Origin: Candidatus Lutacidiplasma silvani
GTDB lineage: Archaea; Thermoplasmatota; Thermoplasmata; Lutacidiplasmatales; UBA184
NCBI GenBank assembly: GCA_022750295.1
Contig: JAKIVZ010000010.1
Coordinates: 1 to 64,000 of the forward strand
DNA length: 64,000 bases
Direction of reading: 5' to 3'
Positions 1 through 64,000 of this stretch are shown piece by piece; the first letter of the stretch is position 1; every line of letters starts with the position of its first letter. The notes under the pieces are model-generated. The model worked only from the letters and a program-made list of their open reading frames with translations. It was not told where the DNA came from and did not search any database. The translations under genes and the position numbers were made by a program.

Positions 1-2
1 GC

Positions 3-2627
3 GACGAGATCCAGCGCCAGATCGACGAGGTCCAGCAGATCTTCAACATGGGCGAGTTCGTCAAGGCGTCGCGGGCGTCGCAGGAGATCCGCACGCGCGC
101 CCAGCAGCAGCAACTGATCCGGAGCGAGGAGTCGGTCTCCCACGCCAAGCTCGCGCTCGTCGAGCTCGGCAAGATGGGGCTCGACACCTCCTCGCTGAAG
201 GAGCGGTTCGAGAGCGCGCAGGAGTCGGCCCGCGAGCACCGATTCGCGGAGGCGTTCCAGTCGGCGAAGGCGGTCGAGGAGGAGGCGTCGGAGATGCGAC
301 GGTCCGCCGAGGCGGTCGTCGAGGGGCTCCAGCGGGCGGGCGACGTCTGGCAGGGGCTGAAGGACGACGGCGTCGCGGTCGACGGGTACCGCGAGCAGAT
401 CCGGGAGACCCGCCTCGCCTACCAAGCGCTCGACTTCGCCGGCGCGAAGACGAAGCTCCGCGCGCTCGAAGAGGCGCTCACCACCGAGCGGGCGTCGTCG
501 AACGCCGCGCGCCGGTTCACCACGGTCGAGCTCCTCCTCGAGGACGCCCACCGGCTCGGCCTCTCCACCGACGCCTACCGGGCCGAGGTCGACCTCGGGC
601 GGACGGCCCTCACTGGCGGCGACCCCCGCAAGGCGCTCGAGATCGCGACCGCCGCCCAGGAGAACCTCCTGCACCTGCTGCGGCCGGTGCTCGAGGAGAG
701 CGTCCGGGCCCTCGAGCAAGAGCTCGACATCGCGCGCGCCGCCGGGGTCGACATCACGGCCGTCGTCGAGGACCTCGGCGACGCCCGGCGGGGGCTCGCC
801 ACCCCGGTTCCGACCGGCGTCGCGGCCCACATCGAAACGGTCCGCGCCCGGCTGATCGAGACTCGCGGGTTCCTCGAGCAGGCCGAGCGAGCGGTGAAGC
901 GCTCCCGCGAGGCGTTCGCCGAGGCCGAGATCGTACGGGCGGCGAACCCGGGCCTCCAGGCCCGGCTCGCCGAGGTCGAGGGCCATCTGACCCGCAAGCA
1001 GTACGCCCGCGCGATCGAGCTCGGCGGACCGCTCGAGCGGGAACTGATCCAGGCGACGCACAACCACGTGGCGAAGACGCTCGCGAACCTCCAGGGGATG
1101 GTCGTCCACGTCCGGCAGGAGGGGTCGCCGACCACGGTCGCCGAGAACCTCCTCTCGCGGGCCCGGCAGGCCCTCGAGGAGGGTCGGGCAATCGAGGCGC
1201 TGACCCTCGCCGCTCAGAGCGAGGGCGAGATCGAGCGGGTCGAGCTCCAGACCCGGATCGCCCGGGCCGCGCTCGAGACCGTCGAGGCGAAGCTCGGCGA
1301 GGCCGAGCGCGACGGCGTCCGGGCCCCGGTCGCCGGCGAGCAGGTCAAGAAGGCGAAGCACGCGTACGAGCAGAAGCAGTTCCCGGCGGTCTTCGAGCTC
1401 GCGCTCGAAGCGACCGATCAACTCGCCGTTTCGCGCGAACAACAGCGGAGGGCCCGCGACGCGCTCGACGGGGCCGACCGACAGGTGAAGGAGGCGCTCG
1501 AGCTCGGGGCCGAGATCGACGAGGTCCTCCAGGCGCTCGAGCGGGCGCGTCATTTCGCCCAGGCCGGCGAGTACCCGAGCGCGACCCACGCCGCCCGCGA
1601 GGCCGCCGACATGGCCCGGTGGGCCGTGGAGCGGCTGTACGCCGGCTCGTTCGCCTCGATCCATTCGCTGGTCGAGACCATGACCGCCGCCGGCACCGGG
1701 CGGAGCGAGGCGGTCGAGGCCGCGGTCGCGGAGGCCGAGACGGCGATCCCGGCCCGGGAGTGGAAGCGGGCGTCGGACGCGCTCGACCGGGCCCGGGCGG
1801 CGGCGTACGAATCCCTCGACCGGCTCCTCGACGCCCGTCGCCAGGACCTCGACGCGGTCTACGACCCGAACGTCGACCCGGCCGGCCCCGAGGCGGAGGC
1901 GCGCGCCCAGGCCCACCTGGGCATCCAGGACGCGCGGGAACGACGCGAGTACTCCCTCGCAGTCCAGCGGCTCACCGAGGAGGAGGCCCGGGCCCGACTC
2001 GGTCGGATCGCCACGCTCGAAAAGCAGGTCCACCTCCTGAAGGACCGGCTCTGGGTCGGGGAGAAGCTCGGCCTCGACACGACGCCGGTCATGGAGCTCT
2101 TCAGCGAGGCGAAGTCGGCCCTCGAAGCCCGGAAGTACGCGAACGTCGAGACCAACGTCCGCGAGGGGAACGAACGCCTCGCCCACCTCGTCGAGGCTCG
2201 TCTCGCCGAGCGCCGGCGCTCCGTCGAGAGCGAGCTCGTCTTCGCCCGGGACGGACTCACGGTCACGCTCGGCAACCTCCCCGACCGGCTCGCCTCCGTC
2301 GAAGGGCTCGTCCAGTCCGGGGAACTCGTCGAGGGCGCCCGGACCCTGCTCGGCGTGGAAGAGGAGCTCAACCAGCGGAAGGCGCTCCACCGGGAGCTTC
2401 TGAACATCCACTACCTGATCGACTCCGCCCTGTCGAAGGCCGCCGAGCGGCACCTCGACACGACCGACGCCCGGAAGCTCCTCGAGGAGTCGATCCGGAC
2501 TCGGGCGGAAGATTACCCGAAGGCGCTCGACAAGGCCCGGGAGGCGCTGAAGCTCCTCCAGGGACAGCAACCGAAGCCGCCCGAGGCCCCGACGACGTTC
2601 TGGCCGTTCAAGCGGCCGAACCCGTAA
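3..2627 (+). CDS. Long helical-repeat protein, 5' end outside window
   Basis: The frame is open to the left edge, reading DEIQRQIDEVQQIFN before the first in-window ATG at 48, so the true start lies upstream. The 870-odd visible residues are almost entirely helical, rich in Ala, Glu, Arg and Leu. They show a loose repeat of roughly 70-80 residues in which a phrase like 'A...G.D....L..AR' is followed by 'A...A....'. No transmembrane segment is visible. The last residues turn proline-rich and end FWPFKRPNP. Such arrays often act as cytoplasmic scaffolds, but nothing here identifies a partner or activity, so the function is unknown. Codon use is strongly GC-biased, as in host genes further right. 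Confidence 0.85.
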   Translation, partial: DEIQRQIDEVQQIFNMGEFVKASRASQEIRTRAQQQQLIRSEESVSHAKLALVELGKMGLDTSSLKERFESAQESAREHRFAEAFQSAKAVEEEASEMRRSAEAVVEGLQRAGDVWQGLKDDGVAVDGYREQIRETRLAYQALDFAGAKTKLRALEEALTTERASSNAARRFTTVELLLEDAHRLGLSTDAYRAEVDLGRTALTGGDPRKALEIATAAQENLLHLLRPVLEESVRALEQELDIARAAGVDITAVVEDLGDARRGLATPVPTGVAAHIETVRARLIETRGFLEQAERAVKRSREAFAEAEIVRAANPGLQARLAEVEGHLTRKQYARAIELGGPLERELIQATHNHVAKTLANLQGMVVHVRQEGSPTTVAENLLSRARQALEEGRAIEALTLAAQSEGEIERVELQTRIARAALETVEAKLGEAERDGVRAPVAGEQVKKAKHAYEQKQFPAVFELALEATDQLAVSREQQRRARDALDGADRQVKEALELGAEIDEVLQALERARHFAQAGEYPSATHAAREAADMARWAVERLYAGSFASIHSLVETMTAAGTGRSEAVEAAVAEAETAIPAREWKRASDALDRARAAAYESLDRLLDARRQDLDAVYDPNVDPAGPEAEARAQAHLGIQDARERREYSLAVQRLTEEEARARLGRIATLEKQVHLLKDRLWVGEKLGLDTTPVMELFSEAKSALEARKYANVETNVREGNERLAHLVEARLAERRRSVESELVFARDGLTVTLGNLPDRLASVEGLVQSGELVEGARTLLGVEEELNQRKALHRELLNIHYLIDSALSKAAERHLDTTDARKLLEESIRTRAEDYPKALDKAREALKLLQGQQPKPPEAPTTFWPFKRPNP

Positions 2628-2645
2628 CGGACGGCGGTCCGGCGC

Positions 2646-3131
2646 TCAGCCGAGCCCCACGGCCCCGGTGCCACTCCCGACCGGGGGGACCGGGGGCAGG
2701 CCGCGGGGTTGGCCGAGCGGAAGGCGGTCGTACTCGACCGCGTGCTTCAGTCCTCGTCGGCGCAGGAGTTGCGAGACCTGTTCGGTGATCTGGACGATCT
2801 CCTGGCACCGGGCCGGCTTCGAGAAGTAGAACTCCGGGTGCCGCCGGTCGCAGATCGGGAAGATCAGCCGAAGGGCGAACGGGTCCGAGCGGTTGTAGCC
2901 GGCCGGCTTCCGGTCGGCCCGGAGGTCCCGCAGATTCTCCTCCAGGAGAACCTCAGGGAGGAGTGGCTCGGACTCCTTCTGGAACGGACGGTTCGCCTCG
3001 ACGACCTTCCGGTGGATGTCGGGATAGACTCGAGTGAGGTCGGAGTAGGACAACCGGCCCTCAAGGATGAGATGGCCGCTTCGTGCTTTGACGGGGGGAG
3101 TCACGGAGGCTTGAAACCGCGCGAGGCACAT
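2646..3131 (-). CDS. Hypothetical protein, 161 aa
   Basis: I do not recognise the family. The frame has a strong G/C preference at third codon positions on the minus strand. The protein looks globular from residue 20 or so, with stretches such as LSYSDLTRVYPDIHRKVVEA and DPFALRLIFPICDRRHPEFY, ending in a Pro/Gly-rich tail. It converges on the 3' end of the helical-repeat gene 18 bases away and diverges from tRNA-Glu. The start is uncertain: ATG at 3131, or the in-frame GTG nine codons in, near 3104. No signal peptide or membrane segment is seen. Confidence 0.65.
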   Translation of the reverse strand: MCLARFQASVTPPVKARSGHLILEGRLSYSDLTRVYPDIHRKVVEANRPFQKESEPLLPEVLLEENLRDLRADRKPAGYNRSDPFALRLIFPICDRRHPEFYFSKPARCQEIVQITEQVSQLLRRRGLKHAVEYDRLPLGQPRGLPPVPPVGSGTGAVGLG

Positions 3132-3210
3132 AGGCGTTGCCCGCGACGGAGAAACTCCCGTCGACAGTGCGAAAGCCTCAAAGAGCGGGCCCGATACCGA
3201 GCCCGAGGCT

Positions 3211-3315
3211 GCTCCCGTAGTCTAGTGGTCAAGGATAGAGGCCTCTCGAGCCTCTGACGCGGGTTCAAAGCGGGTCGGCGACCGACGCCGTCCGGAGAAA
3301 CTCCCGCCGGGAGCA
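3211..3315 (+). tRNA. tRNA-Glu(CUC) with 32-nt insertion in the T-loop
   Basis: The acceptor arms GCTCCCG (3211-3217) and CGGGAGC (3308-3314) pair perfectly, with discriminator A3315. The anticodon stem GAGGC/GCCTC encloses loop CTCTCGA, giving anticodon CTC for Glu. The T-stem halves GCGGG (3259-3263) and CCCGC (3303-3307) are separated by TTCAAA, then 32 extra bases (3270-3301), then T. Removing them restores a normal TTCAAAT loop, the sequence also implied by the element's right-end copy. The 3' end is the integration target of the mobile element. Either the gene is spliced, or it is disrupted. Confidence 0.85.
3270..3301 (+). other. Candidate tRNA intron at T-loop position 59/60
   Basis: The insert begins GCGGG, repeating the T-stem 5' strand, so these bases can pair with the same CCCGC partner as the mature stem. 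With three-base bulges at 3268-3270 and 3300-3302, the central four base pairs CGGG/CCCG (3271-3274 with 3303-3306) are perfect. This is the core of a bulge-helix-bulge motif. The flanking helices are poor. The interior forms a GC-rich hairpin (CGGCG...CGCCG, 3276-3290). T-loop introns are known mainly from Thermoproteales. The alternative is a recombination scar. Confidence 0.55.
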
Positions 3316-3320
3316 CCTCA
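3302..3320. repeat. Left attachment site core (tRNA side)
   Basis: The sequence TCCCGCCGGGAGCACCTCA is identical to 19089-19107. It covers the T-stem 3' strand, the acceptor 3' strand, the discriminator base and five bases downstream. After it the two copies diverge (ACCTTAGGG here, CCATAGGG at the right end), which marks the crossover region. Confidence 0.9.
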
Positions 3321-3323
3321 ACC

Positions 3324-3336
3324 TTAGGGTAATACC
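3324..3336. promoter_or_regulatory. Left copy of 13-bp end motif, next to integrase promoter
   Basis: TTAGGGTAATACC occurs here and, in reverse complement, at 19064-19076. The left copy is part of a near-palindrome (AGGGT-AAT-ACCCT). It abuts a TATA-like CTTAAATC (3337-3344), centred about 26 bases before the integrase ATG and so placed for a leaderless transcript. It is therefore a candidate integrase binding site that could also repress the integrase promoter. Confidence 0.55.
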
Positions 3337-3366
3337 CTTAAATCCGACGAGTCCCTGAGCCGTGCG

Positions 3367-4707
3367 ATGGCGTCCAGGCCAGGAGTCGACGAGAAGCGCG
3401 AGCGGCTCAGCGATCCCGAAATTCGACGGTGGTTCGAGAACGTCGCCCGCGGCTCGCAAATCACCGCCGACAACTACCTCCGAAGCCTGTTCAATTTCTC
3501 GGCGCGAACGGGGCTCACCCCCGCTCAGATTGTCAAGCTGGACGGGAAAGCCGTGCACCGCCGCCTGCTCGATTTCGTGTCCGGCGAGGAGCGACGAGGC
3601 ATGGCCGGCTCGACGATCGTCACGTACGTCAAGGCGGTCCGAAGTTGGCTTGCTCATCACGGAAAAAAGGTGAATCGACCTGTCAAGATTCGTGGCGCCG
3701 GCCGGTCTCCGACTCTCGACGACGAACGGGTGCCTACGCCCGACGAGCTGCGCGACATCCTGCTGGCCGCTACCCCCCAACAGCGTGTGGCGGTCGCGCT
3801 CATGGCGTTCAGCGGCGTCCGGCCCGAGGTCCTCGGCAACTACTCTGGCAAAGACGGACTCCGAGTTGGAGACCTCCACGAGCTTCGGATCGAGCGAGGG
3901 AAGGTCTCGTTTGAGACTCTCCCCACGCTGGTCCGGGTACGAGAAACGCTCTCCAAGACCGGCGCGCCCTATTTCACGTTCCTCGGGGGAGAAGGCGCCC
4001 GCTACATCGCGGAGTACCTCGAGCAACGACTGCGCGACGGCGAGGAACTCGACCCGGCGACCGACATAATCCACCCAGGCTGGGCCGCGAAGGCGTTCAT
4101 CAGGTCAACGAAGGTCAGCGAGGCTGTCAAACGCGCGATTGTGAAAGCGGGCTTTTCCTGGCGGCCCTACGTGCTGCGTCATTACTTCGACACGCAGCTT
4201 CTAACGGCGGAGTCGAAGGGCAAGGTCGCGCACGATTTCCGCGTGTACTGGATGGGTCACACCGGCTCGATTGACGCGCGGTACACGACGAACAAGCGCC
4301 AGCTCCCCAAAGCGTTCATCGAGGAGATGCGCACGGCCTACAAGCGGTGCGAGCCTTTCCTCTCGACGATTCCGACGAAGGACGCAACCGATCAGGTTGC
4401 GAGCACGCGCGAGCTTCTGCTCCGTTTCGCTCAAGTCCCGGAAGCGGAGATAGCCAAACTCGACCTCGGTGGGATGACGAACGACGAGATTCTCGCCGTG
4501 GCCGAGAAGGCGCAGAGCGCGTCGCGACCGAGGCGGGGTCTGGGCGGCCAGAAGGCGGTCCCGGTTGCCAACGTGCGGTCTATGCTCGACGACGGGTGGG
4601 AGTATGTCGCACCGCTTGGGCTCGACCAAGCCGTCCTTCGCGGGCCTGCTTCCGTCCCAGCACCTCGGAGCCAAGATCGCGGCGTGCCCGGACCGACGTC
4701 TATCTGA
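3367..4707 (+). CDS. Tyrosine recombinase/integrase of the element
   Basis: This 446-residue protein should catalyse site-specific integration into and excision from tRNA-Glu. An N-terminal SAM-like core-binding domain covers about residues 15-105. The catalytic domain shows Arg152 in SGVRPEVL, then YVLRH with Arg271-His272 (the usual preceding His is Tyr268), His298 in GHTGS and nucleophile candidate Tyr306 in ARYTT. A C-terminal extension of about 140 residues ends in a GWEYV-type segment seen in many archaeal integrases. It is uninterrupted, so it is not the SSV type that splits on integration. The start at 3367 fits the TATA box 26 bases upstream. Its 3' end overlaps the convergent gene by 8 bases. 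Confidence 0.93.
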   Translation: MASRPGVDEKRERLSDPEIRRWFENVARGSQITADNYLRSLFNFSARTGLTPAQIVKLDGKAVHRRLLDFVSGEERRGMAGSTIVTYVKAVRSWLAHHGKKVNRPVKIRGAGRSPTLDDERVPTPDELRDILLAATPQQRVAVALMAFSGVRPEVLGNYSGKDGLRVGDLHELRIERGKVSFETLPTLVRVRETLSKTGAPYFTFLGGEGARYIAEYLEQRLRDGEELDPATDIIHPGWAAKAFIRSTKVSEAVKRAIVKAGFSWRPYVLRHYFDTQLLTAESKGKVAHDFRVYWMGHTGSIDARYTTNKRQLPKAFIEEMRTAYKRCEPFLSTIPTKDATDQVASTRELLLRFAQVPEAEIAKLDLGGMTNDEILAVAEKAQSASRPRRGLGGQKAVPVANVRSMLDDGWEYVAPLGLDQAVLRGPASVPAPRSQDRGVPGPTSI

Positions 4708-5506
4708 TGTAGAACGAGCGCTCGGAGGGTTTGAAAGGGTCGACCACAAACACGGTCGGCCTGCCCTCGTCGTCGAACGTGACGTTACCCTCGATCCGCC
4801 TCGACTCTCCCTCCGAGGTGTAGCTTAGCCGAAAGAACGCGGTGCCACTCTTCGAATTCGGGTGCGCCGGGTAGGGCGCGTAAGACGGAGGCGGCCAGTG
4901 AACTTCGGCCGCCTCGCCGGGCCCGATTGCGGAAACGGTGTCGGTCGTCCCGCTCGGTCCGAGCCAAAGTTCGACCGTGCTGACTGGGTGGCGTGAACTG
5001 TTGAACAGGTAAAGCCAAGGCGCGCGGCCGGGCTCGAAGACGGACGGCTCAGGGCGAGCGCCTGGGACAAGCCGAAGTCGATCCGCGGGACCAATGGGCA
5101 GGAGTTCAATAGTTACCGACCGATCCGTGGACGGGCGCGCCGCGACGACTACGCGCTGTTCACCGTCGTCACGAGCCGGCTGCGGGGGCTGCAGCCCTCG
5201 CTGGCCCGAGCGCCGTCCTGGGGTCGGGTGAGTGGCTCCTGGTGGGCCACTGGCAATGGGTTCCCGGACCTTCTGCCCGCGGGTTCGAATTGGAACTCTG
5301 GCCGCGAACAAGATCGCTCGAACGGTCCGGAGCCGGTCATTCGGCCCTGGCTGACGGAGCGTCCACACTCCGGCGAACGCGCGATCCTTCATCTCCATTC
5401 GACGGAGAACCTCACGGGCGCTGGGGTCGCGACCCAGGTCCCGCCTGAGTTCGTCGCGCGCCTCGAGTGCAAGCGCCTTCCGTCGGACGTTCTCCGCCTG
5501 CTTCAT
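4700..5506 (-). CDS. Hypothetical element protein, 268 aa
   Basis: I do not recognise the family. The N-terminal 50 residues are charged and helical (VRRKALALEARDELRRDLGR). A low-complexity Pro/Arg/Gly linker follows to about residue 115. The C-terminal 140 residues look beta-rich (VTIELLPIG, WLYLFNSSRHPVSTVELWLG, GNVTFDDEGRPTVFVVDPF), like a small beta-sandwich. No signal peptide is visible. It lies opposite and converges on the integrase. A role in element maintenance can only be guessed from position. Confidence 0.6.
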   Translation of the reverse strand: MKQAENVRRKALALEARDELRRDLGRDPSAREVLRRMEMKDRAFAGVWTLRQPGPNDRLRTVRAILFAARVPIRTRGQKVREPIASGPPGATHPTPGRRSGQRGLQPPQPARDDGEQRVVVAARPSTDRSVTIELLPIGPADRLRLVPGARPEPSVFEPGRAPWLYLFNSSRHPVSTVELWLGPSGTTDTVSAIGPGEAAEVHWPPPSYAPYPAHPNSKSGTAFFRLSYTSEGESRRIEGNVTFDDEGRPTVFVVDPFKPSERSFYIR

Positions 5507-5606
5507 TGATTTTTGACCGGCCGCGCGGGCCGTCGATTCTCCTCCCCCTTTCTTCCGACGAGAGGGCGGAGGAATGGCCGGCGTTTCTCCCCCAATTCCC
5601 CCGAGG
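5507..5606. promoter_or_regulatory. Divergent promoter region
   Basis: About 120 bases separate the 268-aa protein (minus) from the AbrB-like gene (plus). CAATTCC near 5593-5599 is the only weak TATA-like candidate for the plus-strand genes. An A/T run (TTGATTTTTGA) lies directly upstream of the minus-strand start. No other signal is seen. Confidence 0.3.
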
Positions 5607-5626
5607 GGTTATGCATCAATATAACC
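5607..5626. promoter_or_regulatory. Palindromic operator-like site before AbrB-like gene
   Basis: GGTTAT (5607-5612) and ATAACC (5621-5626) form an inverted repeat with an eight-base A/T-rich centre, ending one base before the ATG at 5628. AbrB/MazE-fold regulators commonly bind palindromes in their own promoters, so autoregulation of the 5628-8215 operon is a reasonable inference. Confidence 0.5.
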
Positions 5627-5627
5627 G

Positions 5628-5837
5628 ATGGCAGCCAAGGAATCGCGACGCATCGGAGAGATTGGCTCGGCGAAGTCGAGGTACCTCATACTCCCCAAGA
5701 CCTGGTGTGACGGATCGGGACTCGCAAAAGGGACTGAGGTCACCGTCCTCTCAGACGGCGTTCTTGTCGTCGTGCCCCCGGGGATGCGAAGCGCGGCCGG
5801 CCGCATCTTGGCCGCCCTCCACGGGGGGCCGAGATGA
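5628..5837 (+). CDS. AbrB/SpoVT-fold DNA-binding regulator
   Basis: This 69-residue protein contains the swapped-hairpin AbrB signature. SRYLILPKTWCDGSGLAKGT (about residues 20-39) is followed by EVTVLSDGVLVVVPPG, matching the family pattern of an 'LPK' strand, a short helix, then 'G..V.v...g.l.i.p'. It probably acts as a dimeric transcriptional regulator of the element or an antitoxin-like repressor. No toxin is recognisable beside it. It overlaps the next gene by four bases (ATGA), which overlap-couples it to the replication operon. An inverted repeat immediately upstream is a candidate operator. Confidence 0.75.
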   Translation: MAAKESRRIGEIGSAKSRYLILPKTWCDGSGLAKGTEVTVLSDGVLVVVPPGMRSAAGRILAALHGGPR

Positions 5838-6016
5838 ACGGCGAGCGAGAGTACTCGAGAACGGCCCCACTGAAGAGGGCCATCCGCGGGCTCCGTGCAG
5901 CCGACGACCCGCTCCGGGTCGCCATCGAAGGGCTACCGGAACTCGTCACGCAGGAGCAGTTCCTCGCCCAGCTCCGGGTCCTACTACCCTTGGTTTCGTT
6001 GAAGGAGGGCCTGTAG
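5834..6016 (+). CDS. Small hypothetical protein, 60 aa
   Basis: This small helical protein of unknown function starts within an ATGA overlap with the AbrB-like gene. Its TAG stop directly abuts the ATG of the primase gene, so the three genes form one tight operon. Visible features are an Arg-rich N-terminus (RTAPLKRAIRGLRAADD) and an amphipathic C-terminal half (PELVTQEQFLAQLRVLLPLV). There is no membrane segment or zinc motif. A role as a replication accessory or toxin partner is possible from context only. Confidence 0.6.
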   Translation: MNGEREYSRTAPLKRAIRGLRAADDPLRVAIEGLPELVTQEQFLAQLRVLLPLVSLKEGL

Positions 6017-8215
6017 ATGACGATCTACCCGCCTGGGCTGCCGGATGTTCTGCTCCCGTTCCTGGCGAAGGGCCTGAGCATTTTCCCGGTTCGCGGCAAA
6101 ATACCGTGCACCCCGAACGGGCACAAGGACGCTACTCACGACGCCGACCGGTGGCAAAAATGGGCGAAGGAGTTCCCGGGCTGCGGGTGGGCGGCGCCGA
6201 CGGGCGAGACGAACGGATTCGACGTCCTCGACGCAGATGCGCCTGAGGCGGTCGAAGAACTCGAGGAGCGGCTGCCCATCGGACCGCGGGTTCGTACTGG
6301 CGGGGGAGGGATGCACTTCTACCTCCGACACGAATCGGGTGCGAGGAACTGGGCGAAGAGGATTCCGGGGTGCGACTATCGTGCCGACGGAGGCTACGTC
6401 GTACTTCCGGGCAGCCCGCACGAGAGTGGCCGCTGGTACGAATGGATCGCAGGAACTTCCGACCTCGACTTGCCCGAGACTCCGGGATGGATCTCCGACC
6501 TCCAGCGCGCGCGCGCACTGCCCGTCAGCGGCTCTGAGCGATACCTTGAGGGGGAACGCAACGACCGGCTCTTCCGGCTCGCGTCCGCCGTCAGGTCGAA
6601 GGGAGGCGACGTTCTCTGCGAGGTGACTCGCGCGAACCTCGAACTGTGCTTGCCTCCCTTGGAAGAGGGTGAGGTACGACAAATCGCCGACTCGGCCGCG
6701 CGGTATCCGGTCGTCGTACGAGCGGCGGACCCCACAGTGAGTCGGCCGCTTTTCGACTCGGGGGAACATCCCGACCGGGCCGGCTTCGTCGAGGGCGCGA
6801 TGGCGCACTTCGCGCTCGCCGCAGTCCAAGACACCGAGGAGCTGCTCGTCTATCAATCCGGGGTCTACGTTCCCCATGCCTTGGCGGTCGTCAAGTCCTG
6901 GGTCGAGCAGCAGTACCGAGCGCGGGGTCAAACGGCTTCGTCCGCATTCGTCGCCGAGGTCATCGCCGGCGTCGTCCGTCGATCGTACGTTCCCCGCGCC
7001 CAGTTCAATCCGACCCACTCGGTGTGCCTTGCGAACGGCGTTCTCGACCTCTCGTCCCTGAGCGCCCCGATCCTGTGCCCCCACGACCCGTCCATTCGAT
7101 TTACGGTGAGGCTCCCCGTCGCGTTCGATCCCTCCGCGACATGCACCCGCTTCGACGAGTTCATGGTCCAAGTCCTCCCCGAGGAGGCGGACAGGCGCGA
7201 GCTCCGCAAGCTGTTCGGCTACTGCCTGCTCCCGGGGAACGAGTACCAGCTTGCTTTCATGTTTCTCGGCGAGGGCTCGAACGGCAAGTCAACGCTTCTG
7301 GGAGTGCTCGTGGCCCTCCTCGGGTCCGAGAACGTCTCCGCCGAAACGCTCCAGACCCTCGTCTCGAACCGGTTCGCGGCCGCTCGCCTCTGGGGGAAGC
7401 GCGCGAACGTCTGCGCGGACATCCCGGCGAACCCGCTGGCTTTCACGGGCACCTTCAAGCTCCTGACCGGCGGGGACCCCGTTCGCGGCGAGAACAAGTT
7501 CGGGCACCCGTTCGACTTCGTCAATGGGGCGAAGCTCGTCTTCAGCGCGAACGAGCTCCCCGAAGTCAGCGACCGGACAATCGCCTTCTGGAGGCGGTGG
7601 ATCATCTTCCGGTTCGCTCAGAGCTTCATCGGGCGCGAGGACCGTGCTCTCCCCGACAAACTCAGGGCGGAGCTGTCCGGGGGCCTGAACTTCGCCCTCA
7701 AAGGGCTCGCCGACCTCGTGGCCGACCACGGGTTCAAGGTAACGCGGTCGACCGAAGCGCTCGCGCTCGAGTGGAAGCAGCGGGCCGACCCGATCTTCTG
7801 GTTCGTGAACACCTGCGTCGAGCGGAACCCGGGCAGCTGGATCTCGAAGGCGGACCTGTACGAGGCGTACACCCAGTTCTGCGAACCTCGCGGCTCCTCG
7901 TATAGAAAGCTCGAGGTCTTCGGGAAGCTCCTCCCGACCCATGCGCCCTGGACGCGAACAGAGCGCCGGACGGTCCTCGGAAAATCGGTGCACGGATGGT
8001 CCGGTATCCGTCTGCGGCCCGAACCGAAAGAGGGGGACCCTGACGACCCTGACCAGCCTGCCCCGGGCGAGCCGAGATTGTCAGGGTGGGCAGGCAAGCC
8101 AGGCACCTATTTTCCTGACGCCGGGTCGACAAGCCCTGACCCCGAGGACCTCTTTGGCGGAGCCGAAACGCGCGCCGACCGGGCCCGGCGCGCCAGTGGG
8201 GGTGGGAACGAGTGA
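6017..8215 (+). CDS. PrimPol-SF3 helicase replication protein
   Basis: This 732-residue protein probably initiates replication of the excised element by priming and unwinding DNA. Residues about 10-165 form a bifunctional primase-polymerase domain, with acidic motif DVLDAD at 69-74 and a GGGGMHFYLR strand near 95-104. A PriCT-like helical domain (about 178-232) and a D5-N-type region follow. The superfamily 3 helicase has Walker A GEGSNGKST at 418-426, a Walker B region near CADIPANP, and a sensor-type LVFSANELPEVSDRTIAFWRR segment. The C-terminus looks like a winged helix with a Pro-rich tail. The architecture is typical of plasmid and virus replication proteins in archaea. Confidence 0.92.
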   Translation: MTIYPPGLPDVLLPFLAKGLSIFPVRGKIPCTPNGHKDATHDADRWQKWAKEFPGCGWAAPTGETNGFDVLDADAPEAVEELEERLPIGPRVRTGGGGMHFYLRHESGARNWAKRIPGCDYRADGGYVVLPGSPHESGRWYEWIAGTSDLDLPETPGWISDLQRARALPVSGSERYLEGERNDRLFRLASAVRSKGGDVLCEVTRANLELCLPPLEEGEVRQIADSAARYPVVVRAADPTVSRPLFDSGEHPDRAGFVEGAMAHFALAAVQDTEELLVYQSGVYVPHALAVVKSWVEQQYRARGQTASSAFVAEVIAGVVRRSYVPRAQFNPTHSVCLANGVLDLSSLSAPILCPHDPSIRFTVRLPVAFDPSATCTRFDEFMVQVLPEEADRRELRKLFGYCLLPGNEYQLAFMFLGEGSNGKSTLLGVLVALLGSENVSAETLQTLVSNRFAAARLWGKRANVCADIPANPLAFTGTFKLLTGGDPVRGENKFGHPFDFVNGAKLVFSANELPEVSDRTIAFWRRWIIFRFAQSFIGREDRALPDKLRAELSGGLNFALKGLADLVADHGFKVTRSTEALALEWKQRADPIFWFVNTCVERNPGSWISKADLYEAYTQFCEPRGSSYRKLEVFGKLLPTHAPWTRTERRTVLGKSVHGWSGIRLRPEPKEGDPDDPDQPAPGEPRLSGWAGKPGTYFPDAGSTSPDPEDLFGGAETRADRARRASGGGNE

Positions 8216-8330
8216 TCGGCCAATCGCGCTCCCCACTCCGTACGAATCCCTCCTCCCCGAAGTCGTTCGCCGGAAGTTCCCGGAGAGCTCGTCCACTGAG
8301 AATTCCGCGTGATTCCGGAGGAGCCCTGGA

Positions 8331-9038
8331 ATGACGGATGCCGCTGGACCTGCACGTCCGGAACGGGCAGCGCTCTACTTGCGAGTCTCGACCGAGGAGC
8401 AAGACCTCGCCGGCCAGGAGCGTGACGTCCGGCTCGAGGTGGAGCGCCGTGGCTGGGAGGTCGCCGCGGTTTACTCCGAGAAAGTCTCCGGAACAGGCCG
8501 GGTCGAGCGGGCGGAGTACGACCGTCTCCTCCGGGATGTTGCGCGACCCGACCGGGGCTGGACCATCCTTCTTGTCTGGTCGCTCGACCGCTGGAGTCGC
8601 GAGGAGCGGTTCGACCGGGCCGTCGGCGCAATCCTCGACTTGGAAAAGGGTGGTGTGCGATTTGCATCGCTCAAGGAGCCCTATCTCTCCACTCCCGAGA
8701 CTCAGGACGCCACAGCCTCGTTTGCTCGGAACATCCTCCTCGGGGTCACAACCTCGGTCGCCTCGTTCGAGTCCCGGCGGAAGTCGGAGCGGGTCCGCGT
8801 TGCCATGCGGGAGATTCGCGAGGGTCGGCGCCCGACGCGATCGGGGCGGCCCCCGGGCCGACCGCGAAGGGTCACGCCGGAAAAGGCCGGCAAGATCCTC
8901 GAGCTGCGCCGTCTCGGCCTCAAGTGGCGAGAGGTGGCTGGCCGCGTAGGATTGCCCGCGGGGACGTGCGCCTCGGTATGGTCCAGGGCGACCCGGAACG
9001 GACCCAGCCTTGGAGGTGGAGCCGATGGGGGAGAATGA
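8331..9038 (+). CDS. Serine recombinase (resolvase/invertase family)
   Basis: This 235-residue protein has an N-terminal resolvase catalytic domain. ALYLRVSTEEQDLAGQERDV carries the nucleophile Ser in RVST. It is followed by YSEKVSGTG, the DRLLRDVARP helix and SLDRWSREE. The C-terminal 50 residues (PGRPRRVTPEKAGKILELRR onward) resemble a Hin-type helix-turn-helix. A clear Shine-Dalgarno-like GGAGGAG lies about seven bases before the ATG, unlike the leaderless genes elsewhere in the window. It may resolve element multimers or act on the inverted-repeat segment 270 bases downstream; both are inferences. Confidence 0.9.
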   Translation: MTDAAGPARPERAALYLRVSTEEQDLAGQERDVRLEVERRGWEVAAVYSEKVSGTGRVERAEYDRLLRDVARPDRGWTILLVWSLDRWSREERFDRAVGAILDLEKGGVRFASLKEPYLSTPETQDATASFARNILLGVTTSVASFESRRKSERVRVAMREIREGRRPTRSGRPPGRPRRVTPEKAGKILELRRLGLKWREVAGRVGLPAGTCASVWSRATRNGPSLGGGADGGE

Positions 9039-9285
9039 GCCCGAGGCTGAGAGGGACAAACCCCCCCCGAATATCCTCGAGTCCGAATCGATCCACGTCC
9101 TTCACTGGAAACGCGGAACAAACCTCGCCCGTAGGCATTGCACCTACCCCGGGTGCGGCGTCACACTCCCCAACAGGTACTGGTCCGGACTCTGCGGCGA
9201 GCACTACAAACTCTGGCTCACCGAGTCGGCGCGACTGCGGATGGCCCGCATGAGGGCCCGGCGGAAGGCCGAAGCTGGCGCATAG
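9010..9285 (+). CDS. Small zinc-finger protein, about 85-91 aa
   Basis: The centre reads HCTYPGCGVTLPNRYWSGLC then GEHYKLW, giving Cys-x4-Cys and Cys-x2-His pairs that fit a single zinc site. A basic tail follows (MARMRARRKAEA). It overlaps the serine recombinase by 29 bases, or 14 if the ATG at 9025 (MGENEPE) is the start. A nucleic-acid-binding accessory is likely, but no partner is evident. Confidence 0.65.
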   Translation: MEVEPMGENEPEAERDKPPPNILESESIHVLHWKRGTNLARRHCTYPGCGVTLPNRYWSGLCGEHYKLWLTESARLRMARMRARRKAEAGA

Positions 9286-9668
9286 ACGCCGTGGGGCCCT
9301 GAGCGGTCGGAATAGTCGTAACATCGTGGAAGAACTGCTGCCGCCCACCGCGCAGAATCACCGAGTCTGCGGATTCTGGTGACGAAAAGTTTGTAATGGC
9401 GGCGCTCGATGTTCGTTCTGACTCTTCCGCCACCACGTTCTTGGGTGAAATCTTGAGCTGAGGCGGATCCAGCCTCGCTCTCGAATCCGATGTTACGACT
9501 ATTGGGCTCTGAATACGGTCCCGTTTTGAGAGCTTCGGAGGAGGGTCTCGACCCCCAAACGAAGCGTAGAATCGGACCCCCTGTTTCGGCAGAGACCGCG
9601 CGTTCGGGCGTGCGCCCGGTAAACTTTACGGTTCGCGAGGTCTCTTCCGCCCCTGCAGGCGCTGCCCA
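9286..9668. other. Non-coding gap containing a long inverted repeat
   Basis: This 383-base stretch has no convincing gene. It holds the 16-base inverted repeat pair (described separately), an inner CAGAATC/GATTCTG inverted pair (9353-9359 and 9372-9378), and near its end a GTAAA-C-TTTAC palindrome within CCCGGTAAACTTTACGG (about 9617-9633). The palindrome lies upstream of the small membrane-protein gene. Confidence 0.5.
9311..9503. repeat. 16-bp perfect inverted repeat bounding 161 bp
   Basis: AATAGTCGTAACATCG (9311-9326) and CGATGTTACGACTATT (9488-9503) are exact reverse complements. The segment between is non-coding. Candidate identities are a site for the upstream serine recombinase (an invertible or res-type segment), a MITE-like non-autonomous element, or part of the replication origin. 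No clean target-site duplication is seen outside the arms, although GGGC(C/T)CTGA occurs close to the left arm and directly after the right one. Confidence 0.75.
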
Positions 9669-9866
9669 ATGTCGATCTTGGGGTCGGGCCACATTCGGGC
9701 CGAGGTCCGCCCTGTTCCAAGGCGGGCCCTGGTTTTCGTGTTCGCCATCGTTCTGCTGATCGCGTGGGGGGTCGTCGACCCGGCCCTCTGGTGGCTCGGC
9801 GTGTCCGCTGGGGTCTTGGCGTCCATCGGCATGTGCCAGATGATCGGCTGGGTCCCGTCAATCTGA
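9669..9866 (+). CDS. Small membrane protein, 65 aa
   Basis: After about 18 residues come two probable membrane helices: ALVFVFAIVLLIAWGVVDPA and WWLGVSAGVLASIGMCQMIG. The protein ends WVPSI. Function is unknown. It sits alone between two non-coding stretches. Upstream is a CCGGTAAAC-containing palindrome shared, in part, with two other intergenic sites in the element. Confidence 0.5.
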   Translation: MSILGSGHIRAEVRPVPRRALVFVFAIVLLIAWGVVDPALWWLGVSAGVLASIGMCQMIGWVPSI

Positions 9867-10487
9867 CCGGGCCACCCTGCCTCACCTCCGAGACGGACCC
9901 CTTCGCTCTCTGCAAGAGTCGGAAGGCCCCCCTGCCGAGCGATCTGAATCGGGTCCCGGTCCCGGGGGCACTACTGGGTAGTCTCTACCCTGAGATTTCC
10001 GGACGCCTTGGGCGATCTTGCTGCCCGGGCGGACTACTTGAGGGGTCTCGGACGGACCCCTTCCGACTCCGGCAGCGTAGGAAGGCCCCCCCACCAAGCA
10101 GTCCGGATCGGGTCCAGGTCCGGATGTTACGGCCGGGGTGTCCCCGTCGGGCAGTCCGTACATGCTTGGACGGAAATCGGAAGTTCTACCCGGGGGCGTT
10201 ACGGGGGGTGGACGGGCGAACTCGGCGATCCGCCCGATTCCGTCACGCAAGGAATCGACGATATGCCGTCCGAGGAAGTTCCTCCGGAAGTTCCGAGGGG
10301 TCCGATCCAAATCGGAGTCCGTACCGGACATTCCGTTGATTCCGCCCAGTTCCGTTGGAGCTCCGGAGGCTTGGGCGGAACCGCCTTCCGCGCGGTTTGG
10401 CAACTGTTTACCGGAAAGGACGGCGCGGTTCGACTTGGGACTACACGCCGCCTACCATAGGCTTCGCTCGCTGGCCCAGAAACGCGG
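9867..10487. other. Repeat-rich non-coding region, origin or RNA candidate
   Basis: These 620 bases contain no frame with convincing coding character. Two imperfect direct repeats of about 70 bases start at 9893 and 10052 (shared GACGGACCCCTTC, then GGAAGGCCCCCC, then GATCGGGTCC or similar). Between them is a perfect hairpin GGGTAG-TCT-CTACCC (9977-9991). The right half is dense in TTCCG/TCCGGA words, including GGAAGTTC and GGAGCTCCGGAGG. On its minus strand CCGGTAAAC recurs near 10403-10412. An element replication origin or a structured RNA would both fit. Confidence 0.45.
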
Positions 10488-11270
10488 ATGTTCAGGCAGG
10501 TGGTCCCCGGACGGATGGCAGCGAATGAGAGTCCCAAGTTCGAACTGGATCAAGTCTTCCAAAAAATGGCAGCCGCGGCGATTCAGAATGCCCGCGACCT
10601 GCTCGACTCAGCGCAGGCGGTAGCGAGCAAGAGTCATTTCGGCCACGCGCGATCGCTCGCGATTTTGGGTCTCGAGGAGGGAGCCAAGGCGTACGTCTAC
10701 CGAGGTGCGGCCTTAGGAGTGTTCACTTTCGATGCCTCCCAAGCCGGGAAGACGCGACTGATTGCGGGTGAGGAGGTCAAGCTGAAGTTCATAGTCTCGG
10801 AAGGGGCGCTCAACTCCAAGCACCCGGAAAAACATTCCCTCGACGCGGGCCTTGAGTTCACCCTCACCATGATCGAGGGAGTCTTCAGTGCACTTCCGCG
10901 GATGCTCCGTGGAGAGCAAACGGACTCGCTTGAGCCCGCGGAAGTCTTCCCGGGGTTCGAGGCGAAGCTGGACGCCCTTTTGGAGCGGACCGAGAACGAT
11001 AATCGGCGCAAGAACGAGGGGCTCTATGTTCGCCACATCAAGGAAGTTGTGAGCAGTCCCAGCGCGGTGACTCAAACCGAGTTCGCGCCGTACGAAGCCC
11101 GCCTGAGCAGACGGCTATCGTTCCTGGGACCGTTCGTAGACTCGGACCTCAGCACTGGTTCAGGGGAGGACTTGGCCAAGGCGTTCTTCGGAGACTCCTG
11201 GCCCGCAATCGAGGAGCTCCGGAAGCTTCAGGGAGCCACCGAAAAGGCCGGCGACGATGTCTCGAGATGA
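10488..11270 (+). CDS. AbiV-family abortive-infection-like protein
   Basis: This protein has up to 260 residues; an internal ATG at 10515 is an alternative start. The N-terminal block AIQNARDLLDSAQAVASKSH then FGHARSLAILGLEEGAKAYV (about residues 31-70) matches AbiV, where a helix 'ALQNA..L..DA..L...G....A..LA.LA.EE.GK' is the hallmark. The second hallmark, RRKNEGLYVRHIKEVVSSP (about 171-189), is also present. AbiV proteins from bacteria block phage late gene expression. Here the role is inferred to be element-encoded defence or superinfection exclusion. It is monocistronic, facing the convergent minus-strand membrane cluster. Confidence 0.75.
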   Translation: MFRQVVPGRMAANESPKFELDQVFQKMAAAAIQNARDLLDSAQAVASKSHFGHARSLAILGLEEGAKAYVYRGAALGVFTFDASQAGKTRLIAGEEVKLKFIVSEGALNSKHPEKHSLDAGLEFTLTMIEGVFSALPRMLRGEQTDSLEPAEVFPGFEAKLDALLERTENDNRRKNEGLYVRHIKEVVSSPSAVTQTEFAPYEARLSRRLSFLGPFVDSDLSTGSGEDLAKAFFGDSWPAIEELRKLQGATEKAGDDVSR

Positions 11271-11407
11271 GGGGGTCGGACTCCCGCGCACTGCTTGAAA
11301 GCGGGCGGCTCGCGCCGCGTGGGGGACTCTTGAGAAAGACTGGCATTGGAAAAGGTCGGCAGTACGGGGTGCGAGCCAGACATTTACAAGGGACAGGTTT
11401 CGGGAAT

Positions 11408-11758
11408 TCAGATTTCTCCTCTGGCGAGGGCTGAGACCATTCTGGAGTGCCGGAGGGTGAGAGCCCCCGCCACGACGACGAGGACGACCCCGATTACTAC
11501 GAACACGGTTCCCGTCGAGGCGCTGCCAAAGTTCCAATCCAGTATCCCGCCGCCGATCACGACAACTGCGAGTGCCCACACGACGTTTTCCATGGTCTTC
11601 ACCTCCCGCAATCTGATCTTCGCGGCCTCGAGGCGTGCCATGTCGCTGAGGGTGGCAGGTCCACTACCGACCCGTGGGAGGGCAGCCCCGCAGTGCTGAC
11701 AATGGGCAAATGACGAGTCAGTGGGTTCCCGGCAGGATGGACAGGGCATCTCGGCCAT
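11408..11758 (-). CDS. Zinc-ribbon two-helix membrane protein
   Basis: This 116-residue protein has a Cys-x2-Cys...Cys-x2-Cys ribbon at the N-terminus (CPSC at 6-9, CQHC at 20-23). A short charged helix is followed by two membrane helices at about 56-77 (ENVVWALAVVVIGGGILDW) and 84-104 (TVFVVIGVVLVVVAGALTL). The layout resembles many archaeal zinc-ribbon membrane proteins of unknown role. It is the last gene of a four-gene minus-strand run headed by the J-domain protein, suggesting a membrane-associated complex. The function is unknown. Confidence 0.7.
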   Translation of the reverse strand: MAEMPCPSCREPTDSSFAHCQHCGAALPRVGSGPATLSDMARLEAAKIRLREVKTMENVVWALAVVVIGGGILDWNFGSASTGTVFVVIGVVLVVVAGALTLRHSRMVSALARGEI

Positions 11759-11837
11759 CGGAAGTCCAACCGCTGGCGGGGCTATGAAAGCAGCCTACCT
11801 GACGGGCCACGACCTGGGCGGAGCCGCAAGAGGCCCT

Positions 11838-12125
11838 TCACCTTGGCACGCGGCTTTCCATCACGTTTTCGGGTCCCGCTGGGCGTTCCGGCAGGCAGAA
11901 CATTGGAATCAAGTCAGACTCCGCCCTCGAACCTCTCCGAATAGAATGCCACCGGCCGCATCCAGGAAACGGACACTTGGCCCACGGTGAGTTCCCCCCC
12001 TTAACGCTTCGGCAGTTGAACCACGGCACGTCTGAGAGTTCCACCCGAACCTCGTACACATGGGTGCAAGGCGAGTTGCAGTAGCCGGCGAGAGCCCACC
12101 TACCGTCAATCAGGAAACACGGCAC
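11838..12125 (-). CDS. Cys-rich small hypothetical protein, 95 aa
   Basis: I do not recognise the family. Cysteines cluster as YCNSPCTHVYEV (about residues 15-26) and CPFPGCGRWHSI (about 50-61), which together could hold one zinc ion. A beta-strand-like RVELSDVPWFNC lies between. It sits in the minus-strand run between two membrane proteins, in the same orientation. Coding status rests on the frame's plausible composition and its zinc-like pattern, so it is less certain than its neighbours. Confidence 0.5.
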   Translation of the reverse strand: MPCFLIDGRWALAGYCNSPCTHVYEVRVELSDVPWFNCRSVKGGNSPWAKCPFPGCGRWHSIRRGSRAESDLIPMFCLPERPAGPENVMESRVPR

Positions 12126-12208
12126 GCCGGCACGATGCTGATTCCGTGCATCAACCTACACATTTTCGACGGAGCGCACGTCGGCGCCTGCAAATAGGCC
12201 CGATTCCC

Positions 12209-12814
12209 TCACAGCGAACCAGGGGGATGGCTGCCCGGCTCGTCCGGAGCCCTGGTCTCGGGAAGGGTCGCGATCCCAGGACGAATGTTCCCCGACTGAC
12301 GAGACCATGCCTCCTCGTGTGCTCGTACATGGGTCGCCAAGTGCAGCATGACCCAAGCGAGCCCGACAATCAGGAAGCTGACTGAGAAATCCAACGGGAT
12401 TGCCGCTCGAGACGGCCCGACCAGCGCGGCCAAGATTGCGATGATCCCAGCGCTGTTTGTCAGGATCGCCGGGAAGAACATCAGGCGCTTATCCCCCGCT
12501 GTTCCTGCAAGCACCAGGGTCGACCAGACGCCAATCCCAAGCGCCGACGTGATCCCGAAGTAGAGAAAGAGGAAGTCCTCGCTCAGGGCGGGGCGAAAGT
12601 TCGCCGCAACGAACGCAACGGCGAGGGCGCAAGGTACGAAGACGAGTAGGAAGAATGTGGAGGCGTAACCTCTTCGGACACTCGGGGGCCGCGATCGCGC
12701 CTCGCTCCAGGAAGCAGCGACGAGTTCCCTAAATGACCCAGGCCGAGGACTCGCGGGATTCGGGGAATCATCAGCGGGTGGGCTGTCCTCGCTCGACGAA
12801 TCCGCACCACTCAT
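12209..12814 (-). CDS. Polytopic membrane protein, 201 aa
   Basis: The frame is open far upstream, but the ATG at 12814 (MSGADSSSED) is 14 bases after the stop of the J-domain gene and gives a sensible protein. It has an acidic Ser/Pro-rich cytoplasmic N-terminus and then about four membrane helices: STFFLLVFVPCALAVAFVAA, LFLYFGITSALGIGVWSTLV, LMFFPAILTNSAGIIAILAA and LDFSVSFLIVGLAWVMLHLA. The tail is hydrophilic. No family is recognised. Its close spacing suggests co-transcription and a shared membrane complex with the J-domain protein. Confidence 0.7.
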   Translation of the reverse strand: MSGADSSSEDSPPADDSPNPASPRPGSFRELVAASWSEARSRPPSVRRGYASTFFLLVFVPCALAVAFVAANFRPALSEDFLFLYFGITSALGIGVWSTLVLAGTAGDKRLMFFPAILTNSAGIIAILAALVGPSRAAIPLDFSVSFLIVGLAWVMLHLATHVRAHEEAWSRQSGNIRPGIATLPETRAPDEPGSHPPGSL

Positions 12815-12827
12815 CAACGGACACCTT

Positions 12828-13475
12828 TCAAGAGCGCTTGCGGCCCCGAGCGTACTCGAGAAGCAAGTCTCGCGCCGCATTGATTCGTTGGAGCTGTTTG
12901 GTCGCGTCCTCTGGACTCGGATTCCGGTCGGGGTGGAGACTCTTTGCCCACCCTCTATAAGCTGACTGGATGGTCTTTGGAGACGCGGTGACCTCAACTC
13001 CGAGAATCGTCGCCGCCTCACGGATGTTCGCGGGCGGCGTCGGCTCAACCGGAGTCGAATCGGAGCCGCCCGGTCGGTGGGGTGGCTCGGTGCGTGAAGG
13101 ACCCTCGGTCCGGGGCGGACGACTACGCGGACCAGACGACTCGCTCGGGGGTGGCCCGGGACGCGCCCGAGGCGGGGGCGGTGGGGGCGCGGCGGTCGCT
13201 GATGGAGGTGGGGGTGGCCGTGGCCACCCATCCTGAGCCTGACTCGTTGTGGGATACCGTCCGGAGTGCTGCCGAACAGACCCCTCGCTCCTGATCCTCT
13301 CGTTCTCCTTGCTGGCCCTTCGATGGAGGAGCAAGCCCCACCCGATCAGAGTCACGCTCGCGAAGAAGAGCAGGACGCCGAGTGCCTGCAGAATAAAGTT
13401 GGATGATCCGAGCTCGATTCCGAAGTAGGTCCAAAAGAGGGCCACACCCAGAAGAGCGCGTTTCACACCGGGCAT
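12828..13475 (-). CDS. Membrane-anchored J-domain protein
   Basis: Two membrane helices occupy residues 5-25 and 28-48 (ALFWTYFGIEL... and ALGVLLFFASVTLIGWGLLL). A Pro/Arg-rich disordered linker of about 100 residues follows. The C-terminal 60 residues form a DnaJ J-domain: ATILGVEVTASPKTIQSAYR, then the diagnostic HPD in KSLHPDRNPSPEDA, then LQRINAARDLLLEY. J-domains recruit and stimulate DnaK/Hsp70. No DnaK, zinc-finger or C-terminal peptide-binding domain is present, so it would be a local recruiter at the membrane. It heads the minus-strand run 12828-11408. Confidence 0.85.
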   Translation of the reverse strand: MPGVKRALLGVALFWTYFGIELGSSNFILQALGVLLFFASVTLIGWGLLLHRRASKENERIRSEGSVRQHSGRYPTTSQAQDGWPRPPPPPSATAAPPPPPPRARPGPPPSESSGPRSRPPRTEGPSRTEPPHRPGGSDSTPVEPTPPANIREAATILGVEVTASPKTIQSAYRGWAKSLHPDRNPSPEDATKQLQRINAARDLLLEYARGRKRS

Positions 13476-13600
13476 CGAGGCCGCGGGAGCCGACCTTGGG
13501 GGATTACCGTTGCCCAGTCGGGGGCTGGCGTCGACAAACTCCTCCGGGGGCCTGATTAAGCGGAAGCATTTCTACCCGGTAAACGTAGGGGTGGCACGGG
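13476..13600. promoter_or_regulatory. Divergent promoter region
   Basis: This 125-base gap lies between the J-domain gene (minus) and the DUF262 gene (plus). GATTAAGCGG (13554-13563) is TATA-like for the plus gene. CCCGGTAAACGTAGG (about 13576-13590) shares the CCGGTAAAC word with two other element intergenic sites. Confidence 0.35.
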
Positions 13601-14860
13601 TTGCCGATGGACGTCAGTCGCAAGCCGTGGCCCATCGCGACCCTCTGTGGAACGAAGGGGCGAATCGATCCCTCCGCGGATTTTCAACGACCGCCAGTTT
13701 GGTCGACTTCGCAGAAGCAACTCCTAATCGATACGATACTTAGAGGGCTCGACATTCCGAAAATCTACTGGCAGCGCGTCTCGCGGAACCCAGATCAATA
13801 CGCGATCATTGACGGACAGCAGCGAGTCCGCGCCATCTGGGAATTTCAAGAGGGCAGGTTTGCGATGGCATCGGACGCCGACCCTGTCAACGGCAATGTC
13901 GTGGCGGACCTCCGCTACTCAGACCTTCCAGACGACATCCGGATGGAATTCGACGTCTATCCACTCGACGTCGTTGTCCTCAGTGACGCTACCGACGACG
14001 ATGTCCGGGACCTCTTCCTAAGGCTCCAGAATGGGACTCCACTAAAAGCCCAAGAGAAACGCAACGCCATGGTCGGAGGCATGAGGAATTTTGTGAAGTC
14101 CCTCACGTCCCACCCGTTCTTTAGCGCGGTTATTTTCAAGAATACTCGATACAATCACGACTTGGTTGCCGCACAGATGATGTGCATTGAGCTGGCCGGC
14201 CACCCCGTTGACATTAAGAACGCCGACTTGAACCGGATGTATCAGACGAACGAGCTGTTTGACGGGACCCTCCCCTCGGCGAAAAAGGTTCGACGGACTT
14301 TGGACCTTCTTGCAATCGCGTTCCCTACCAAGACTCCCGAGCTTGAGCGCTTCAGCGTGATATCGCTCTACTGCCTCGTGTCGAGTCTGATTGACGGCTT
14401 TGTTCTCGGCGGGCGGGAACAAGCGCTCGCGTCGTGGTTTATCGAATTCGAGCGGAAGCGGAGGGAGGACGGGGCCCAGCCGGCGGAGGCTCAGGACAAC
14501 GAGCTCGTCCAGTACCACGAGTTGACGAGCCACTCGACTGACTCAGAGGCCTCGCTGTCGAAGCGCCACGAGATTCTCGCACGGAGCTTTCTACTCACTG
14601 TGCCGGACCTCGCCCAGCGGGACAATCAGCGCGATTTCACCCACGAGCAACGGCTGGCCATCTATCGCCGTGACGATGGGGTTTGCAGACTCGGGCTCAA
14701 ATGTCCAGGCGTTAGATGCCAATGGGACGGATGGCACGCCGACCACAAGATTCCCTGGGTTCGCGGGGGTCAAACCACCGTCGCAAACGGGCAAGTTGCC
14801 TGCCCTGAGTGCAACATGGCGAAGGGAGCGCAGCTGGAGGAAGGGATTCGGGCCTCGTGA
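13601..14860 (+). CDS. DUF262-HNH protein (GmrSD/type IV restriction-like)
   Basis: This 419-residue protein has an N-terminal DUF262 ParB-like domain, with DFQRPPVWSTSQKQLLIDTI and the family motif YAIIDGQQRVRAIWEF (about residues 67-82). A helical middle follows. The C-terminal HNH nuclease domain has RDDGVCRLGLKCPG, then WHADHKIPWVRGGQTTVANG and CPECNMAKG, with the DH pair and the Asn/His metal ligands in place. DUF262 plus HNH proteins cleave modified or phage DNA in systems such as GmrSD. Lying back to back with a restriction-modification gene supports a defence role. Start is TTG at 13601 or ATG at 13607. Confidence 0.85.
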   Translation: MPMDVSRKPWPIATLCGTKGRIDPSADFQRPPVWSTSQKQLLIDTILRGLDIPKIYWQRVSRNPDQYAIIDGQQRVRAIWEFQEGRFAMASDADPVNGNVVADLRYSDLPDDIRMEFDVYPLDVVVLSDATDDDVRDLFLRLQNGTPLKAQEKRNAMVGGMRNFVKSLTSHPFFSAVIFKNTRYNHDLVAAQMMCIELAGHPVDIKNADLNRMYQTNELFDGTLPSAKKVRRTLDLLAIAFPTKTPELERFSVISLYCLVSSLIDGFVLGGREQALASWFIEFERKRREDGAQPAEAQDNELVQYHELTSHSTDSEASLSKRHEILARSFLLTVPDLAQRDNQRDFTHEQRLAIYRRDDGVCRLGLKCPGVRCQWDGWHADHKIPWVRGGQTTVANGQVACPECNMAKGAQLEEGIRAS

Positions 14861-14878
14861 TCCAAGAGGGTAGCTCCA

Positions 14879-17803
14879 TCACCCGAACTCGGATAGTTGG
14901 GTTTGATCCTTATCGATGGATCCAGGTTTCCGGAGGGCCCGAAACATGTCATAGTGATCCTCGACGCCATAAACCGCCAGTACCTTGTGGTCCAGCTCTT
15001 CGAGCAGCCCGGCGACCCGCATTCCAGCCTTCGGCCAGTCCTTTCGGGGGAGATTCATTGCCGTATCCTGGATACGCTTGGCGACGGCCCCGATCGCGAT
15101 TTGGTCACGGGGCGAGGCGATCCGGATCGGCATCTTGCCGAGGTACGGTGTGTCCATGTCCATCGTGAGGATACTCCTATCGAAGACCATGTCGCGGAGG
15201 TAGACCGTCCCGAGGATGCTGTTCAGTACCCCGTACAAGTAGTCCAGGCTAACCTCGGAGTCCGAGTGGGGGACAATGTTCGTGACCGTGTCTATCGAGA
15301 AGTACTGTCCTTTCTCGTCGAGGAATGCGTCAACCTTGACGTCGCTACTCACGAGGCGCTTGCACAAAATCTTCGGTCGAGTGATGAGGTCCAGTTTCCT
15401 GGCCCCTCGTTCACCCTCGCCGGCCACGAGCTTGGGGTCGGCCCAAAGAAGTTCCCCCAGCGCGAGGCTCCAACAGGTGAACGAATGGTCGAGGCCGATG
15501 TTAGCGCCCGCGAGGAAAGCCCGCTGCGACGGCGATCCTCGTTTGGACGAGCCCGCGGCCACCACGGCGACCTTCGGGTACCCCCGGAAAATGTCCGCCA
15601 AATCCGCGAGTCGTCGAGATCCCTGCTCCACCGTTCGCCATACGGCCGCCATCTCCGGGAAATCCGGGTCGGAGGCATAGAGTCTCCACGACCCACCCAG
15701 CGGGGCAAGACTCGATTGAGCTACTACGTGCCGACGAACCTGATTTTCCGCGAGAAGTTCTGGAGACTCGACTCCAGAGACCACAACTACCTCGCCATTC
15801 CGGTCCGGACGCGCGCCTTTCTTCGGAGTACGCAGGAAGACGATTATCTGTTCGAGCCCGACCTCGTCCCATGCCTTGCCAAGGTCGACGATCTCGACGA
15901 CTTCGAAGTTGTCGGCCACCCAATCGCGCACTTTAACGTATGATTCGTTCCATACGAAGACCTTCGGAAGGATGAACGCGAGCACGCCTCCGGGAGAGAG
16001 GAAACGAAGCCACCGCACCAAGAACACGCTCGAAATGTTCGTCAGGCCGTTCTTGAATGGGGCGAAGTATCCATCCAGTGCTGGAGAGTAAATTGGGTTG
16101 TCCTGCCGAAGAGGATGGTGTGGCGGGTTTCCCACAACAAGTCGTAGTCCCTCGGGGGAACGCCTCCGCATCTGGCGCAAGATGTCGGTGAGGGAAAGAG
16201 CCTCTCCCCCATTCGGCGCGGTGTCTGTGTCGAATGAGGAAAGGGTCTGAGTAAGTGAGTTCCCCCGCACAACTCCCCGGACAGACGCCGCCACGTTTGT
16301 ATCGCGGAGCAAGAGGTTCATCGTCGCGAGCTGAACGGCAAATGCGTCGATGTCAATTCCAACGAGCGTGTTCTTCAGGAGAAACTCGTGAGCGGCCGCC
16401 GGCTTTATCTTTGAGGAAAGTAGCTCCTGCTTCATTCGGTCATAGGCCGCAAGCAAGAACGTCCCGGACCCACACGCGGGGTCAACAACCACATCGTCCG
16501 CGGTCGCTCCCACAAGGTTGGCAGCCCGGTCGACCATGTAGGCGCAAATTAGCGGGTCGGTGTAGAATTGGCCGAACGCCTTCCGAATCGGACGGGGAGT
16601 GTGATGCTGATAGACGTCTCCAAGAAGGTCTCGGTCGAGTTCAGCAAAATTGTGTTTCTGGGCGTGCTCCAGAACCGACCGTAAAACACCAGCTTCCCAG
16701 TCGACGGCCTCAATTCCGATGTTGTCGTAGAGCGGGACATCGTACAGACTCGGAAAGAGTCCGCGAACTTTGTCGAAGAGGAGTTGAATCGCGGCATGAA
16801 CCGCCTGCATTGAGCTGTCCGCGGGGAGGAGAGAATTTAGAGATCGCGTTGCCCGAGAATTCGGGTCTATCCGGTCCTCATACATCCGGAGAAACAGGAT
16901 TCGGTTGACGAACGCGTACGCGCCCTCGAAGCAAAGCTTGTCAACCCAGTCCAGCGGCACGCCCGCTTCTCTTAGGGCCCGTGATATGGGCAAGTCGGCC
17001 AATCCGTCCTTTCCCGCCCGACGTTTGATTGTGGGGAGGTCAGTTGGAAGTGCCGCCTCTTTCAGCGTCCCTCGAACCAGGTTCAAGAAATCTTGGTCTT
17101 CTGTGGCTTCCTTCAGCCACGACCACTCCATGCTCGAGGGATTCTTGGCGAGCCAATCGTTTACGGAACTCCTGAATTCGGGGTCCTCGGGATAGTGTCT
17201 GTCGAAGTGGGCACGAATGAGAACGTAGAGAGAGGACCTGAATCGCGTGAGGCTGTTTAGGAACGCCTCCTCGTCGATCCTGCGCTGAAGGGCGGCCTTC
17301 TTCGGAGCGGCAACTTCCTCGAGGGCGCCGAATCGTTCCTTTGAAATCAGAGAGTACAGCAGGTCTGGGTTCCGACCGATGGACCCCAATGTGAAGACAT
17401 AGTACGGGATAATCCGCTCAATCGGCACGCCCTTGACTAACGTCGGAAGAACTTCCCAGCTGACGCCGTTTGTGAGAACTGCGAAACTGGCTCCGCGGGC
17501 ATGAGCGTAGCCGAGAGCCTGCACGCGAGCGGTTGAGAGCCGAATCTCGATGCTCTTGCACTCTACGACGAGGGATTGGCCGCCCTCGTGCCGTAACAGG
17601 ATGTCCGCCGAGCCGTCCTTCTTCCGGTGCTCGAAGTCCATGTCTTGAGGGTTGCGCCAACCGAGCGCTTCGAGAATGGGAACGATGAGTCCTGTCTTGA
17701 CGTTCTCTTCTACGCCCCTCCTTCGGCCCTTGCAGACATCTCGAAGGATGTCCAAAGCGGCGACCTTGCGGATCTGAGCTGCCCGAGTCGGGGAGATGCC
17801 CAT
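14879..17803 (-). CDS. Single-chain restriction-modification enzyme (type IIG-like)
   Basis: This 974-residue enzyme is predicted to both cut and methylate DNA. The N-terminal PD-(D/E)xK-type nuclease carries Asp67 in GSADILL and Glu81-x-Lys83 in LVVECKS. A helical connector runs to about 400. The N6-adenine methyltransferase follows with FYTDPLICAYMVD (motif X-like), motif I DPACGSGTF (441-449) and motif IV NPPHH (559-563). The aromatic residue expected after NPP is His, which is unusual. About 250 C-terminal residues form the target recognition domain. It converges on the DUF262-HNH gene 18 bases away. No separate specificity subunit is visible. Confidence 0.88.
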   Translation of the reverse strand: MGISPTRAAQIRKVAALDILRDVCKGRRRGVEENVKTGLIVPILEALGWRNPQDMDFEHRKKDGSADILLRHEGGQSLVVECKSIEIRLSTARVQALGYAHARGASFAVLTNGVSWEVLPTLVKGVPIERIIPYYVFTLGSIGRNPDLLYSLISKERFGALEEVAAPKKAALQRRIDEEAFLNSLTRFRSSLYVLIRAHFDRHYPEDPEFRSSVNDWLAKNPSSMEWSWLKEATEDQDFLNLVRGTLKEAALPTDLPTIKRRAGKDGLADLPISRALREAGVPLDWVDKLCFEGAYAFVNRILFLRMYEDRIDPNSRATRSLNSLLPADSSMQAVHAAIQLLFDKVRGLFPSLYDVPLYDNIGIEAVDWEAGVLRSVLEHAQKHNFAELDRDLLGDVYQHHTPRPIRKAFGQFYTDPLICAYMVDRAANLVGATADDVVVDPACGSGTFLLAAYDRMKQELLSSKIKPAAAHEFLLKNTLVGIDIDAFAVQLATMNLLLRDTNVAASVRGVVRGNSLTQTLSSFDTDTAPNGGEALSLTDILRQMRRRSPEGLRLVVGNPPHHPLRQDNPIYSPALDGYFAPFKNGLTNISSVFLVRWLRFLSPGGVLAFILPKVFVWNESYVKVRDWVADNFEVVEIVDLGKAWDEVGLEQIIVFLRTPKKGARPDRNGEVVVVSGVESPELLAENQVRRHVVAQSSLAPLGGSWRLYASDPDFPEMAAVWRTVEQGSRRLADLADIFRGYPKVAVVAAGSSKRGSPSQRAFLAGANIGLDHSFTCWSLALGELLWADPKLVAGEGERGARKLDLITRPKILCKRLVSSDVKVDAFLDEKGQYFSIDTVTNIVPHSDSEVSLDYLYGVLNSILGTVYLRDMVFDRSILTMDMDTPYLGKMPIRIASPRDQIAIGAVAKRIQDTAMNLPRKDWPKAGMRVAGLLEELDHKVLAVYGVEDHYDMFRALRKPGSIDKDQTQLSEFG

Positions 17804-17995
17804 TTCGAGTTCAGGACATTCTGCGACGGGATAGAGGTTCGGGTGGCCAAGCTCCTCCAGGGCACGTGGCCCCTACGAGGGAGGCAACTCGAGCGCAGCT
17901 CCGGAGCCCAACCTCGCCCGGGGGGCCAGCACACGATTCAGCATTCGTCGGCCCAGTCTGCCTCGAATAGCCCTTTACCCGACGCACAGATCTGG

Positions 17996-18382
17996 ATGGC
18001 GCAGGGGAGCCGATTGCTGAGCTACTTCTACTGCCTCGCCTGCGGGGTGGACCTTCGGCTCGCCGCCGGGCCAGCGGTCATAGGGCGACCAGTGGCATGT
18101 CCGTCCTGCAGATCGGCGGATATCATGTCCTCAATCCGAGGGCCGACCGGGGTCTCGATTCCGCCGGAGACTCGCTCCGGCCCGAGGCCGAAACGGAGCG
18201 TGTGCGGATGGATTCGAAAACCGGGTCCATCTAACAAGCGACCCCGCCGGGCGGGGGACCCGGGCCGTCCGTTAGTGGCAGCCTCCTCCTGGACCCATGG
18301 CGGTCGGTCGGCGCGGTGTGGCCGATGCGTCCATGAGGGTCAACAGGTATCCCGGCCCGCATGCCTCGCAAAGTCAGCGTAA
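17996..18382 (+). CDS. Possible zinc-ribbon protein
   Basis: From the ATG at 17996 the frame encodes 128 residues whose first 40 resemble a zinc ribbon (FYCLACGVDLRLAAGPA followed by VACPSCRSADI). A basic, Pro-rich remainder lacks clear structure. It overlaps the HEPN gene start by 22 bases. The frame stays open further upstream, so the start is not certain. The ribbon is convincing, but the length of the true product is not. Confidence 0.4.
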   Translation: MAQGSRLLSYFYCLACGVDLRLAAGPAVIGRPVACPSCRSADIMSSIRGPTGVSIPPETRSGPRPKRSVCGWIRKPGPSNKRPRRAGDPGRPLVAASSWTHGGRSARCGRCVHEGQQVSRPACLAKSA

Positions 18383-18954
18383 GGGCTCTATCGTCAGACT
18401 TTCTCCTCGAGATCGTTGAGGTCCATTCGTTCGTGGCACAGGCAAGGGCTGCTGGTCAATCAGTCCCGTTTGAACGGTCCGCGTACGAATTCGCAGTGAT
18501 CCGCCTGCATGCAGCCTTCGAGCAGTTCATGCTGGATGCGCTCGTGGGCTGCATCAACAACCGGCCAAGCGATCTCTACAGGGTGACCGGCGCGCGGTTC
18601 CCAGCCCATCTGCGAGCGGAGGTGTGCGAGTTCTTGGTCACTGGCTCCCGATACTTTGATGTCCGAAATCGCGACCATCTTCTGGAGGTGCTTAAGGGGT
18701 TCTTACCTCCGCAGAACTATCTCGTCCAAGTTGTGGGCAAGCCAGCGTACAAGCCTGGCCTGGAACGACTTTGGGCGCTCAGGAACTTCGCGGCTCATCG
18801 CAGCAAGCGGGCAAAACGCCGCGCGTTGATCGCGGTCAGCGCGAAGAAGATGGCGAGCGCTGGCGCGTGGCTGAGCAAGCGCAGTAGGCTGGATGACCTC
18901 GAGGACTGCTTGAGGCAGCTGGCTACGGACATCCATGCTGCGGCTCCGTACTGA
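18361..18954 (+). CDS. HEPN-domain ribonuclease-like protein
   Basis: This all-helical 197-residue protein has the HEPN nuclease motif R-x4-H: Arg141 and His146 in LWALRNFAAHRSK. An acidic, aromatic helix precedes it (AAFEQFMLDALVGC, about 51-64). The size and arrangement resemble MAE_28990/RiboL-PSP-type HEPN proteins, whose members include toxins and anti-phage RNases that cut tRNA or mRNA. No MNT nucleotidyltransferase antitoxin is visible beside it. It is the last gene before the element's right end and is read towards it. The RNase role is inferred from the motif and context. Confidence 0.72.
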   Translation: MPRKVSVRALSSDFLLEIVEVHSFVAQARAAGQSVPFERSAYEFAVIRLHAAFEQFMLDALVGCINNRPSDLYRVTGARFPAHLRAEVCEFLVTGSRYFDVRNRDHLLEVLKGFLPPQNYLVQVVGKPAYKPGLERLWALRNFAAHRSKRAKRRALIAVSAKKMASAGAWLSKRSRLDDLEDCLRQLATDIHAAAPY

Positions 18955-19063
18955 GCCACCCTCCAGCGCGGGCCCGAAGCCAGTCGTATTCAAATCCGAC
19001 TGAGTTCGGGAACTTGCGGATCAGGCCGTTTCACAGGGCATGCGTCGAACCGCTGTTCGGCAA

Positions 19064-19076
19064 GGTATTACCCTAA
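19064..19076. repeat. Right copy of 13-bp end motif, inverted
   Basis: GGTATTACCCTAA is the exact reverse complement of 3324-3336. It lies 12 bases inside the right attachment core. An inverted pair at the two ends fits integrase arm-type binding sites. Confidence 0.7.
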
Positions 19077-19088
19077 TAGTAGCATAAA

Positions 19089-19107
19089 TCCCGCCGGGAG
19101 CACCTCA
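19089..19107. repeat. Right attachment site core
   Basis: This is an exact 19-base copy of the tRNA-Glu 3' end, preceded by AAA rather than by the 32-base intron. The preceding bases derive from the element, so its attP appears to carry an intron-less T-loop end (AAAT before CCCGC). Confidence 0.88.
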
Positions 19108-19199
19108 CCATAGGGCGGACTTCTGAGTCGGGGGGCCCGGGATCTCCCGCCGATCGCCGTTGAATCCCTAAGTAGTCCGGGATCGGCTGGGTTGCGGAC

Positions 19200-19778
19200 A
19201 TGCATTGGCGCCTGTTCGCCGTGGCAGCAGCGCTGATCCTAGGCGGAAGCGTCCTCGTCGTTACGCCCCTGAGTCAAGGGAGTGTGTCCTCGACGAACTT
19301 GGACTCGGGACAATGGCTGGACGTGCCGGTTCCCAGAGTCTCGTCGTGGACGGGGTCTCCCGTCGACGTCCTGCTGAGCTGGGGAACGGTCTACGTGCCG
19401 CGGTGCGAGGTGGGCTACTATTGCCTCCGGTACAGTCCTCCCCTAGGCAATCGGACCTACCTCTTGGTCTTCGATTGCGGCCCTGCGCCCTGCAGATTCG
19501 GCGTAAACTACACCTTCGTCGGGGCGACGGACGACGGAACCGGTGGGAACACCGGGTTCGTTGCCATTCCAGGCGATCACTACCAAGTCTGGCTAATGGC
19601 CGAGACGAACGATAGCCCATCGACCGCGATCCCGGTCCGGTTCGCGCTCCAGACCCCGATCCTCGGGGGAGTCTTCGGCACGGTGGGAGTCGCGTGGGGG
19701 GCCATCGCCGCGATCGAAGCCGTGCGAAGATGGCAGGTCGCGAGGAAGGGGAACTCGCCTGGGAAGGCATTCCTGTGA
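19200..19778 (+). CDS. Exported membrane-anchored protein, 192 aa
   Basis: A signal peptide or signal anchor (LFAVAAALILGGSVLVVTPL) is followed by an extracytoplasmic domain with paired cysteines (CEVGYYC, CGPAPCRF), Asn glycosylation-like sites (NRT, NYT) and beta-strand patterning. A C-terminal membrane helix comes next (LGGVFGTVGVAWGAIAAIEA) before a basic tail. I do not recognise the family. CCCTAAGTA near 19166-19174 is TATA-like and about 29 bases upstream, consistent with a leaderless start. It is the first host gene past the element. Confidence 0.65.
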   Translation: MHWRLFAVAAALILGGSVLVVTPLSQGSVSSTNLDSGQWLDVPVPRVSSWTGSPVDVLLSWGTVYVPRCEVGYYCLRYSPPLGNRTYLLVFDCGPAPCRFGVNYTFVGATDDGTGGNTGFVAIPGDHYQVWLMAETNDSPSTAIPVRFALQTPILGGVFGTVGVAWGAIAAIEAVRRWQVARKGNSPGKAFL

Positions 19779-19943
19779 CGAACGCCACAGCCCGCCCGAG
19801 GTGGCCGGCTTGCGTAGCGGACATTTTGTTGGGCTCGAAAAGCGAGCGGCGTCAGCTACGACGACGCCAAGGCCTGGTGACCCCTGACCGGAAGCGCCGG
19901 CGTATCTGCTCCGGATTATGTCTGAGACCGGGAGTGAACTCCG

Positions 19944-20597
19944 GTGTCGTCGACCTCCAACGGCGCCGCAGGAACCGTTCCGACGAGGACCGCGAACGCC
20001 ATACTGGCGGCCGCGATTCTGGTCGTCACAGGGGTCATTTTTGCGTTGGGGGGTCCCTCTGCGCCCACTCCCATTGCTGGCCCGCCGGTCGGCGGCGGGT
20101 CCGGCAGCGGGGCGAGCGCTTGGGCAGACTGCACTCAATCGGCAAGCACGACTTGTGATCTGGCCCCGGCCGGGGAGACATGGTCCCTCGGCCCCATCTC
20201 CTCTTGGTGCACGCGTGGCCAAGGGGGCTCGTGGATTTGCGCCTCGAAAGCGCTCGTCCTCTCGTTCACGGTGCCACGGGATTCCAGTCCGCAAGGAGTC
20301 CTTTCAGTCCTGGGCGCGTTCCAAGTCTGGGTCATTCCGTCCGTCGATGATTGCGACCTGATGGGCGCCCTGACCCACTTCGCGTTGCCATGTGCGCCGT
20401 TCATCGGTTATGTGCCTCCGCTCTCGTGGAACGCCACATACCCCGCTGGGCCTGTCGACCTTTCATCCCTTGCCTTCAGCTTGAACGGCTCGACCGGCGT
20501 GCTTCCGGCGTTCACGTGGGCAATTTGGATCGTGGACCTCGAGCCCGCCGCCGTCGAAGTCTCGTCCGAGACCGCCTTGACAGTGGTCGTCTCCTGA
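19944..20597 (+). CDS. Exported Cys-rich protein, 217 aa
   Basis: This protein starts at GTG. An N-terminal membrane helix (ANAILAAAILVVTGVIFALG, about 17-36) is followed by a Gly/Pro/Ser-rich linker. The extracytoplasmic domain has six cysteines in pairs (CTQSASTTC, CTRGQGGSWIC, CDLMGALTHFALPC), which suggests disulfides. The fold looks beta-rich, with WVIPSVDDC and AIWIVDLEPAAVEVSSETAL. It resembles the preceding gene's product in general layout, so both may belong to a lineage-specific family of surface proteins. The function is unknown. Confidence 0.6.
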   Translation: MSSTSNGAAGTVPTRTANAILAAAILVVTGVIFALGGPSAPTPIAGPPVGGGSGSGASAWADCTQSASTTCDLAPAGETWSLGPISSWCTRGQGGSWICASKALVLSFTVPRDSSPQGVLSVLGAFQVWVIPSVDDCDLMGALTHFALPCAPFIGYVPPLSWNATYPAGPVDLSSLAFSLNGSTGVLPAFTWAIWIVDLEPAAVEVSSETALTVVVS

Positions 20598-21159
20598 GCG
20601 TCGACTCACGTCGTTGGGCAACGGACACAAGTCGAACGGTCAATATAGGCGGGGCGAGGTTTGCCCCCGGTCTCTCTCGCGGGGTCGCGCCTCATGTACG
20701 GAGCATCGAGCGGCGCTCATGACACGCCGGAGAGGTTTGTTGAGTTTCAGCATCGGGCCAGGATTGGGGCGGCACGTCGACTCGCGCTCCTCGCGGTTGA
20801 TACCGCGTTGCTACTCTGGCTGTCCCTCTCGCTGAACTCGATGCGGCTGTTCACCATATGACAATCCCCCTCGTACGTCCCCGAGAGCGTGATGCAATAC
20901 TGGTTCACCTTCGGTGCCGTTATGGGGACGAGCTTGGGTCTCGTCGCAGAGTTCGACGTCTTCGCATGGCGCATTCGAAACACGGTCCAAACGGAGTTTC
21001 CGATGTCGTTTCGTTCGAGTCATGGAGGAATTCGGACACTTCCTCCTCCACCGCCCGAGTTCAGGCCGTCGGGACCGTGAGGAGTGACATCTTGGCCGCC
21101 CGGGCGGCCCGGGCACTCGAGTGCGAGGGTCGGCAGCGAGTACCGTCTCGGAGTTCGAT
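20598..21159. other. Gap with an interrupted membrane-protein frame
   Basis: This roughly 560-base stretch contains no intact gene that I trust. The only coding-like signal is a two-helix reading frame split by an in-frame TGA, listed separately. The rest shows no repeat or RNA structure that I could identify. Confidence 0.4.
20694..21080 (+). pseudogene. Two-helix membrane protein split by in-frame TGA
   Basis: Reading from the ATG at 20694, one frame gives a first helix (LALLAVDTALLLWLSLSLNS) and meets TGA at 20859-20861. It then continues without shift into MQYWFTFGAVMGTSLGLVAE, a second helix, and a basic tail ending before TGA at 21080. A two-helix small membrane protein with a nonsense mutation is the simplest reading. 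Two separate short genes, or a sequencing error, are alternatives. Confidence 0.35.
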
Positions 21160-21432
21160 ATGAGGAGAGTCCTCGCGTACTCGCCTGCGGTTGCGCTCTT
21201 CGCCGCGGGGATCGTCGCGGTGCTGGCGATCCCCCCGTTGACGCACGAGACCCTATGTTGTCCCGCAGGGCCAGCAGAAAATGCCCCCTGCCCGCATTGC
21301 GCCGGCGTCTCCGTGAGTTATCCCGGAGTACTCGTCCTCTTGGCGACGTGGGCGGCGGCGTTGGCGTACGCACTCGCGATGTTCGGGCTCCGCCACTGGA
21401 GTTCAATCGAGTTGCTACAGTCGGATCCCTGA
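21160..21432 (+). CDS. Small two-helix membrane protein, 90 aa
   Basis: From the ATG at 21160 (MRRVLAYSP) the protein has a first helix (AVALFAAGIVAVLAIPPL). A short outside loop carries four cysteines (CCPAGPAENAPCPHCAG), and a second helix follows (GVLVLLATWAAALAYALAMF). The loop could bind a metal or form disulfides. The frame also opens 13 codons earlier, but the later start gives a cleaner N-terminus. I do not recognise the family. Confidence 0.6.
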   Translation: MRRVLAYSPAVALFAAGIVAVLAIPPLTHETLCCPAGPAENAPCPHCAGVSVSYPGVLVLLATWAAALAYALAMFGLRHWSSIELLQSDP

Positions 21433-21524
21433 CCAGGGAGATCTCTGCAACCTAAGTCGAGGCGCCGCCGGGGCCCCCCGGTTCTACCAAAGGATTCTAA
21501 GCGCGTACCTGGTTGCCCCGGGAG

Positions 21525-21773
21525 ATGACGAGTTACGGAGACGCACGACGTTCGGCGGCGGCGCACGCGGACTTGACGCGATTCGTCGGGACCAGTTCGC
21601 GAGTGGGCCTCGTCCTGTTTGACGAGGATCATCAGGAGCAATCGGTCATCGAGGGGGAGGTCGTCCGGATCGGGGTCGACTCGCTGCTCTTCCGCCACGA
21701 AGGGATGGACGAGGAGATCTCGCTCGCCACCATCTCGAAGCGGGTTCTCGGCGACGACGTCCTATCGTACTAA
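21525..21773 (+). CDS. Small hypothetical protein, Sm-like fold possible
   Basis: This protein has about 82 residues from the ATG at 21525, with an in-frame TTG at 21513 as alternative. GATTCTAAGC (21491-21500) is TATA-like and about 29 bases upstream of the ATG. The core VGLVLFDEDHQEQSVIEGEV then VRIGVDSLLFRHEGMDEEIS reads as five short strands ending in an ISLATI segment, reminiscent of an Sm-like barrel. That is a pattern impression, not a family match. Third positions are G/C-rich as in host genes. Confidence 0.6.
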   Translation: MTSYGDARRSAAAHADLTRFVGTSSRVGLVLFDEDHQEQSVIEGEVVRIGVDSLLFRHEGMDEEISLATISKRVLGDDVLSY

Positions 21774-21817
21774 GGGGACCCGCGTCCGCGGGACGCGCCC
21801 CGGGGACCGACCACGGT

Positions 21818-22489
21818 CTACTCGGCCGGAACGACGTCCGCAAACACGAACCCCTCCCGCTCCACCACCACGCCCCGTGTGAACGCGACCGGGGAGCGGA
21901 AGGAGGGCAGATGGTGGACGAACGTATGGAACTCCCCGTTCTCCCCACACGGGTCGACGGTCGAGGGAAGGTCGGCAAGGAAGTCTTCGTCGAACTCTCG
22001 GCCGGCAAACCGGGCCGGGAGCTTCCGGGGGTCGACGCAGACGACGCTCGCTTGAAGCCCGTCCCGCAGCATCGATCGGGCGAGAGCACCGGTCGGCCGC
22101 CCCCAGAGCGGAAAGACCGGGAGGAGTCCCGAGCCGGCCATCCGCGCCTCGCGGTAGTCCCGGATATCCTGGAGGAACAGGTCCCCGAAGATCACGGCCT
22201 CGACGTCGCGCGCTCGGAGCCGGGCGAGGGCCCCCGCCATCTCCCGCTCGTAGACTTCGTTCGGGCACGGCGCCGGAATCTCGACCCGCTCGACCGGGAG
22301 GGCGAGGGCTTCCGCTTGCCGCGCCAACAGTTCCTCGCGAACCCCGTGCATCGAGACTCGAGAGTACGGGCGAGTCAGGGTCGTCAGGAGACCGACGATG
22401 TCGTACGTTCGCGAACGTCGGATCTCCTCGAGGGCGTACGCGCAGTCCTTGCCGGAGCTCCACGCCACGACCGCCTTCGCGAGGGTCAC
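21818..22489 (-). CDS. Diphthine--ammonia ligase family (Dph6-type PP-loop ATPase)
   Basis: The PP-loop is visible at the N-terminus as VVAWSSGKDCAYAL (SGKD, residues about 8-20). It is followed by the family's MHGVREELLARQAEAL, PCPNEVYEREM, VIFGDLFLQDIRDYRE and LFPLWG-type segments (here VFPLWGRP). Family members amidate diphthine on elongation factor 2, an archaeal/eukaryotic translation modification, using ATP and ammonia. I chose the GTG at 22489, which gives 223 residues and places the PP-loop near the N-terminus as usual. The longer open frame to 22702 would overlap dtdA and looks spurious. Confidence 0.8.
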   Translation of the reverse strand: MTLAKAVVAWSSGKDCAYALEEIRRSRTYDIVGLLTTLTRPYSRVSMHGVREELLARQAEALALPVERVEIPAPCPNEVYEREMAGALARLRARDVEAVIFGDLFLQDIRDYREARMAGSGLLPVFPLWGRPTGALARSMLRDGLQASVVCVDPRKLPARFAGREFDEDFLADLPSTVDPCGENGEFHTFVHHLPSFRSPVAFTRGVVVEREGFVFADVVPAE

Positions 22490-22598
22490 GGCGGGACGAG
22501 CCGCGGCGGTTCGTAAGGACTCGTCCGTTCCCCCGAGCGGCGCCCCGGTCCCGACCTGGAAGGCGGCCGAGGGACGTCGAGGTCGTTTGCCAGTCGTT

Positions 22599-23498
22599 AT
22601 GGTCCGGTCCCCCTCGTTCGGCGACGTGCGTCCCCCGGAGTATGTGGTGGTGTTGTCCGACGTCGACCCTGTGGCCCAGGCCGTTTCCGAGGACCTCGGC
22701 ACGGGATCGGCGACGGGCGACTCGGTGGACGGGGCTCCGCTCCGGCAGCTCTCCGATCGGGTCGTGACGCTCCACCGCTCGGTGGCTCACATCCACGACG
22801 AGCGCCTGGACCTTCGGCTCCCGCAACCGTGGCGCGAATCGCCCCCGACCCTGGTCTTCCCATCGGTCCACCGGAGCGAATCCGGCCACGACGCCCTCAC
22901 GGTCCACCCCCTCGGAAATCCCGGTCCAACCGCCGAGGTCGGGGGCCAACCGGGGGTGCTCGATCCGACGGACCCTCTCCGAATGACCGACGCGCTCCGC
23001 CGGCTCTCCGAGGGGGCGGGGGCCGTCGGATGGCCCGTCTGTTTCGAGGCGACCCATCACGGACCCGAGCTGGAGTTCCCGGCGTTCTTCGTCGAGGTCG
23101 GGGGGCAGGATCCGGATCATCCGCCGGCGGCGGCGACCCGATTGATCGCGGCGGTCGTCCGCGAGCTCATTCCGGACACTACCGACCGCGTCGTTCTGGG
23201 CGTCGGGGGAGGCCACTACGCGCCCCACTTCACCGACCTTGCCCTTCGGCGGTCGCTCGCGTTCGGCCACATCCTGCCACGCCACGTGCTGGACGGGCTT
23301 CTCCCGGCGACGGCCGGGAGGGCGTGGAGGGGCACCCCCGGGGCCCAAGGGGCCGTGTACGCCCGCGCGGCCGATTCCGAGCGGGCGGTCGCCCGGGAAT
23401 GGGGGGCCCGATTTCGAGAAGCCGACGCGCCGCGGCGCGAGGGGCGGACTATTCCGACGTCGCCACGGTCCGGCGACGATCGTTCCGCTGGTACATGA
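22599..23498 (+). CDS. dtdA: D-aminoacyl-tRNA deacylase, archaeal type
   Basis: DtdA hydrolyses D-amino acids mistakenly esterified to tRNA. Recognisable blocks are EATHHGPELEFPAFFVEVGG, LGVGGGHYAPHFTDLALRR and FGHILPRHVLDG, holding the conserved His residues and the GGGHYAP motif. The ATG at 22599 gives 299 residues, close to the usual 260-290, with a short basic C-terminal extension. It is divergent from the diphthamide-family gene, so two translation-fidelity functions share an intergenic region. Its last 50 bases overlap the 3' end of the opposing regulator gene. Confidence 0.92.
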   Translation: MVRSPSFGDVRPPEYVVVLSDVDPVAQAVSEDLGTGSATGDSVDGAPLRQLSDRVVTLHRSVAHIHDERLDLRLPQPWRESPPTLVFPSVHRSESGHDALTVHPLGNPGPTAEVGGQPGVLDPTDPLRMTDALRRLSEGAGAVGWPVCFEATHHGPELEFPAFFVEVGGQDPDHPPAAATRLIAAVVRELIPDTTDRVVLGVGGGHYAPHFTDLALRRSLAFGHILPRHVLDGLLPATAGRAWRGTPGAQGAVYARAADSERAVAREWGARFREADAPRREGRTIPTSPRSGDDRSAGT

Positions 23499-23721
23499 TC
23501 GCGCCCGAGCGGTAGACGGCCTTCCCCAGTTTGATGTTCTGGATCGACGCGACGTGAGGCGCCCGCTCGGCAAGCATCATCGATTCGACGATCTGGCGGA
23601 AAAGGGCGCTCTGGTTGATCTCCGGGTGGCGCTCGAGGAACGCGTTCTCCTCGTGGGTGATGGTGATGTTCTTCCGCAGCATCCCGGCAGCATCGCTCGC
23701 GCCTCGGCGCGGACCCGGCAT
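23449..23721 (-). CDS. Ribbon-helix-helix-type small regulator
   Basis: The N-terminal part LRKNITITHEENAFLERHPE followed by INQSALFRQIVESMM (about residues 15-49) reads as a strand plus two helices, as in CopG/MetJ-like DNA-binding proteins. The last 40 residues are basic with no clear fold. The ATG at 23721 is preceded by CGTATATCT on its strand, centred 27 bases upstream, so a leaderless transcript is likely. A second possible start is the ATG 13 codons later. It may regulate itself through the palindrome at 23762-23790. Confidence 0.75.
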   Translation of the reverse strand: MPGPRRGASDAAGMLRKNITITHEENAFLERHPEINQSALFRQIVESMMLAERAPHVASIQNIKLGKAVYRSGAIMYQRNDRRRTVATSE

Positions 23722-23743
23722 GGCTCGCCCATTTGCGTTCGGT

Positions 23744-23752
23744 AGATATACG
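23744..23752 (-). promoter_or_regulatory. TATA box of the RHH regulator gene
   Basis: On the minus strand this reads CGTATATCT, centred 27 bases before the ATG at 23721. Confidence 0.6.
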
Positions 23753-23761
23753 TATGGGTGT

Positions 23762-23790
23762 GGAGTCGTCCAAGGTTATACGACGACTCC
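23762..23790. promoter_or_regulatory. Perfect 9-bp inverted repeat between M16 and RHH genes
   Basis: GGAGTCGTC and GACGACTCC flank an 11-base A/T-rich centre (CAAGGTTATAC). The site lies after the M16 stop and just upstream of the RHH TATA box. It could be an operator for the RHH protein or a 3' hairpin of the M16 transcript. Confidence 0.55.
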
Positions 23791-23802
23791 GAAATCTCCG
23801 AA

Positions 23803-25074
23803 CTAGGGGGCGGTACCGGCGATCACCACCACGGCGTGCGCCGGGTCGTACACCGGGGCGGCGGCCGCTTGGATGGCGACGGTCGAGATCGCGCGCAACC
23901 GTTCGGGCCAGTCGCGCCAGTGTTGTTCGGGGAGGCGGTGGTACGCCGCATCGACGGCCAGTTCATGCGCGTCGGCGGCCGTTTCGAGTGCCAGCGGAAT
24001 CTCGCCGATCGCGCTCTCCCGGATGAGTTCGAGTTCGGGGGTCGGAATCGTCCGCTCGGCGATGGCCCGGACCTCCTTCTCGACCAGCGGGACCACCTGT
24101 GCCGTTCGTTCCGGTCCCGTCCCGGCCTGAGCGGTCCAGTATCCTCCCCATCGCATCGCGTCGAGGTCGCTCGACGCGTGGTACGCGAGCCCCCGTCGTT
24201 CGCGCACGTGTTGGAACAGTCGGTTGAGGAGGCTCCGTCCGCCGAGGACCTCGTTTGCGAGGTACAGCGCCGGGAACGTCGGGTCGTCTCGCGGAGGGGC
24301 GAGCCCGCCGACCCGGATTTCGGTCTGCGTCCGACCAGGCATCGGAACCGACCTCTGCCCGGCACGAACCGGGGGCGCGATGGGGTGTGGCTCGGCGACG
24401 CGCGGCCGTTCGGTCGGGAACTCCGCGAAGAGCCGACGGGCCAGCGCCTCGACGTCCGCGTGCGAGCGGGAAGTGGTGACGACGAGGAACGCCCCCTCCG
24501 TCGAGGTTTGGGCCCGGTGGAAACCGACGACGTCCGCCCGCCGGATCCGTCCGATCGTTGCTCGGGTCCCGAGCCCGGTCTCGCGGTACGGGTGGCCTGC
24601 CGGGAAGAGGGAGTGCAGGAGTTCCCGTTCGGCCCGGCTCGCCGGCTGGGTGGCCTCGCGAAGCTGGCGCTCCCGGACCTGGCGACGGACGCGTTCGAGA
24701 TCGTCCGGGTCGAACCGCGGACGGAGGACCACATCCGCGAGGATCGCGAGGAGCGGTTCGAGCTCGGACGCCGGCCCGGAGACGGCGAGTTCGTTCGACT
24801 CCGGGGCGCAGTGCCGGTGGATCGAACCTCCGCATCGGTCCAGTTCCCGGGCCAGGGCCACGCGGTCGCGTCGACCCGCGGCGCTCGGGGCGAGGAGGCT
24901 CGCAACGACCGCGGTACCCGCCCGCCCCGCCGCGTCGTACGCCCAACCCGCGGGCCCGACGTAGGTCGCGGCGAACCCGGCCGAGCCGACGGGCGCCGGT
25001 TGTCGGACGATCGTGAGTCCGTCGGCCCGCAGCGATCGGGAAATCACGAGGGGGTCGGTACGGTCACTCGGCAT
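23803..25074 (-). CDS. M16-family peptidase-like protein, catalytically degenerate
   Basis: This 423-residue protein has the two-domain M16 layout. The first half includes LVISRSLRADGLTIVRQPAP and ELDRCGGSIHRHCAPESNEL; the second includes GLAPPRDDPTFPALYLANEV then LGGRSLLNRLFQHVRERRGL, the conserved C-domain signature with RGL. The HxxEH zinc motif is absent where it should occur. It therefore probably pairs with the active partner encoded 11 bases overlapping upstream, as in heterodimeric M16B peptidases such as mitochondrial processing peptidase. Start ATG at 25074 lies inside the partner's 3' end. Confidence 0.88.
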   Translation of the reverse strand: MPSDRTDPLVISRSLRADGLTIVRQPAPVGSAGFAATYVGPAGWAYDAAGRAGTAVVASLLAPSAAGRRDRVALARELDRCGGSIHRHCAPESNELAVSGPASELEPLLAILADVVLRPRFDPDDLERVRRQVRERQLREATQPASRAERELLHSLFPAGHPYRETGLGTRATIGRIRRADVVGFHRAQTSTEGAFLVVTTSRSHADVEALARRLFAEFPTERPRVAEPHPIAPPVRAGQRSVPMPGRTQTEIRVGGLAPPRDDPTFPALYLANEVLGGRSLLNRLFQHVRERRGLAYHASSDLDAMRWGGYWTAQAGTGPERTAQVVPLVEKEVRAIAERTIPTPELELIRESAIGEIPLALETAADAHELAVDAAYHRLPEQHWRDWPERLRAISTVAIQAAAAPVYDPAHAVVVIAGTAP

Positions 25075-26383
25075 GGGACTCCTGACCCGGGAGGTAGCGG
25101 ACGACGACCCGGCGCCCGGGGGCGAACAGCTGGGTCGCCTGGCGTTGGACGTCGGACCGACGGACCCGGAGGATCTTCTGCAGGATGCGGGACTCGAACT
25201 CAGGGCTCCCGAGGATCGCGAAATAGCCGAGCCGGAATCCGACGCGTGAAGCCCCCTCGTACGAGAGCTCCGCGCCCCGACGTACCTTGGTCCGCGCATC
25301 CTCGAGCTCCGTGGCCGTCGGGCCGTCGTGCGCGAGCCGCGCCCCTTCCTTCTCGACCGCGGCCTCCAGACGGTCGAGCGCGACTCCACCGGCCGCTTGG
25401 ACGGACACGGTGAATAACGCCGGGTGAACCCGGGGGCGGAACTCGCTCGTCGCGCGGACGGCGAGGCCGGTGTCGACGAGGCCCCGGTACAGACGGGACG
25501 ATGGATGCTCTCCAGCGCGCCCCCAGGAGGCGCCCGCCGAGAACAGACGGGTCTCCCCGCCGAGGACGACATCCAGCATGATCGTCGCCGGGGTGGCGGG
25601 GTCATCGATCGACGGCGCCCGCCATCCGAACGCGAGGAGCGGGGTCGTTCCGGGTCCCCGCAAGGTCGCGGACCGGTCTCCGTTCTGGGCGGGCTCGACC
25701 TCTCGGACAACCGGGTCGGCGCCCACCCTCGGGAGTTTCCCAAAGGTTCGGCGGACCGTCCGTTCGATCTCCGCCGCCTCGAACCCGCCGGCGATGACGA
25801 GGACGGCGTTCCTCGGTCCGTAATATTTCTGGTAGTACGCGCGGAGGGCGGCCGGGGTCAGGGATCGAATGTCCTCCTTCCGGCCGAGCGGGTCCCACCG
25901 GTACGGGTGATGGCGGAACGCCAGGAGGTAGAGCTCCTCCTCGGTTCGGTACTCGGGCCAGTTCTCGTCCCCCTCCCGCTCGGACCGGATGACGGTCCGC
26001 TCCCGCTCGACCTCCCGGTCGGCGAGGAAGGCTCGGGTCATTCGGTCCGCCTCGATCGCGAGCGGGATCGCCAGCTTCTCTCGGGGGACGGTCGCGAAGT
26101 AGGCGGTGAAATCGGTGTCCGTGAACGCGTTCAGGGTTCCCCCGGCCTCGACGACGGCCCGGTCGATGGCCCCCTTCGCGTAATTCGGGGACCCCTGGAA
26201 CAGCATGTGCTCCACCCAATGGGACGCGCCCGTCACACCGGGCCACTCGTTCTTCGAGCCGACCCGGTACCAGACCCAGACGCTCGCGGTCGGGCTCTCG
26301 GCCCGGGGGGCCAGAAACACCTCGAGACCGTTCGCGAGCCGGAACCGCCGGGTCCCCGTCGGTGGCCCTCCGGTCCTCGGCAT
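25064..26383 (-). CDS. M16-family zinc peptidase, catalytic subunit
   Basis: This protein carries the inverted zinc motif HxxEH in GASHWVEHMLFQG, then the FTDTDFTAYFATVPRE strand and a downstream Glu-rich helix REVERERTVIRSEREGDENW that supplies the third metal ligand. The second domain has FGWRAPSIDDPATPATIMLD. Such enzymes degrade or process peptides. The preferred start is ATG at 26383, because TTATAAG lies 25 bases upstream. The frame is open 15 codons further. It overlaps the degenerate partner by 11 bases, supporting an obligate pair. Confidence 0.9.
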   Translation of the reverse strand: MPRTGGPPTGTRRFRLANGLEVFLAPRAESPTASVWVWYRVGSKNEWPGVTGASHWVEHMLFQGSPNYAKGAIDRAVVEAGGTLNAFTDTDFTAYFATVPREKLAIPLAIEADRMTRAFLADREVERERTVIRSEREGDENWPEYRTEEELYLLAFRHHPYRWDPLGRKEDIRSLTPAALRAYYQKYYGPRNAVLVIAGGFEAAEIERTVRRTFGKLPRVGADPVVREVEPAQNGDRSATLRGPGTTPLLAFGWRAPSIDDPATPATIMLDVVLGGETRLFSAGASWGRAGEHPSSRLYRGLVDTGLAVRATSEFRPRVHPALFTVSVQAAGGVALDRLEAAVEKEGARLAHDGPTATELEDARTKVRRGAELSYEGASRVGFRLGYFAILGSPEFESRILQKILRVRRSDVQRQATQLFAPGRRVVVRYLPGQESHAE

Positions 26384-26404
26384 CACCGTCGGGACGCCGC
26401 CCGG

Positions 26405-26411
26405 CTTATAA
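26405..26411 (-). promoter_or_regulatory. TATA box of the M16 operon
   Basis: On the minus strand this reads TTATAAG, centred about 25 bases before the ATG at 26383. That spacing implies a leaderless mRNA and supports the internal start chosen for the peptidase. Confidence 0.65.
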
Positions 26412-26478
26412 CCGCCGACGAACGCCAACGCCAGCCCTCTCGATACCGTTATCCCCGTCGACCTTCCATCGGGGCCGC

Positions 26479-27327
26479 GTGCAGCCGTGGCTCCGCCTTG
26501 TGCGGGTCGGCAACACGTCGACCGCGCTCGCCGGAACCATCGTGGGTGGGCTCGCGGCGAGGGGGGCGGGGATTCCCCTCGCGCCGTCGTTCTGGACCTT
26601 CCTCGTGCTCGCGGCCGTTTCGACGGCGTGCGTCACCGCCGGAGGGAACGTCGTGAACGACGTCCTCGACCGCGAGTCCGACCGCGTGAATCACCCCGAC
26701 CGCCCGATCGTGACGGGAGCTATCTCGCCGGGGGCGGCCCGGTTCGGGGGAGCGGCCCTGTTCGTCGTCGGGACGGCGGCCATGGTCCCGGTCGCCCTCC
26801 GCGCCCCGCTCGTCGCCGTGCTCTTCGTCGCGGCGGTCGCAGCGTTGCTCGGCTACGAGTTTCGGCTCAAGTCCGAGGGGTTCGTCGGGAACCTCCTCGT
26901 GGCGTTTCTCACGGGCGCCGTGTTCCTCTACGGGGGGGCGGCCGTGGGGAATCCCCTCGTCGTCGCCCCCTTCGCCGTGATGGCGTTTGGGGCGACGCTG
27001 AGCCGCGAGGTCATCAAGGACATGGAGGACGCGGAGGGCGACCGCGACCGCCGGACCCTGCCGAGGGTCCGCGGGTTCGGCGTCGCGACCGGGGTCGCCC
27101 GCGTCGCGGTCGCGCTCGCGATCGTCCTCAGCCCGGTTCCCCTCGTCACGGTCCTTTCCCTCTCGTCGGTCGCGGGGATTATGTATCTCGCGCTGGTGGG
27201 CGCCGCCGATGCGTTGTTCGTCGTCTCGGTGCTGTGGCTCCCCCAGCGGCTCCACCGGGAGCAGACGATCAGCAAGGGCGCCATGACCGTGGCCCTCCTG
27301 GCCTTCCTCGCCGCGGCGTTCCGGTAG
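26479..27327 (+). CDS. DGGGP synthase (UbiA-type prenyltransferase)
   Basis: This polytopic enzyme transfers the second geranylgeranyl group to GGGP, making the archaeol backbone. The first Asp-rich motif is NDVLDRESD (about 60-68) within GGNVVNDVLDRESDRVNHPD; the second is REVIKDMEDAEGD. About eight or nine hydrophobic helices are visible. The GTG at 26479 (VQPWLRLVRVGN) is the natural start because the family begins just before this amphipathic segment; the longer frame overlaps the divergent peptidase promoter. Eight bases separate it from GGGP synthase, the preceding step in the pathway. Confidence 0.92.
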   Translation: MQPWLRLVRVGNTSTALAGTIVGGLAARGAGIPLAPSFWTFLVLAAVSTACVTAGGNVVNDVLDRESDRVNHPDRPIVTGAISPGAARFGGAALFVVGTAAMVPVALRAPLVAVLFVAAVAALLGYEFRLKSEGFVGNLLVAFLTGAVFLYGGAAVGNPLVVAPFAVMAFGATLSREVIKDMEDAEGDRDRRTLPRVRGFGVATGVARVAVALAIVLSPVPLVTVLSLSSVAGIMYLALVGAADALFVVSVLWLPQRLHREQTISKGAMTVALLAFLAAAFR

Positions 27328-27335
27328 TGGGAACG

Positions 27336-28085
27336 ATGGGTCGGGTGCTCGACGGGCTCAACGAGAAGCTCCGCTCCGGACCGCTCCATTTCACGCTCAT
27401 CGACCCGGACAAGTCCCCGGGGGCGAGGGCCGCCGAGATCGCGCAGGGGGCCATCGAGCTTGGCTCCGACGCGATCCTGCTCGGTGGTTCGACCGGGATC
27501 TCTCGGGCCAAGATGGGCGAGGCGGCCCGCGCGGTGAAGGGGGCGGTATCGGTCCCGGTGATCATCTTCCCGGAGGGGCCGTCGTCGTTGACCGAGGCCG
27601 CCGACGCGGTTCTCTTCATGAGTCTTCTCAATTCGCGGCGGCTCGACCTGGTGATCCGCGTCCATGCCCTCGCGGCGCCGGTGATCCGGCAGATGAATCT
27701 CGAGGCGATTCCGCTCGGCTACCTCGTCATCGCCCCCGGGATGCGGGTGGGCGAAGTCGGGGAGGTCGATGCCGTTCCCCGGGACGCGGCGCCCATCGCC
27801 GTCGGCTACGCCCTCGCCGCCGAGATGCTCGGGATGGGGATGGTCTACCTGGAGGCCGGCTCCGGGGCGCCGTCCCCGGTTCCGACGGAGATGATCCGCG
27901 CCGTCCGAGCGTCGCTCCGGATCCCCCTCATCGTCGGCGGCGGGATTCGGACCGCCGGCGATGCGCGCGAAGTGCTCGAGGCCGGCGCCCAGATCCTCGT
28001 GACGGGAAGCGTCACCGAGGAGGAGGGGATCGCCGGAGGATTCCGGGGAATCCTCGGGGAGGTGCGGCGTGCCCGCGGACGATGA
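27336..28085 (+). CDS. Geranylgeranylglyceryl phosphate synthase (PcrB/GGGPS)
   Basis: GGGPS joins sn-glycerol-1-phosphate to geranylgeranyl diphosphate, the first committed step of archaeal ether lipids. The TIM-barrel signature is clear: FTLIDPDKSPG (about 20-30), ILLGGSTGIS (about 46-55), PLGYLVIAPGMRVGE, MVYLEAGSGAP and PLIVGGGIRTAGDA with phosphate-binding Gly residues, then LVTGSVTEE. Length 249 is normal. The gene overlaps the DUF2070 gene by 17 bases and follows the DGGGP synthase gene closely, so three membrane-related genes are co-transcribed. Confidence 0.95.
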   Translation: MGRVLDGLNEKLRSGPLHFTLIDPDKSPGARAAEIAQGAIELGSDAILLGGSTGISRAKMGEAARAVKGAVSVPVIIFPEGPSSLTEAADAVLFMSLLNSRRLDLVIRVHALAAPVIRQMNLEAIPLGYLVIAPGMRVGEVGEVDAVPRDAAPIAVGYALAAEMLGMGMVYLEAGSGAPSPVPTEMIRAVRASLRIPLIVGGGIRTAGDAREVLEAGAQILVTGSVTEEEGIAGGFRGILGEVRRARGR

Positions 28086-29880
28086 CCCTGCCGAAGCGTT
28101 TCGGGAACCCCGCTACACGCGCCTCCTCGTTCGGGCCCCGTCGCTCGCCCTCTGCGTCGGGTACGCGGCGCTCGCGGCGGTAGCGACCGCCGCCCTCGCG
28201 GCATTCCCTGACCTCCGCGGGATCGAGTTCCTTCCCGTCCTCGCCTTCGTCTTTCTCGGCCCGGCGCTCCTCGGGGGCCTCCTCACGGTCCCGCTGGCCG
28301 AGGCGCTCGGCGGACGCCTATCGTGGCGACGGTCGTTCCTCTTGGCGGCCACCGCCGCGGCGGTCCCGCTGCCGATTCTGCTCACCGAACGAATCGCCGT
28401 GTTCGCCGTTCCGGGCCTCGCTCCGCCGGCCGGCGCGTTCCTGCTGTTCTTGCTGGGCCCTGTCCTCTGGTTCCGCCACATGAGCCTTTTCGGGCTCTCC
28501 CGGCCGGACCACCTGCGGTCCCTTCCTGCCTCCGTGATTCAGCCGCTCCTCTCCTTTCTCGGGGTTCTGGTCATCGTCCACGTGACCGGTCCCCTCGTCC
28601 TCGAGGGCGGGGCGTTCCTGGTCCTTGGATTCCTCGGCTGCGCCCTCCTTCTCCGGGTGGCGGACCGTCCGCTTCGGCGTGAGTTCGGTACCTCCGGGGT
28701 CGCGCTCATCCGCCCGGTCTTGGACCACATCAATCTTCGGGACCCGGGGGCGACCGCGGAGCTCGAGCGGTTCTTCGACCGGTTCTCCGTCCCTGCCGAC
28801 CTGCGTCTCACGCTGATCGGAATCCGGTCGGGGGGCCGGACGAAGGCCACGATCGTCCTCCCGACGGTCCACCCGGGCCCGTTCGCCGCGCTCGGCGCCT
28901 CCGACCTCCCCCGGAAACTTGCCGACCGCCTCGGACCGGAGGCCGGGATGGTCTTCGCCCCCCACACGCCGTGCAATCACGACCTCGACCTCCCGACCGA
29001 GGCCGAGGTGGCGAGGGTCGGGGACGCGGCCGTCGCTCTCCTCCGCTCCCTTCCGGTCGTGGGGAGTTCGCTCGCCGGCCCGCTCGTCCGAAGTTCGGCC
29101 GACTCGTTCGCTCGCGGGCAGCGGCTGGGAGATGCGGTCCTCGTCACCGTGACGCAGGCCCCGGCCCCGACCGACGATATCGACTTCGCGATCGTCGACC
29201 CGCTGGTTCGCGCTTCGGCCGAGCGGTCTCCGCGGCTCGCGCTCATCGATGCCCACAACTCGTACGTCGAGGGCCAGGGGGACCTCACCTATGCGACGCC
29301 GAACGCCGAGAAGCTCCGGCGCGACATCGGGGCCGCCGCCGCGGCGGCCGAAGCGGCCACGGTCAACGGGCCGTTCCGGTTTGGGGTCGCGGCCCGGACC
29401 AACTACTCGCTCCAGGCTCACGGGATCGGTCCGACCGGGATCCGCGCGTGGGTGATCGAGGTGGCGGGGAAGCGCAGCGCCCACGTCCTCATCGACGGGA
29501 ACAACCTGATCCTCGGATTGCGGGCCCCGATCCTCGAAGCGCTCGCCCCGCTCGTCACCGAGGCCGAAGTGATGACGACCGACAATCACATCGTGCACGA
29601 GGTCGACGGCGGGATCAACCCCGTTGGAGAGCGGTACCCGGGGCCCGCGCTCGCCCGGGACGTGAAGGCGGTCGTCGAAGCGGCGATCGCCGACCTGAGC
29701 GAGGCGACGGCGGCGAGCGGGTCGGTCGGGATCCCATCGGTCCGAGTCCTCCAACCGGCGTGGACCCAACGACTTTTGACCTCCCTCGGGGACACCGTGT
29801 CGGTGTTCGGGACCATGCTCCTCACCACCTACCTGCTCGTCGTCGCGAGCTCCCTCGTCGTTCTCCAGAGCGTGCACTGA
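28069..29880 (+). CDS. DUF2070 family membrane protein, 603 aa
   Basis: This archaea-specific family has no assigned reaction. Residues 1-200 hold about six to seven membrane helices. The C-terminal 380 residues form a cytoplasmic enzyme-like domain with conserved-looking His/Asp motifs (VLPTVHPGPFAALGASDLPR, APHTPCNHDLDLPTE, LALIDAHNSYVEGQGD, VMTTDNHIVHEVDGGINPVG), and one further helix lies near the end (FGTMLLTTYLLVVASSLVVL). The His/Asp motifs suggest a metal hydrolase. Position inside a lipid operon, overlapping GGGPS by 17 bases, makes a lipid-related role plausible but unproven. Start is GTG at 28069. Confidence 0.85.
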   Translation: MPADDDPAEAFREPRYTRLLVRAPSLALCVGYAALAAVATAALAAFPDLRGIEFLPVLAFVFLGPALLGGLLTVPLAEALGGRLSWRRSFLLAATAAAVPLPILLTERIAVFAVPGLAPPAGAFLLFLLGPVLWFRHMSLFGLSRPDHLRSLPASVIQPLLSFLGVLVIVHVTGPLVLEGGAFLVLGFLGCALLLRVADRPLRREFGTSGVALIRPVLDHINLRDPGATAELERFFDRFSVPADLRLTLIGIRSGGRTKATIVLPTVHPGPFAALGASDLPRKLADRLGPEAGMVFAPHTPCNHDLDLPTEAEVARVGDAAVALLRSLPVVGSSLAGPLVRSSADSFARGQRLGDAVLVTVTQAPAPTDDIDFAIVDPLVRASAERSPRLALIDAHNSYVEGQGDLTYATPNAEKLRRDIGAAAAAAEAATVNGPFRFGVAARTNYSLQAHGIGPTGIRAWVIEVAGKRSAHVLIDGNNLILGLRAPILEALAPLVTEAEVMTTDNHIVHEVDGGINPVGERYPGPALARDVKAVVEAAIADLSEATAASGSVGIPSVRVLQPAWTQRLLTSLGDTVSVFGTMLLTTYLLVVASSLVVLQSVH

Positions 29881-29889
29881 GGGAGCGAA

Positions 29890-31524
29890 ATGGACGACGT
29901 CGGAGCCGGGGAACCGCTCTCCCGAGCCGCGGCGGACGCGCTGGGCGACGCCGACGCGCTCCGTCTCCTCGCCGAATTGGTGGCCATCGCTCCTACGAAC
30001 CTCGAAGACCCGCTTCACGGCCGGTACGAGAAGCCCCGGTATCGTCGGGCCGCCGACCGGATCGTCCGGGCCGCCCGGGACCGGGGACTCGCCACGCGGC
30101 TCTTCGACCCGGTCGTCGACGGGCCCCCCGCCCCCGAGCTCCGAGGGATCCCGCGGCCGAACGTGGTGATCGACCTCGACGTGGGGGCGCCGAAGACGGT
30201 CCTGATCCTCGCCCATTACGACGTCGTGCCGGTGCCGGTCGAGCAGCTGGGTCGCTGGAAGTCGCCGCCGCATACGTTGACGTACCGGTCGAACGGCCGG
30301 CTCTACGGACGTGGGTCGAACGACGACCTCGGCAGCGGGGTCGTCGCGAGCCTGCTGGCGATGCAACGGATGGCCGCCGGGCCGGCTCCCCCGGCCAACG
30401 TTCGGTTGCTCGCCTGCTGCGACGAGGAGACCGGCGGAGCGGGGGGCGTGGAGCGTCTGAAGGCCCACGACGAGGCCCTTCCGGAGGAGGACCCGTCCCG
30501 GTTCCTCCGGGGCGAGGTCGCGCTCATCCCCGACGGCAGCCCCCACGCGACCGCCGGCTCGTCCGGACTGGTCTTCCTGGACGCGAGTTTCGGCACCGTC
30601 CCCACGCTGACCGAAACGCTCCGGTACGGCACGACCCTGATCGCGCTCCACGATCTTGCGAAGACCTGGAAGTCGGTGTACCGGTCCCCGGACTGGCCCG
30701 ACCACGGCGCTCCCGAGCCGGTCGTGACGGGCCGGGCGACCCTCACCAAATTCGACATCGACCCGACTCCCGCGGTTCCCGGCGCCGCGTTCGTCGTCGC
30801 GGCCCACGCCGAGACGGACGCGGCGAATCAGATCGCCCAATCGGTCACGGTCGTGTTCGGGGGGGACGGCACGGCGGTCGAGGCGGCGGTTCGCGGGCTG
30901 GAGGCGGACGTCCGGCCCCCGTTCACCGTCGTGCCCGCCGCCGGGACGGCGCTCCAGGTTCCGGCCTCCGCCCGAGCGGTCCAGGTCGTCGGGGTGAGCG
31001 CGCACGGTGGGTACCCCCACCGAGGGGCCAACCCGGTCCCCGAGTGCCTCCGACTGCTCGAGCTCGCGAGCCGCGCGGGCCGAATCTCCTCGGACCACCG
31101 GTCGGCCGCGACGTTCTCGGTCGACCTCCGTCTCCTCCCGGAGATGGAGCTCGCCGCGGGCCGGGACGTCGTCCTCTCGACGTTGCGGGCCACGCTCGCG
31201 ACGTCCCTCCCGACCGCTCGGGCCGAGGCTCCCGAGATCCGCGCCCGAGGCGGGTACCACCTTTCCCCGACCCACCCGATGGTCCTCCACCTCGAACGGC
31301 TGTGCGCCGACCTGTTCGGCGCGCCGGGCGTCTTCGGGGAGTACGGCGGGACCGACGCGAGCTCGCTCGAGGGTCTCCGCACGCCCGCCGGGGCTCCGCT
31401 CCCCGCCCTCGTCTTCGGGAGCATGGATCGGGAGTCGCACATCCACGAGGCGGAGGAGAGCGCCGACCCCCGGGAGATCGCGAAGGTGGCCACGCTCCTC
31501 GAACGGTTCGTCCGCGAAGGGTAG
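29890..31524 (+). CDS. M20-family metallopeptidase (ArgE/DapE-like)
   Basis: This 544-residue protein shows the zinc-ligand motifs of M20 peptidases: ILAHYDVVPVP (His and Asp), GRGSNDDLGSGVVASLLAM (bridging Asp), CDEETGGAGG (catalytic Glu pair) and, near the C-terminus, HIHEAEES. The dimerisation domain is in the middle (VVGVSAHGGYPHRGANP). Substrates in the family include dipeptides, N-acyl amino acids and acyl-ornithine; nothing here decides. It follows DUF2070 by nine bases. It is longer than typical ArgE, by an N-terminal and an inter-domain extension. Confidence 0.88.
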   Translation: MDDVGAGEPLSRAAADALGDADALRLLAELVAIAPTNLEDPLHGRYEKPRYRRAADRIVRAARDRGLATRLFDPVVDGPPAPELRGIPRPNVVIDLDVGAPKTVLILAHYDVVPVPVEQLGRWKSPPHTLTYRSNGRLYGRGSNDDLGSGVVASLLAMQRMAAGPAPPANVRLLACCDEETGGAGGVERLKAHDEALPEEDPSRFLRGEVALIPDGSPHATAGSSGLVFLDASFGTVPTLTETLRYGTTLIALHDLAKTWKSVYRSPDWPDHGAPEPVVTGRATLTKFDIDPTPAVPGAAFVVAAHAETDAANQIAQSVTVVFGGDGTAVEAAVRGLEADVRPPFTVVPAAGTALQVPASARAVQVVGVSAHGGYPHRGANPVPECLRLLELASRAGRISSDHRSAATFSVDLRLLPEMELAAGRDVVLSTLRATLATSLPTARAEAPEIRARGGYHLSPTHPMVLHLERLCADLFGAPGVFGEYGGTDASSLEGLRTPAGAPLPALVFGSMDRESHIHEAEESADPREIAKVATLLERFVREG

Positions 31525-31539
31525 GGGGAACGGACCTCC

Positions 31540-32118
31540 TTGGTCAACCCGCACCTCGTCGTCCCAGCGGACGTTCTCTGGGTCCTCCTCCCGGCGCTCA
31601 TCGCGAACGCGACGGCGACGATCCCGCGGGGACGGGGTCCTCCGATGGATTTCGGCCGGACCTGGCCCCGCGACGGGCGACGGATCCTCGGTGCGTCGAA
31701 GTCGTGGTCGGGGTTCTGGTTCGGGACGTTCTTCGCGATCCCGTTCGGCCTCCTCGAAGCGTATCTGATCCTGATCGCCCCGCCGGACCTCGCGATCGTC
31801 CCGAAGTTCGGCTCCACCGTGCTCGGAGCGCTCCCCGTCGTCTTCCTGCTCGCCGCCGGAGCGATGACCGGCGACGCGATCGGCTCGTTCGTCAAGCGGC
31901 GGCTCGGCCGGGAGAGCGGGGCGCGGACGCTCCTCCTCGACCAGCTCCCGTTCGTCCTCGTTCCGATCGGGATCGGCCTCGTCGCGTTCCCGCAGATCTT
32001 CTGGACCACGTTCGGGTCGCTCGAGGCGGTCGCGTGGCTCCTCGTCTTCACCCTCGGCCTCCACGCAGCTTTCAACTACGTCGGCTACTGGGCAGGACTG
32101 AAGAAGGTCCCATGGTGA
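31540..32118 (+). CDS. carS: CDP-archaeol synthase
   Basis: CarS activates unsaturated archaetidic acid with CTP, the third lipid step encoded in this operon. Diagnostic blocks are LPALIANATATIPRGRGPPM, DGRRILGASKSWSGFWFGTF and AAGAMTGDAIGSFVKRRLGR (GDxxxSxxKRRxG), followed by LLLDQLPF. About four to five membrane helices are seen in 192 residues. The start is TTG at 31540. The position between M20 and pyrE mixes lipid and nucleotide genes in one transcript. Confidence 0.93.
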   Translation: MVNPHLVVPADVLWVLLPALIANATATIPRGRGPPMDFGRTWPRDGRRILGASKSWSGFWFGTFFAIPFGLLEAYLILIAPPDLAIVPKFGSTVLGALPVVFLLAAGAMTGDAIGSFVKRRLGRESGARTLLLDQLPFVLVPIGIGLVAFPQIFWTTFGSLEAVAWLLVFTLGLHAAFNYVGYWAGLKKVPW

Positions 32119-32140
32119 GGCGCGGGAGGGGAGAGGCCGC

Positions 32141-32668
32141 ATGACCGACGCCGTCCTCGTCGCCGACCTCCTCGAATCCGGGGCCGTTCGCTTTGGCACC
32201 TTCACCCTGACGAGCGGGCAGACGTCCGACGTCTACGTCGACGTGAAGCGGGCCACGACCGACCCTGCCCGGCTCCGTCGGATCGCCGAACGGCTGGCCG
32301 GTCGGGTCGCGGACGCGGACCGGTTCGCGGGGATGGAGCTCGGCGCCGTGCCGCTCGTCGTCGCGCTCGCTCTCGTGGCGGGGAAACCGTACGCGATCGT
32401 TCGCAAGGCGGCGCGGACCCACGGGACCGGAACGCGGGTCGAGGGGGAGGTCCCGCCCGGCGCCCGGGTCCTGGTCATCGAGGACGTGACGACGACGGGC
32501 GGCTCCGTCGTGGAGACGGTGGGGCTCCTCCGCGAAGCGGGCGCGACCGTCGACCGGGTCATCTGCGTCGTCGACCGGGGCCAGGGAGCGACCGAGAAGC
32601 TCGCGGGGATCGGGGTCCGGCTGGAACCGCTCGTCACGCTCGACGAGCTCCGAGGGTCTCGTCGGTGA
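32141..32668 (+). CDS. pyrE: Orotate phosphoribosyltransferase
   Basis: This enzyme converts orotate and PRPP to OMP in pyrimidine synthesis. The N-terminal LTSGQTSDVYVDVKRAT (substrate loop with Lys) and the PRPP signature VLVIEDVTTTGGSVVETVGL are clear. Length 175 matches archaeal PyrE. A purine-rich GGGAGGGGAG lies upstream of the ATG. The stop overlaps the endA GTG start by four bases (GTGA). Confidence 0.93.
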   Translation: MTDAVLVADLLESGAVRFGTFTLTSGQTSDVYVDVKRATTDPARLRRIAERLAGRVADADRFAGMELGAVPLVVALALVAGKPYAIVRKAARTHGTGTRVEGEVPPGARVLVIEDVTTTGGSVVETVGLLREAGATVDRVICVVDRGQGATEKLAGIGVRLEPLVTLDELRGSRR

Positions 32669-33726
32669 GCGCCCTCCTCGGGCGCGACGCCACGTCCCGG
32701 GTCGCCGACCCGTCCGACGCCGGCACCGTGTACGGACGGGGGTTCTTCGGAACCCCCAGCGCCGACGGCCTCGCCCTCGACCGGTACGAGACGGTGTACC
32801 TCGGTGAGATGGGTCGACTCGCGGTCGTCGACGGGCGCGAGCGGGCCGTCCTCTGGCCGGACCTGTTCCGTCGGGCGCTCCGCGCCGAGAAGGGATTCGG
32901 GGTCCGCTACATCGTCTACCGCGACCTCCGCCAGCGGGGGTACGTCGTCCGGCGGTCGCCGCCCCCCACGGCGTTCGCGGTCCTCCCCCGCGGCGGCGTC
33001 CTGAACAAGAGTCCGGCGAAGTACTGGGTCGCCGCGTACTCCGAGCGCCAGCCGTTCGACCTCGCGGAACTGGAGGCGCTCGCCGACCGGGCCCATGGGG
33101 CGAAGAAAGCGCTCCTCGTGGCGGTCGTCGACGAGGAGTCGGACCTGACGTTCTACCGGCTCCGTCGCTCCGCCCCGGTCGGCTCGCATCCCTCCCAGAC
33201 CCTCCCGGCTCCGGCCGGCGGGTGGCTCGCCGAGGACCGGGTCGTGGTGTTCGAGCCGGCGGCGGTCGCCGTCCTCGGCAAGGGGCTCGCCCACGGGAGC
33301 CGGATCGGCGAGCGGCTCGAGCTCTCCCTGCTCGAGGCCGCCCACTTGGTCGAGTCCGGCCAGCTCGCGCTCCGGGACGCCCGCACGGGGCGGCACGTCT
33401 CCTTGGAGCAACTCGGGCTCCGCGCCGCCAAGATCGAGAGCGGATTCTCCGAGCGGCTCGCCGCGTACCGTACCCTCCGGACCCGTCAGCTCGTCGTCAA
33501 GACCGGATTCAAGTACGGAGCCCATCTGCGGGCGTACCCGCGGAACCCCGAGACCGTTCACGCCCGGTACCTGGTCCGGGCCGTTCCCGCGGACTACCGG
33601 GCCCCGTGGCCCGAGCTCGCGGGGGCGGTCCGGGTCGCGCAGGGGGTCCGCAAGGACCTCTTGATCGCGGGCGTCGCTCCCGACGGCTCGGTCCGATTCC
33701 TCGGCCTCGAACGGGTTCGGCCCTAG
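32665..33726 (+). CDS. endA: tRNA-splicing endonuclease, fused-repeat form
   Basis: This protein excises introns at bulge-helix-bulge motifs. At 353 residues it is about twice the 180-residue unit, with two tandem domains. The C-terminal one keeps the catalytic triad: Tyr284 in GFKYGAHLR, His299 in TVHARYLV and Lys330 in VRKDLLIAG. The N-terminal copy resembles the family (VYGRGFFG, RYIVYRDLRQRGYVVRR) but lacks the triad, as in the euryarchaeal alpha2 type. Fused alpha2 enzymes usually prefer canonical intron sites, so the T-loop insertion in tRNA-Glu is a pointed question for this enzyme. Confidence 0.93.
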   Translation: MSALLGRDATSRVADPSDAGTVYGRGFFGTPSADGLALDRYETVYLGEMGRLAVVDGRERAVLWPDLFRRALRAEKGFGVRYIVYRDLRQRGYVVRRSPPPTAFAVLPRGGVLNKSPAKYWVAAYSERQPFDLAELEALADRAHGAKKALLVAVVDEESDLTFYRLRRSAPVGSHPSQTLPAPAGGWLAEDRVVVFEPAAVAVLGKGLAHGSRIGERLELSLLEAAHLVESGQLALRDARTGRHVSLEQLGLRAAKIESGFSERLAAYRTLRTRQLVVKTGFKYGAHLRAYPRNPETVHARYLVRAVPADYRAPWPELAGAVRVAQGVRKDLLIAGVAPDGSVRFLGLERVRP

Positions 33727-33901
33727 CGGTCCGGAATCTCCCCGAGCGTGCCGCGGGGATCGTGATCGACCGATGAGTCAACCGTCGGTCGACGGGGACG
33801 GCCGGCGCCCACCGCGCTCCGAGATCCACCGAGAATTGGGAAGGGGTTGAGTCTCCCCGGTCCGCCACCGAGGGTGGCGGGCCGGGGATTGCGCGTGCGT
33901 C

Positions 33902-35005
33902 CTACCAGTGGCCGTGGTGGTGGTTGCAGCGGCCTCCGCCGCCGCAGCCCGAGCCGCCCCAGCCTCCGCTGCCGCCACCGCAGTGGCCGCCGGTCGAGGG
34001 CGGGCAGCAGGTGACGGTCGTCTGGCCGCCGTGGCCGCCCCATCCCCAGCCCGACGCGTTCGTGACGCTGATCGAGATGCTGGCGACGATCGCGCCCATG
34101 CTGTCATGGACGTGGACGAGGTAGGTCCCCGCGGGCAGGTTGGTCCCGTTCTGGTAGGTGGCGTCGATCGAGTAGACGAAGCACGAGCCCCATCCCCCGT
34201 TCTTCTCCGTCTGGCAGTTGAGCTCCTTCCCGTTCGTGGTCTCGATCGCCGTGTGGAACGTGGTCTTCTGGACCGATCCCCAGAGCGCGATCGTGAACGC
34301 GGTCCCCGACATCAGCGTCGTGTTGCTCGTGTCATTGACCTGGACGAACGGAGCCGCGACGAACACGCTCGGGTAGTTCGGGGCGGTGACGGTCGAGGTC
34401 GGAGTGCTCCACTTGCTCGTCGTGGGTCCGGAGCGGTTCGCGGTCCAGCCCCAGCGGAACTCGAGGGTGACGTTCGACGGAGCGCCGCCGATCATGACCG
34501 CGAGGTTCGCCGTGGACAGGTAGGCGTGGCCCCCCGTCGTGAAGTCCAGCGTCGAGGCGAGGACGTCCGTCTTGACCACGGGGGCGGACCAGTTGCCGTT
34601 GCCACCGGGGAGCGTCATCGGGGCGAACTGGAGCGTGAACGTTCCGTTCGTCGCCGCGTCGGGGAACCGAGCGTACGTCGTCGGAACGGTAACGGTCGTG
34701 TTCGCGTCCGCGCTCGTAAAGCCGACGATCGCGAACTCATACGATGCGGTCAATGTCCCGCCCGCGGGGACTCCTTTCGTCGGCGACGCAAGCGTGATGT
34801 ACAGTGCGGCGGGCGCCTTGCCCGGGGTGCTGCAGACCGGTGGGGCGCCGTACCCGCCGCCTCCCCCCGTGCCACACGCCGCGGCGAATCCCGCCAGGAG
34901 CAGGAGCGCCGTGGCCCCGACTCCGAGCGCGACCACCCGGCCGGCCATTCGCGAGCGAATTCGGCGAGTCCCTGACCCCACGGCCTGCGATACCCGGTTC
35001 GTCAT
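33902..35005 (-). CDS. Lipoprotein-like surface protein with Cys/Gly/His tail
   Basis: The signal peptide (about residues 22-44) ends FAAAC-G, a lipobox-like site. The mature part of about 300 residues has Ig-like beta patterning (SPTKGVPAGGTLTASYEFAI, PAGTYLVHVHDSMGAIVASI), rich in Thr, Asn and Ser. The last 45 residues are very unusual: TCCPPSTGGHCGGGSGGWGG, then more Gly/Cys, and CNHHHGHW at the end, with five cysteines and five histidines. That could bind copper, zinc or nickel, or cross-link. A TATA-like TCTTAAGC (near 35051) lies about 46 bases upstream. It converges on endA across a 175-base gap in which I see no feature. Confidence 0.75.
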   Translation of the reverse strand: MTNRVSQAVGSGTRRIRSRMAGRVVALGVGATALLLLAGFAAACGTGGGGGYGAPPVCSTPGKAPAALYITLASPTKGVPAGGTLTASYEFAIVGFTSADANTTVTVPTTYARFPDAATNGTFTLQFAPMTLPGGNGNWSAPVVKTDVLASTLDFTTGGHAYLSTANLAVMIGGAPSNVTLEFRWGWTANRSGPTTSKWSTPTSTVTAPNYPSVFVAAPFVQVNDTSNTTLMSGTAFTIALWGSVQKTTFHTAIETTNGKELNCQTEKNGGWGSCFVYSIDATYQNGTNLPAGTYLVHVHDSMGAIVASISISVTNASGWGWGGHGGQTTVTCCPPSTGGHCGGGSGGWGGSGCGGGGRCNHHHGHW

Positions 35006-35161
35006 TCCATCCCTCTTCCGAGGCAGGCGGCGCTCCGGATCCGGGGTCTTAAGCGCTTCTCGCCCGGCTCATTCTGCGGACGCGCATGCCGACGTATCCG
35101 TTGCGACGGGGCGGTCTCGAACAGGTTGGGGACCTGAGATTTCGGGGAAGCCGTCGGCCGC

Positions 35162-35809
35162 TCAGCCGGACCCCGATTCCGTGCCTTCGATGGCGGCCAG
35201 GAATGCGGCGACCTTCGCCGGGTCGAGGTGGCCGGGCGTACTCTCGACCCCCGCCCCCACGTCGACGCCCCAGGGCCGGACCGCGGCGATCGCCTCGGCG
35301 ACCGATTCGGGGGTGAGCCCCCCCGCGAGGGTGAGTTTGCGTCCGGGCTGGGAATCGACGACGCGGGCGGCCATCTCCCAGTCGGGCCGGGACGCGCTCC
35401 CGTCCGCGATGGGGTCGCCCGCGGCGTCGAGGTGGAGCCGGGAGTAGTCCTCCGCCGGCGGGATCTTCGGTTCCGGACCGGTCGACCCGGCCCGGGGGAT
35501 CTCGAGGGAAGGAACGAGGTGGTGGATCTCAAGGAACTCGAGGTCCGGAGGGATGGTCCCGTAGACCTGGACCCGGTCCACCCCGACCTCGTCGAACAGC
35601 CGGTGGATGAGCGCCGCCGTCGGGGAGCGGGTGACGGCCCACACTTCCGCCCCCGGCGGGGCGGCCGTGACGAGTTCGGCGGCCTGGGACGGCTCGAGGT
35701 TCCGCGACGAGCCGGGAACGCCGACGAGGAACCCGATGGCCCCTCCGTCGGGCGCAAGCGAGAGGGAACCCGGGTCGGTCACGCCGGTGAGCTTGACGAA
35801 CGTCTTCAC
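35162..35809 (-). CDS. trpF: Phosphoribosylanthranilate isomerase
   Basis: TrpF isomerises phosphoribosylanthranilate in tryptophan synthesis, directly downstream of chorismate. Matching features are an N-terminal FVKLTGVTDP strand, AIGFLVG, DRVQVYG, YSRLHLDA (with the catalytic Asp), RKLTLAGGLTPESVAEAI and WGVDVGAGVESTPGHLDPAK. The catalytic Cys of the usual K-I-C-G motif is Thr here (KLTG). Start GTG at 35809 overlaps the lysC stop (GTGA). It is the last gene of the aromatic operon. No other trp gene is in the window. Confidence 0.88.
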   Translation of the reverse strand: MKTFVKLTGVTDPGSLSLAPDGGAIGFLVGVPGSSRNLEPSQAAELVTAAPPGAEVWAVTRSPTAALIHRLFDEVGVDRVQVYGTIPPDLEFLEIHHLVPSLEIPRAGSTGPEPKIPPAEDYSRLHLDAAGDPIADGSASRPDWEMAARVVDSQPGRKLTLAGGLTPESVAEAIAAVRPWGVDVGAGVESTPGHLDPAKVAAFLAAIEGTESGSG

Positions 35810-37227
35810 GAAGTCCTCGGCGCCTTCCTCCGCGTCCGCGGAGGCGGGGGCGCTCGGGCGGGGCGACCCGCGGGGGGGGGAAAAGCCCGTCGCCCGGCCG
35901 TCGGGGCGCGCGAGCGGGGCGTCCCCCGCTCGATCACCGCGCGGTGAAGGCGCCGCAGCTCCGCGAGCCGACGGTGGGCCGGAACGGCGATCGTCACGCT
36001 CGCGCGCGTGGCGCTGATCCCCTCGGCCCCCTCCAGGAGTGAACGGGGGTACCGGGGGAGGTCCGCGATCGCCCCGGAGCCGATGCCGGCGATCAGGGAC
36101 ACCGAGACCGTCGGTTCCAGTCGGGCCGACCTCTCCACGACCGTCGACCGGAGGACGCGGCGGGCGGACGCCGACCGATTCGCGGCTGTGACGACGGAGA
36201 CGACGGCCGCCGAGGTGAACACCTGGAGGACCGGCACGCCGGCACTCGAAAGCCGACGGCAGATTTCCGACAGCACGCCGGTTCGTCCCCGGGCTCCGGG
36301 AAAGCGCATCCGGAACAGCGCGACCGGCGGGGACGCCGTGACGGCGCGAATTCCCGGCGGTCCCCCGCGGGATCCGACCACCGTCTCCTCCTCCGCGCCC
36401 CCGAGCGAGCGGATCCGGAGCTCGATTCCCGCGAGCCGCGCCGGTTCGACGGTCATCGGATGGAGGACGCGGGCGCCGAACTCGGCCAGCTCCTCCGCCT
36501 CTTCGTACGTCAGCGATCGGATGGGCCGGGCCGCGGGGACTTCGGCCGGATCCGCCGAGAGGACCGACGCGTGACGTTTCACGAGCTCGACGAACTCGGC
36601 CCCCACGAGGACCCCGAGCGCGCTCGCGGCATAGTCGGAGCCGCCTCGCCCCAGCGTGACGGGCTCCCCCGCGGTGCCTCGCCCGAAGTATCCGGTCACC
36701 ACCGGGAGCTCCCCCCGGGCGAGGGCGCCCAGCACGTGGTGGCGAACCGGTCGACGGGAACGGTCGAGGAGGACGGTCCCGGCGCCGTGCCGTCCATCGG
36801 TCCACATCCCGATCTGAGCGGCATCCAGTCCGGTCGACGGGAGTCCCCGCGCTCGGAGCTCGGGGACGAGCCAATCCACCGCGAGCCGCTCCCCGAAGGC
36901 GAGGATACGGTCGGTCGCCGCGCCATCGAGCCGGTCGCGCCGCTCGCACCACGCGAACGCCCGTTCGAGCTCCGCCAAGCGGCGCCCGAGCGCTGGCCCG
37001 CCGGTCGGGTGGGCGGCGCGGATGTCGTCGAGCGCGCGGCGGTGCGCGCCGGAGTCCGACGGGCCATTGGCCGCGGCGAGCAGACGATCGGTCACTCCCT
37101 CCCGCGCCGAGACGACGGCGACGACCGGACGACCGCCCGCCCGCAACGTGGAGAGCCGACCGGCGACCGCCTCCACGTCGGCGAGGGCAGCCCCGCCGAA
37201 CTTGACGACCACCGGGGTCCGCGTCAT
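35806..37227 (-). CDS. lysC: Aspartate kinase
   Basis: This enzyme phosphorylates aspartate, the first step to aspartate semialdehyde. VVVKFGGAALADVEAV (KFGG motif, residues 6-12), RILAFGERLAVDWLVPELRA and TLGRGGSDYAASALG are diagnostic. Two C-terminal ACT-like regulatory segments (VALFRMRFPGARGRTGVLSE and SVSLIAGIGSGAIADLP) are visible, so allosteric control by an amino acid is likely. The C-terminal 40 residues are a Pro/Arg-rich tail. Start ATG at 37227 overlaps asd by four bases (ATGA). In this operon it supplies substrate to asd and hence AroA'. Confidence 0.93.
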   Translation of the reverse strand: MTRTPVVVKFGGAALADVEAVAGRLSTLRAGGRPVVAVVSAREGVTDRLLAAANGPSDSGAHRRALDDIRAAHPTGGPALGRRLAELERAFAWCERRDRLDGAATDRILAFGERLAVDWLVPELRARGLPSTGLDAAQIGMWTDGRHGAGTVLLDRSRRPVRHHVLGALARGELPVVTGYFGRGTAGEPVTLGRGGSDYAASALGVLVGAEFVELVKRHASVLSADPAEVPAARPIRSLTYEEAEELAEFGARVLHPMTVEPARLAGIELRIRSLGGAEEETVVGSRGGPPGIRAVTASPPVALFRMRFPGARGRTGVLSEICRRLSSAGVPVLQVFTSAAVVSVVTAANRSASARRVLRSTVVERSARLEPTVSVSLIAGIGSGAIADLPRYPRSLLEGAEGISATRASVTIAVPAHRRLAELRRLHRAVIERGTPRSRAPTAGRRAFPPPAGRPARAPPPPRTRRKAPRTS

Positions 37228-38300
37228 CCGGTTCCCCGAGGTCGGAGATCGCCGGCGGCCAGCGCGAGTTCGGCGTTGAGCACCGAGCCGCCGGCGCCCC
37301 CGCGGACGGCATTGTGCGTCAGCACGAAGAACCGAAGGTGGGGCGCCGACCAGCGGATCCGGCCAACGACGGCCGCCATCCCGCGGGCGCTCGCCGGGGT
37401 CCCGGCCCAAACGTCGAGGGCCGGCTGCGGTCGGTCGTCCTCCGTCGCAAGTTGGATGGGCGGGTGCGGCGCGGTCGGGAGGGGGAGCCGGGCGAGAGGG
37501 TCGAACTCGGTCCAGGCGCGTCGGAGAGACGACTCGCTGGGGGCCCGGCGCGCCACCACGGTCACCGCTTCGAGGTGGCCGTCCCGGGTCGGGACCCGGG
37601 CCGCGTGGACGAGGATGGGAACGGCCGACGGAACGACCCGCCGTCCGCGGCGTTTCCCGAGCAGGACCGCGGTCTCGACCGCGACCTTCTCCTCCTCTCC
37701 CGCGATGTGCGGAATCACGTTCGCGGACAGTTCGGCGGCGCCGAGGCCCGGGATTCCGGCCCCGGATCGCGCCTGGTACGTCGTGACGTGCACTGCGGCC
37801 GGCGCGAGGAGGTCCCACACGGGCGCGAGCGCGAGCACGAGCCCCGTCGCGGTGCAGTTGGGATTCGCCACGAGGGGGGGGCGCCGGGAGTCGCGGCCCC
37901 CGAGGACCCGCAGATGGTCGGCGTTCACCTCCGGGACGAGCAACGGCACTCCCGCGTCCCGGCGGTGGTCGGCGGCGTTCGTGAACACCGCGATCCCGCG
38001 CTGGAGGAGCTCGGATTCGAGCGGTCCGGCGTGGCCCGAGGGGAGGGCCCCGAACGCGAGGTTCACCCGCGCCGCTTGGAGCTGTCGCGGGGTCCGGGCC
38101 ACGAACCGGCGGTCCGCGAGCTCGGGAGGAACCGGCACGTCGAGGGCCCAAACGTCGTCGAGCCGCCGACCGACCGACCGGTCCCCGGCGAGGAGCAGGG
38201 GATCGGCGAACGCCGGGTGTCGGGCGAGCCGGCGCGCGAAATGTTGCCCAATGTATCCCGAGGCGCCCAAGATCGCCGTTCGGAATTCGGGGCCGCTCAG
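37224..38300 (-). CDS. asd: Aspartate-semialdehyde dehydrogenase
   Basis: This enzyme makes L-aspartate semialdehyde, which AroA' consumes to begin aromatic synthesis in archaea. It has the Rossmann motif ILGASGYIGQ, the active-site Cys in ANPNCTATGLVLAL and the substrate-binding His in PTRDGHLEAVTVV. No ATG, GTG or suitably placed TTG exists before ILGASGY. The frame has CTG at 38300, sharing CTGA with the aroC stop exactly as the neighbours share GTGA or ATGA. I therefore assign CTG as start (358 residues). Confidence 0.9.
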   Translation of the reverse strand: MSGPEFRTAILGASGYIGQHFARRLARHPAFADPLLLAGDRSVGRRLDDVWALDVPVPPELADRRFVARTPRQLQAARVNLAFGALPSGHAGPLESELLQRGIAVFTNAADHRRDAGVPLLVPEVNADHLRVLGGRDSRRPPLVANPNCTATGLVLALAPVWDLLAPAAVHVTTYQARSGAGIPGLGAAELSANVIPHIAGEEEKVAVETAVLLGKRRGRRVVPSAVPILVHAARVPTRDGHLEAVTVVARRAPSESSLRRAWTEFDPLARLPLPTAPHPPIQLATEDDRPQPALDVWAGTPASARGMAAVVGRIRWSAPHLRFFVLTHNAVRGGAGGSVLNAELALAAGDLRPRGTG

Positions 38301-39379
38301 CGGAGAAACCCCCCTCGCAGGGCGAGGTCGGTCAGCCCGATCGCGACGATCGCCTCGAGGACCGGCGCCGCCCGGGGGACGATGCACGGGTCGTGGCGTC
38401 CGGTCACGACGATGCGGGCGGGTTGGAGGTTCCGAAGATGCACCGTCTCCTGCTCCTTGGCGATCGAAGCGGTCGGTTTGACGGCGAACCGGGCGACGAG
38501 CTCGGCCCCGTCGGTCAGGCCCCCGAGGATTCCTCCCGCGTGGTTGGTTCGTGGGACGATCCGACCGGCGCGGACCTCGTACGGGTCGTTGTGCTCGCTC
38601 CCCCGGAGGGTCGCCGCCCGGAACCCGTCTCCGAACTCGACGGCCTTCACCGCCGGAACGGAGAACGCGGCGTGGGCGACCACGCTCTCGACCGAGTCGA
38701 AAAACGGTTCTCCGAGTCCGACCGGAAGTCCCGACGCCCGAACCTCGACGATGCCCCCGATGCTGTCCCCGGCCCGTCGCACCCCGGCGATGCATTCCTC
38801 CATGCGCGCGGCCGCCGACGCGTCCGGCGTCCCGACCTCGTTCTCCGAACTCCGCCGCCGGAGCTCGGAGAGCGGCGCCGTCTCAGGTACCACGGCGACT
38901 TCCGGCCCGATCGACCGGACGAACCCGAACACCTCGACCCCGAGCGGGGCGAGAAGGCCGGACGCAATCGCTCCGGCCGCGACGAGGCCCACCGTCATCC
39001 GCCCGGAGAAGATCCCGCCGCCGGCGAGGTCGGCGTTCGCCCCGTATCGGACCCGGGCCGGAAAGTCGGCATGCCCCGGCCGCGGGGTGTCTCGGAGCCG
39101 GTCGTAGTCGCTCGAGCGGGCGTCCTGGTTGACGACGTGGAGCCGGATCGGACCGCCGTCGGCGACCCCGTGGGAGATTCCGACGTCGACGATGATCTGA
39201 TCCTCCTCGTGGCGCCGGCTGGCGAGCCGCCGGCCGACCGGCCGGCGACGGTCGAGCGCGCGCTGGATTGCGAGGAGGTCGACCGGTCGTCCCTTCGGGA
39301 CCCCCGCGATCACGGCGCCGACCTCGGGTCCGTGGCTCGACCCGAAGACGGTCACGCGGTAGGCGGTCCCGATGGTCAT
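38297..39379 (-). CDS. aroC: Chorismate synthase
   Basis: This enzyme converts EPSP to chorismate with reduced FMN. Clear blocks are YRVTVFGSSHGPEVGAVIAG, RRRPVGRRLASRRHEED, DYDRLRDTPRPGHADFPARV, YGANADLAGGGIFSGRMT, FGDGFRAATLRGSEHND and NHAGGILGGLTDGAELVARF. Length 360 is normal. The start ATG at 39379 shares one base with the aroA stop. It is part of the overlapping aromatic operon. Confidence 0.96.
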   Translation of the reverse strand: MTIGTAYRVTVFGSSHGPEVGAVIAGVPKGRPVDLLAIQRALDRRRPVGRRLASRRHEEDQIIVDVGISHGVADGGPIRLHVVNQDARSSDYDRLRDTPRPGHADFPARVRYGANADLAGGGIFSGRMTVGLVAAGAIASGLLAPLGVEVFGFVRSIGPEVAVVPETAPLSELRRRSSENEVGTPDASAAARMEECIAGVRRAGDSIGGIVEVRASGLPVGLGEPFFDSVESVVAHAAFSVPAVKAVEFGDGFRAATLRGSEHNDPYEVRAGRIVPRTNHAGGILGGLTDGAELVARFAVKPTASIAKEQETVHLRNLQPARIVVTGRHDPCIVPRAAPVLEAIVAIGLTDLALRGGFLR

Positions 39380-40644
39380 CACGGGAGGAGTACCACCTCG
39401 CCGCCGAGCTCGGAAAGAGTGGCCCAGAACTCCGGAAACGACTTCGCGACGTGCTCGGCGCCCGCGATTGAGGAGGGACCTGCGGCGCCGAGGGCCCCGA
39501 CGGCGGCGGACATCACCACCCGGTGGTCGGCGGGGGCATGAAAGCGCATCCCCGTCGGTCGGGCCGTTCCCCGGACCTCGAAGCGCCGCGGCGAGACGCG
39601 GACCGTCGCCCCCATCGCCCGCGCCAACCGGCCGCTCTCCCGCCGTCGGTTCGATTCTTTGCCCGTGGCGTGGGCGGCTCCGGTCCAAATCGAGGTGCCC
39701 GCGACGGCCGCTGCGAGGACGCTGACGAGCGGGAGGAGGTCGGGGCTCGCGGTGAGGTCCGCCTCGGTCGGAGTGGCAATCGGACCGGCGACCTCCACGG
39801 TCGGACCCCGGACGACGACGGAAGCGCCCATCTCGCGGAGAATGGGGAGGATCGCGAGGTCCGCCTGGGGCCAGGCGGGATCCAGTCCCCCGACCCGGAC
39901 CCGCCCGGCGGAGACGGCCGCGGCGGCCCAAAGGTAGGCGGCGGACGAGGCGTCGCCGGGGACTCGAAGCGTCCGGGCTCGGAACGGTTGCGGCGCGGGC
40001 ACTCGGACGGCGCGAGTCGACTCGTGGATGGTCACCCCGTGGTGGGCCAGCACGCGGAGCGTGGCCTCGATGTAGGGGCGGGAGACCGTCCGGCCTCGAA
40101 GGTCCATCGTCGAAGGGGACCCTAATGTGGGCAGGGAGAGCAGCAAGCCCGAGACGAATTGGGAGCTTTCCGAGCCGTCGACCGGGGCCCGCGACCCGTG
40201 GATGGGTCCCGCGACCGAGATCGATCGTCGGGATCCGGAACGGGCGCTCACGCGGGCTCCCGCGACGCGCAGGAATCGGAGGAGCGGTTCGATCGGCCGG
40301 CGGAGGAGGACCGGGTCGCCCGTGAACCGGGTCGTGCGGTCCAACCGAGCGGCCACCGGGAGGAGGAACCGAAGCGTCGTCCCGGACGCCCCGCAGCGAA
40401 CTTCCGACCCTCGGGGGGACGAGGGCCGGACGGTCCACTCGGTCCGTCCGCGGTCCACGCCCACTCCGAGAGGGAGGAGCCCCTCGGCGGTGGCGATCGT
40501 GTCGACGGAGTCTAGGGGATCCAGAATGCGATGAAGCCGACCGGTCATCGCTCCGGCGACCAGCGCGCGGTGGGTGTAGCTCTTCGAGGGGGGCGCCCGG
40601 ACGGTCCCGCGAACCGGCCCCGGGACCACTCGTGCGGTCGTCAT
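39379..40644 (-). CDS. aroA: EPSP synthase (3-phosphoshikimate 1-carboxyvinyltransferase)
   Basis: This enzyme adds enolpyruvate to shikimate-3-phosphate. APPSKSYTHRALVAGA (shikimate-3-phosphate-binding Lys and Ser), CGASGTTLRFLLPVAARLD and DGSESSQFVSGLLL are characteristic, as are VPGDASSAAYLWAAAAVSAG and the C-terminal DHRVVMSAAVGAL. Length 421 is normal. Start ATG at 40644 overlaps the shikimate kinase stop by four bases. Confidence 0.95.
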   Translation of the reverse strand: MTTARVVPGPVRGTVRAPPSKSYTHRALVAGAMTGRLHRILDPLDSVDTIATAEGLLPLGVGVDRGRTEWTVRPSSPRGSEVRCGASGTTLRFLLPVAARLDRTTRFTGDPVLLRRPIEPLLRFLRVAGARVSARSGSRRSISVAGPIHGSRAPVDGSESSQFVSGLLLSLPTLGSPSTMDLRGRTVSRPYIEATLRVLAHHGVTIHESTRAVRVPAPQPFRARTLRVPGDASSAAYLWAAAAVSAGRVRVGGLDPAWPQADLAILPILREMGASVVVRGPTVEVAGPIATPTEADLTASPDLLPLVSVLAAAVAGTSIWTGAAHATGKESNRRRESGRLARAMGATVRVSPRRFEVRGTARPTGMRFHAPADHRVVMSAAVGALGAAGPSSIAGAEHVAKSFPEFWATLSELGGEVVLLP

Positions 40645-41510
40645 GGAACCCCCGCCTCTGGCGAAGCGGGCGGTACGAATCGGGTGCTCCAGGTCTCTCC
40701 CTCCGGAAGCAATCTCGTCAACTCGCTCGTTCGGGCCCCCGGGCAAATCACGGCGAGCGCCGGACCCAGCCCACTGACCCCGCTCGCGATCGCCCCCGCG
40801 GCGCCCAGAGCAAGCCGGAGATCGCCGACCTCGTACTTCAGGATCGACTCGACCAGGCGCGTGTTCGCCTCCATCGCCGCGGCCCAATCGTGGCGGAGCG
40901 CCGCCTCGACGGCCGGCTCGGCCTCGGCAGCGCGGGCACGGAAATTCGACCGCCAATCGACGCTGGGGGCGTGGACTCCCAGGGGAACCCACGCGACCAC
41001 CGACCACTCGGTCGGCAACGCCCCGCGGTACCGCACGGTCGGGCCGGAATTCTCCGTGACCACCACCCCGCCCCCGGCGGCGGCGAGCGCGTCGTCGAAC
41101 GCCCCGGTGGCGCTGAGGCCGATCCGTTGGGAGACTTCGGACGAAGCGAGCGCAAGGGCCCACGGGGAGGCGGGGACGCCGAACGCCCGGGCGACCGCCC
41201 GCCCGATCGCGACGCCGACGGCGGACGAGCTCTTCAATCCCTTCGAGGGGGGGATCTCCGACCGGAGTTCGAGGGACCCTTGATACCGACCTCCGTGGCC
41301 CCAGCGTCGGAGCGCGTCGGCGAGCGAGGCCCGAACGAGGGGCGTATCCGACCCCGGTTCCGAGACGCGGACGGCGGGGGAGTCCCCGGTCGCCGGCTCG
41401 AGATCGACCTCGGCGGTTAGCGTGAGGTCGATGGCGGCGGCAGCGCCAACGCCGGTGAACAACGCATTGACGAACGTCACCGCGGCGGTCGCCGAGCCTA
41501 CGCCGTGCAA
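40641..41510 (-). CDS. aroK: Archaeal shikimate kinase, GHMP family
   Basis: This enzyme phosphorylates shikimate. Unlike the bacterial P-loop enzyme it belongs to the GHMP superfamily. The ATP-binding motif is EIPPSKGLKSSSAVGVAIGR, and the third motif is near SGLGPALAVICPG. The frame has no ATG where one is needed. TTG at 41510 (LHGVGSATAAVTFVNALFTG) gives 289 residues, the usual length, and overlaps aroDE by 13 bases. The longer frame upstream is a shadow of aroDE. Confidence 0.92.
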   Translation of the reverse strand: MHGVGSATAAVTFVNALFTGVGAAAAIDLTLTAEVDLEPATGDSPAVRVSEPGSDTPLVRASLADALRRWGHGGRYQGSLELRSEIPPSKGLKSSSAVGVAIGRAVARAFGVPASPWALALASSEVSQRIGLSATGAFDDALAAAGGGVVVTENSGPTVRYRGALPTEWSVVAWVPLGVHAPSVDWRSNFRARAAEAEPAVEAALRHDWAAAMEANTRLVESILKYEVGDLRLALGAAGAIASGVSGLGPALAVICPGARTSELTRLLPEGETWSTRFVPPASPEAGVP

Positions 41511-42982
41511 CCGACCCTCCCGAGCGCGTCCCGAATCGCCGCCGCGCGCGGCGGAGATCCCCACCAGATCCGGTGGGCGTCCGCGGCCTGATACACCAGG
41601 AGCCGCCGGCCGTCCTCGTACCGAGCCCCGGCCCGGTCGCAGGCCGACGGAATTTGCGGGTCCCTGGCGGCGTAGACGAAGTCGAGCACCGTCGAGCCGG
41701 GTCCAATCCATCCGTCCAGCCCCGGCTCCAGCGGGCCCGAGTCCCCCCGGCCCACGGTCGTGCCGTGGACGACGAGACCGACGGCGTGGCGGTCCCGCTC
41801 GTCCGCCGCCACGCCCCCAACCTCGCTCGCGACTCGGTCGACGGCGTCGCCGTCGCGCCCCAGGATCCGGACCTCGGAACCGCCCGTCGCGAGCGCCAAC
41901 ACCGCCGCCCTCGCCGCCCCTCCCGTCCCGACGACGAGGGCTTCCCGGCGGTCCCAGCGGCCCTCGGACGAGAGTTCCGTGGTCCGGCGCGCCAGGGCGC
42001 TCGCATCGGTGAGATCGGCGAAGATCTGTCCTCGCCGGAACGTCAGGGTGTTCGCGACTCGGGTCCGGAGGACCGCATCGGTTTTTTCGTCGGCAACGGC
42101 CGCGGCGAGCCCCTTCCATGGATGGGTGACGCTCCACCCCCACCACTTCCCCGCCCGGCCGAGGTCGAGCATTTGCTCAAACTCGGTCCGTGTCGTCACG
42201 TCGATCGCCACGAACGCGCCCGCACGCCCTTCGTCCGCCAGCCAGACGCCGTGGATCGCGGGCGAGAGCGAGTGGGCGACCGGGGAGCCGACGACCGCGA
42301 GACACCGAGGGCGCGCCCCCGCCCAGAGTCGACGGAGTTGATCCGCGGGGATCTGGGCCGGGTCGACCGGGGGGGTTGAGGCACCGTCGGGCAACGCCGC
42401 GAACACTACGGGTTGGCCGAGCTCGGGCGCCCACAGTCGGGCGAGAGGGCCGGAGGGGCCCGTGGTCAGGACGATCGATCGGACTCCGACCCACGAGGGA
42501 TACCTCGGCAGGAGGTCGCGGACGAACCGGCCGACCGTCGACGGGACCACGGCCTTCACGAGGGCGCACCCGGCCGGGGCGTGCCCGAGGAACGTCTCGA
42601 TCGCATCGACCGACGACCGCTCGGAGAAATGGCGCGATCCGAGGACTCCGGGGCCCCCGGGGGGCCAACCCTCTACGGAGTCCCGCTCCAATTCGAGGTC
42701 GATCATCGCGAACGGCAGCGCTCGCATTTGGTCGATCCAACCGCGTCGCTGCGCGCGGTCGACCGGACCTTCGCCGCCCTCGGCGGACGACCGGAGCGTG
42801 GCGACGAGCGGCAGCGGGGTCGGGAAGAGCCCCGCCGCCTTCGACCGTTCGGATTCGGGCCATCGGTCGAAGCGGACCTCCGCCAGGTCGGCACCCGCGG
42901 CGTGGGCCGCGGCCCGCTGCCGATGGGCCTCGGCGAGGGAGCGCGCGGGAAGGGTGACGATGAGCCGCGGGAGCCCCGTCAC
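41498..42982 (-). CDS. aroDE: Fused 3-dehydroquinate dehydratase-shikimate dehydrogenase
   Basis: This bifunctional protein carries out the third and fourth shikimate steps. The first 220 residues are a type I dehydroquinate dehydratase: LIVTLPARSLAEAHRQ, LAEVRFDRWPE, ATLRSSAEGG, catalytic His in LGSRHFSERSS and Schiff-base Lys in CALVKAVVPSTV. The remainder is shikimate dehydrogenase: AVVGSPVAHSLSPAIHGVWL, catalytic Lys in SVTHPWKGLA, Asp in LTDASALA and the NADP-binding VVGTGGAARAAVLALA. Start GTG at 42982 overlaps aroB' by GTGA. Fusions of this type occur in plants, chlamydiae and some archaea. Confidence 0.94.
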   Translation of the reverse strand: MTGLPRLIVTLPARSLAEAHRQRAAAHAAGADLAEVRFDRWPESERSKAAGLFPTPLPLVATLRSSAEGGEGPVDRAQRRGWIDQMRALPFAMIDLELERDSVEGWPPGGPGVLGSRHFSERSSVDAIETFLGHAPAGCALVKAVVPSTVGRFVRDLLPRYPSWVGVRSIVLTTGPSGPLARLWAPELGQPVVFAALPDGASTPPVDPAQIPADQLRRLWAGARPRCLAVVGSPVAHSLSPAIHGVWLADEGRAGAFVAIDVTTRTEFEQMLDLGRAGKWWGWSVTHPWKGLAAAVADEKTDAVLRTRVANTLTFRRGQIFADLTDASALARRTTELSSEGRWDRREALVVGTGGAARAAVLALATGGSEVRILGRDGDAVDRVASEVGGVAADERDRHAVGLVVHGTTVGRGDSGPLEPGLDGWIGPGSTVLDFVYAARDPQIPSACDRAGARYEDGRRLLVYQAADAHRIWWGSPPRAAAIRDALGRVGCTA

Positions 42983-43998
42983 CGCTCCTCGATCGATTCC
43001 GTCACGACCTGTCCGAGATGCCGTGCGGCGGGGAGCCTCGTGACCCGGATCGTCGCCCCCGGCACCAGCGATGTGACGGGGACCGGGCCGGATCGACCGG
43101 AGAGCCGGACGGTCTCGGCTTCCTGCAAGAACACCGTGGCCGACGTGTCCCTTCCGTGAACCTCGACGAGGACGCTCGGCCGTCGTTCGACCTTCCTCCG
43201 GCCCAGCCGGACGCCCCGCGACGTGCCGGCCGCGGTGATGGCGAGGAGCTCCTCCCCCGGTTCGACCTCGGAGAGGTAGCGGGTGGAGCCGTCCGCCATG
43301 AGGACGTACGAGTGGGCGGCCCCCGCGTTGACCCGGAACGGGCGGGGCCGGGTGAAGCGCGAGCCCACCGCCTCGCTGAGCACGAGGAAGAGGGTCGCCG
43401 CCTGGCTTCCCACCGCGAGCCCTTCCGACGGCCCGAGGAGCGACGTGGTATCGAGGAGGACCCGGTCCGAGAGTCCGACGGGTCGAACCGTCGCGACGGT
43501 CGCGTCCTCCCAGACGACGGCCCGGAGCGGGCGCGCGTCGAGGATCGCCTCGAGTTCCCCGAGCTGCTCGGCGGTCCGGATCTCCACCACGACCGTGTCG
43601 GCGCCGTGCTCGAGGGCGCCGAGCGCCGCCGGAACCTCCGCGATACGGGACACCGCGACCCAGAGTCGGAACTCCCCTCGGCGCTCCGCTACGACGGTCT
43701 CCAGGGGGATCACCCGGTCGTTCGCCCACTCGACCGCGACCGCACCCGCCGACCGGCCGACGTCGATGGCGCGGGCGAGCTCCTCGGGGGAGGCCACGAG
43801 GCGCCGCGGGACGACGCCCGTCTTCGACGACTCGTACCGATCGGGTAACACGTCGACGCGTTCGAGCCCGTCGGGAACGGTCCCTTCCCCCAGGTTCGCG
43901 AACCGTCGAAACCCGCGTCGAAGCGCGAGTTCGACGAGCTCGTGGTCCGACGCCGACCGTTCGGCCGGGAGTCGCAGGACGATCCGTTCCAGGTCCAT
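42979..43998 (-). CDS. aroB': 3-dehydroquinate synthase II (archaeal AroB')
   Basis: This enzyme deaminates and cyclises the AroA' product (ADH) to 3-dehydroquinate using NAD, replacing bacterial DAHP-based AroB. Family features are VEWANDRVIPLETVVAERRG, GADTVVVEIRTAEQ, FRVNAGAAHSYVLMADGSTR, YLSEVEPGEELLAITAAGTS, RKVERRPSVLVEV and the terminal VFLQEAETVRL. Length 339 fits. The ATG at 43998 lies 13 bases after the aroA' stop. Confidence 0.95.
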   Translation of the reverse strand: MDLERIVLRLPAERSASDHELVELALRRGFRRFANLGEGTVPDGLERVDVLPDRYESSKTGVVPRRLVASPEELARAIDVGRSAGAVAVEWANDRVIPLETVVAERRGEFRLWVAVSRIAEVPAALGALEHGADTVVVEIRTAEQLGELEAILDARPLRAVVWEDATVATVRPVGLSDRVLLDTTSLLGPSEGLAVGSQAATLFLVLSEAVGSRFTRPRPFRVNAGAAHSYVLMADGSTRYLSEVEPGEELLAITAAGTSRGVRLGRRKVERRPSVLVEVHGRDTSATVFLQEAETVRLSGRSGPVPVTSLVPGATIRVTRLPAARHLGQVVTESIEER

Positions 43999-44011
43999 GA
44001 CGACCCGCCGG

Positions 44012-44770
44012 TCAGCTCGGACCGTGGAGGAGGCGGGCGACCTCGGTCGCGAGGGGGAGGAGCGGCCGGCGCTGGAACAGGTTGCGCCCGATGCAGATCC
44101 CCGCAGCCCCGGCGTCGACGATCTCCCGGACCTGCCGGAGGAACGTCGCATCGTCGTCGACCTTCGTCCCGCCGCCCAGAAGAACGGGCACCGGCGTCGT
44201 CTGGGTGAGTCGCCGGAGCTCTTCCGGCGTGCCGGGATGGCTCGTCTTGACGACGTCCGCCCCGAGGTCCGCGGCTGCCCGGCACGCGTGCCGGATCTCC
44301 TCCGGCGTCGGCGCCCCGGCCGGCTTCTTCACGTAGGCCATGCAGAGCAGGGGAACTCCGACCGCCCGGCACCCATCGGCCATGACTCCCAGGTCGTGGA
44401 GCATTTCGGCTTCCTCCGGGATCCCGAAGTTGACCTGGACGCTCACCACGTCCGCTCCGAGGGACGCGGCCTCGGCGGCCGTCCCGGTGAGGACTTTTCG
44501 GTTCACCGCAGGACCCAGGCTGGTAGAGGCGGAGAGGTGGACCCCGAGCAGGGTCGGAGGGCGGAGGACGGGGGCGACGTCCCGGACCGCCCCTTTGGTC
44601 ACGATCAGCAAGTCGGCGCCGGCGCCCTGGAGGACCTCCGCGAGCGGCGCCGCGGCCTCGAGTCCGTCGATCGGTCCCATCGTCACCGAGTGGTCGAGGG
44701 GGACCGAGAACAGCCGGCGGGCGGGCTGGGGGAAGAGCCGCCGAAGTCGGATCGCCGAGCCCGAGCCCAC
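44012..44770 (-). CDS. aroA': 2-amino-3,7-dideoxy-D-threo-hept-6-ulosonate synthase (AroA')
   Basis: This aldolase joins aspartate semialdehyde to 6-deoxy-5-ketofructose 1-phosphate, the archaeal entry to aromatic amino acids. It belongs to the archaeal class I fructose-bisphosphate aldolase family: FSVPLDHSVTMGPIDGLE, VSVQVNFGIPEEAEMLHDLG, Schiff-base Lys in ADVVKTSHPGTPEE, PVLLGGGTKVDDD and GAAGICIGRNLFQR. I chose GTG at 44770 (VGSGSAIRLRRLF, 252 residues). It heads the nine-gene operon, and its substrate is made by asd within the operon. Confidence 0.93.
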   Translation of the reverse strand: MGSGSAIRLRRLFPQPARRLFSVPLDHSVTMGPIDGLEAAAPLAEVLQGAGADLLIVTKGAVRDVAPVLRPPTLLGVHLSASTSLGPAVNRKVLTGTAAEAASLGADVVSVQVNFGIPEEAEMLHDLGVMADGCRAVGVPLLCMAYVKKPAGAPTPEEIRHACRAAADLGADVVKTSHPGTPEELRRLTQTTPVPVLLGGGTKVDDDATFLRQVREIVDAGAAGICIGRNLFQRRPLLPLATEVARLLHGPS

Positions 44771-44807
44771 CGATCCCTCCCTGCGACGGGTCGTTCGAGA
44801 GGGGCGG

Positions 44808-45542
44808 CTACTTCGCCGCACCTGCGGCGCCGTTCCCCGCGGCCAAGACTCCGTCGACCAGGAGCCCGTGCAGCGAGAAGCCGCGAAGCATGGTATTCCA
44901 CATTTGGAGTCGGATCTCGGGGGTCGACGCGAACGCGGCGACCATCTCCCCGACGAACCGCGAGTGCTCCTCGTCGGCCGTCACGTGGAGCCGGTAGTAC
45001 TCGAGGGCGGCCTCGGGGACGTGGTAGTGCTGGGAGAACGCCGGGTACAGTCGCTGGCAGAGTTCGACGTTGGGCGGCTCGGAGGACCCGGCGGCGGAGA
45101 TGTAGAACGGCGACTCGCGGTTGATGTAGAGGAAGTCGTCGATCGCGACCATCGTCGACGGGAGGTGGGGGGTCGACTGGACGGTCGCGCGGGGGAGGCC
45201 GAGCCCCTCGCAGAATCGGAGCCAAAGCTCCGGGTGGCCCGGCTCTTTCCCCTTCGGGTCGCCGGCCTCCTCGACCAGCTGGTCGAGGATCATCTTCCGG
45301 AACCGGTCGTTCGACGGCTCGTACGAGCACCGGGCGAACCGCTCGGCCATGGCGATCGGAACGCAGGCGAGCCAGGGGTAGAACTGGGCCACCCACCGAT
45401 GGACCGTCTCCTTGGGGACCTTGCCGGCCTCGAGTTCGCGGAAGAACGGGTGGGTCTTGAACGGGTGGTTGGCCATCTTGTAGTTCGTGAGCTCGCGGCG
45501 GAACGCCTCGCCCTCGAACCGGACCCACGGGGGCTCGGTCAT
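44808..45542 (-). CDS. PqqC/haem-oxygenase-fold protein (possible diiron oxidase)
   Basis: This 244-residue all-helical protein resembles the PqqC-like/TENA superfamily: HPFFRELEAGKVPKETVHRW, VAQFYPWLACVPIAMAERFA, ILDQLVEEAGDPKGKEPGHP and YYRLHVTADEEHSRFVGEM. Acidic and His residues at the Glu-rich positions (LVEEAGD, ADEEHS) could bind two metals, as in haem-oxygenase-like diiron oxidases. The substrate is unknown. CAAATAGC is TATA-like, centred about 24 bases upstream of the ATG at 45542, so the transcript is probably leaderless and may lead into the aromatic operon 37 bases downstream. Confidence 0.78.
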   Translation of the reverse strand: MTEPPWVRFEGEAFRRELTNYKMANHPFKTHPFFRELEAGKVPKETVHRWVAQFYPWLACVPIAMAERFARCSYEPSNDRFRKMILDQLVEEAGDPKGKEPGHPELWLRFCEGLGLPRATVQSTPHLPSTMVAIDDFLYINRESPFYISAAGSSEPPNVELCQRLYPAFSQHYHVPEAALEYYRLHVTADEEHSRFVGEMVAAFASTPEIRLQMWNTMLRGFSLHGLLVDGVLAAGNGAAGAAK

Positions 45543-45562
45543 CCCGATTTTTACCGGGGCAC

Positions 45563-45570
45563 GCTATTTG
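45563..45570 (-). promoter_or_regulatory. TATA box of the PqqC-like gene
   Basis: On the minus strand this reads CAAATAGC, centred about 24 bases before the ATG at 45542. It overlaps the 3' end of the MFS gene. Confidence 0.55.
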
Positions 45571-47063
45571 GACGGCGAGGTTCCGTCGTGAACCCCCATC
45601 GACGGCAGTTTCGGCGCCGGTTGGGTCCGACTGAAATGGACCCCGACCGACGAGGACGGGTCCTCCCGGCCCCGCAGCGCGTTCGCGATCGCGGCCACGA
45701 TCAGGAGCGCGAGCCCGACCGCGAAAAGGACGTGGAGTCCGTTCATGAACGCCCCGGCGTCGACGGTCGCGCTCCCGGTTCCCGCAAAGATCGCCTGGAG
45801 GGTGGCGCGAGGTACGTCGGCGGCCAGGATCGTGAATGCGAGGGCGAGCGACCCGAGCGTCCCGGCGTTGAGGATCGTGATCCCGATCCCGGAGGCGATC
45901 CCGCGTCGGCTCGCCGGGACGCTCGACATCACCTCCGCCCGGTTCGGGGCCCCGAACATCCCCTGGCCGATGCCGAGGATCGCCATCGCTCCGCCGAGGA
46001 GCGTGTACGAACCGTGGGCGGGGAAGCGGAGGAGGATCAGGAACCCGACGGCCCCGACGAGAAGCCCGGTCGTCCCGAGCGCGCGCGCGCCCCGACGGTC
46101 GGAGAGCCACCCGCTGAGCGGGCCCGCCGAAACGAACCCGACCGAGAGCGGCAGGAGGAGGATCCCGGCGGTGAGCGCCGAGTCCCCGAGCACCCCCTGG
46201 AGGTAGAACACCATCACGAACGAGAACGCGCCGCGGGCGAGGGCCGCGAGGCCGGCCGCGACGTTCCCGGCGAGGAACGTCCGGATCCGGAACAGGGTCA
46301 GGTCGAACATCGGGTGCGGGACGGTCCGCTCCGCGAACACGAATACGGCGAGCAGGGCGACCCCGACTCCCACGGACCCGAGCACGAACGGGTCGGTCCA
46401 ACCGGCGAGCGCGCCGAGGGTGATCCCCACGAGGGCGAGGGTGAGCCCCCCGCCGAACGAGAGGTTCCCGACCCAGTCGATGGGAACGTCGCGTTCCGGC
46501 GCGTGCATCTCGCGGAGCTGCAAGTACGCCCAGATCGTCCCGAACGCCCCGATCGGGAGGTTGACCCAGAAGATCGACCGCCAGCCGAGGGTGGTGGTGA
46601 GGACCCCGCCGAGGACCAGGCCAACGACCGAGCCGGAGAGTGCGGCGACCTGGTTGATCCCGAGCGCCTTCCCCCGCTCCCCCGGGGGGAAGGCATCGGT
46701 GAGCAGCGCCGCCGAGTTCGACCACAGGAACGCCGCCCCGACCCCCTGCACGACCCGCGCCGCGAGGAGCTCGGGTCCGGTCTGGGAGAAGCTCGCGAGC
46801 CCCGAGCCGATCGTGAAGACCGCGAACCCGAGCGTATACAGGCGGACCCGACCGTACATGTCGGAGAGTCGGCCGAACGACAGGAGGAGCGTCGTCGTGA
46901 CGACGCTGTAGGACAGGACGACCCAGAGGAGAATGACCGGGTTCGACCCCGGGAGCTGCCGGCCGATGGTGGGCAGGCTGATCAGGACGATCGAGGCGTC
47001 GATGGACGCCATGAGGGTTCCAATCGTGGTATTGCTAAGGACGACCCATTTTCGATTGACCAT
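45564..47063 (-). CDS. MFS transporter, DHA2/EmrB-QacA type, 14 helices
   Basis: This 499-residue proton-driven exporter has about 14 membrane helices. It carries motif A GRLSDMYGRVRLYTLGF after helix 2, AARVVQGVGAAFLWSNSAAL (helix 4, with the conserved Arg) and motif C-like VAALSGSVVGLVLGGVLTTT. Members usually export drugs or metabolites. ATG at 47063 (MVNRKWVVL) is the natural start; the frame stays open further upstream, towards and across the divergent glycosyltransferase start, which looks spurious. Confidence 0.9.
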   Translation of the reverse strand: MVNRKWVVLSNTTIGTLMASIDASIVLISLPTIGRQLPGSNPVILLWVVLSYSVVTTTLLLSFGRLSDMYGRVRLYTLGFAVFTIGSGLASFSQTGPELLAARVVQGVGAAFLWSNSAALLTDAFPPGERGKALGINQVAALSGSVVGLVLGGVLTTTLGWRSIFWVNLPIGAFGTIWAYLQLREMHAPERDVPIDWVGNLSFGGGLTLALVGITLGALAGWTDPFVLGSVGVGVALLAVFVFAERTVPHPMFDLTLFRIRTFLAGNVAAGLAALARGAFSFVMVFYLQGVLGDSALTAGILLLPLSVGFVSAGPLSGWLSDRRGARALGTTGLLVGAVGFLILLRFPAHGSYTLLGGAMAILGIGQGMFGAPNRAEVMSSVPASRRGIASGIGITILNAGTLGSLALAFTILAADVPRATLQAIFAGTGSATVDAGAFMNGLHVLFAVGLALLIVAAIANALRGREDPSSSVGVHFSRTQPAPKLPSMGVHDGTSPSK

Positions 47064-47187
47064 GGCGAGGGGAGTTGATGCGAGTTCGATGGCGTCCGGA
47101 CGCTTAGGGTTGACGCCGCCGCCGCCGTCGTGGGACAGCCAAGGGTAAACCCCCCTGCTGAGTCCGGTCGCCCATCGGGGGAAGTCG

Positions 47188-48657
47188 ATGCCAACGGAAT
47201 CTTCCCCAGTCCCGGCCAAACGGAAGCCCGATTCTGAGCCCGGGCGCACCCCGGGAGCCCCCGGCGCCCCGACGCCGGATCCGGTACCGACGCCGGGCCC
47301 GACGCTCAATTCCCCCCCAAGGACTCCGGCTCCCGCCCCCGCCGAACCGGCGGCCCCGCCGACGCGCCGCTCGCCGCTGAGCCGGACCCCGGGGGCCCGG
47401 CCCTCGGAGGAGCAGCTGGAAGCCCTCTCGAAGGACCTCGCCTGGCAGCGGCCGGCCCGCCGAGTTGCGGCCCCGCGTGACTATTCGGCGACGCGCCGGA
47501 TGCACGTCGTCATGATCGGATGGGAGTTCCCGCCCCACCACTCGGGTGGACTCGGCGTCCACTGCCTCGAACTGTGCCGGGAGCTCACCCGGATGGGACA
47601 CCGGGTCACGTTCCTCACGCCGTTCTCGGGGCCGTTCACCGAGGTGCCGGGGGTCGAGTTCCGGTACCCGCAAGGCCCGGAGCCGGACCAACCGACCCCG
47701 GAGTTCCCGGCCACGTACTACGCCGGCGAGCTCGCCCACGGCTCCTCCCGCCAGGCAATCGAGGGGTGGGATGCGTGGGTCGCTTCCAGGACCGGTCTCG
47801 AGGATGCGAGCGTGGTCCACATTCACGACTGGTTCGGCACGGTGGGTGGGGTCGAGCTGGGTCGCCGCCTCGGCTGCCCGGTCGTCCTGACGATCCACTC
47901 GACGGAGTACGACCGCTCGCTCGGACATCCGGGCGAGACGATCCGTGCCCGCGAGGAGTTCGGGGTGCGGAACGCGGACATGGTCATCGCCGTGAGCCAG
48001 CATCTCGCGCGCCAGCTCATCGAGCGCTACGGGGCACGTCCCAATCGGATCCAGGTCATCTACAACGCCGTCCGCCCGACGGCTCGGCTCGAGCCCGTCG
48101 AGACGGCCGATCGGACCGTCCTCTGCCTCGGTCGGCTGACCGCCGTGAAGGGGATCGATACGTTCCTCCGGGCCGCGGCGCGGCTCGCCCCGGCGTTCCC
48201 GGATGCCCTGTTCGTCGTCGCCGGAGAGGGGCCGGAGTACCCGCGGCTGATCGACCTGGCCGTCCATCTGGGAGTCAGCGACCAGGTCGTGTTCCTCGGG
48301 CACGTGACCGAACCCGAGCGGCTGGTACTCCTCGCCTCGGCCTCCGTGTTCGTCTTGCCGTCGGTCGTCGAGCCGTTCGGGATCGCGGCCCTCGAAGCGA
48401 TGGCCGCCGGGGTCCCGGTCATCCTGTCGAAGACGAGCGGGGTCGCGGAGGTCGCGACGAACGTCTTCGCCGTCGACTTCTGGGACGTGGAGGAGTTCGC
48501 GAGCCGCATCGCGGAGCTTCTTGTCTACCCGGAGCTTCGGGGGACGATGGGAGCCGGCGGCCGGGACGACGCTCTCCGCGAGGGCTGGGCCGAGCGGACC
48601 GTCCAAACGGTCGGTGTCTACGCCGAGTTGATGTCCCGCTCGAGGGGTCCCCCGTGA
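47188..48657 (+). CDS. GT4-type glycosyltransferase (glycogen-synthase-like)
   Basis: This enzyme transfers a sugar from a nucleotide donor to a glucan or glycan. About 105 N-terminal residues are a Pro-rich disordered leader. The GT-B fold follows with VVMIGWEFPPHHSGGLGVHC (substrate loop with GGLG), VVHIHDWFG, VLCLGRLTAVKG and the E-x7-E motif EPFGIAALE. GGLG near the start resembles starch/glycogen synthases, and its GTGA overlap with a GH57 gene supports alpha-glucan metabolism. A shorter start at MHVVMIGWEFP (near 47503) would remove the leader. Confidence 0.88.
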   Translation: MPTESSPVPAKRKPDSEPGRTPGAPGAPTPDPVPTPGPTLNSPPRTPAPAPAEPAAPPTRRSPLSRTPGARPSEEQLEALSKDLAWQRPARRVAAPRDYSATRRMHVVMIGWEFPPHHSGGLGVHCLELCRELTRMGHRVTFLTPFSGPFTEVPGVEFRYPQGPEPDQPTPEFPATYYAGELAHGSSRQAIEGWDAWVASRTGLEDASVVHIHDWFGTVGGVELGRRLGCPVVLTIHSTEYDRSLGHPGETIRAREEFGVRNADMVIAVSQHLARQLIERYGARPNRIQVIYNAVRPTARLEPVETADRTVLCLGRLTAVKGIDTFLRAAARLAPAFPDALFVVAGEGPEYPRLIDLAVHLGVSDQVVFLGHVTEPERLVLLASASVFVLPSVVEPFGIAALEAMAAGVPVILSKTSGVAEVATNVFAVDFWDVEEFASRIAELLVYPELRGTMGAGGRDDALREGWAERTVQTVGVYAELMSRSRGPP

Positions 48658-49865
48658 AGGTCGCGCTCTACCTCCACATGCACCAGCCGTGGCGGCTCGC
48701 CCGGTTCCGGTACATGGACCTGGGCTCCGGACGCCCGTACATCGACCGGGAGCGGAACCTCGCGATCTTCCGGGGGATCGCCGAGCGTTCGTACCGTCCG
48801 ACGCTCGACCGGCTCCTCGCCGCGACCGAGCAGTTCCCCGAGTTCCGGTTCAGCCTCTCGATCACGGGTTCGTTCGTCGAGCAAGCGGCGGCGGCCGCCC
48901 CCGACGTCCTCACCCGGGTCGCGAAGCTGGTCCGCTCCGGCCACGCCGCCCTCGTCGGGGAGACGTACTACCACTCGCTCGCCTTCCTGCTGCCGCCCCC
49001 CGAGCTCGCCGAGGAGGTCGAGCGGCACGCCGAGATGCTCGAGCACCAGTTCGGGCGTCGGGCGAAGGTCCTGCGGATGACCGAACTGGCGTTCTCCGAC
49101 GACCTCGCCCGGTTCGCGGAGTCGCGCAAGTACGCGGCGATGCTGGCCGAGGGGTGGGAGGGGCTCCTCGGGGACCAGTCGCCGAACTACCTCTACTGCT
49201 CCTCGAGCGCGCCGACGGTGCGGCTCTTGCTGCGGAATTACCGGTTGAGCGACGACGTCGGATTCCGATTCTCCTCGAAGGAGTGGAACGAGTACCCGCT
49301 CCTCGCCGAGAAGTACGTCCGCTGGCTCGGCGACTCCCCGGGCGACATCATCGGCCTCTTCCTCGATTTCGAGACGTTCGGCGAGCACCACCACGCTTCG
49401 ACGGGGATCCTCGACTTCCTGACGGCCCTCCCGGCCGCGGCCGCTCGCGACCGGCGCCTCCAGTGGGCCACCGTCGAGGACGCGCTCGAGCTCGCCCCCG
49501 TGGGGACCGTCTCCGCGCCGATGACGGTGAGCTGGGCCGACGCCCAGCGCGACCTCGGGGCGTGGCTCGGGAATGACCTGCAACGGTCCGCCTTCGAGGC
49601 GGCGAAGAAGCTCGGGGCCATCGTCCGGCAGTGCGGCGAGCCGGGGCTCATCGAGGAATGGCGGTGGATGCTGACGTCCGACCATTTCTACTACATGTAC
49701 GTCAGCGGCCACGGGGCCGACGCGGACGTCCATCGGTACTTCAGCTCGTACGGGAGCCCGTACGACGCGTACGCGAACTACATGAACGCCCTCACCGACC
49801 TCCGTCGGAGGGCCCTCGCCGTCCTCGGTCGGCCGGAGCCCCCGGCACCGCGTGGTTCCGGGTGA
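48654..49865 (+). CDS. GH57 alpha-amylase/4-alpha-glucanotransferase-like
   Basis: This 403-residue protein starts at GTG in the GTGA overlap with the glycosyltransferase. GH57 hallmarks are the N-terminal VALYLHMHQPWRLAR (HQP motif), GETYYHSLAFLLPPPEL, RMTELAFSDDLARFAE and LFLDFETFGEHHHASTG. The family contains amylases, branching enzymes and glucanotransferases acting on alpha-1,4-glucans. There is no signal peptide, so it is likely intracellular. The pairing with a GT4 is typical of archaeal glycogen turnover clusters. Confidence 0.9.
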   Translation: MKVALYLHMHQPWRLARFRYMDLGSGRPYIDRERNLAIFRGIAERSYRPTLDRLLAATEQFPEFRFSLSITGSFVEQAAAAAPDVLTRVAKLVRSGHAALVGETYYHSLAFLLPPPELAEEVERHAEMLEHQFGRRAKVLRMTELAFSDDLARFAESRKYAAMLAEGWEGLLGDQSPNYLYCSSSAPTVRLLLRNYRLSDDVGFRFSSKEWNEYPLLAEKYVRWLGDSPGDIIGLFLDFETFGEHHHASTGILDFLTALPAAAARDRRLQWATVEDALELAPVGTVSAPMTVSWADAQRDLGAWLGNDLQRSAFEAAKKLGAIVRQCGEPGLIEEWRWMLTSDHFYYMYVSGHGADADVHRYFSSYGSPYDAYANYMNALTDLRRRALAVLGRPEPPAPRGSG

Positions 49866-49992
49866 GCGGGATTTCGGGACCGCGACTCGAACAGAGGGCG
49901 GAAATACCGCGCTCCGAACTGGGGGGAGCGGTGCGACGAGCCAGAGCGGGACCGGGATTCGAGGCCCGGAGAGTCTTCGGGGGGTCGACGGG

Positions 49993-51858
49993 ATGATCAC
50001 CCAGATGGCCGGGAACGGCCGGATCCTCCTGACGGTGAACGGCGACGGGGAGTGGAACCAGCTGTTCTACCCGTACCCGGGTCAGTTCCAGCACCTTCGG
50101 GAAATGCGGCTCGGCGTCTACGACGTCGGAGCCCGACGATTCTCCTGGCTCCGCCCCGGAAACGGCTTCTCGGTGCGGCAGGAGCCGAGCGGGGCCGCGA
50201 ACTTTCCCGAGTCGCGCTGGAGCGGCTACGGTCTCTCGGTCAAGGTCGAAGACCTGGTCCATCCCAACCACGACCTCATCCTCCGGGTGATGCGGGTCCG
50301 GGCCGACCCCGCCCGGACCGTCCGGCTGTTCAGCTACCAGTCGCTCCAGATCGCCGAATCGCAGTATCAGGAGACCGCGTACGTCGACCCGGAGGCGAAG
50401 TCGCTCGTCCACTACAAGCGGCGGTTCTACTTCGAGTTCTTCGCGGAGCCGACGTTCACCCGGGCCGTCTGCGGCGAGCACTCGTTGAAAGGGCTCCGGG
50501 GGACGTACGTCGACGCGGAAGACGGTCTCCTCGAAGGACGGGCGATCGCCCATGGCGCCGCCGACAGCGCGCTCCAGTGGGACCTCGAGGCGGTCCCCGA
50601 CCGGGACAGTGTCGTCTCGCTGTACCTCGCCATCGGGACGAGCACCGCGGAAGTCCACGGAATGCGCGAGTACGTCCGAGCGGGGAGCGTCGGCCGGTTC
50701 GAGGAAGAAGCCCGGGCCTTCTGGCGGGCGTGGACCCGCCGACGAATGCCCGAATTTCCCACCGATCTGAGCCCGGAGGCGGCGAGCGTCTATCAGACGA
50801 GCGTCGTGATGATGCGTCATGCGTCGGGCCCGAACGGCTCGATCATCGCCTCGCCGGACACGACCGCGCTCGCTGTCGGGGGGGACACGTACAACTACTG
50901 CTGGTGGCGCGACGCCGGCTACGTCAGCAAGGCAATGGACGAGGCCGGCCTCTACGAGTACGCCCAGCGGTTCCTCGAGTTCGCGGCCCTCTGCCAGAGC
51001 CCGGACGGTTCGTTCCTCCACCGCCACTTCCCCGACGGCGCCGTCGGCAGCACCTGGCACCCGCCCCCGTTCCTCCAGGTCGACCAGACCGCGACCGTCA
51101 TCGCGGCGGTCTGGCACCACTTCAAGCGCGGAGCCGACTCCGACGCGCTCCTCGGACTCTGGCCGCTCGTGAAGGGAGCGGCCACGTTCCTCACGACGTT
51201 CCGCGACCCCGAGACCGGTCTTCCCGCGGCGAGCTTCGACCTCTGGGAGGAGCGGAAGGGGATCCACACCTATTCGACCGCGACGGTCATCCACGCGCTC
51301 GAGCGGGCCGCCCGGATCGCCCGCGAGCTCGGCAAGGACGCGACCAACTGGCGCTCGGCGAGCGAGGAGATGCGGGCCGCGGTCCGGACCCATCTGTGGG
51401 ACGCCGGCGAGGGTCGGTTCGTCCGTTCCCTCGGTCCCCGCGATTCGAAGATCGATTCGTCGGTCCTCCTCGCCCTCAAGCTCGGACTCGTCCCCTGGGA
51501 CGACCCGCTCGCGCGAGCCACCGTCGAGACGGTCGAAAAACGTCTGTGGAACCCGACCGTGGGCGGGCTCGCCCGGTTCGAGGGGGACGAGTACTGCGGG
51601 CGCGAGAACCCGTGGATCATCTGCACCCTCTGGCTCGCCGAGGCCCGCCTCCGACTCGGCCAGCGGGACCGGTGCCGGGAGCTGATCGAGTGGGTCGCCG
51701 GGCACGCGACGCCGACGCGGCTCCTCCCCGAGCAGATCGACTCGTCGAACGGCCAGGCGAAGAGCGCGGTTCCGCTCACCTGGTCCCACTCGACGTTCGT
51801 GGACGTGGTCCACAAGTACCGGCTCTCCTCGGCCCAGTCGGAAGCGGCCGAAGAGTAG
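49993..51858 (+). CDS. GH15 glucoamylase/trehalase-like enzyme, first copy
   Basis: This 621-residue protein has an N-terminal beta-sandwich (about 1-260) and a C-terminal (alpha/alpha)6 barrel. Barrel signatures include GDTYNYCWWRDAGYVSKAMD, AASFDLWEERKGIHTYSTAT (general acid Glu region) and TRLLPEQID...PLTWSHSTFV (general base Glu in PEQ). Thermoplasmata GH15 proteins include both glucoamylases and trehalases, so the substrate is not fixed. ATG at 49993 (MITQMAGNGRILL) is preferred over the longer open frame. There is no signal peptide. It lies 127 bases after GH57. Confidence 0.88.
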   Translation: MITQMAGNGRILLTVNGDGEWNQLFYPYPGQFQHLREMRLGVYDVGARRFSWLRPGNGFSVRQEPSGAANFPESRWSGYGLSVKVEDLVHPNHDLILRVMRVRADPARTVRLFSYQSLQIAESQYQETAYVDPEAKSLVHYKRRFYFEFFAEPTFTRAVCGEHSLKGLRGTYVDAEDGLLEGRAIAHGAADSALQWDLEAVPDRDSVVSLYLAIGTSTAEVHGMREYVRAGSVGRFEEEARAFWRAWTRRRMPEFPTDLSPEAASVYQTSVVMMRHASGPNGSIIASPDTTALAVGGDTYNYCWWRDAGYVSKAMDEAGLYEYAQRFLEFAALCQSPDGSFLHRHFPDGAVGSTWHPPPFLQVDQTATVIAAVWHHFKRGADSDALLGLWPLVKGAATFLTTFRDPETGLPAASFDLWEERKGIHTYSTATVIHALERAARIARELGKDATNWRSASEEMRAAVRTHLWDAGEGRFVRSLGPRDSKIDSSVLLALKLGLVPWDDPLARATVETVEKRLWNPTVGGLARFEGDEYCGRENPWIICTLWLAEARLRLGQRDRCRELIEWVAGHATPTRLLPEQIDSSNGQAKSAVPLTWSHSTFVDVVHKYRLSSAQSEAAEE

Positions 51859-51937
51859 CCGGCCCCGCCGGCAACCTTAGGTAGCGCGGGCCGCTCGGGC
51901 GCCCCGCGCGGGCCGTCGGCCCGGCGAGGGTCGGTCG

Positions 51938-54331
51938 ATGGAACTCCGCGGGGACCGGGAGGCGTTCGGGGGGCCCGGCATCGAGCCCAAGTGGACCCAT
52001 GGGAACAAGGACGGGGTCGGGACCGCGTTCTCGGCCGACAGCAAGCTCTGGTTCACCGTCTGGCGCGGGATCGTCACCGAGGTCTACTATCCGCTCGTCG
52101 ACCACCCGCAATTGCGGGACGTGCAGTTCCTGATCACCGACGGCCACCAATTCTTCCACGAGGAGAAGCGCCACCTCACCTCGGTCACCCACCGGATCGT
52201 CGACGCCGGGCTCGGGTACCGGATCACCAACACCGACCCCGACGGACGGTACGTCCTTCACAAGGAGGTGATCGCCGACCCGCATCTCCCGGTGCTCCTC
52301 CAGCACGTCCGGCTCGAATCGAAACTGGAGGGGTCCGACCCGCTCGGACTCTACGCGATCGCGGCCCCGCACCTCGATGGGGGCGGTTGGGGGAACTCCG
52401 GCACCGTGGGCCGGATCGCCGGCCGCGAGGTCCTCGTCGCCGAGAAGAACGGAACGTGGCTCGCGATGGGCGCCACCGTCCCGTTCTCGGACCTCTCGTG
52501 CGGATTCGTCGGGGCGAGCGACGGCTGGACCGACGTCGGGGCCCACCTCGCGCTGACGTGGGAGTTCGACCGCGCCACGAACGGGAACATCGCCCTCACG
52601 GGGGCGTTTCCGCCGGCCCGAAGCTCCGAGTTCACCCTCGGGATCGCATTCGGCCGCGGCCGCCAGCACGCCCTCGCGGCACTCCTCCAATCGCTCAGCA
52701 CCCCGTATGCGACCCACCGCGACCGGTTCGCGGAGCAGTGGGGCCGGGCGACGGCGCATGTCCGACCGCATCCGAGCCACCCGCAGCGGCTCCGGGAGCT
52801 CCACGTGGGGAGCTATTGCGTCCTCCTCGCCCACGAGGACAAGTCGTTCCCCGGAGCGTTCGTCGCGTCGCTCTCGATCCCGTGGGGCTACGCGAAGGGG
52901 GACGGCGACCGGGGCGGGTACCATCTCGTCTGGACCCGCGACCTCGTCCAGACCGCCGAGGGGCTCCTCGCGGCCGGGGACCGCACGACGCCGCTCCGCT
53001 CGCTGATCTACATCGCCACGAGCCAGCGGGCCGACGGAGGGTTCCCCCAGAATTTCTGGCTCGACGGGACCGCCTATTGGGGGGGGCTCCAACTCGACGA
53101 GGTCGCGTTCCCGATCCTCCTCGCCGACCGGCTCCGGCGGGAGCGCGCGCTCGCCGACTTCGACCCGTACCCGATGGTGGTCCGCGCCGCCCGGTTCCTC
53201 GTCGAGCACGGCCCCGCGACCGAGCAGGAGCGGTGGGAGGAGGCGTCGGGGTACTCTCCCTCGACCCTCGCGGTCACGATCTCGGCCTGTGTCGTCGCCG
53301 CGGAGTTCGCGAAAGAGCGCGGGGACACGGCGACCTCGGAGTTCCTCCTCGTCTACGCCGACTTCCTCGAGGGGCATTTGGACCGCTGGACGACGACCCA
53401 GACGGGGACCCTGCTCCCGGGGGCCCCGCGGCACTACTTCCGGATCCTCCCGGTCGCGCTCGAGGACACCACTCCCGACGAGGACCCCGAGCACGCGGTC
53501 CTCCGGCTCCGGAACCAGCCGCCGGAGGGGCCGACCGACTTCCCGGCCAAGGAGGTGGTCGACGGAGGGTTCCTCGAGCTCGTCCGGTACGGGGTCCGAC
53601 GTCCGAACGACCCGATGATCGTCGCTTCGGTCGACGTCATCGACCGGATCCTCAAGGTCGACACCCCCGCCGGGCCGTGCTGGCGCCGGTACAACCACGA
53701 CGGGTACGGGCAACGGGACGACGGGGGAGCGTTCGACGAGTGGGGGAGGGGCCGGCCGTGGCCCCTCCTGACCGGGGAGCGGGCCCACTACGAGCTCGCC
53801 GCCGGGCGTTCCGCGACCCCGCTCCTCGAAGCGATGGCCCGGTTCGCCTCGGAGACCGGGATGTTCCCCGAACAGGTCTGGGACGGCCCCGAGCGGCCGA
53901 GCCTTCACCTCTCGCCGGGCAAGCCGACCGGTGCCGCGATGCCGCTCGCCTGGGCGCACGCGGAGTTCCTCAAACTCGCCCGGTCCGTCGAGGACGGGGC
54001 GGTGTTCGACCGGATCCCGGCCGTCGAACGGCGGTACGGCCATCCCAGGATCGCGCGCGCGGCGTGGGAGCTGTGGAAGCCGAACCGTCAGCCCTCGACG
54101 TTCCTCGCGACCGAGCGGGTCCGCATCGTCGCCCCGGAGCCGTTCCGGCTCCACTGGACCTCGGACGGTTGGAAGACCGTGAAGGACACCGAGTCGGTCG
54201 CCGTCGAACTCGGGATGCACTTCGTCGACCTTCCGACTCCGGTGCCGGTGGGAACCGCGTTCGAGTTCACGTTCTATTGGACCGACCGTCGGGCGTGGGA
54301 AGGGTCGAACCGCACGATGCGGGCGGTCTGA
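51938..54331 (+). CDS. GH15 glucoamylase-like enzyme, second copy with extra domains
   Basis: This 797-residue protein has an N-terminal glucodextranase-N-like beta domain (GNKDGVGTAFSADSKLWFTV, VTEVYYPLVDHPQLRDVQFL). A GH15 barrel follows with GGYHLVWTRDLVQTAEGLLA, QRADGGFPQNFWLDGTAYWG, GLQLDEVAFP (acid Glu) and TGMFPEQVWDG (base Glu). The C-terminal beta domain of about 90 residues is extra. No signal peptide is visible despite the glucodextranase-like layout. It differs strongly in sequence from the preceding GH15, so the pair is not a recent duplication. Confidence 0.9.
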   Translation: MELRGDREAFGGPGIEPKWTHGNKDGVGTAFSADSKLWFTVWRGIVTEVYYPLVDHPQLRDVQFLITDGHQFFHEEKRHLTSVTHRIVDAGLGYRITNTDPDGRYVLHKEVIADPHLPVLLQHVRLESKLEGSDPLGLYAIAAPHLDGGGWGNSGTVGRIAGREVLVAEKNGTWLAMGATVPFSDLSCGFVGASDGWTDVGAHLALTWEFDRATNGNIALTGAFPPARSSEFTLGIAFGRGRQHALAALLQSLSTPYATHRDRFAEQWGRATAHVRPHPSHPQRLRELHVGSYCVLLAHEDKSFPGAFVASLSIPWGYAKGDGDRGGYHLVWTRDLVQTAEGLLAAGDRTTPLRSLIYIATSQRADGGFPQNFWLDGTAYWGGLQLDEVAFPILLADRLRRERALADFDPYPMVVRAARFLVEHGPATEQERWEEASGYSPSTLAVTISACVVAAEFAKERGDTATSEFLLVYADFLEGHLDRWTTTQTGTLLPGAPRHYFRILPVALEDTTPDEDPEHAVLRLRNQPPEGPTDFPAKEVVDGGFLELVRYGVRRPNDPMIVASVDVIDRILKVDTPAGPCWRRYNHDGYGQRDDGGAFDEWGRGRPWPLLTGERAHYELAAGRSATPLLEAMARFASETGMFPEQVWDGPERPSLHLSPGKPTGAAMPLAWAHAEFLKLARSVEDGAVFDRIPAVERRYGHPRIARAAWELWKPNRQPSTFLATERVRIVAPEPFRLHWTSDGWKTVKDTESVAVELGMHFVDLPTPVPVGTAFEFTFYWTDRRAWEGSNRTMRAV

Positions 54332-54447
54332 CCGCGGGTTCCTCGGCGCCGCGGAGCGCCGTCCGTCCACCAGTGTCCCGTGCCAGTTCCGCCTCTGGGA
54401 CGCCCCGCTAGCGTTTTGAAGGATGGCCGGGCCAAGAGTCCCCGTCC

Positions 54448-55206
54448 ATGGTGCCCGACCCGTCCGACTCCCTCCGTATGTGGATCGATTTCGACGGGAC
54501 GCTGGTCGAGCCAAACGTCGCGATCATCCTCGTCGAGGAGTTCGCGCGGGACGGGAAACGGGTCGCCCACGAGATCGACGAGGAGCTCCACGCAGGGCGG
54601 ATCACCCTGCGGGAGGCCTGGGAGCGCCAGGTCGCGCTCCTTCCCGGGGACCGAATGGACGAGATGGCGCAGTGGGCGGTCCGGAACACCCCGTTCCGCG
54701 CCGGCGCCCCGGACCTGCTCCGGCTCCTGCGGGACCACCGGGTGCCGACCTCGGTCGTCTCGGGGGGCCTCGACTTCTACATCGACCCGATCCTCCGGCA
54801 CGCGGGGATCGAGCTCCCGGTGTTCGCCGACGTGTTGACCGCCGAGCCCCCGAACGGCCTTCGGCTCTCCCACCCGTACGGTCACGCCACCTGCCGACTC
54901 TGCGGGATCTGCAAGGCGCAGACCGTCCAGCTCCTGGGGCACGACTCGCGTCGCTCGGTGTTCGCCGGCGACGGCAGCACGGACAAGTACGCGGCCGAGG
55001 TCGCGGACATCGTGTTCGCCCGGCGGAGACTCAAGGGGTACTGCGAGGCGTCGGGGATCCCGCACTACCCGTTCGAGGAGTTCGGTCCCGTGACCGAGCA
55101 GCTCCGGCGATGGCTCGAACTCGAGGAACCGCTCCCCGCCCCCCGACACCTCGGGCTCGTCGACTCGCCCTGCCCGATCTCGCGGGCTTCGTTCGCGGTC
55201 GCGTGA
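54448..55206 (+). CDS. HAD-superfamily phosphatase (MtnX/SerB-like)
   Basis: This 252-residue protein has HAD motif I WIDFDGTLVEPN (Asp nucleophile and Asp+2), motif II Ser in TSVVSGGLDFYIDP and motif IV VFAGDGSTDKYAAEVAD. The cap region and the cysteine knuckle CRLCGICKAQTV (about 149-160) resemble MtnX-type 2-hydroxy-3-keto-5-methylthiopentenyl-1-phosphate phosphatases and phosphoserine phosphatases. The substrate is not determined. It precedes sat by about 170 bases, in the same direction. Confidence 0.85.
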   Translation: MVPDPSDSLRMWIDFDGTLVEPNVAIILVEEFARDGKRVAHEIDEELHAGRITLREAWERQVALLPGDRMDEMAQWAVRNTPFRAGAPDLLRLLRDHRVPTSVVSGGLDFYIDPILRHAGIELPVFADVLTAEPPNGLRLSHPYGHATCRLCGICKAQTVQLLGHDSRRSVFAGDGSTDKYAAEVADIVFARRRLKGYCEASGIPHYPFEEFGPVTEQLRRWLELEEPLPAPRHLGLVDSPCPISRASFAVA

Positions 55207-55265
55207 CCCGTCGTCGCGTCCCACTCCCCGAACCGGGGCCGAGACGTCCCCGAGTCCGTCCACAA

Positions 55266-55275
55266 AACCTATCCC
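55266..55275 (+). promoter_or_regulatory. TATA-like box before the sat leader ORF
   Basis: AACCTATCCC is centred about 28 bases before the ATG of the 26-codon leader frame at 55299, the usual spacing for a leaderless archaeal transcript. Confidence 0.45.
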
Positions 55276-55298
55276 CCGCGTCCGTACCGTTCCGGGCG

Positions 55299-55379
55299 AT
55301 GCTCCCGAGTGTTCGACCCCCCCGCGCGACCGCCTCCGCCGGCCCGGCCTCCCCCACGAACGGAGGGACCCGACCGTGA
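55299..55379 (+). CDS. Possible 26-aa leader peptide overlapping sat
   Basis: The frame MLPSVRPPRATASAGPASPT and so on ends in TGA sharing GTGA with the sat start. A TATA-like sequence sits 28 bases upstream of its ATG, so the sat mRNA may begin exactly at this ATG. Sat translation would then depend on reinitiation after the leader. The peptide is Pro/Ala/Ser-rich with no recognisable domain. Confidence 0.35.
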   Translation: MLPSVRPPRATASAGPASPTNGGTRP

Positions 55380-56539
55380 CCGTCCCGGCCCATGGCGGCC
55401 GACTGATCCACCGCGAGCTGTCCGCCGGGGACCGGGCGCGCCGGGAATCCGAGGTCGACGCCCTTCCCAAGCTGCGGCCCGCGCTCGACGACCTGTACGA
55501 CGTCCAGCAGATCGCGGTCGGCTCCTACAGCCCGCTCGAGGGGTTCATGGACCGGGCGACGTTCGAGGGGGTCCTCACCCGGACCCGGCTCCCGAACAAC
55601 CTTCCGTGGTCGATGCCGATCGTCCTGACCCCTCCGGGTCCCGCGAATGCGGCGACGATTGCCGGGCTTTCGCCCGGGGACGAGGCGGCGATCCTCGACG
55701 ACCAGGACCGGCTCATCGCGATCCTCCACTTGGAAGAGAAGTTCTCCCCGGACCGAACGACGTGGGCCCAGGCCACGTACGGGACCACCGAGGTCCAGCA
55801 CCCGAACGTCGCCGACATCCAGGCCACGGGCGACGTGGCGCTCGCCGGGAAGATCGACCTCGTGCGCCGACTCGAGCTCCCGACCGGCTCGGACGAGATG
55901 ACCCCGGACGACACGCGGGCGTTGTTCGCGGAGCGGGGATGGAAGCGGGTCGCGGCCTACCAGTGCCGGAATCCCCCGCACACCGCCCACGAGTACCTCC
56001 AGCGCCTGACCCTCGAGCGGGAGGACGTCGACGCCCTGCTGATCCACCCGGTCGTCGGACGGCTCAAGAAGGGCGATTATCGGCCGGACATCATCCTCGA
56101 AGCGTACCGGGCGCTCGTCCAGCACTACCACGTCCCGAGCCGGGTCCACCTCGCGGCGTTCTCGATCACGATGCGCTACGCCGGGCCGCGGGCGGCGCTG
56201 TTCCTCGCGATCGTCCGGAAGAACTTCGGTTGCACGTCGTACATCGTCGGGCGAGACCAGGCGGGGGTCGGGAAGTACTACGACCCGTACGCGTGCCACA
56301 AGATCTTCGACGAGTTCCCGATCGGCATCGAGCCGCTGCGGTACGACGAGGCGTGGCTCTGCCGGAAGTGCGGCTCGATGGCGACGATGAAGACGTGCGC
56401 CCATCCCGCCACGGAACGGGTCGATACGAGCCAGACTCGGATCCGCAAGGCGCTGAGCGAGGGGCAACCGCTCCCGTCGGAGATCCTGCGCCCGGAAGTC
56501 GCGGAGATCCTCCGGCAACCGAACGTCACGCAGGGCTGA
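55376..56539 (+). CDS. sat: ATP sulfurylase
   Basis: This enzyme forms adenosine 5'-phosphosulfate from sulfate and ATP. The nucleotide-binding motif is YQCRNPPHTAHEYLQRL (QxRNPxHxxHE), and a later block is VGRDQAGVGKYYDPY. A cysteine cluster CRKCGSMATMKTCAH near residue 335 could bind zinc, as seen in some thermophile enzymes. Length 387 is normal. It starts at GTG. It converges on the APS kinase gene, so the two activating enzymes share a 51-base intergenic region. Confidence 0.95.
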   Translation: MTVPAHGGRLIHRELSAGDRARRESEVDALPKLRPALDDLYDVQQIAVGSYSPLEGFMDRATFEGVLTRTRLPNNLPWSMPIVLTPPGPANAATIAGLSPGDEAAILDDQDRLIAILHLEEKFSPDRTTWAQATYGTTEVQHPNVADIQATGDVALAGKIDLVRRLELPTGSDEMTPDDTRALFAERGWKRVAAYQCRNPPHTAHEYLQRLTLEREDVDALLIHPVVGRLKKGDYRPDIILEAYRALVQHYHVPSRVHLAAFSITMRYAGPRAALFLAIVRKNFGCTSYIVGRDQAGVGKYYDPYACHKIFDEFPIGIEPLRYDEAWLCRKCGSMATMKTCAHPATERVDTSQTRIRKALSEGQPLPSEILRPEVAEILRQPNVTQG

Positions 56540-56590
56540 GGGACCCCGGCCGGGAGGGTCGGTCGACCCGCCCGTTCCGCCCTGGGCGGC

Positions 56591-57124
56591 CTACTGGGGC
56601 AGCCAGCCGAGCCGGTGGAGCTCGCCGAGGATCTTCTCGGCCGACTGCGCGGGCGTCGAGCTCCTCGTGTCGATGACGATCTCCGGATGCTCGGGGGGCT
56701 CGTAGGGGTCGTCGACGCCGGTCATCTCGTGGATCTCGCCGGCCCGGGCCTTCTTGTACAGTCCCTTCACGTCCCGCTGCTCGCAGAGCTCGAGCGGGGT
56801 GTTGACGTAGACCTCGACGAAGCTGCCGATGTCGGCGCGCGCCTTCGCGCGCGAGGAGCGGTACGGGCTGATCAAGGCGACGACGGGGATGACGCCGTTC
56901 CGTGCCAGGACCTTCGCGACGTACGTCACGCGGGCCGCGTGGGCCTCCCGGGCCTTTCGGTCGAACCCAAGGTCGGAGCTGAGTCCCTTGCGGATCTCGT
57001 CTCCGTCGAGCAGTTCGGTGAACCGACCCATCGCCTGGAGCCGGGGCGTGAGCTCCTTCGCGATGGTCGTCTTTCCGGCGCTCGGCAACCCCGTCAGCCA
57101 GATGCAGAATCCGCGCTCTTTCAT
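56591..57124 (-). CDS. cysC: Adenylylsulfate kinase
   Basis: This enzyme phosphorylates APS to PAPS. It has Walker A GLPSAGKTT (residues 11-19), the FTELLDGDEIRKGLSSDLGF block, VALISPYRSSRAKARA, FVEVYVNTPLELCEQRDVKG and a YEPPEHPEIVIDT C-terminal motif. The length of 177 residues is typical. TTCTTAAGG (57165-57173 on the minus strand) is a plausible TATA box, and GGTGA lies about eight bases before the ATG, so this mRNA has a short leader with a Shine-Dalgarno-like site. No PAPS reductase is in the window. Confidence 0.94.
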   Translation of the reverse strand: MKERGFCIWLTGLPSAGKTTIAKELTPRLQAMGRFTELLDGDEIRKGLSSDLGFDRKAREAHAARVTYVAKVLARNGVIPVVALISPYRSSRAKARADIGSFVEVYVNTPLELCEQRDVKGLYKKARAGEIHEMTGVDDPYEPPEHPEIVIDTRSSTPAQSAEKILGELHRLGWLPQ

Positions 57125-57266
57125 CCTTCGGTCACCGTGCTGGATGGCGGGCCGACTCGCCTTCCCTTAAGAACGTTGCGCGTCCGATTCCGCTCGTCTC
57201 ATCGCCGGATTCGGGCCCCGTTCGGCGCCGGGCGCGGACCGGCCTGAGGTTCCGGTCGGGACCGTC

Positions 57267-58436
57267 TCAGCGCGGACCGGCGCCGAGCTCGGCAAACAGT
57301 CGTACGTAGTCGCCGGCAACGTCGTCCCAGGTCCGGACGGGGGGAGGACCGGTCGGTCGCTCCTGGCCGAGGAGCCGTCGGAGCGCGTGCGCGAGGGCGC
57401 TCGCGTCGCGCGGAGGGACGAGGATTCCCCGGACTCCGTCGTGGGGAATCGATTCCGCGGCGCCGGGCAGGTCCGAGCCCGCGACCGGGGTCCCGCACAT
57501 CGCGGCCTCCTCGAGGGCCGTCGCCGACGATTCGAGGGTTCCGATCGACGGGCAGCAGACCACGTCGGCGAACCGGTAGAGGTCCCCGATCTCCTCGTCG
57601 GGGACGAATCCGAGGAAACGGACGGCGCCGCCGAGCCCCCGACGGGCCGACTCGGCCTTCAGCTCCTCCAGGAGCGGACCCCGACCGGCGATCAAGACGG
57701 TGAACGCGACGCTTTCGCGTCGGAGCAGCTCCGCCGCTTCGAGCAGCACCGAGACGCCCTTGTACGGAACCAGCCGCCCGACGAACACCACGGTCTTTCC
57801 GGCAACGTCGGCGGGGATCGAGGCGGGGCGTCGGCCCGATGGGCCTCGCCTCAAGCCCAACCGGTCGGCGTCCGCCCCCTTCGCGATGACCCGGACCTTC
57901 GGGAGGTACCGGGAGAGGACGGGGGAGGCCTCGGCGTACCCGCGGCTGTTGGAGACGACGACGTCGCAATTCGCGAGCGCCGGGTAGGCCGAGAGGCGGC
58001 GGTACGCAGGGGTGACGAGCCCCGCGCCCGGGACCTTCGACGCGCCGGAAAGGTCGGCGTCCATGTGGTAGGTGAGGACCGTCGGGACGCCGGCGTGCTT
58101 CGCCCACCGGACCGCCGGGGACTCGACGAGCGGAAACGGCATGTGGAGTTGCAAGACCGACGCGGAGGCGATCGCGCTCCGCAGCCGCTTCCGGGGCGCG
58201 TGTCCGACCAGGAGCGGACGTTGCATGACCTCCCGCGCCGCGAGGAGCTCGAACGTCGCCTTTCCGAGATCGATCGCCCCGGTCGCCGGCGTGTACCGCA
58301 CGGTCGTGGCGAGCGCCGAGGTCGGCCCGTGGTCGGCGTAGCGTCGGACGAGCTGGTAGGCGTACTCCTCGGTGCCCCCGCGGTAGGTGGGAGGCAGGGG
58401 GACGACAACGGTCACCGGCCCCGGTCGGGCCGTCAC
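57267..58436 (-). CDS. GT4-family glycosyltransferase
   Basis: This 389-residue GT-B enzyme probably builds a surface polysaccharide or lipid-linked oligosaccharide. Features are VVVPLPPTYRGGTEEYAYQL (acceptor-side Gly-rich loop), VLQLHMPFPLVESP, TVVFVGRLVPYKGVSVLLEA and the E-x7-E motif ESSATALEE followed by CGTPVAGSDLPG. Start GTG at 58436 overlaps the flippase stop (GTGA), so it is translated with the flippase. The frame is open far upstream, but that is a shadow of the flippase. Confidence 0.9.
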   Translation of the reverse strand: MTARPGPVTVVVPLPPTYRGGTEEYAYQLVRRYADHGPTSALATTVRYTPATGAIDLGKATFELLAAREVMQRPLLVGHAPRKRLRSAIASASVLQLHMPFPLVESPAVRWAKHAGVPTVLTYHMDADLSGASKVPGAGLVTPAYRRLSAYPALANCDVVVSNSRGYAEASPVLSRYLPKVRVIAKGADADRLGLRRGPSGRRPASIPADVAGKTVVFVGRLVPYKGVSVLLEAAELLRRESVAFTVLIAGRGPLLEELKAESARRGLGGAVRFLGFVPDEEIGDLYRFADVVCCPSIGTLESSATALEEAAMCGTPVAGSDLPGAAESIPHDGVRGILVPPRDASALAHALRRLLGQERPTGPPPVRTWDDVAGDYVRLFAELGAGPR

Positions 58437-59956
58437 GCCGGTGCCTCCGGCAACGGAGCCGGAGGGGCCGGGACCGAGTAGCGACCGATGATGCGCCGCA
58501 CGAGCGGCATCGGGCGTCCGGTCAGCCGTTCGAGGACGTTGGCGGCGACCATGTCCCCCGGGTCGAGGCTCCGGGAGAGGACGAGCACGGCGAGGAACAG
58601 CGCGACGCCGAAGAAGTACATCGGGAAGACGATGAATTTCGTGATCGGGAGGGCGCCGACGAGGTAGAAGATCGGGACGCCGATCGCGAGGGTGCCGAGG
58701 ACCGGTACGAGGAGGATTCTCCGATACGGTGTGATCCGGTCGGTCCGGAAGAGATAGATCAGTCCCACGCCCGGATACAGGCACCGGGCGACGGTCCAGG
58801 CGATCGCGGCCCCGATCAGCCCGTAGAAGGGGATGAGCCCGAAGCTGAGGGCCATGTTGGCGAACGCCGCGATCCCGGTCGTGACGAGGAGCGGGCGGGC
58901 GTACCCCATTCCGGCCATGCACGCGTTCACCGGACCGAGGGTCACCGAGAAGAACGAACCAAAGACGAGGATCTCGAGGGCGGTGGTCGCCCCGAGGAAC
59001 TTCGGCCCGAACACGGTGTCGATCGATTGCGACGGGAGGCAGACGAACAAGAGGAACATCGGGACCGTGATGGCGAGGGTCCAGCGGGTCGAAGTGACGA
59101 ACGTCCGGCGAATCGTCTCGTGGTCGTTCTCGGCGGTGAGCCGGGCCGCGGTGGGCATGTAGATGTACGTCAGGGCGCCGTTCCCGACGAGGAGCAGCCG
59201 GGCGAGGATCATCGCGGTCGAGTAGAGTCCGACGGCGGTGGTCGGGCGGAACACCCCGAGGATCAACGTGTCGACGTACGCCGTCACGAACTGCAGCGAG
59301 GCGACCCCCCACAGGGCGACGGAGAGGGTCCACAGTTGGGAACGGGGTCGCAGGGGGACGTGCTCGGCCGGAGGAAGTCGGGCCGGAAGCTTGCGGATCG
59401 TGTAGACCACGAGGAGGGCGAGGGTGACCCCCTGGCTCGCGGTGTACCCGATGAGGGCGCCGGTGAACCCCCAGTGGAAGACGAGGACGCCCGCGAGGAA
59501 GATCACGAAGAGCGCGGGCGCGGCGACGCCGTTGAACCAGGCGTTCGGGACGCTGTCCTCGAACCCCTGGAAGATCGACGCGAGCATCGCGGCCATCATC
59601 TGGAACCCGACGGTGGTGCTGAACAGGCGGAACACGACGGTCAGCCCCGAGTTGTGGAACAGGGCGGCGAGCTCGGGTGCGGCGAGATAGATGAGCGACG
59701 AAACGACGACCGAGGCGGCGCCGGTGATCAGGAGTCCCCAGCGGATCAGCGCCCGGCGCTCGCCCGGGTCCCGCTCGTAGGAGATCGACCGGGCGACCGC
59801 CTGGTTGAGCCCGAGGAGCGCGACCAGGGAAAGAAGGCCGGTGAGCGCGAGACCGATCGAGAACTCGCCCCACGCCTCGAGGCCGAACGACCGGGCGAGT
59901 CCGACCCGGCCGAAGAAGCTGAAAACGAGGAGCAGGACGGTGCTCGCCGCCATCAC
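58433..59956 (-). CDS. Polysaccharide flippase (Wzx/MATE-like)
   Basis: This protein has about 14 hydrophobic helices over 507 residues. Its N-terminal motif is LARSFGLEAWGEFSIGLALT, typical of oligosaccharide flippases ('aR.lG...yG.f'), and helix-loop patterns recur to the end. It would move lipid-linked glycans across the membrane. The given start is the GTG-ATG pair at 59956. The frame continues open for about 33 more codons to the glmM-like TAG without another normal start codon, and that extension (ending LNIVGKGTAV) looks protein-like, so a CTG start further upstream is possible. Confidence 0.88.
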   Translation of the reverse strand: MMAASTVLLLVFSFFGRVGLARSFGLEAWGEFSIGLALTGLLSLVALLGLNQAVARSISYERDPGERRALIRWGLLITGAASVVVSSLIYLAAPELAALFHNSGLTVVFRLFSTTVGFQMMAAMLASIFQGFEDSVPNAWFNGVAAPALFVIFLAGVLVFHWGFTGALIGYTASQGVTLALLVVYTIRKLPARLPPAEHVPLRPRSQLWTLSVALWGVASLQFVTAYVDTLILGVFRPTTAVGLYSTAMILARLLLVGNGALTYIYMPTAARLTAENDHETIRRTFVTSTRWTLAITVPMFLLFVCLPSQSIDTVFGPKFLGATTALEILVFGSFFSVTLGPVNACMAGMGYARPLLVTTGIAAFANMALSFGLIPFYGLIGAAIAWTVARCLYPGVGLIYLFRTDRITPYRRILLVPVLGTLAIGVPIFYLVGALPITKFIVFPMYFFGVALFLAVLVLSRSLDPGDMVAANVLERLTGRPMPLVRRIIGRYSVPAPPAPLPEAPA

Positions 59957-60061
59957 GGCGGTCCCCTTCCCGACGATGTTCAGGGACCGGTGATACGCGG
60001 CCTCCGTAGCGTCGAGCGGGCCCGGGTCCGGCGCGGGGCCGGCCTCGAAGGCGGCCAGGGC

Positions 60062-61465
60062 CTACCTCGGCCCGGTCGAGGGGGACGATTCCGCGACGTA
60101 CGCGCTGACGAGCCCGACGGCCCGCTCGCACATCGTCTTCGCGCGGTCGGCATCGCGGCTCTCCGCGTAGACGCGGCAGATCGGCTCGGTCCCCGACGGC
60201 CGCACGAGGATCCAGCCGTCGGGGTAGAACGCCTTCACGCCGTCGATCGTCACCATCCGCTCCGAGTCCGCGCCGAGGGTGGTGCGGACCCGCTCCAGGA
60301 CGGCCGCCTTCGACGCAGCCGGAAGCGGGACGTTTCGCTTGACGACGTGGAACTTCGGGAGGTCCGAGAGGAGTCCGCCCAGCGACTTTCCGGTCTCCGC
60401 CAGGAGGTCGAGCATCATGGCCGAACTCATCGGGCCGTCCCGGGCGTCCTGGTGTTCGGGCCAGTAGTAGCCCCCGTTCTCCTCGCCACCGAACACCGCA
60501 TGCTCCTCGAGAATGCCGCGCGCGACCGGGAGCGAACCCGAGCGCGTGATGACGAGCTTGCCACCCGCGACCCGGACCGCCTCCTCGACGCAACGGGTCG
60601 AGGTGACGCTGGTCACGACGGTCCCGCCGCCCTTGCGGCGCAAGACCTCCCGGGCGAACAGCCCGAGGGACTCCTCGCCGGGGATGTACCGGCCCGTCTC
60701 GTCGACGAACGCGATCCGGTCCGAGTCGCCGTCGTGGGCGATCCCGAGGTCGGCCCCGACCGCAACCACCGTCTTCCGGAGGTCGGCGAGGTTCGCTTCG
60801 GTCGGTTCCGACGGGTGCCCGGGGAAGTGACCGTCGGGGTTCGCATTCAGCGTCGTGAGGCGGCAGCCGAGCGACCGGAGGAGCTGCGGGCTCGTGGCCG
60901 CGCTGGTGCCGTTCCCGCAGTCGAGAACGACCCGGAGCTTCCGGGCCGCGATCCGGGGCCGGTCAACGCGCGAGACGATGGACTGCAGGTACCGCGCGAC
61001 CCCGTTGGTGTCGGGCCGGATCGGTGCGGCCTTTTCCCAGACGGGGACCGCGTGCTTGCGGAAGTGGACGTTCCGCTCGATCGCGTGCTCCTCCTCCGGC
61101 GTGATCTCGAGCCCTTCCGGGCCACAGAACTTGATCCCGTTGAAGTCGGTCGGGTTGTGCGAGGCGGTGACCATCAGTCCGAGGCGCGCCTTCAGCGCCA
61201 GGACGTTGTACTGCAGGCAGGGGGTCGGCATGGCGCCGAGCTCGACGACCTCGACCGCATCCATCGAGAGGACCCCGGCGAGGATGCGGGCGATCCCCGG
61301 ACTCGTCGTCCGGAAATCCTGGGCGATCAAGACCGGTCCTTCCCCTCCGAGGATCTCGGCGGTCGCCGCCGCGACCTCGGCGATGAACACCGGCGAGAAG
61401 TCGGCGTTGACGACGCGACGAATCCCGTCGGTCCCGAAGAGTCGGGGCACGGCGGGTTCGGTCAT
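60062..61465 (-). CDS. Phosphoglucosamine mutase/phosphomannomutase family
   Basis: This 467-residue alpha-D-phosphohexomutase has LFGTDGIRRVVNADFSP at the N-terminus, the phosphoserine loop in LMVTASHNPTDFNGIKF, metal-binding DGDSDRIAFVD, sugar-binding GEENGGYYWPEHQDARDG and phosphate-binding ILVRPSGTEPICRVYAE. GEENGG plus TASHNP favours archaeal GlmM-type enzymes, but substrate preference cannot be fixed by eye. It feeds nucleotide-sugar synthesis for the adjacent glycan genes. Confidence 0.92.
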   Translation of the reverse strand: MTEPAVPRLFGTDGIRRVVNADFSPVFIAEVAAATAEILGGEGPVLIAQDFRTTSPGIARILAGVLSMDAVEVVELGAMPTPCLQYNVLALKARLGLMVTASHNPTDFNGIKFCGPEGLEITPEEEHAIERNVHFRKHAVPVWEKAAPIRPDTNGVARYLQSIVSRVDRPRIAARKLRVVLDCGNGTSAATSPQLLRSLGCRLTTLNANPDGHFPGHPSEPTEANLADLRKTVVAVGADLGIAHDGDSDRIAFVDETGRYIPGEESLGLFAREVLRRKGGGTVVTSVTSTRCVEEAVRVAGGKLVITRSGSLPVARGILEEHAVFGGEENGGYYWPEHQDARDGPMSSAMMLDLLAETGKSLGGLLSDLPKFHVVKRNVPLPAASKAAVLERVRTTLGADSERMVTIDGVKAFYPDGWILVRPSGTEPICRVYAESRDADRAKTMCERAVGLVSAYVAESSPSTGPR

Positions 61466-61488
61466 GGGCTCGCCGGGTACCGGGGTGT

Positions 61489-61497
61489 CTAATAACC
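61489..61497 (-). promoter_or_regulatory. TATA box of the phosphohexomutase-flippase-GT4 operon
   Basis: On the minus strand this reads GGTTATTAG, centred about 27 bases before the ATG at 61465, indicating a leaderless transcript. Confidence 0.6.
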
Positions 61498-61571
61498 TTA
61501 CGGCGCGGCGCTCCCCGCCGTCTCACTCCCCGGCGGAGCGTCGGAGCCGGGCCGCGTCGCCCCGGTTCGAC

Positions 61572-62921
61572 CTACGCCGAGCTGTCGGCGGGGACCAGCA
61601 TCGTGGCCCGTTGGCTCTCGTCGATCTGGCGGTAGACCTTGAGCGAGTCGGCGTTCGCGGTCAAGAGCGCGAGCTCCTTCTGGCCCATCGACGAGTGGAA
61701 CGACGACGTGAGGATCGCCAGCGACCGGAACCGGCTGCTCGCCCCGGGTTCGAGTCGGTAGCCGCCCGACCGGTTGAGGTCCGTCGGGAGGGCGAACGGG
61801 TCCTCGCCGAGGGGGACGTAGACGAGCCGCCGGGTGTTCGGCAATCCGACCACGGCCACCGACATCGGGTCGGAGCCGGGGGCGTCGGACGGGAGCGAAA
61901 CGACGATCGGAACCCGACCGTCCCGGCTGACCGCCGCATCGAGAGGGAGGGGGCTCGGGGGTCCGACGACCGACTGCTTCACCGGGTCGTAGGGGATGAC
62001 CGTCACTTTGGAGCCGATCTTTCCCGCCTTCAGGCGGGTGGCGAGGCTGTTCGCCTCGGCCAGGCGGCCGATCGGGCTGAAGACGACGAGGTCGTGGGCG
62101 TCCGTCGCGAGGCAGATCGCCTGCAGGTCCCGGAGCGGTTGCTGGAACGGCAGGTCCCGAGGCTTCCGGAGCGGGTCGGCCCGGATTCGGGCAGCGCCGG
62201 AGTGGCGCACGATTCCGAGGAAGATGCGGGCGCCGTCGCGGACCGCGTGGAGCTTCGCCACCCCAATCCGGTTCCGATAGGAGATCGGGATCTGCGAAAC
62301 CCGGAGCCCGGAGCGGAACGACTTGAGGAACACTTCGGACTCGATCTCGAACCCGGTCGACTCGAGGGCGAGCCCCGGAACGACGTCGGTCCGGACCCCC
62401 CAGAGTCCGCTGCAGATGTCGAGGATCGGCGAGTGGCTCAGCTGGGCCGCGAGGTAGTTGAGGAGCCCGTCCCCGACGCGGTGCACCGCAGCCCGGACGA
62501 CGCCGAGCGGGTTGAACTCCGGTCGGCGGACCCCGATGACAAGGTCGGATCCGGCTTCCAGAAGCGAGAGGACGGAGGCGATCCCCGCGCCCGGGTACGT
62601 GTAATCGGCGTCGATGAGGACCGCGTAGCGCATCCCGTGGGTCCGGGCCCATTCAAGACCTTCGCGGGTCGCGCCGCCCTTCCCCTTCGTCGTCTGCATG
62701 ACGACGGTCGCGCCGTACCTGTTCGCGACCTCCACCGTGCGGTCGGTCGAGTGGCCATCGAGGACGAGGAACGTCGGGGCGAATCCGGCCGCCACGAGGT
62801 GCCCGACGGGAATGTCGTCGAGCGTGCGGGCGAGGCCCTCTTCTTCGTTCAGCGTCGGCAGGACGATGGCGACGGGCACCGGGCCGTTGCCCGATGCGGG
62901 GGAGGAGGTTTCGTCGGTCAT
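61572..62921 (-). CDS. GT2 glycosyltransferase with C-terminal unknown domain
   Basis: Residues 15-240 form a GT-A fold like dolichol-phosphate mannosyl/glucosyltransferases: VAIVLPTLNEEEGLARTLDD, LVLDGHSTDRTVEVANRYGA and the DxD motif in VLIDADYTYPGAGI, then SGLWGVRTDVV and SEVFLKSFRSGL. The C-terminal 200 residues carry no membrane helices and no recognised family. They look alpha/beta, with segments such as DLVVFSPIGRLAEANSLATR and LVYVPLGEDPFALPTDL. The fusion is unusual and may regulate or dock the enzyme. It is divergent from the phosphodiesterase gene. Confidence 0.87.
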   Translation of the reverse strand: MTDETSSPASGNGPVPVAIVLPTLNEEEGLARTLDDIPVGHLVAAGFAPTFLVLDGHSTDRTVEVANRYGATVVMQTTKGKGGATREGLEWARTHGMRYAVLIDADYTYPGAGIASVLSLLEAGSDLVIGVRRPEFNPLGVVRAAVHRVGDGLLNYLAAQLSHSPILDICSGLWGVRTDVVPGLALESTGFEIESEVFLKSFRSGLRVSQIPISYRNRIGVAKLHAVRDGARIFLGIVRHSGAARIRADPLRKPRDLPFQQPLRDLQAICLATDAHDLVVFSPIGRLAEANSLATRLKAGKIGSKVTVIPYDPVKQSVVGPPSPLPLDAAVSRDGRVPIVVSLPSDAPGSDPMSVAVVGLPNTRRLVYVPLGEDPFALPTDLNRSGGYRLEPGASSRFRSLAILTSSFHSSMGQKELALLTANADSLKVYRQIDESQRATMLVPADSSA

Positions 62922-63181
62922 CGTGAGTTGGTTCTCCGGCGTCCCGCCGCGTCGGTCCGACTGACCTTCCGCGAAGGTCCGGTCGCCCGATCGACGGTCC
63001 GTTTGAGCAAGCGGCCGACGGAGGTCCCCCTCTTAAGGCCTTTTTCATCGCTCCGAATTTGCGTGACTATGTGAGACACACGCATACACATTGGCCGATT
63101 CGGCGCCGACCCGATCGAACTGCGACGCATCCATCCTCCGTTCGGTCAAGCTTTTATCCATGGGTCGGCCGCGGCGGCCCG
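62922..63181. promoter_or_regulatory. Divergent promoter region
   Basis: This 260-base region lies between the GT2 (minus) and phosphodiesterase (plus) genes and is more A/T-rich than its surroundings. CTTTTATCC (63151-63159) is centred 27 bases before the plus-strand ATG. CTTAAGAGG on the minus strand near 63030-63038 is TATA-like for GT2 and would leave a leader of about 90 bases. That leader contains a perfect hairpin GACCTTC-CGC-GAAGGTC (62963-62979). Confidence 0.5.
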
Positions 63182-64000
63182 ATGACAACCACTCCGGAAC
63201 GGGTCCTCGTTCTTGGACTTGACTCCGTCCCGCCCGAACTTCTGTTCGACCGATTCCGGCCGATGATGCCGAACCTCGAACGGCTTCTCGCTCGGTGTCA
63301 GTGGGGGACGCTCAAGGCGTGCGACCCGCCGATCACGGTACCGTCCTGGGCGGTGATGTTCACCGGAATGGACCCGGGGACGCTCGGGATCTACGGATTC
63401 CGGCATCGCCGCCCCCGGACGTACTGGGACACGTACTCGCCGAGCCCGCAGATGCTGCCCCATCCGCCGGTCTGGGAGGTGCTGACGCGCCTCGGCAAGC
63501 GATGCGCGGTGATCGGGATGCCGCCCGGATACCCGGCCCCGAAGATCAACGGGGTGTACATCTCGGATTTCCTGACCCCGGAGAAGGCGAAGGATTGGGT
63601 GCATCCGGCTTCTCTCGCTCCCGAGGTCTTAGCCGTGGCCGGGGGTTATGAATTTGACGTAACATTCCGAGCCGACGACCGCGACCGGATCGGGGCGGAG
63701 CTGTTCGCGATGACCCGCAAGCGCTGGGCGGTGGCGCGGCACTTCTGGCAGAAGGAACCGTGGGATTTCTTCGCGCTCCACGAGATCGGACCGGACCGGC
63801 TCCACCACACGTTCTGGAAGTACTTCGACACCGCCCACCCCCGGTACGAGAACCACCCGGTGTTCGCGAAGCTCGTCGACGACTATTACCGGCTCCTCGA
63901 TGAGGAGATCGGGAAGCTGCTTGCCATGGTCCCCGATGACGTCACGATCATGGTCCTCTCGGACCACGGGAGCCAGGGGATGGACGGCTGCTTCTGCATC
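63182..64000 (+). CDS. Alkaline-phosphatase-superfamily phosphodiesterase, 3' end outside window
   Basis: The first 273 residues are visible and the frame runs off the right edge. VLVLGLDSVPPELLFDRFRP carries the metal-binding Asp; DPPITVPSWAVMFTGMDPGT carries the Thr/Ser nucleophile, and LGIYGFRHRRPRTYW follows. IGPDRLHHTFWKYFD and VLSDHGSQGMDG supply the remaining His and Asp ligands. The family (type I phosphodiesterase/nucleotide pyrophosphatase) includes enzymes acting on nucleotides, phospholipids or glycan phosphates. Beside glycan genes, a role in surface-polymer metabolism is possible. The start fits a TATA box 27 bases upstream. Confidence 0.88.
   Translation, partial: MTTTPERVLVLGLDSVPPELLFDRFRPMMPNLERLLARCQWGTLKACDPPITVPSWAVMFTGMDPGTLGIYGFRHRRPRTYWDTYSPSPQMLPHPPVWEVLTRLGKRCAVIGMPPGYPAPKINGVYISDFLTPEKAKDWVHPASLAPEVLAVAGGYEFDVTFRADDRDRIGAELFAMTRKRWAVARHFWQKEPWDFFALHEIGPDRLHHTFWKYFDTAHPRYENHPVFAKLVDDYYRLLDEEIGKLLAMVPDDVTIMVLSDHGSQGMDGCFCI

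Follow-up and report, generated by a model that had tools for sequence, protein, structure and literature searches.

A predicted bulge-helix-bulge intron in the T-loop of tRNA-Glu(CTC) of a Lutacidiplasmatales archaeon, adjoined by an element integrated at exon 2

Introduction

Bulge-helix-bulge (BHB) introns between tRNA positions 59 and 60 are known as a kind from Thermoproteales and other Thermoproteota, in which 59/60 is one intron position among several and the introns are short, occupy many tRNA genes per genome and may be accompanied by a further intron in the same tRNA (PMC4090602, PMC4033280). Euryarchaeal introns have been stated to occupy the canonical position only (PMC4090602). 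Reviews tie non-canonical tRNA introns to splicing endonucleases (EndA) of broad specificity, the α4 and α2 enzymes being described as cutting the canonical BHB only and the α′2 type as narrow (PMC6379350, PMC4033280, PMC4090602). Korarchaeum cryptofilum has been described as the only α2 archaeon with non-canonical introns, and its enzyme has a specific loop (PMC4033280). Previous work has also shown that the homodimeric EndA of Ferroplasma, a member of the Thermoplasmata, cleaves minimal BHB substrates, and homodimeric EndA is said to accept BHL-like motifs irrespective of the tRNA body (PMC8707768).

Here we describe a tRNA-Glu(CTC) gene of Candidatus Lutacidiplasma silvani with an insert between positions 59 and 60, found in a stretch of 64,000 nucleotides that was analysed as a whole and is called the window throughout. 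The insert resembles the Thermoproteota introns in its position, shortness, predicted BHB junctions and recurrence in many tRNA genes, and tRNAs with two introns are found in both groups; it differs from them in that the host belongs to the Thermoplasmata and has an α′2 EndA without the Crenarchaea-specific loop (CSL) instead of an (αβ)2 enzyme, and in that this kind of intron is scattered over distant families within the class. With the euryarchaeal 37/38 introns, which go with α4 or α′2 EndA, it shares the enzyme architecture (that of A. fulgidus, T. acidophilum and Ferroplasma) and a near-canonical geometry of a 3-nt bulge, a 4-position helix and a 3-nt bulge, but it lies in the T-loop and not in the anticodon loop. 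As in Korarchaeum, an α2-type EndA is encountered alongside non-canonical introns, whereas the specific loop of the Korarchaeum enzyme is absent from the aligned Thermoplasmata enzymes. By layout alone, the element integrated at the gene is like those of pNOB8 type, with an intact integrase gene that adjoins the reconstituted tRNA and shares its strand, and with part of the tRNA repeated at the distal end (PMC3293823); unlike in that layout, the attachment core begins exactly at exon 2 of a host tRNA interrupted by a T-loop intron. What is unexpected is not the intron type but its scale in the Thermoplasmata and its company, a loopless α′2 EndA.

Results

The features of the locus and of the splicing machinery are listed in Table 1. 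Run on the unspliced gene, ARAGORN called a tRNA-Glu(ctc) at 3211-3283, the start of the insert being taken as the end of the T-arm. After removal of the insert it called a normal tRNA-Glu, in which the acceptor (7/7), anticodon (5/5) and T (5/5) stems are perfect and the D stem has two G.U pairs; the perfect stems which the initial annotation had adduced in favour of an intron were thereby recovered. A scan of the window against Rfam at gathering scores produced no match, tRNA itself included, and a group I intron was rejected on this result and on the length of 32 nt, which is far too short. The 13-mer GGAGAAACTCCCG spanning the junction between intron and exon 2 (3294-3306) has an exact repeat 146 bp upstream (3148-3160), where some 20 nt in all are unlike the sequence of the nearest relatives.

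Table 1. Coordinates of the features in the window (contig G000:C10) and, where indicated, elsewhere in the same genome.
Feature	Coordinates	Strand	Remarks
tRNA-Glu(CTC) with insert	3211-3315	+	boundaries read directly from the sequence
Exon 1, positions 1-59	3211..3269	+	ends GCGGG-TTCAAA (...GCGGGTTCAAA)
Putative T-loop intron, 32 nt, between 59 and 60	3270..3301	+	GCGGGTCGGCGACCGACGCCGTCCGGAGAAAC; kept position, divergent sequence, covarying hairpin
Exon 2, position 60 to discriminator A73	3302..3315	+	TCCCGCCGGGAGCA; same in uninterrupted orthologues
Upstream box GCGAAAGCCTCAAAGAGCGG	3169..3188	+	conserved 5′ of the gene in relatives; probably the tRNA promoter
Predicted BHB central helix, 5′ strand, U54 U55 C56 A57	3264..3267	+	supplied by the T-loop
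Predicted BHB central helix, 3′ strand, intron A G A A (-6 to -3)	3296..3299	+	A57.A(-6) mismatch here
Intron hairpin, predicted inner helix	3271..3294	+	loop 3281-3285; MFE fold of the pre-tRNA, covariation in relatives
Attachment core by the tRNA (exon 2 + CCTCA), TCCCGCCGGGAGCACCTCA, 19 bp	3302..3320	+	exact repeat with 19089-19107
Far attachment core, other end of the element	19089..19107	+	exact 19-bp repeat; no intron sequence upstream
Tyrosine integrase	3367..4707	+	PF00589, score below curated cut-off; reads away from the tRNA
EndA, tRNA-splicing endonuclease, 353 aa, α′2, no CSL insertion	32665..33726	+	two PF01974 and two PF02778 stretches
RtcB, tRNA ligase	G000:C16:251744-253048		same genome
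Locus of a Met tRNA with D-loop insert (L083)	G000:C16:121220-121420		same genome
D-loop insert, tRNA-Lys(TTT) (L206)			same genome
D-loop insert, tRNA-Arg(GCG) (L208)			same genome
D-loop insert, tRNA-Leu(TAG) (L210)			same genome

In order to compare the gene with its relatives, we used 80 named public loci with tRNA-Glu(CTC), mostly from Lutacidiplasmatales. An insert of 26-32 nt was found at the identical point in 69 of them, which together with the window gave 70 inserts of 69 distinct sequences, whereas the exons scarcely varied and exon 1 was identical or nearly so in all 70 genes. Seven loci (L092, L095, L098, L105, L149, L150 and L161) are uninterrupted, and all read GGTTCAAA-TCCCGCCGGGAGCA, which is the spliced sequence predicted for the window. 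As to the four remaining loci, two from another family have long anticodon-loop introns and two are cut by contig ends. The identification of the 32-nt insert as an intron, put forward in the initial annotation, is supported by this conserved position, for which chance is no explanation, and by the normal tRNA-Glu that its removal restores.

In a tree of the divergent neighbouring gene, the intron state changes only once, by one gain or one loss, with the uninterrupted loci gathered on one side (97%) in a tree built on few columns. Both of the window's closest relatives in this tree, L135 (AcS5-58), which is the nearest, and L089, carry the intron; AcS5-58 and SubAcS10-22 are members of the Lutacidiplasmatales (PMC9287336). 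The comparison of these loci indicates that the T-loop insert dates back to, and is common to, the acid-soil genus.

Two observations would fit a decayed, non-functional gene: the intron goes unrecognised by ARAGORN, and the window's hairpin is less perfect than in most relatives, some pairs having been lost. We consider such decay extremely improbable, given that the exons are practically invariant over 70 genes whose introns diverge, that the upstream box is conserved, and that the assembly (about 91% complete) yielded no second tRNA-Glu(CTC) gene, the other tRNA-Glu found in it having the anticodon TTC.

The conserved core of the inserts consists of the T-loop UUCR (54-57) set against the intron 3′ end (YGAA/GGAA). 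Among the 69 distinct tRNA-Glu inserts, U54 faces A or G(-3) in 68, and U55 faces A or G(-4) and C56 faces G(-5) in every one. The partner of A57 is G in 50, U in 15, A in 3 (including the window) and C in 1, and the fourth central pair is mismatched in 54 of the 69, mostly as A.G and in the window as A.A. Since the window gene (UUCA/AGAA) has three Watson-Crick pairs plus A.A, it falls short of a strictly canonical four-pair BHB, a feature of canonical introns that relaxed ones need not have; of the central core first described for it, the 3-nt bulges stand, but the four base pairs come down to three. The mismatch makes the motif slightly relaxed, as opposed to the narrow specificity described for α′2 enzymes (PMC6379350). 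Pairing of the GCGGG copy that opens the insert with the partner of the T-stem strand, likewise proposed at first, was rejected: five pairs are possible on paper, yet the inserts of relatives begin with TCCGG, ACCGG or GCCGG, and the copy lies outside the conserved motif.

The inner helix (intron base 2 with -7, and inwards) has 84% standard pairs over the 69 distinct inserts. Re-dealing the 3′ halves 1000 times among introns of equal length gave 66% (s.d. 1.6, largest 73%), and sliding the register by one or two bases gave 28-55%. The strongest test came from other isotypes and drew on 27 genomes of the genus, with 70 T-loop inserts positive for the hairpin. Exon and intron covary in this set at the closing pair of the central helix (57/-6): C(-6) lies opposite G57 in 35/37 and opposite A57 in 0/33 (Fisher 1e-17). 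The same rule is followed by G57 genes inspected from other families and by 13/13 genes of the window's own genome (six G57 with C(-6), seven A57 with a purine). Such covariation is expected of a BHB splice motif, and we see no alternative cause for it. The geometry of 3-nt bulges around a 4-position helix is conserved together with the covarying junction, and cuts predicted after the second base of each bulge (A58 A59 ^ N1; A C ^ U60) coincide exactly with the 59/60 boundaries. In a nearest-neighbour model, formation of the central helix brings no gain in stability over the open loop (-30.1 against -30.8 kcal/mol), a comparison of which only the difference is meaningful, as the D and anticodon arms are one base off register in the same way in both structures.

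Bases 59-60 are exposed in tRNA structures and might tolerate a hairpin, so that the insert could also be conceived as escaping splicing and lengthening the T-loop of the mature tRNA between these flipped-out bases. The covariation of exon base 57 with an intron base speaks against it, because this pairing is incompatible with the mature elbow and is a sign of selection acting on a BHB-shaped fold of the precursor. Moreover, outside the junctions the insert is free to vary in length and sequence, and some orthologues lack the hairpin. We therefore hold retention to be very unlikely and continue with a spliced intron.

The host encodes both enzymes that splicing would call for, EndA and the tRNA ligase RtcB. 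EndA, the sole PF01974 protein found in the genome, has two N-terminal domains and two catalytic ones on a single chain (α′2 architecture), and the residues that line up with the conserved H and K of the A. fulgidus enzyme are retained in its C-terminal unit. Alignment with the A. fulgidus and M. jannaschii structures from the PDB revealed no insertion at the CSL site, where PDB 3p1y (315 aa) has extra residues. This entry we take to be A. fulgidus EndA grafted with the CSL. The loop between YGS and LSLLE has the wild-type A. fulgidus length in 21 aligned relatives across the class, and as far as this loop comparison goes, neither an (αβ)2 or ε2 EndA nor a CSL or ASL loop was found.

We also searched for further introns of this type with the pattern GGTTCRAAN{6,36}RAAMT, which describes the T-loop and the intron end. 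It gave 12 matches in the own genome and none in the reversed control, and the enrichment over control persisted across the same family; three of the 12 (L075, L078 and L082) look like chance matches and not tRNAs. By inspection and a covariance model, at least 13 tRNA genes of the genome have 59/60 introns: Glu(CTC), Gln(CTG), Asp(GTC), Asn(GTT), Gly(TCC), Arg(TCG), Arg(TCT), His(GTG), Lys(TTT), Ser(GCT), Ser(GGA), Ser(CGA) and Leu(TAG), in an inventory, possibly incomplete, drawn from RF00005, the pattern and a covariance model built for the purpose. Leu(TAG) and Lys(TTT) have a D-loop insert in addition to the T-loop intron, and Arg(GCG) and a Met tRNA have one without it.

With the covariance model, fully paired T-loop intron tRNAs were verified in at least 13 of the 31 families of the class represented by 42 genomes (f1, f2, f3, f6, f9, f13, f16, f18, f22, f23, f28, f30 and f32), a lower bound because only the best locus was read per genome. 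The initial remark that position 59/60 is rare outside Thermoproteales therefore does not apply to the Thermoplasmata. ARAGORN recognised four of eight unspliced candidates; as tRNA finders shorten or miss such genes, tRNA counts for these genomes are unreliable.

The element downstream of the gene is enclosed by the 19-bp repeats, about 15.8 kb apart, and encodes the tyrosine integrase, a primase-polymerase/D5-like protein and a resolvase. Most of the sequence between 3.3 and 19 kb has no match in relatives, save for integrase-bearing loci and two short similarities, whereas the neighbour on the upstream side of the tRNA is syntenic in 71 loci, and from about 21.8 kb onward the genes match relatives. 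The attachment core begins at the first base of exon 2 (3302), and the flank upstream of 19089-19107 is free of intron sequence, so the early suggestion that the element uses exon 2 and not the intron holds for the core. AAA stands immediately before the far core, the arrangement of a T-loop without an insert (CATAAATCCCGCC); the attachment site of the element could derive from an intronless gene, or the agreement could be due to chance (about 1/64). Just inside the element ends, at 3325-3338 and 19065-19077, lies a 13-bp inverted repeat (TTAGGGTAATACC / GGTATTACCCTAA), possibly candidate arm sites of the integrase. Integrase homologues were found 3′ of tRNA-Glu in L122, L139, L149 and L157, and 3′ of tRNA-Ala(CGC) in L045 of the same genome. 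The latter integrase (55% identical) lies directly downstream of the tRNA and probably marks a second element of the same family there.

Given that the insert abuts the 19-bp core, which starts at the very next base, and that the 13-bp copy of its junction is present upstream, we considered whether the insert might be a recombination scar or attachment-site debris left by the element. The initial annotation had reasoned that a scar would be seen only where the element is present, with uninterrupted genes in relatives, and the opposite was found. Where the sequence runs on for 1.5 kb or more downstream, 46 loci that bear the intron have no integrase match within 1.5 kb; an integrase or a fragment of one occurs at four intron-bearing loci (L110, L122, L139 and L157), and also at the uninterrupted L149. 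Because element-free relatives carry the insert, the scar is refuted and retains next to no probability. The far end of the element without the insert, an insert as old as the genus, the same intron type in 12 other tRNA genes of the genome and a covarying structure under selection all argue in the same direction, that is, for an intron.

Discussion

We conclude that the insert in tRNA-Glu(CTC) is very probably (about 0.93) an archaeal, protein-spliced BHB tRNA intron at the non-canonical position 59/60. Its position, conservation and covariation, as well as gene content and gene order, were observed by sequence, and from these we infer cleavage, ligation and the route of spread. The invariant T-loop UUCR (54-57) of the precursor would pair with the intron end (RRAA directly before the final AC); flanked by the T-stem on its outer side and by the intron hairpin on its inner side, this helix would complete a bulge-helix-bulge with A58 A59 ^ N1 as 5′ bulge and A C ^ U60 as 3′ bulge. 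The homodimeric (α′2) EndA would cut both bulges, and RtcB would ligate the exons into the normal loop UUCAAAU.

In our reading, EndA needs the motif and not the position, and the constant T-loop UUCR-AA gives half of it in every tRNA. As the same T-loop is found in all tRNAs, half of the splice motif would always be present, and any hairpin ending in GAAAC could live at 59/60; this ready-made half may explain one intron type in 13 tRNA genes here. A broader proposal, that the Thermoplasmata have undergone a large expansion of T-loop (and D-loop) introns with a loopless α′2 EndA of the narrow type by way of the universal UUCRAA half-BHB, is one that we favour with reservations. If true, the motif and not the enzyme class would limit intron position, in contradiction to the accepted rule of co-evolution, and the loopless α′2 class would make the link between non-canonical introns and broad-specificity EndA directly testable. 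A search of the open-access literature for non-canonical tRNA introns or the splicing endonuclease in Thermoplasmata retrieved none, and the paper on Lutacidiplasmatales makes no mention of introns (PMC9287336).

The notion of introns as a protection of tRNA genes against integration would likewise have to be qualified, given that the element appears to recombine in the 14-nt exon past the intron. By recombining inside exon 2 and the bases beyond, it would leave the older intron in place.

Other arrangements were encountered in the same order. In L030 (G026:C13) and L235 (G026:C20), from another family, tRNA-Glu and tRNA-Asp have two introns each, and their T-loop introns of 13-14 nt (TTCAAA-GCTATGTTGAAAA-T) combine a perfect UUCA/UGAA helix with next to no inner helix. 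In a further group of loci from another family (L022, L023, L021, L090 and L160), tRNA-Glu has very long anticodon-loop introns, of about 175, 207, 425 and 457 nt (gene lengths of 248-530 minus 73); archaeal tRNA introns are quoted as 11-129 nt (PMC4090602). These long introns gave no group I match in Rfam and are packed with repeated small hairpins, and that of L022 has an 87-nt unit twice, 94% alike. As regards tRNA-Glu(TTC), the gene is uninterrupted in G019 (L026, G019:C120) and in the window's genome (L031), and has an anticodon-loop insert in G022 (L040) and G007 (L024).
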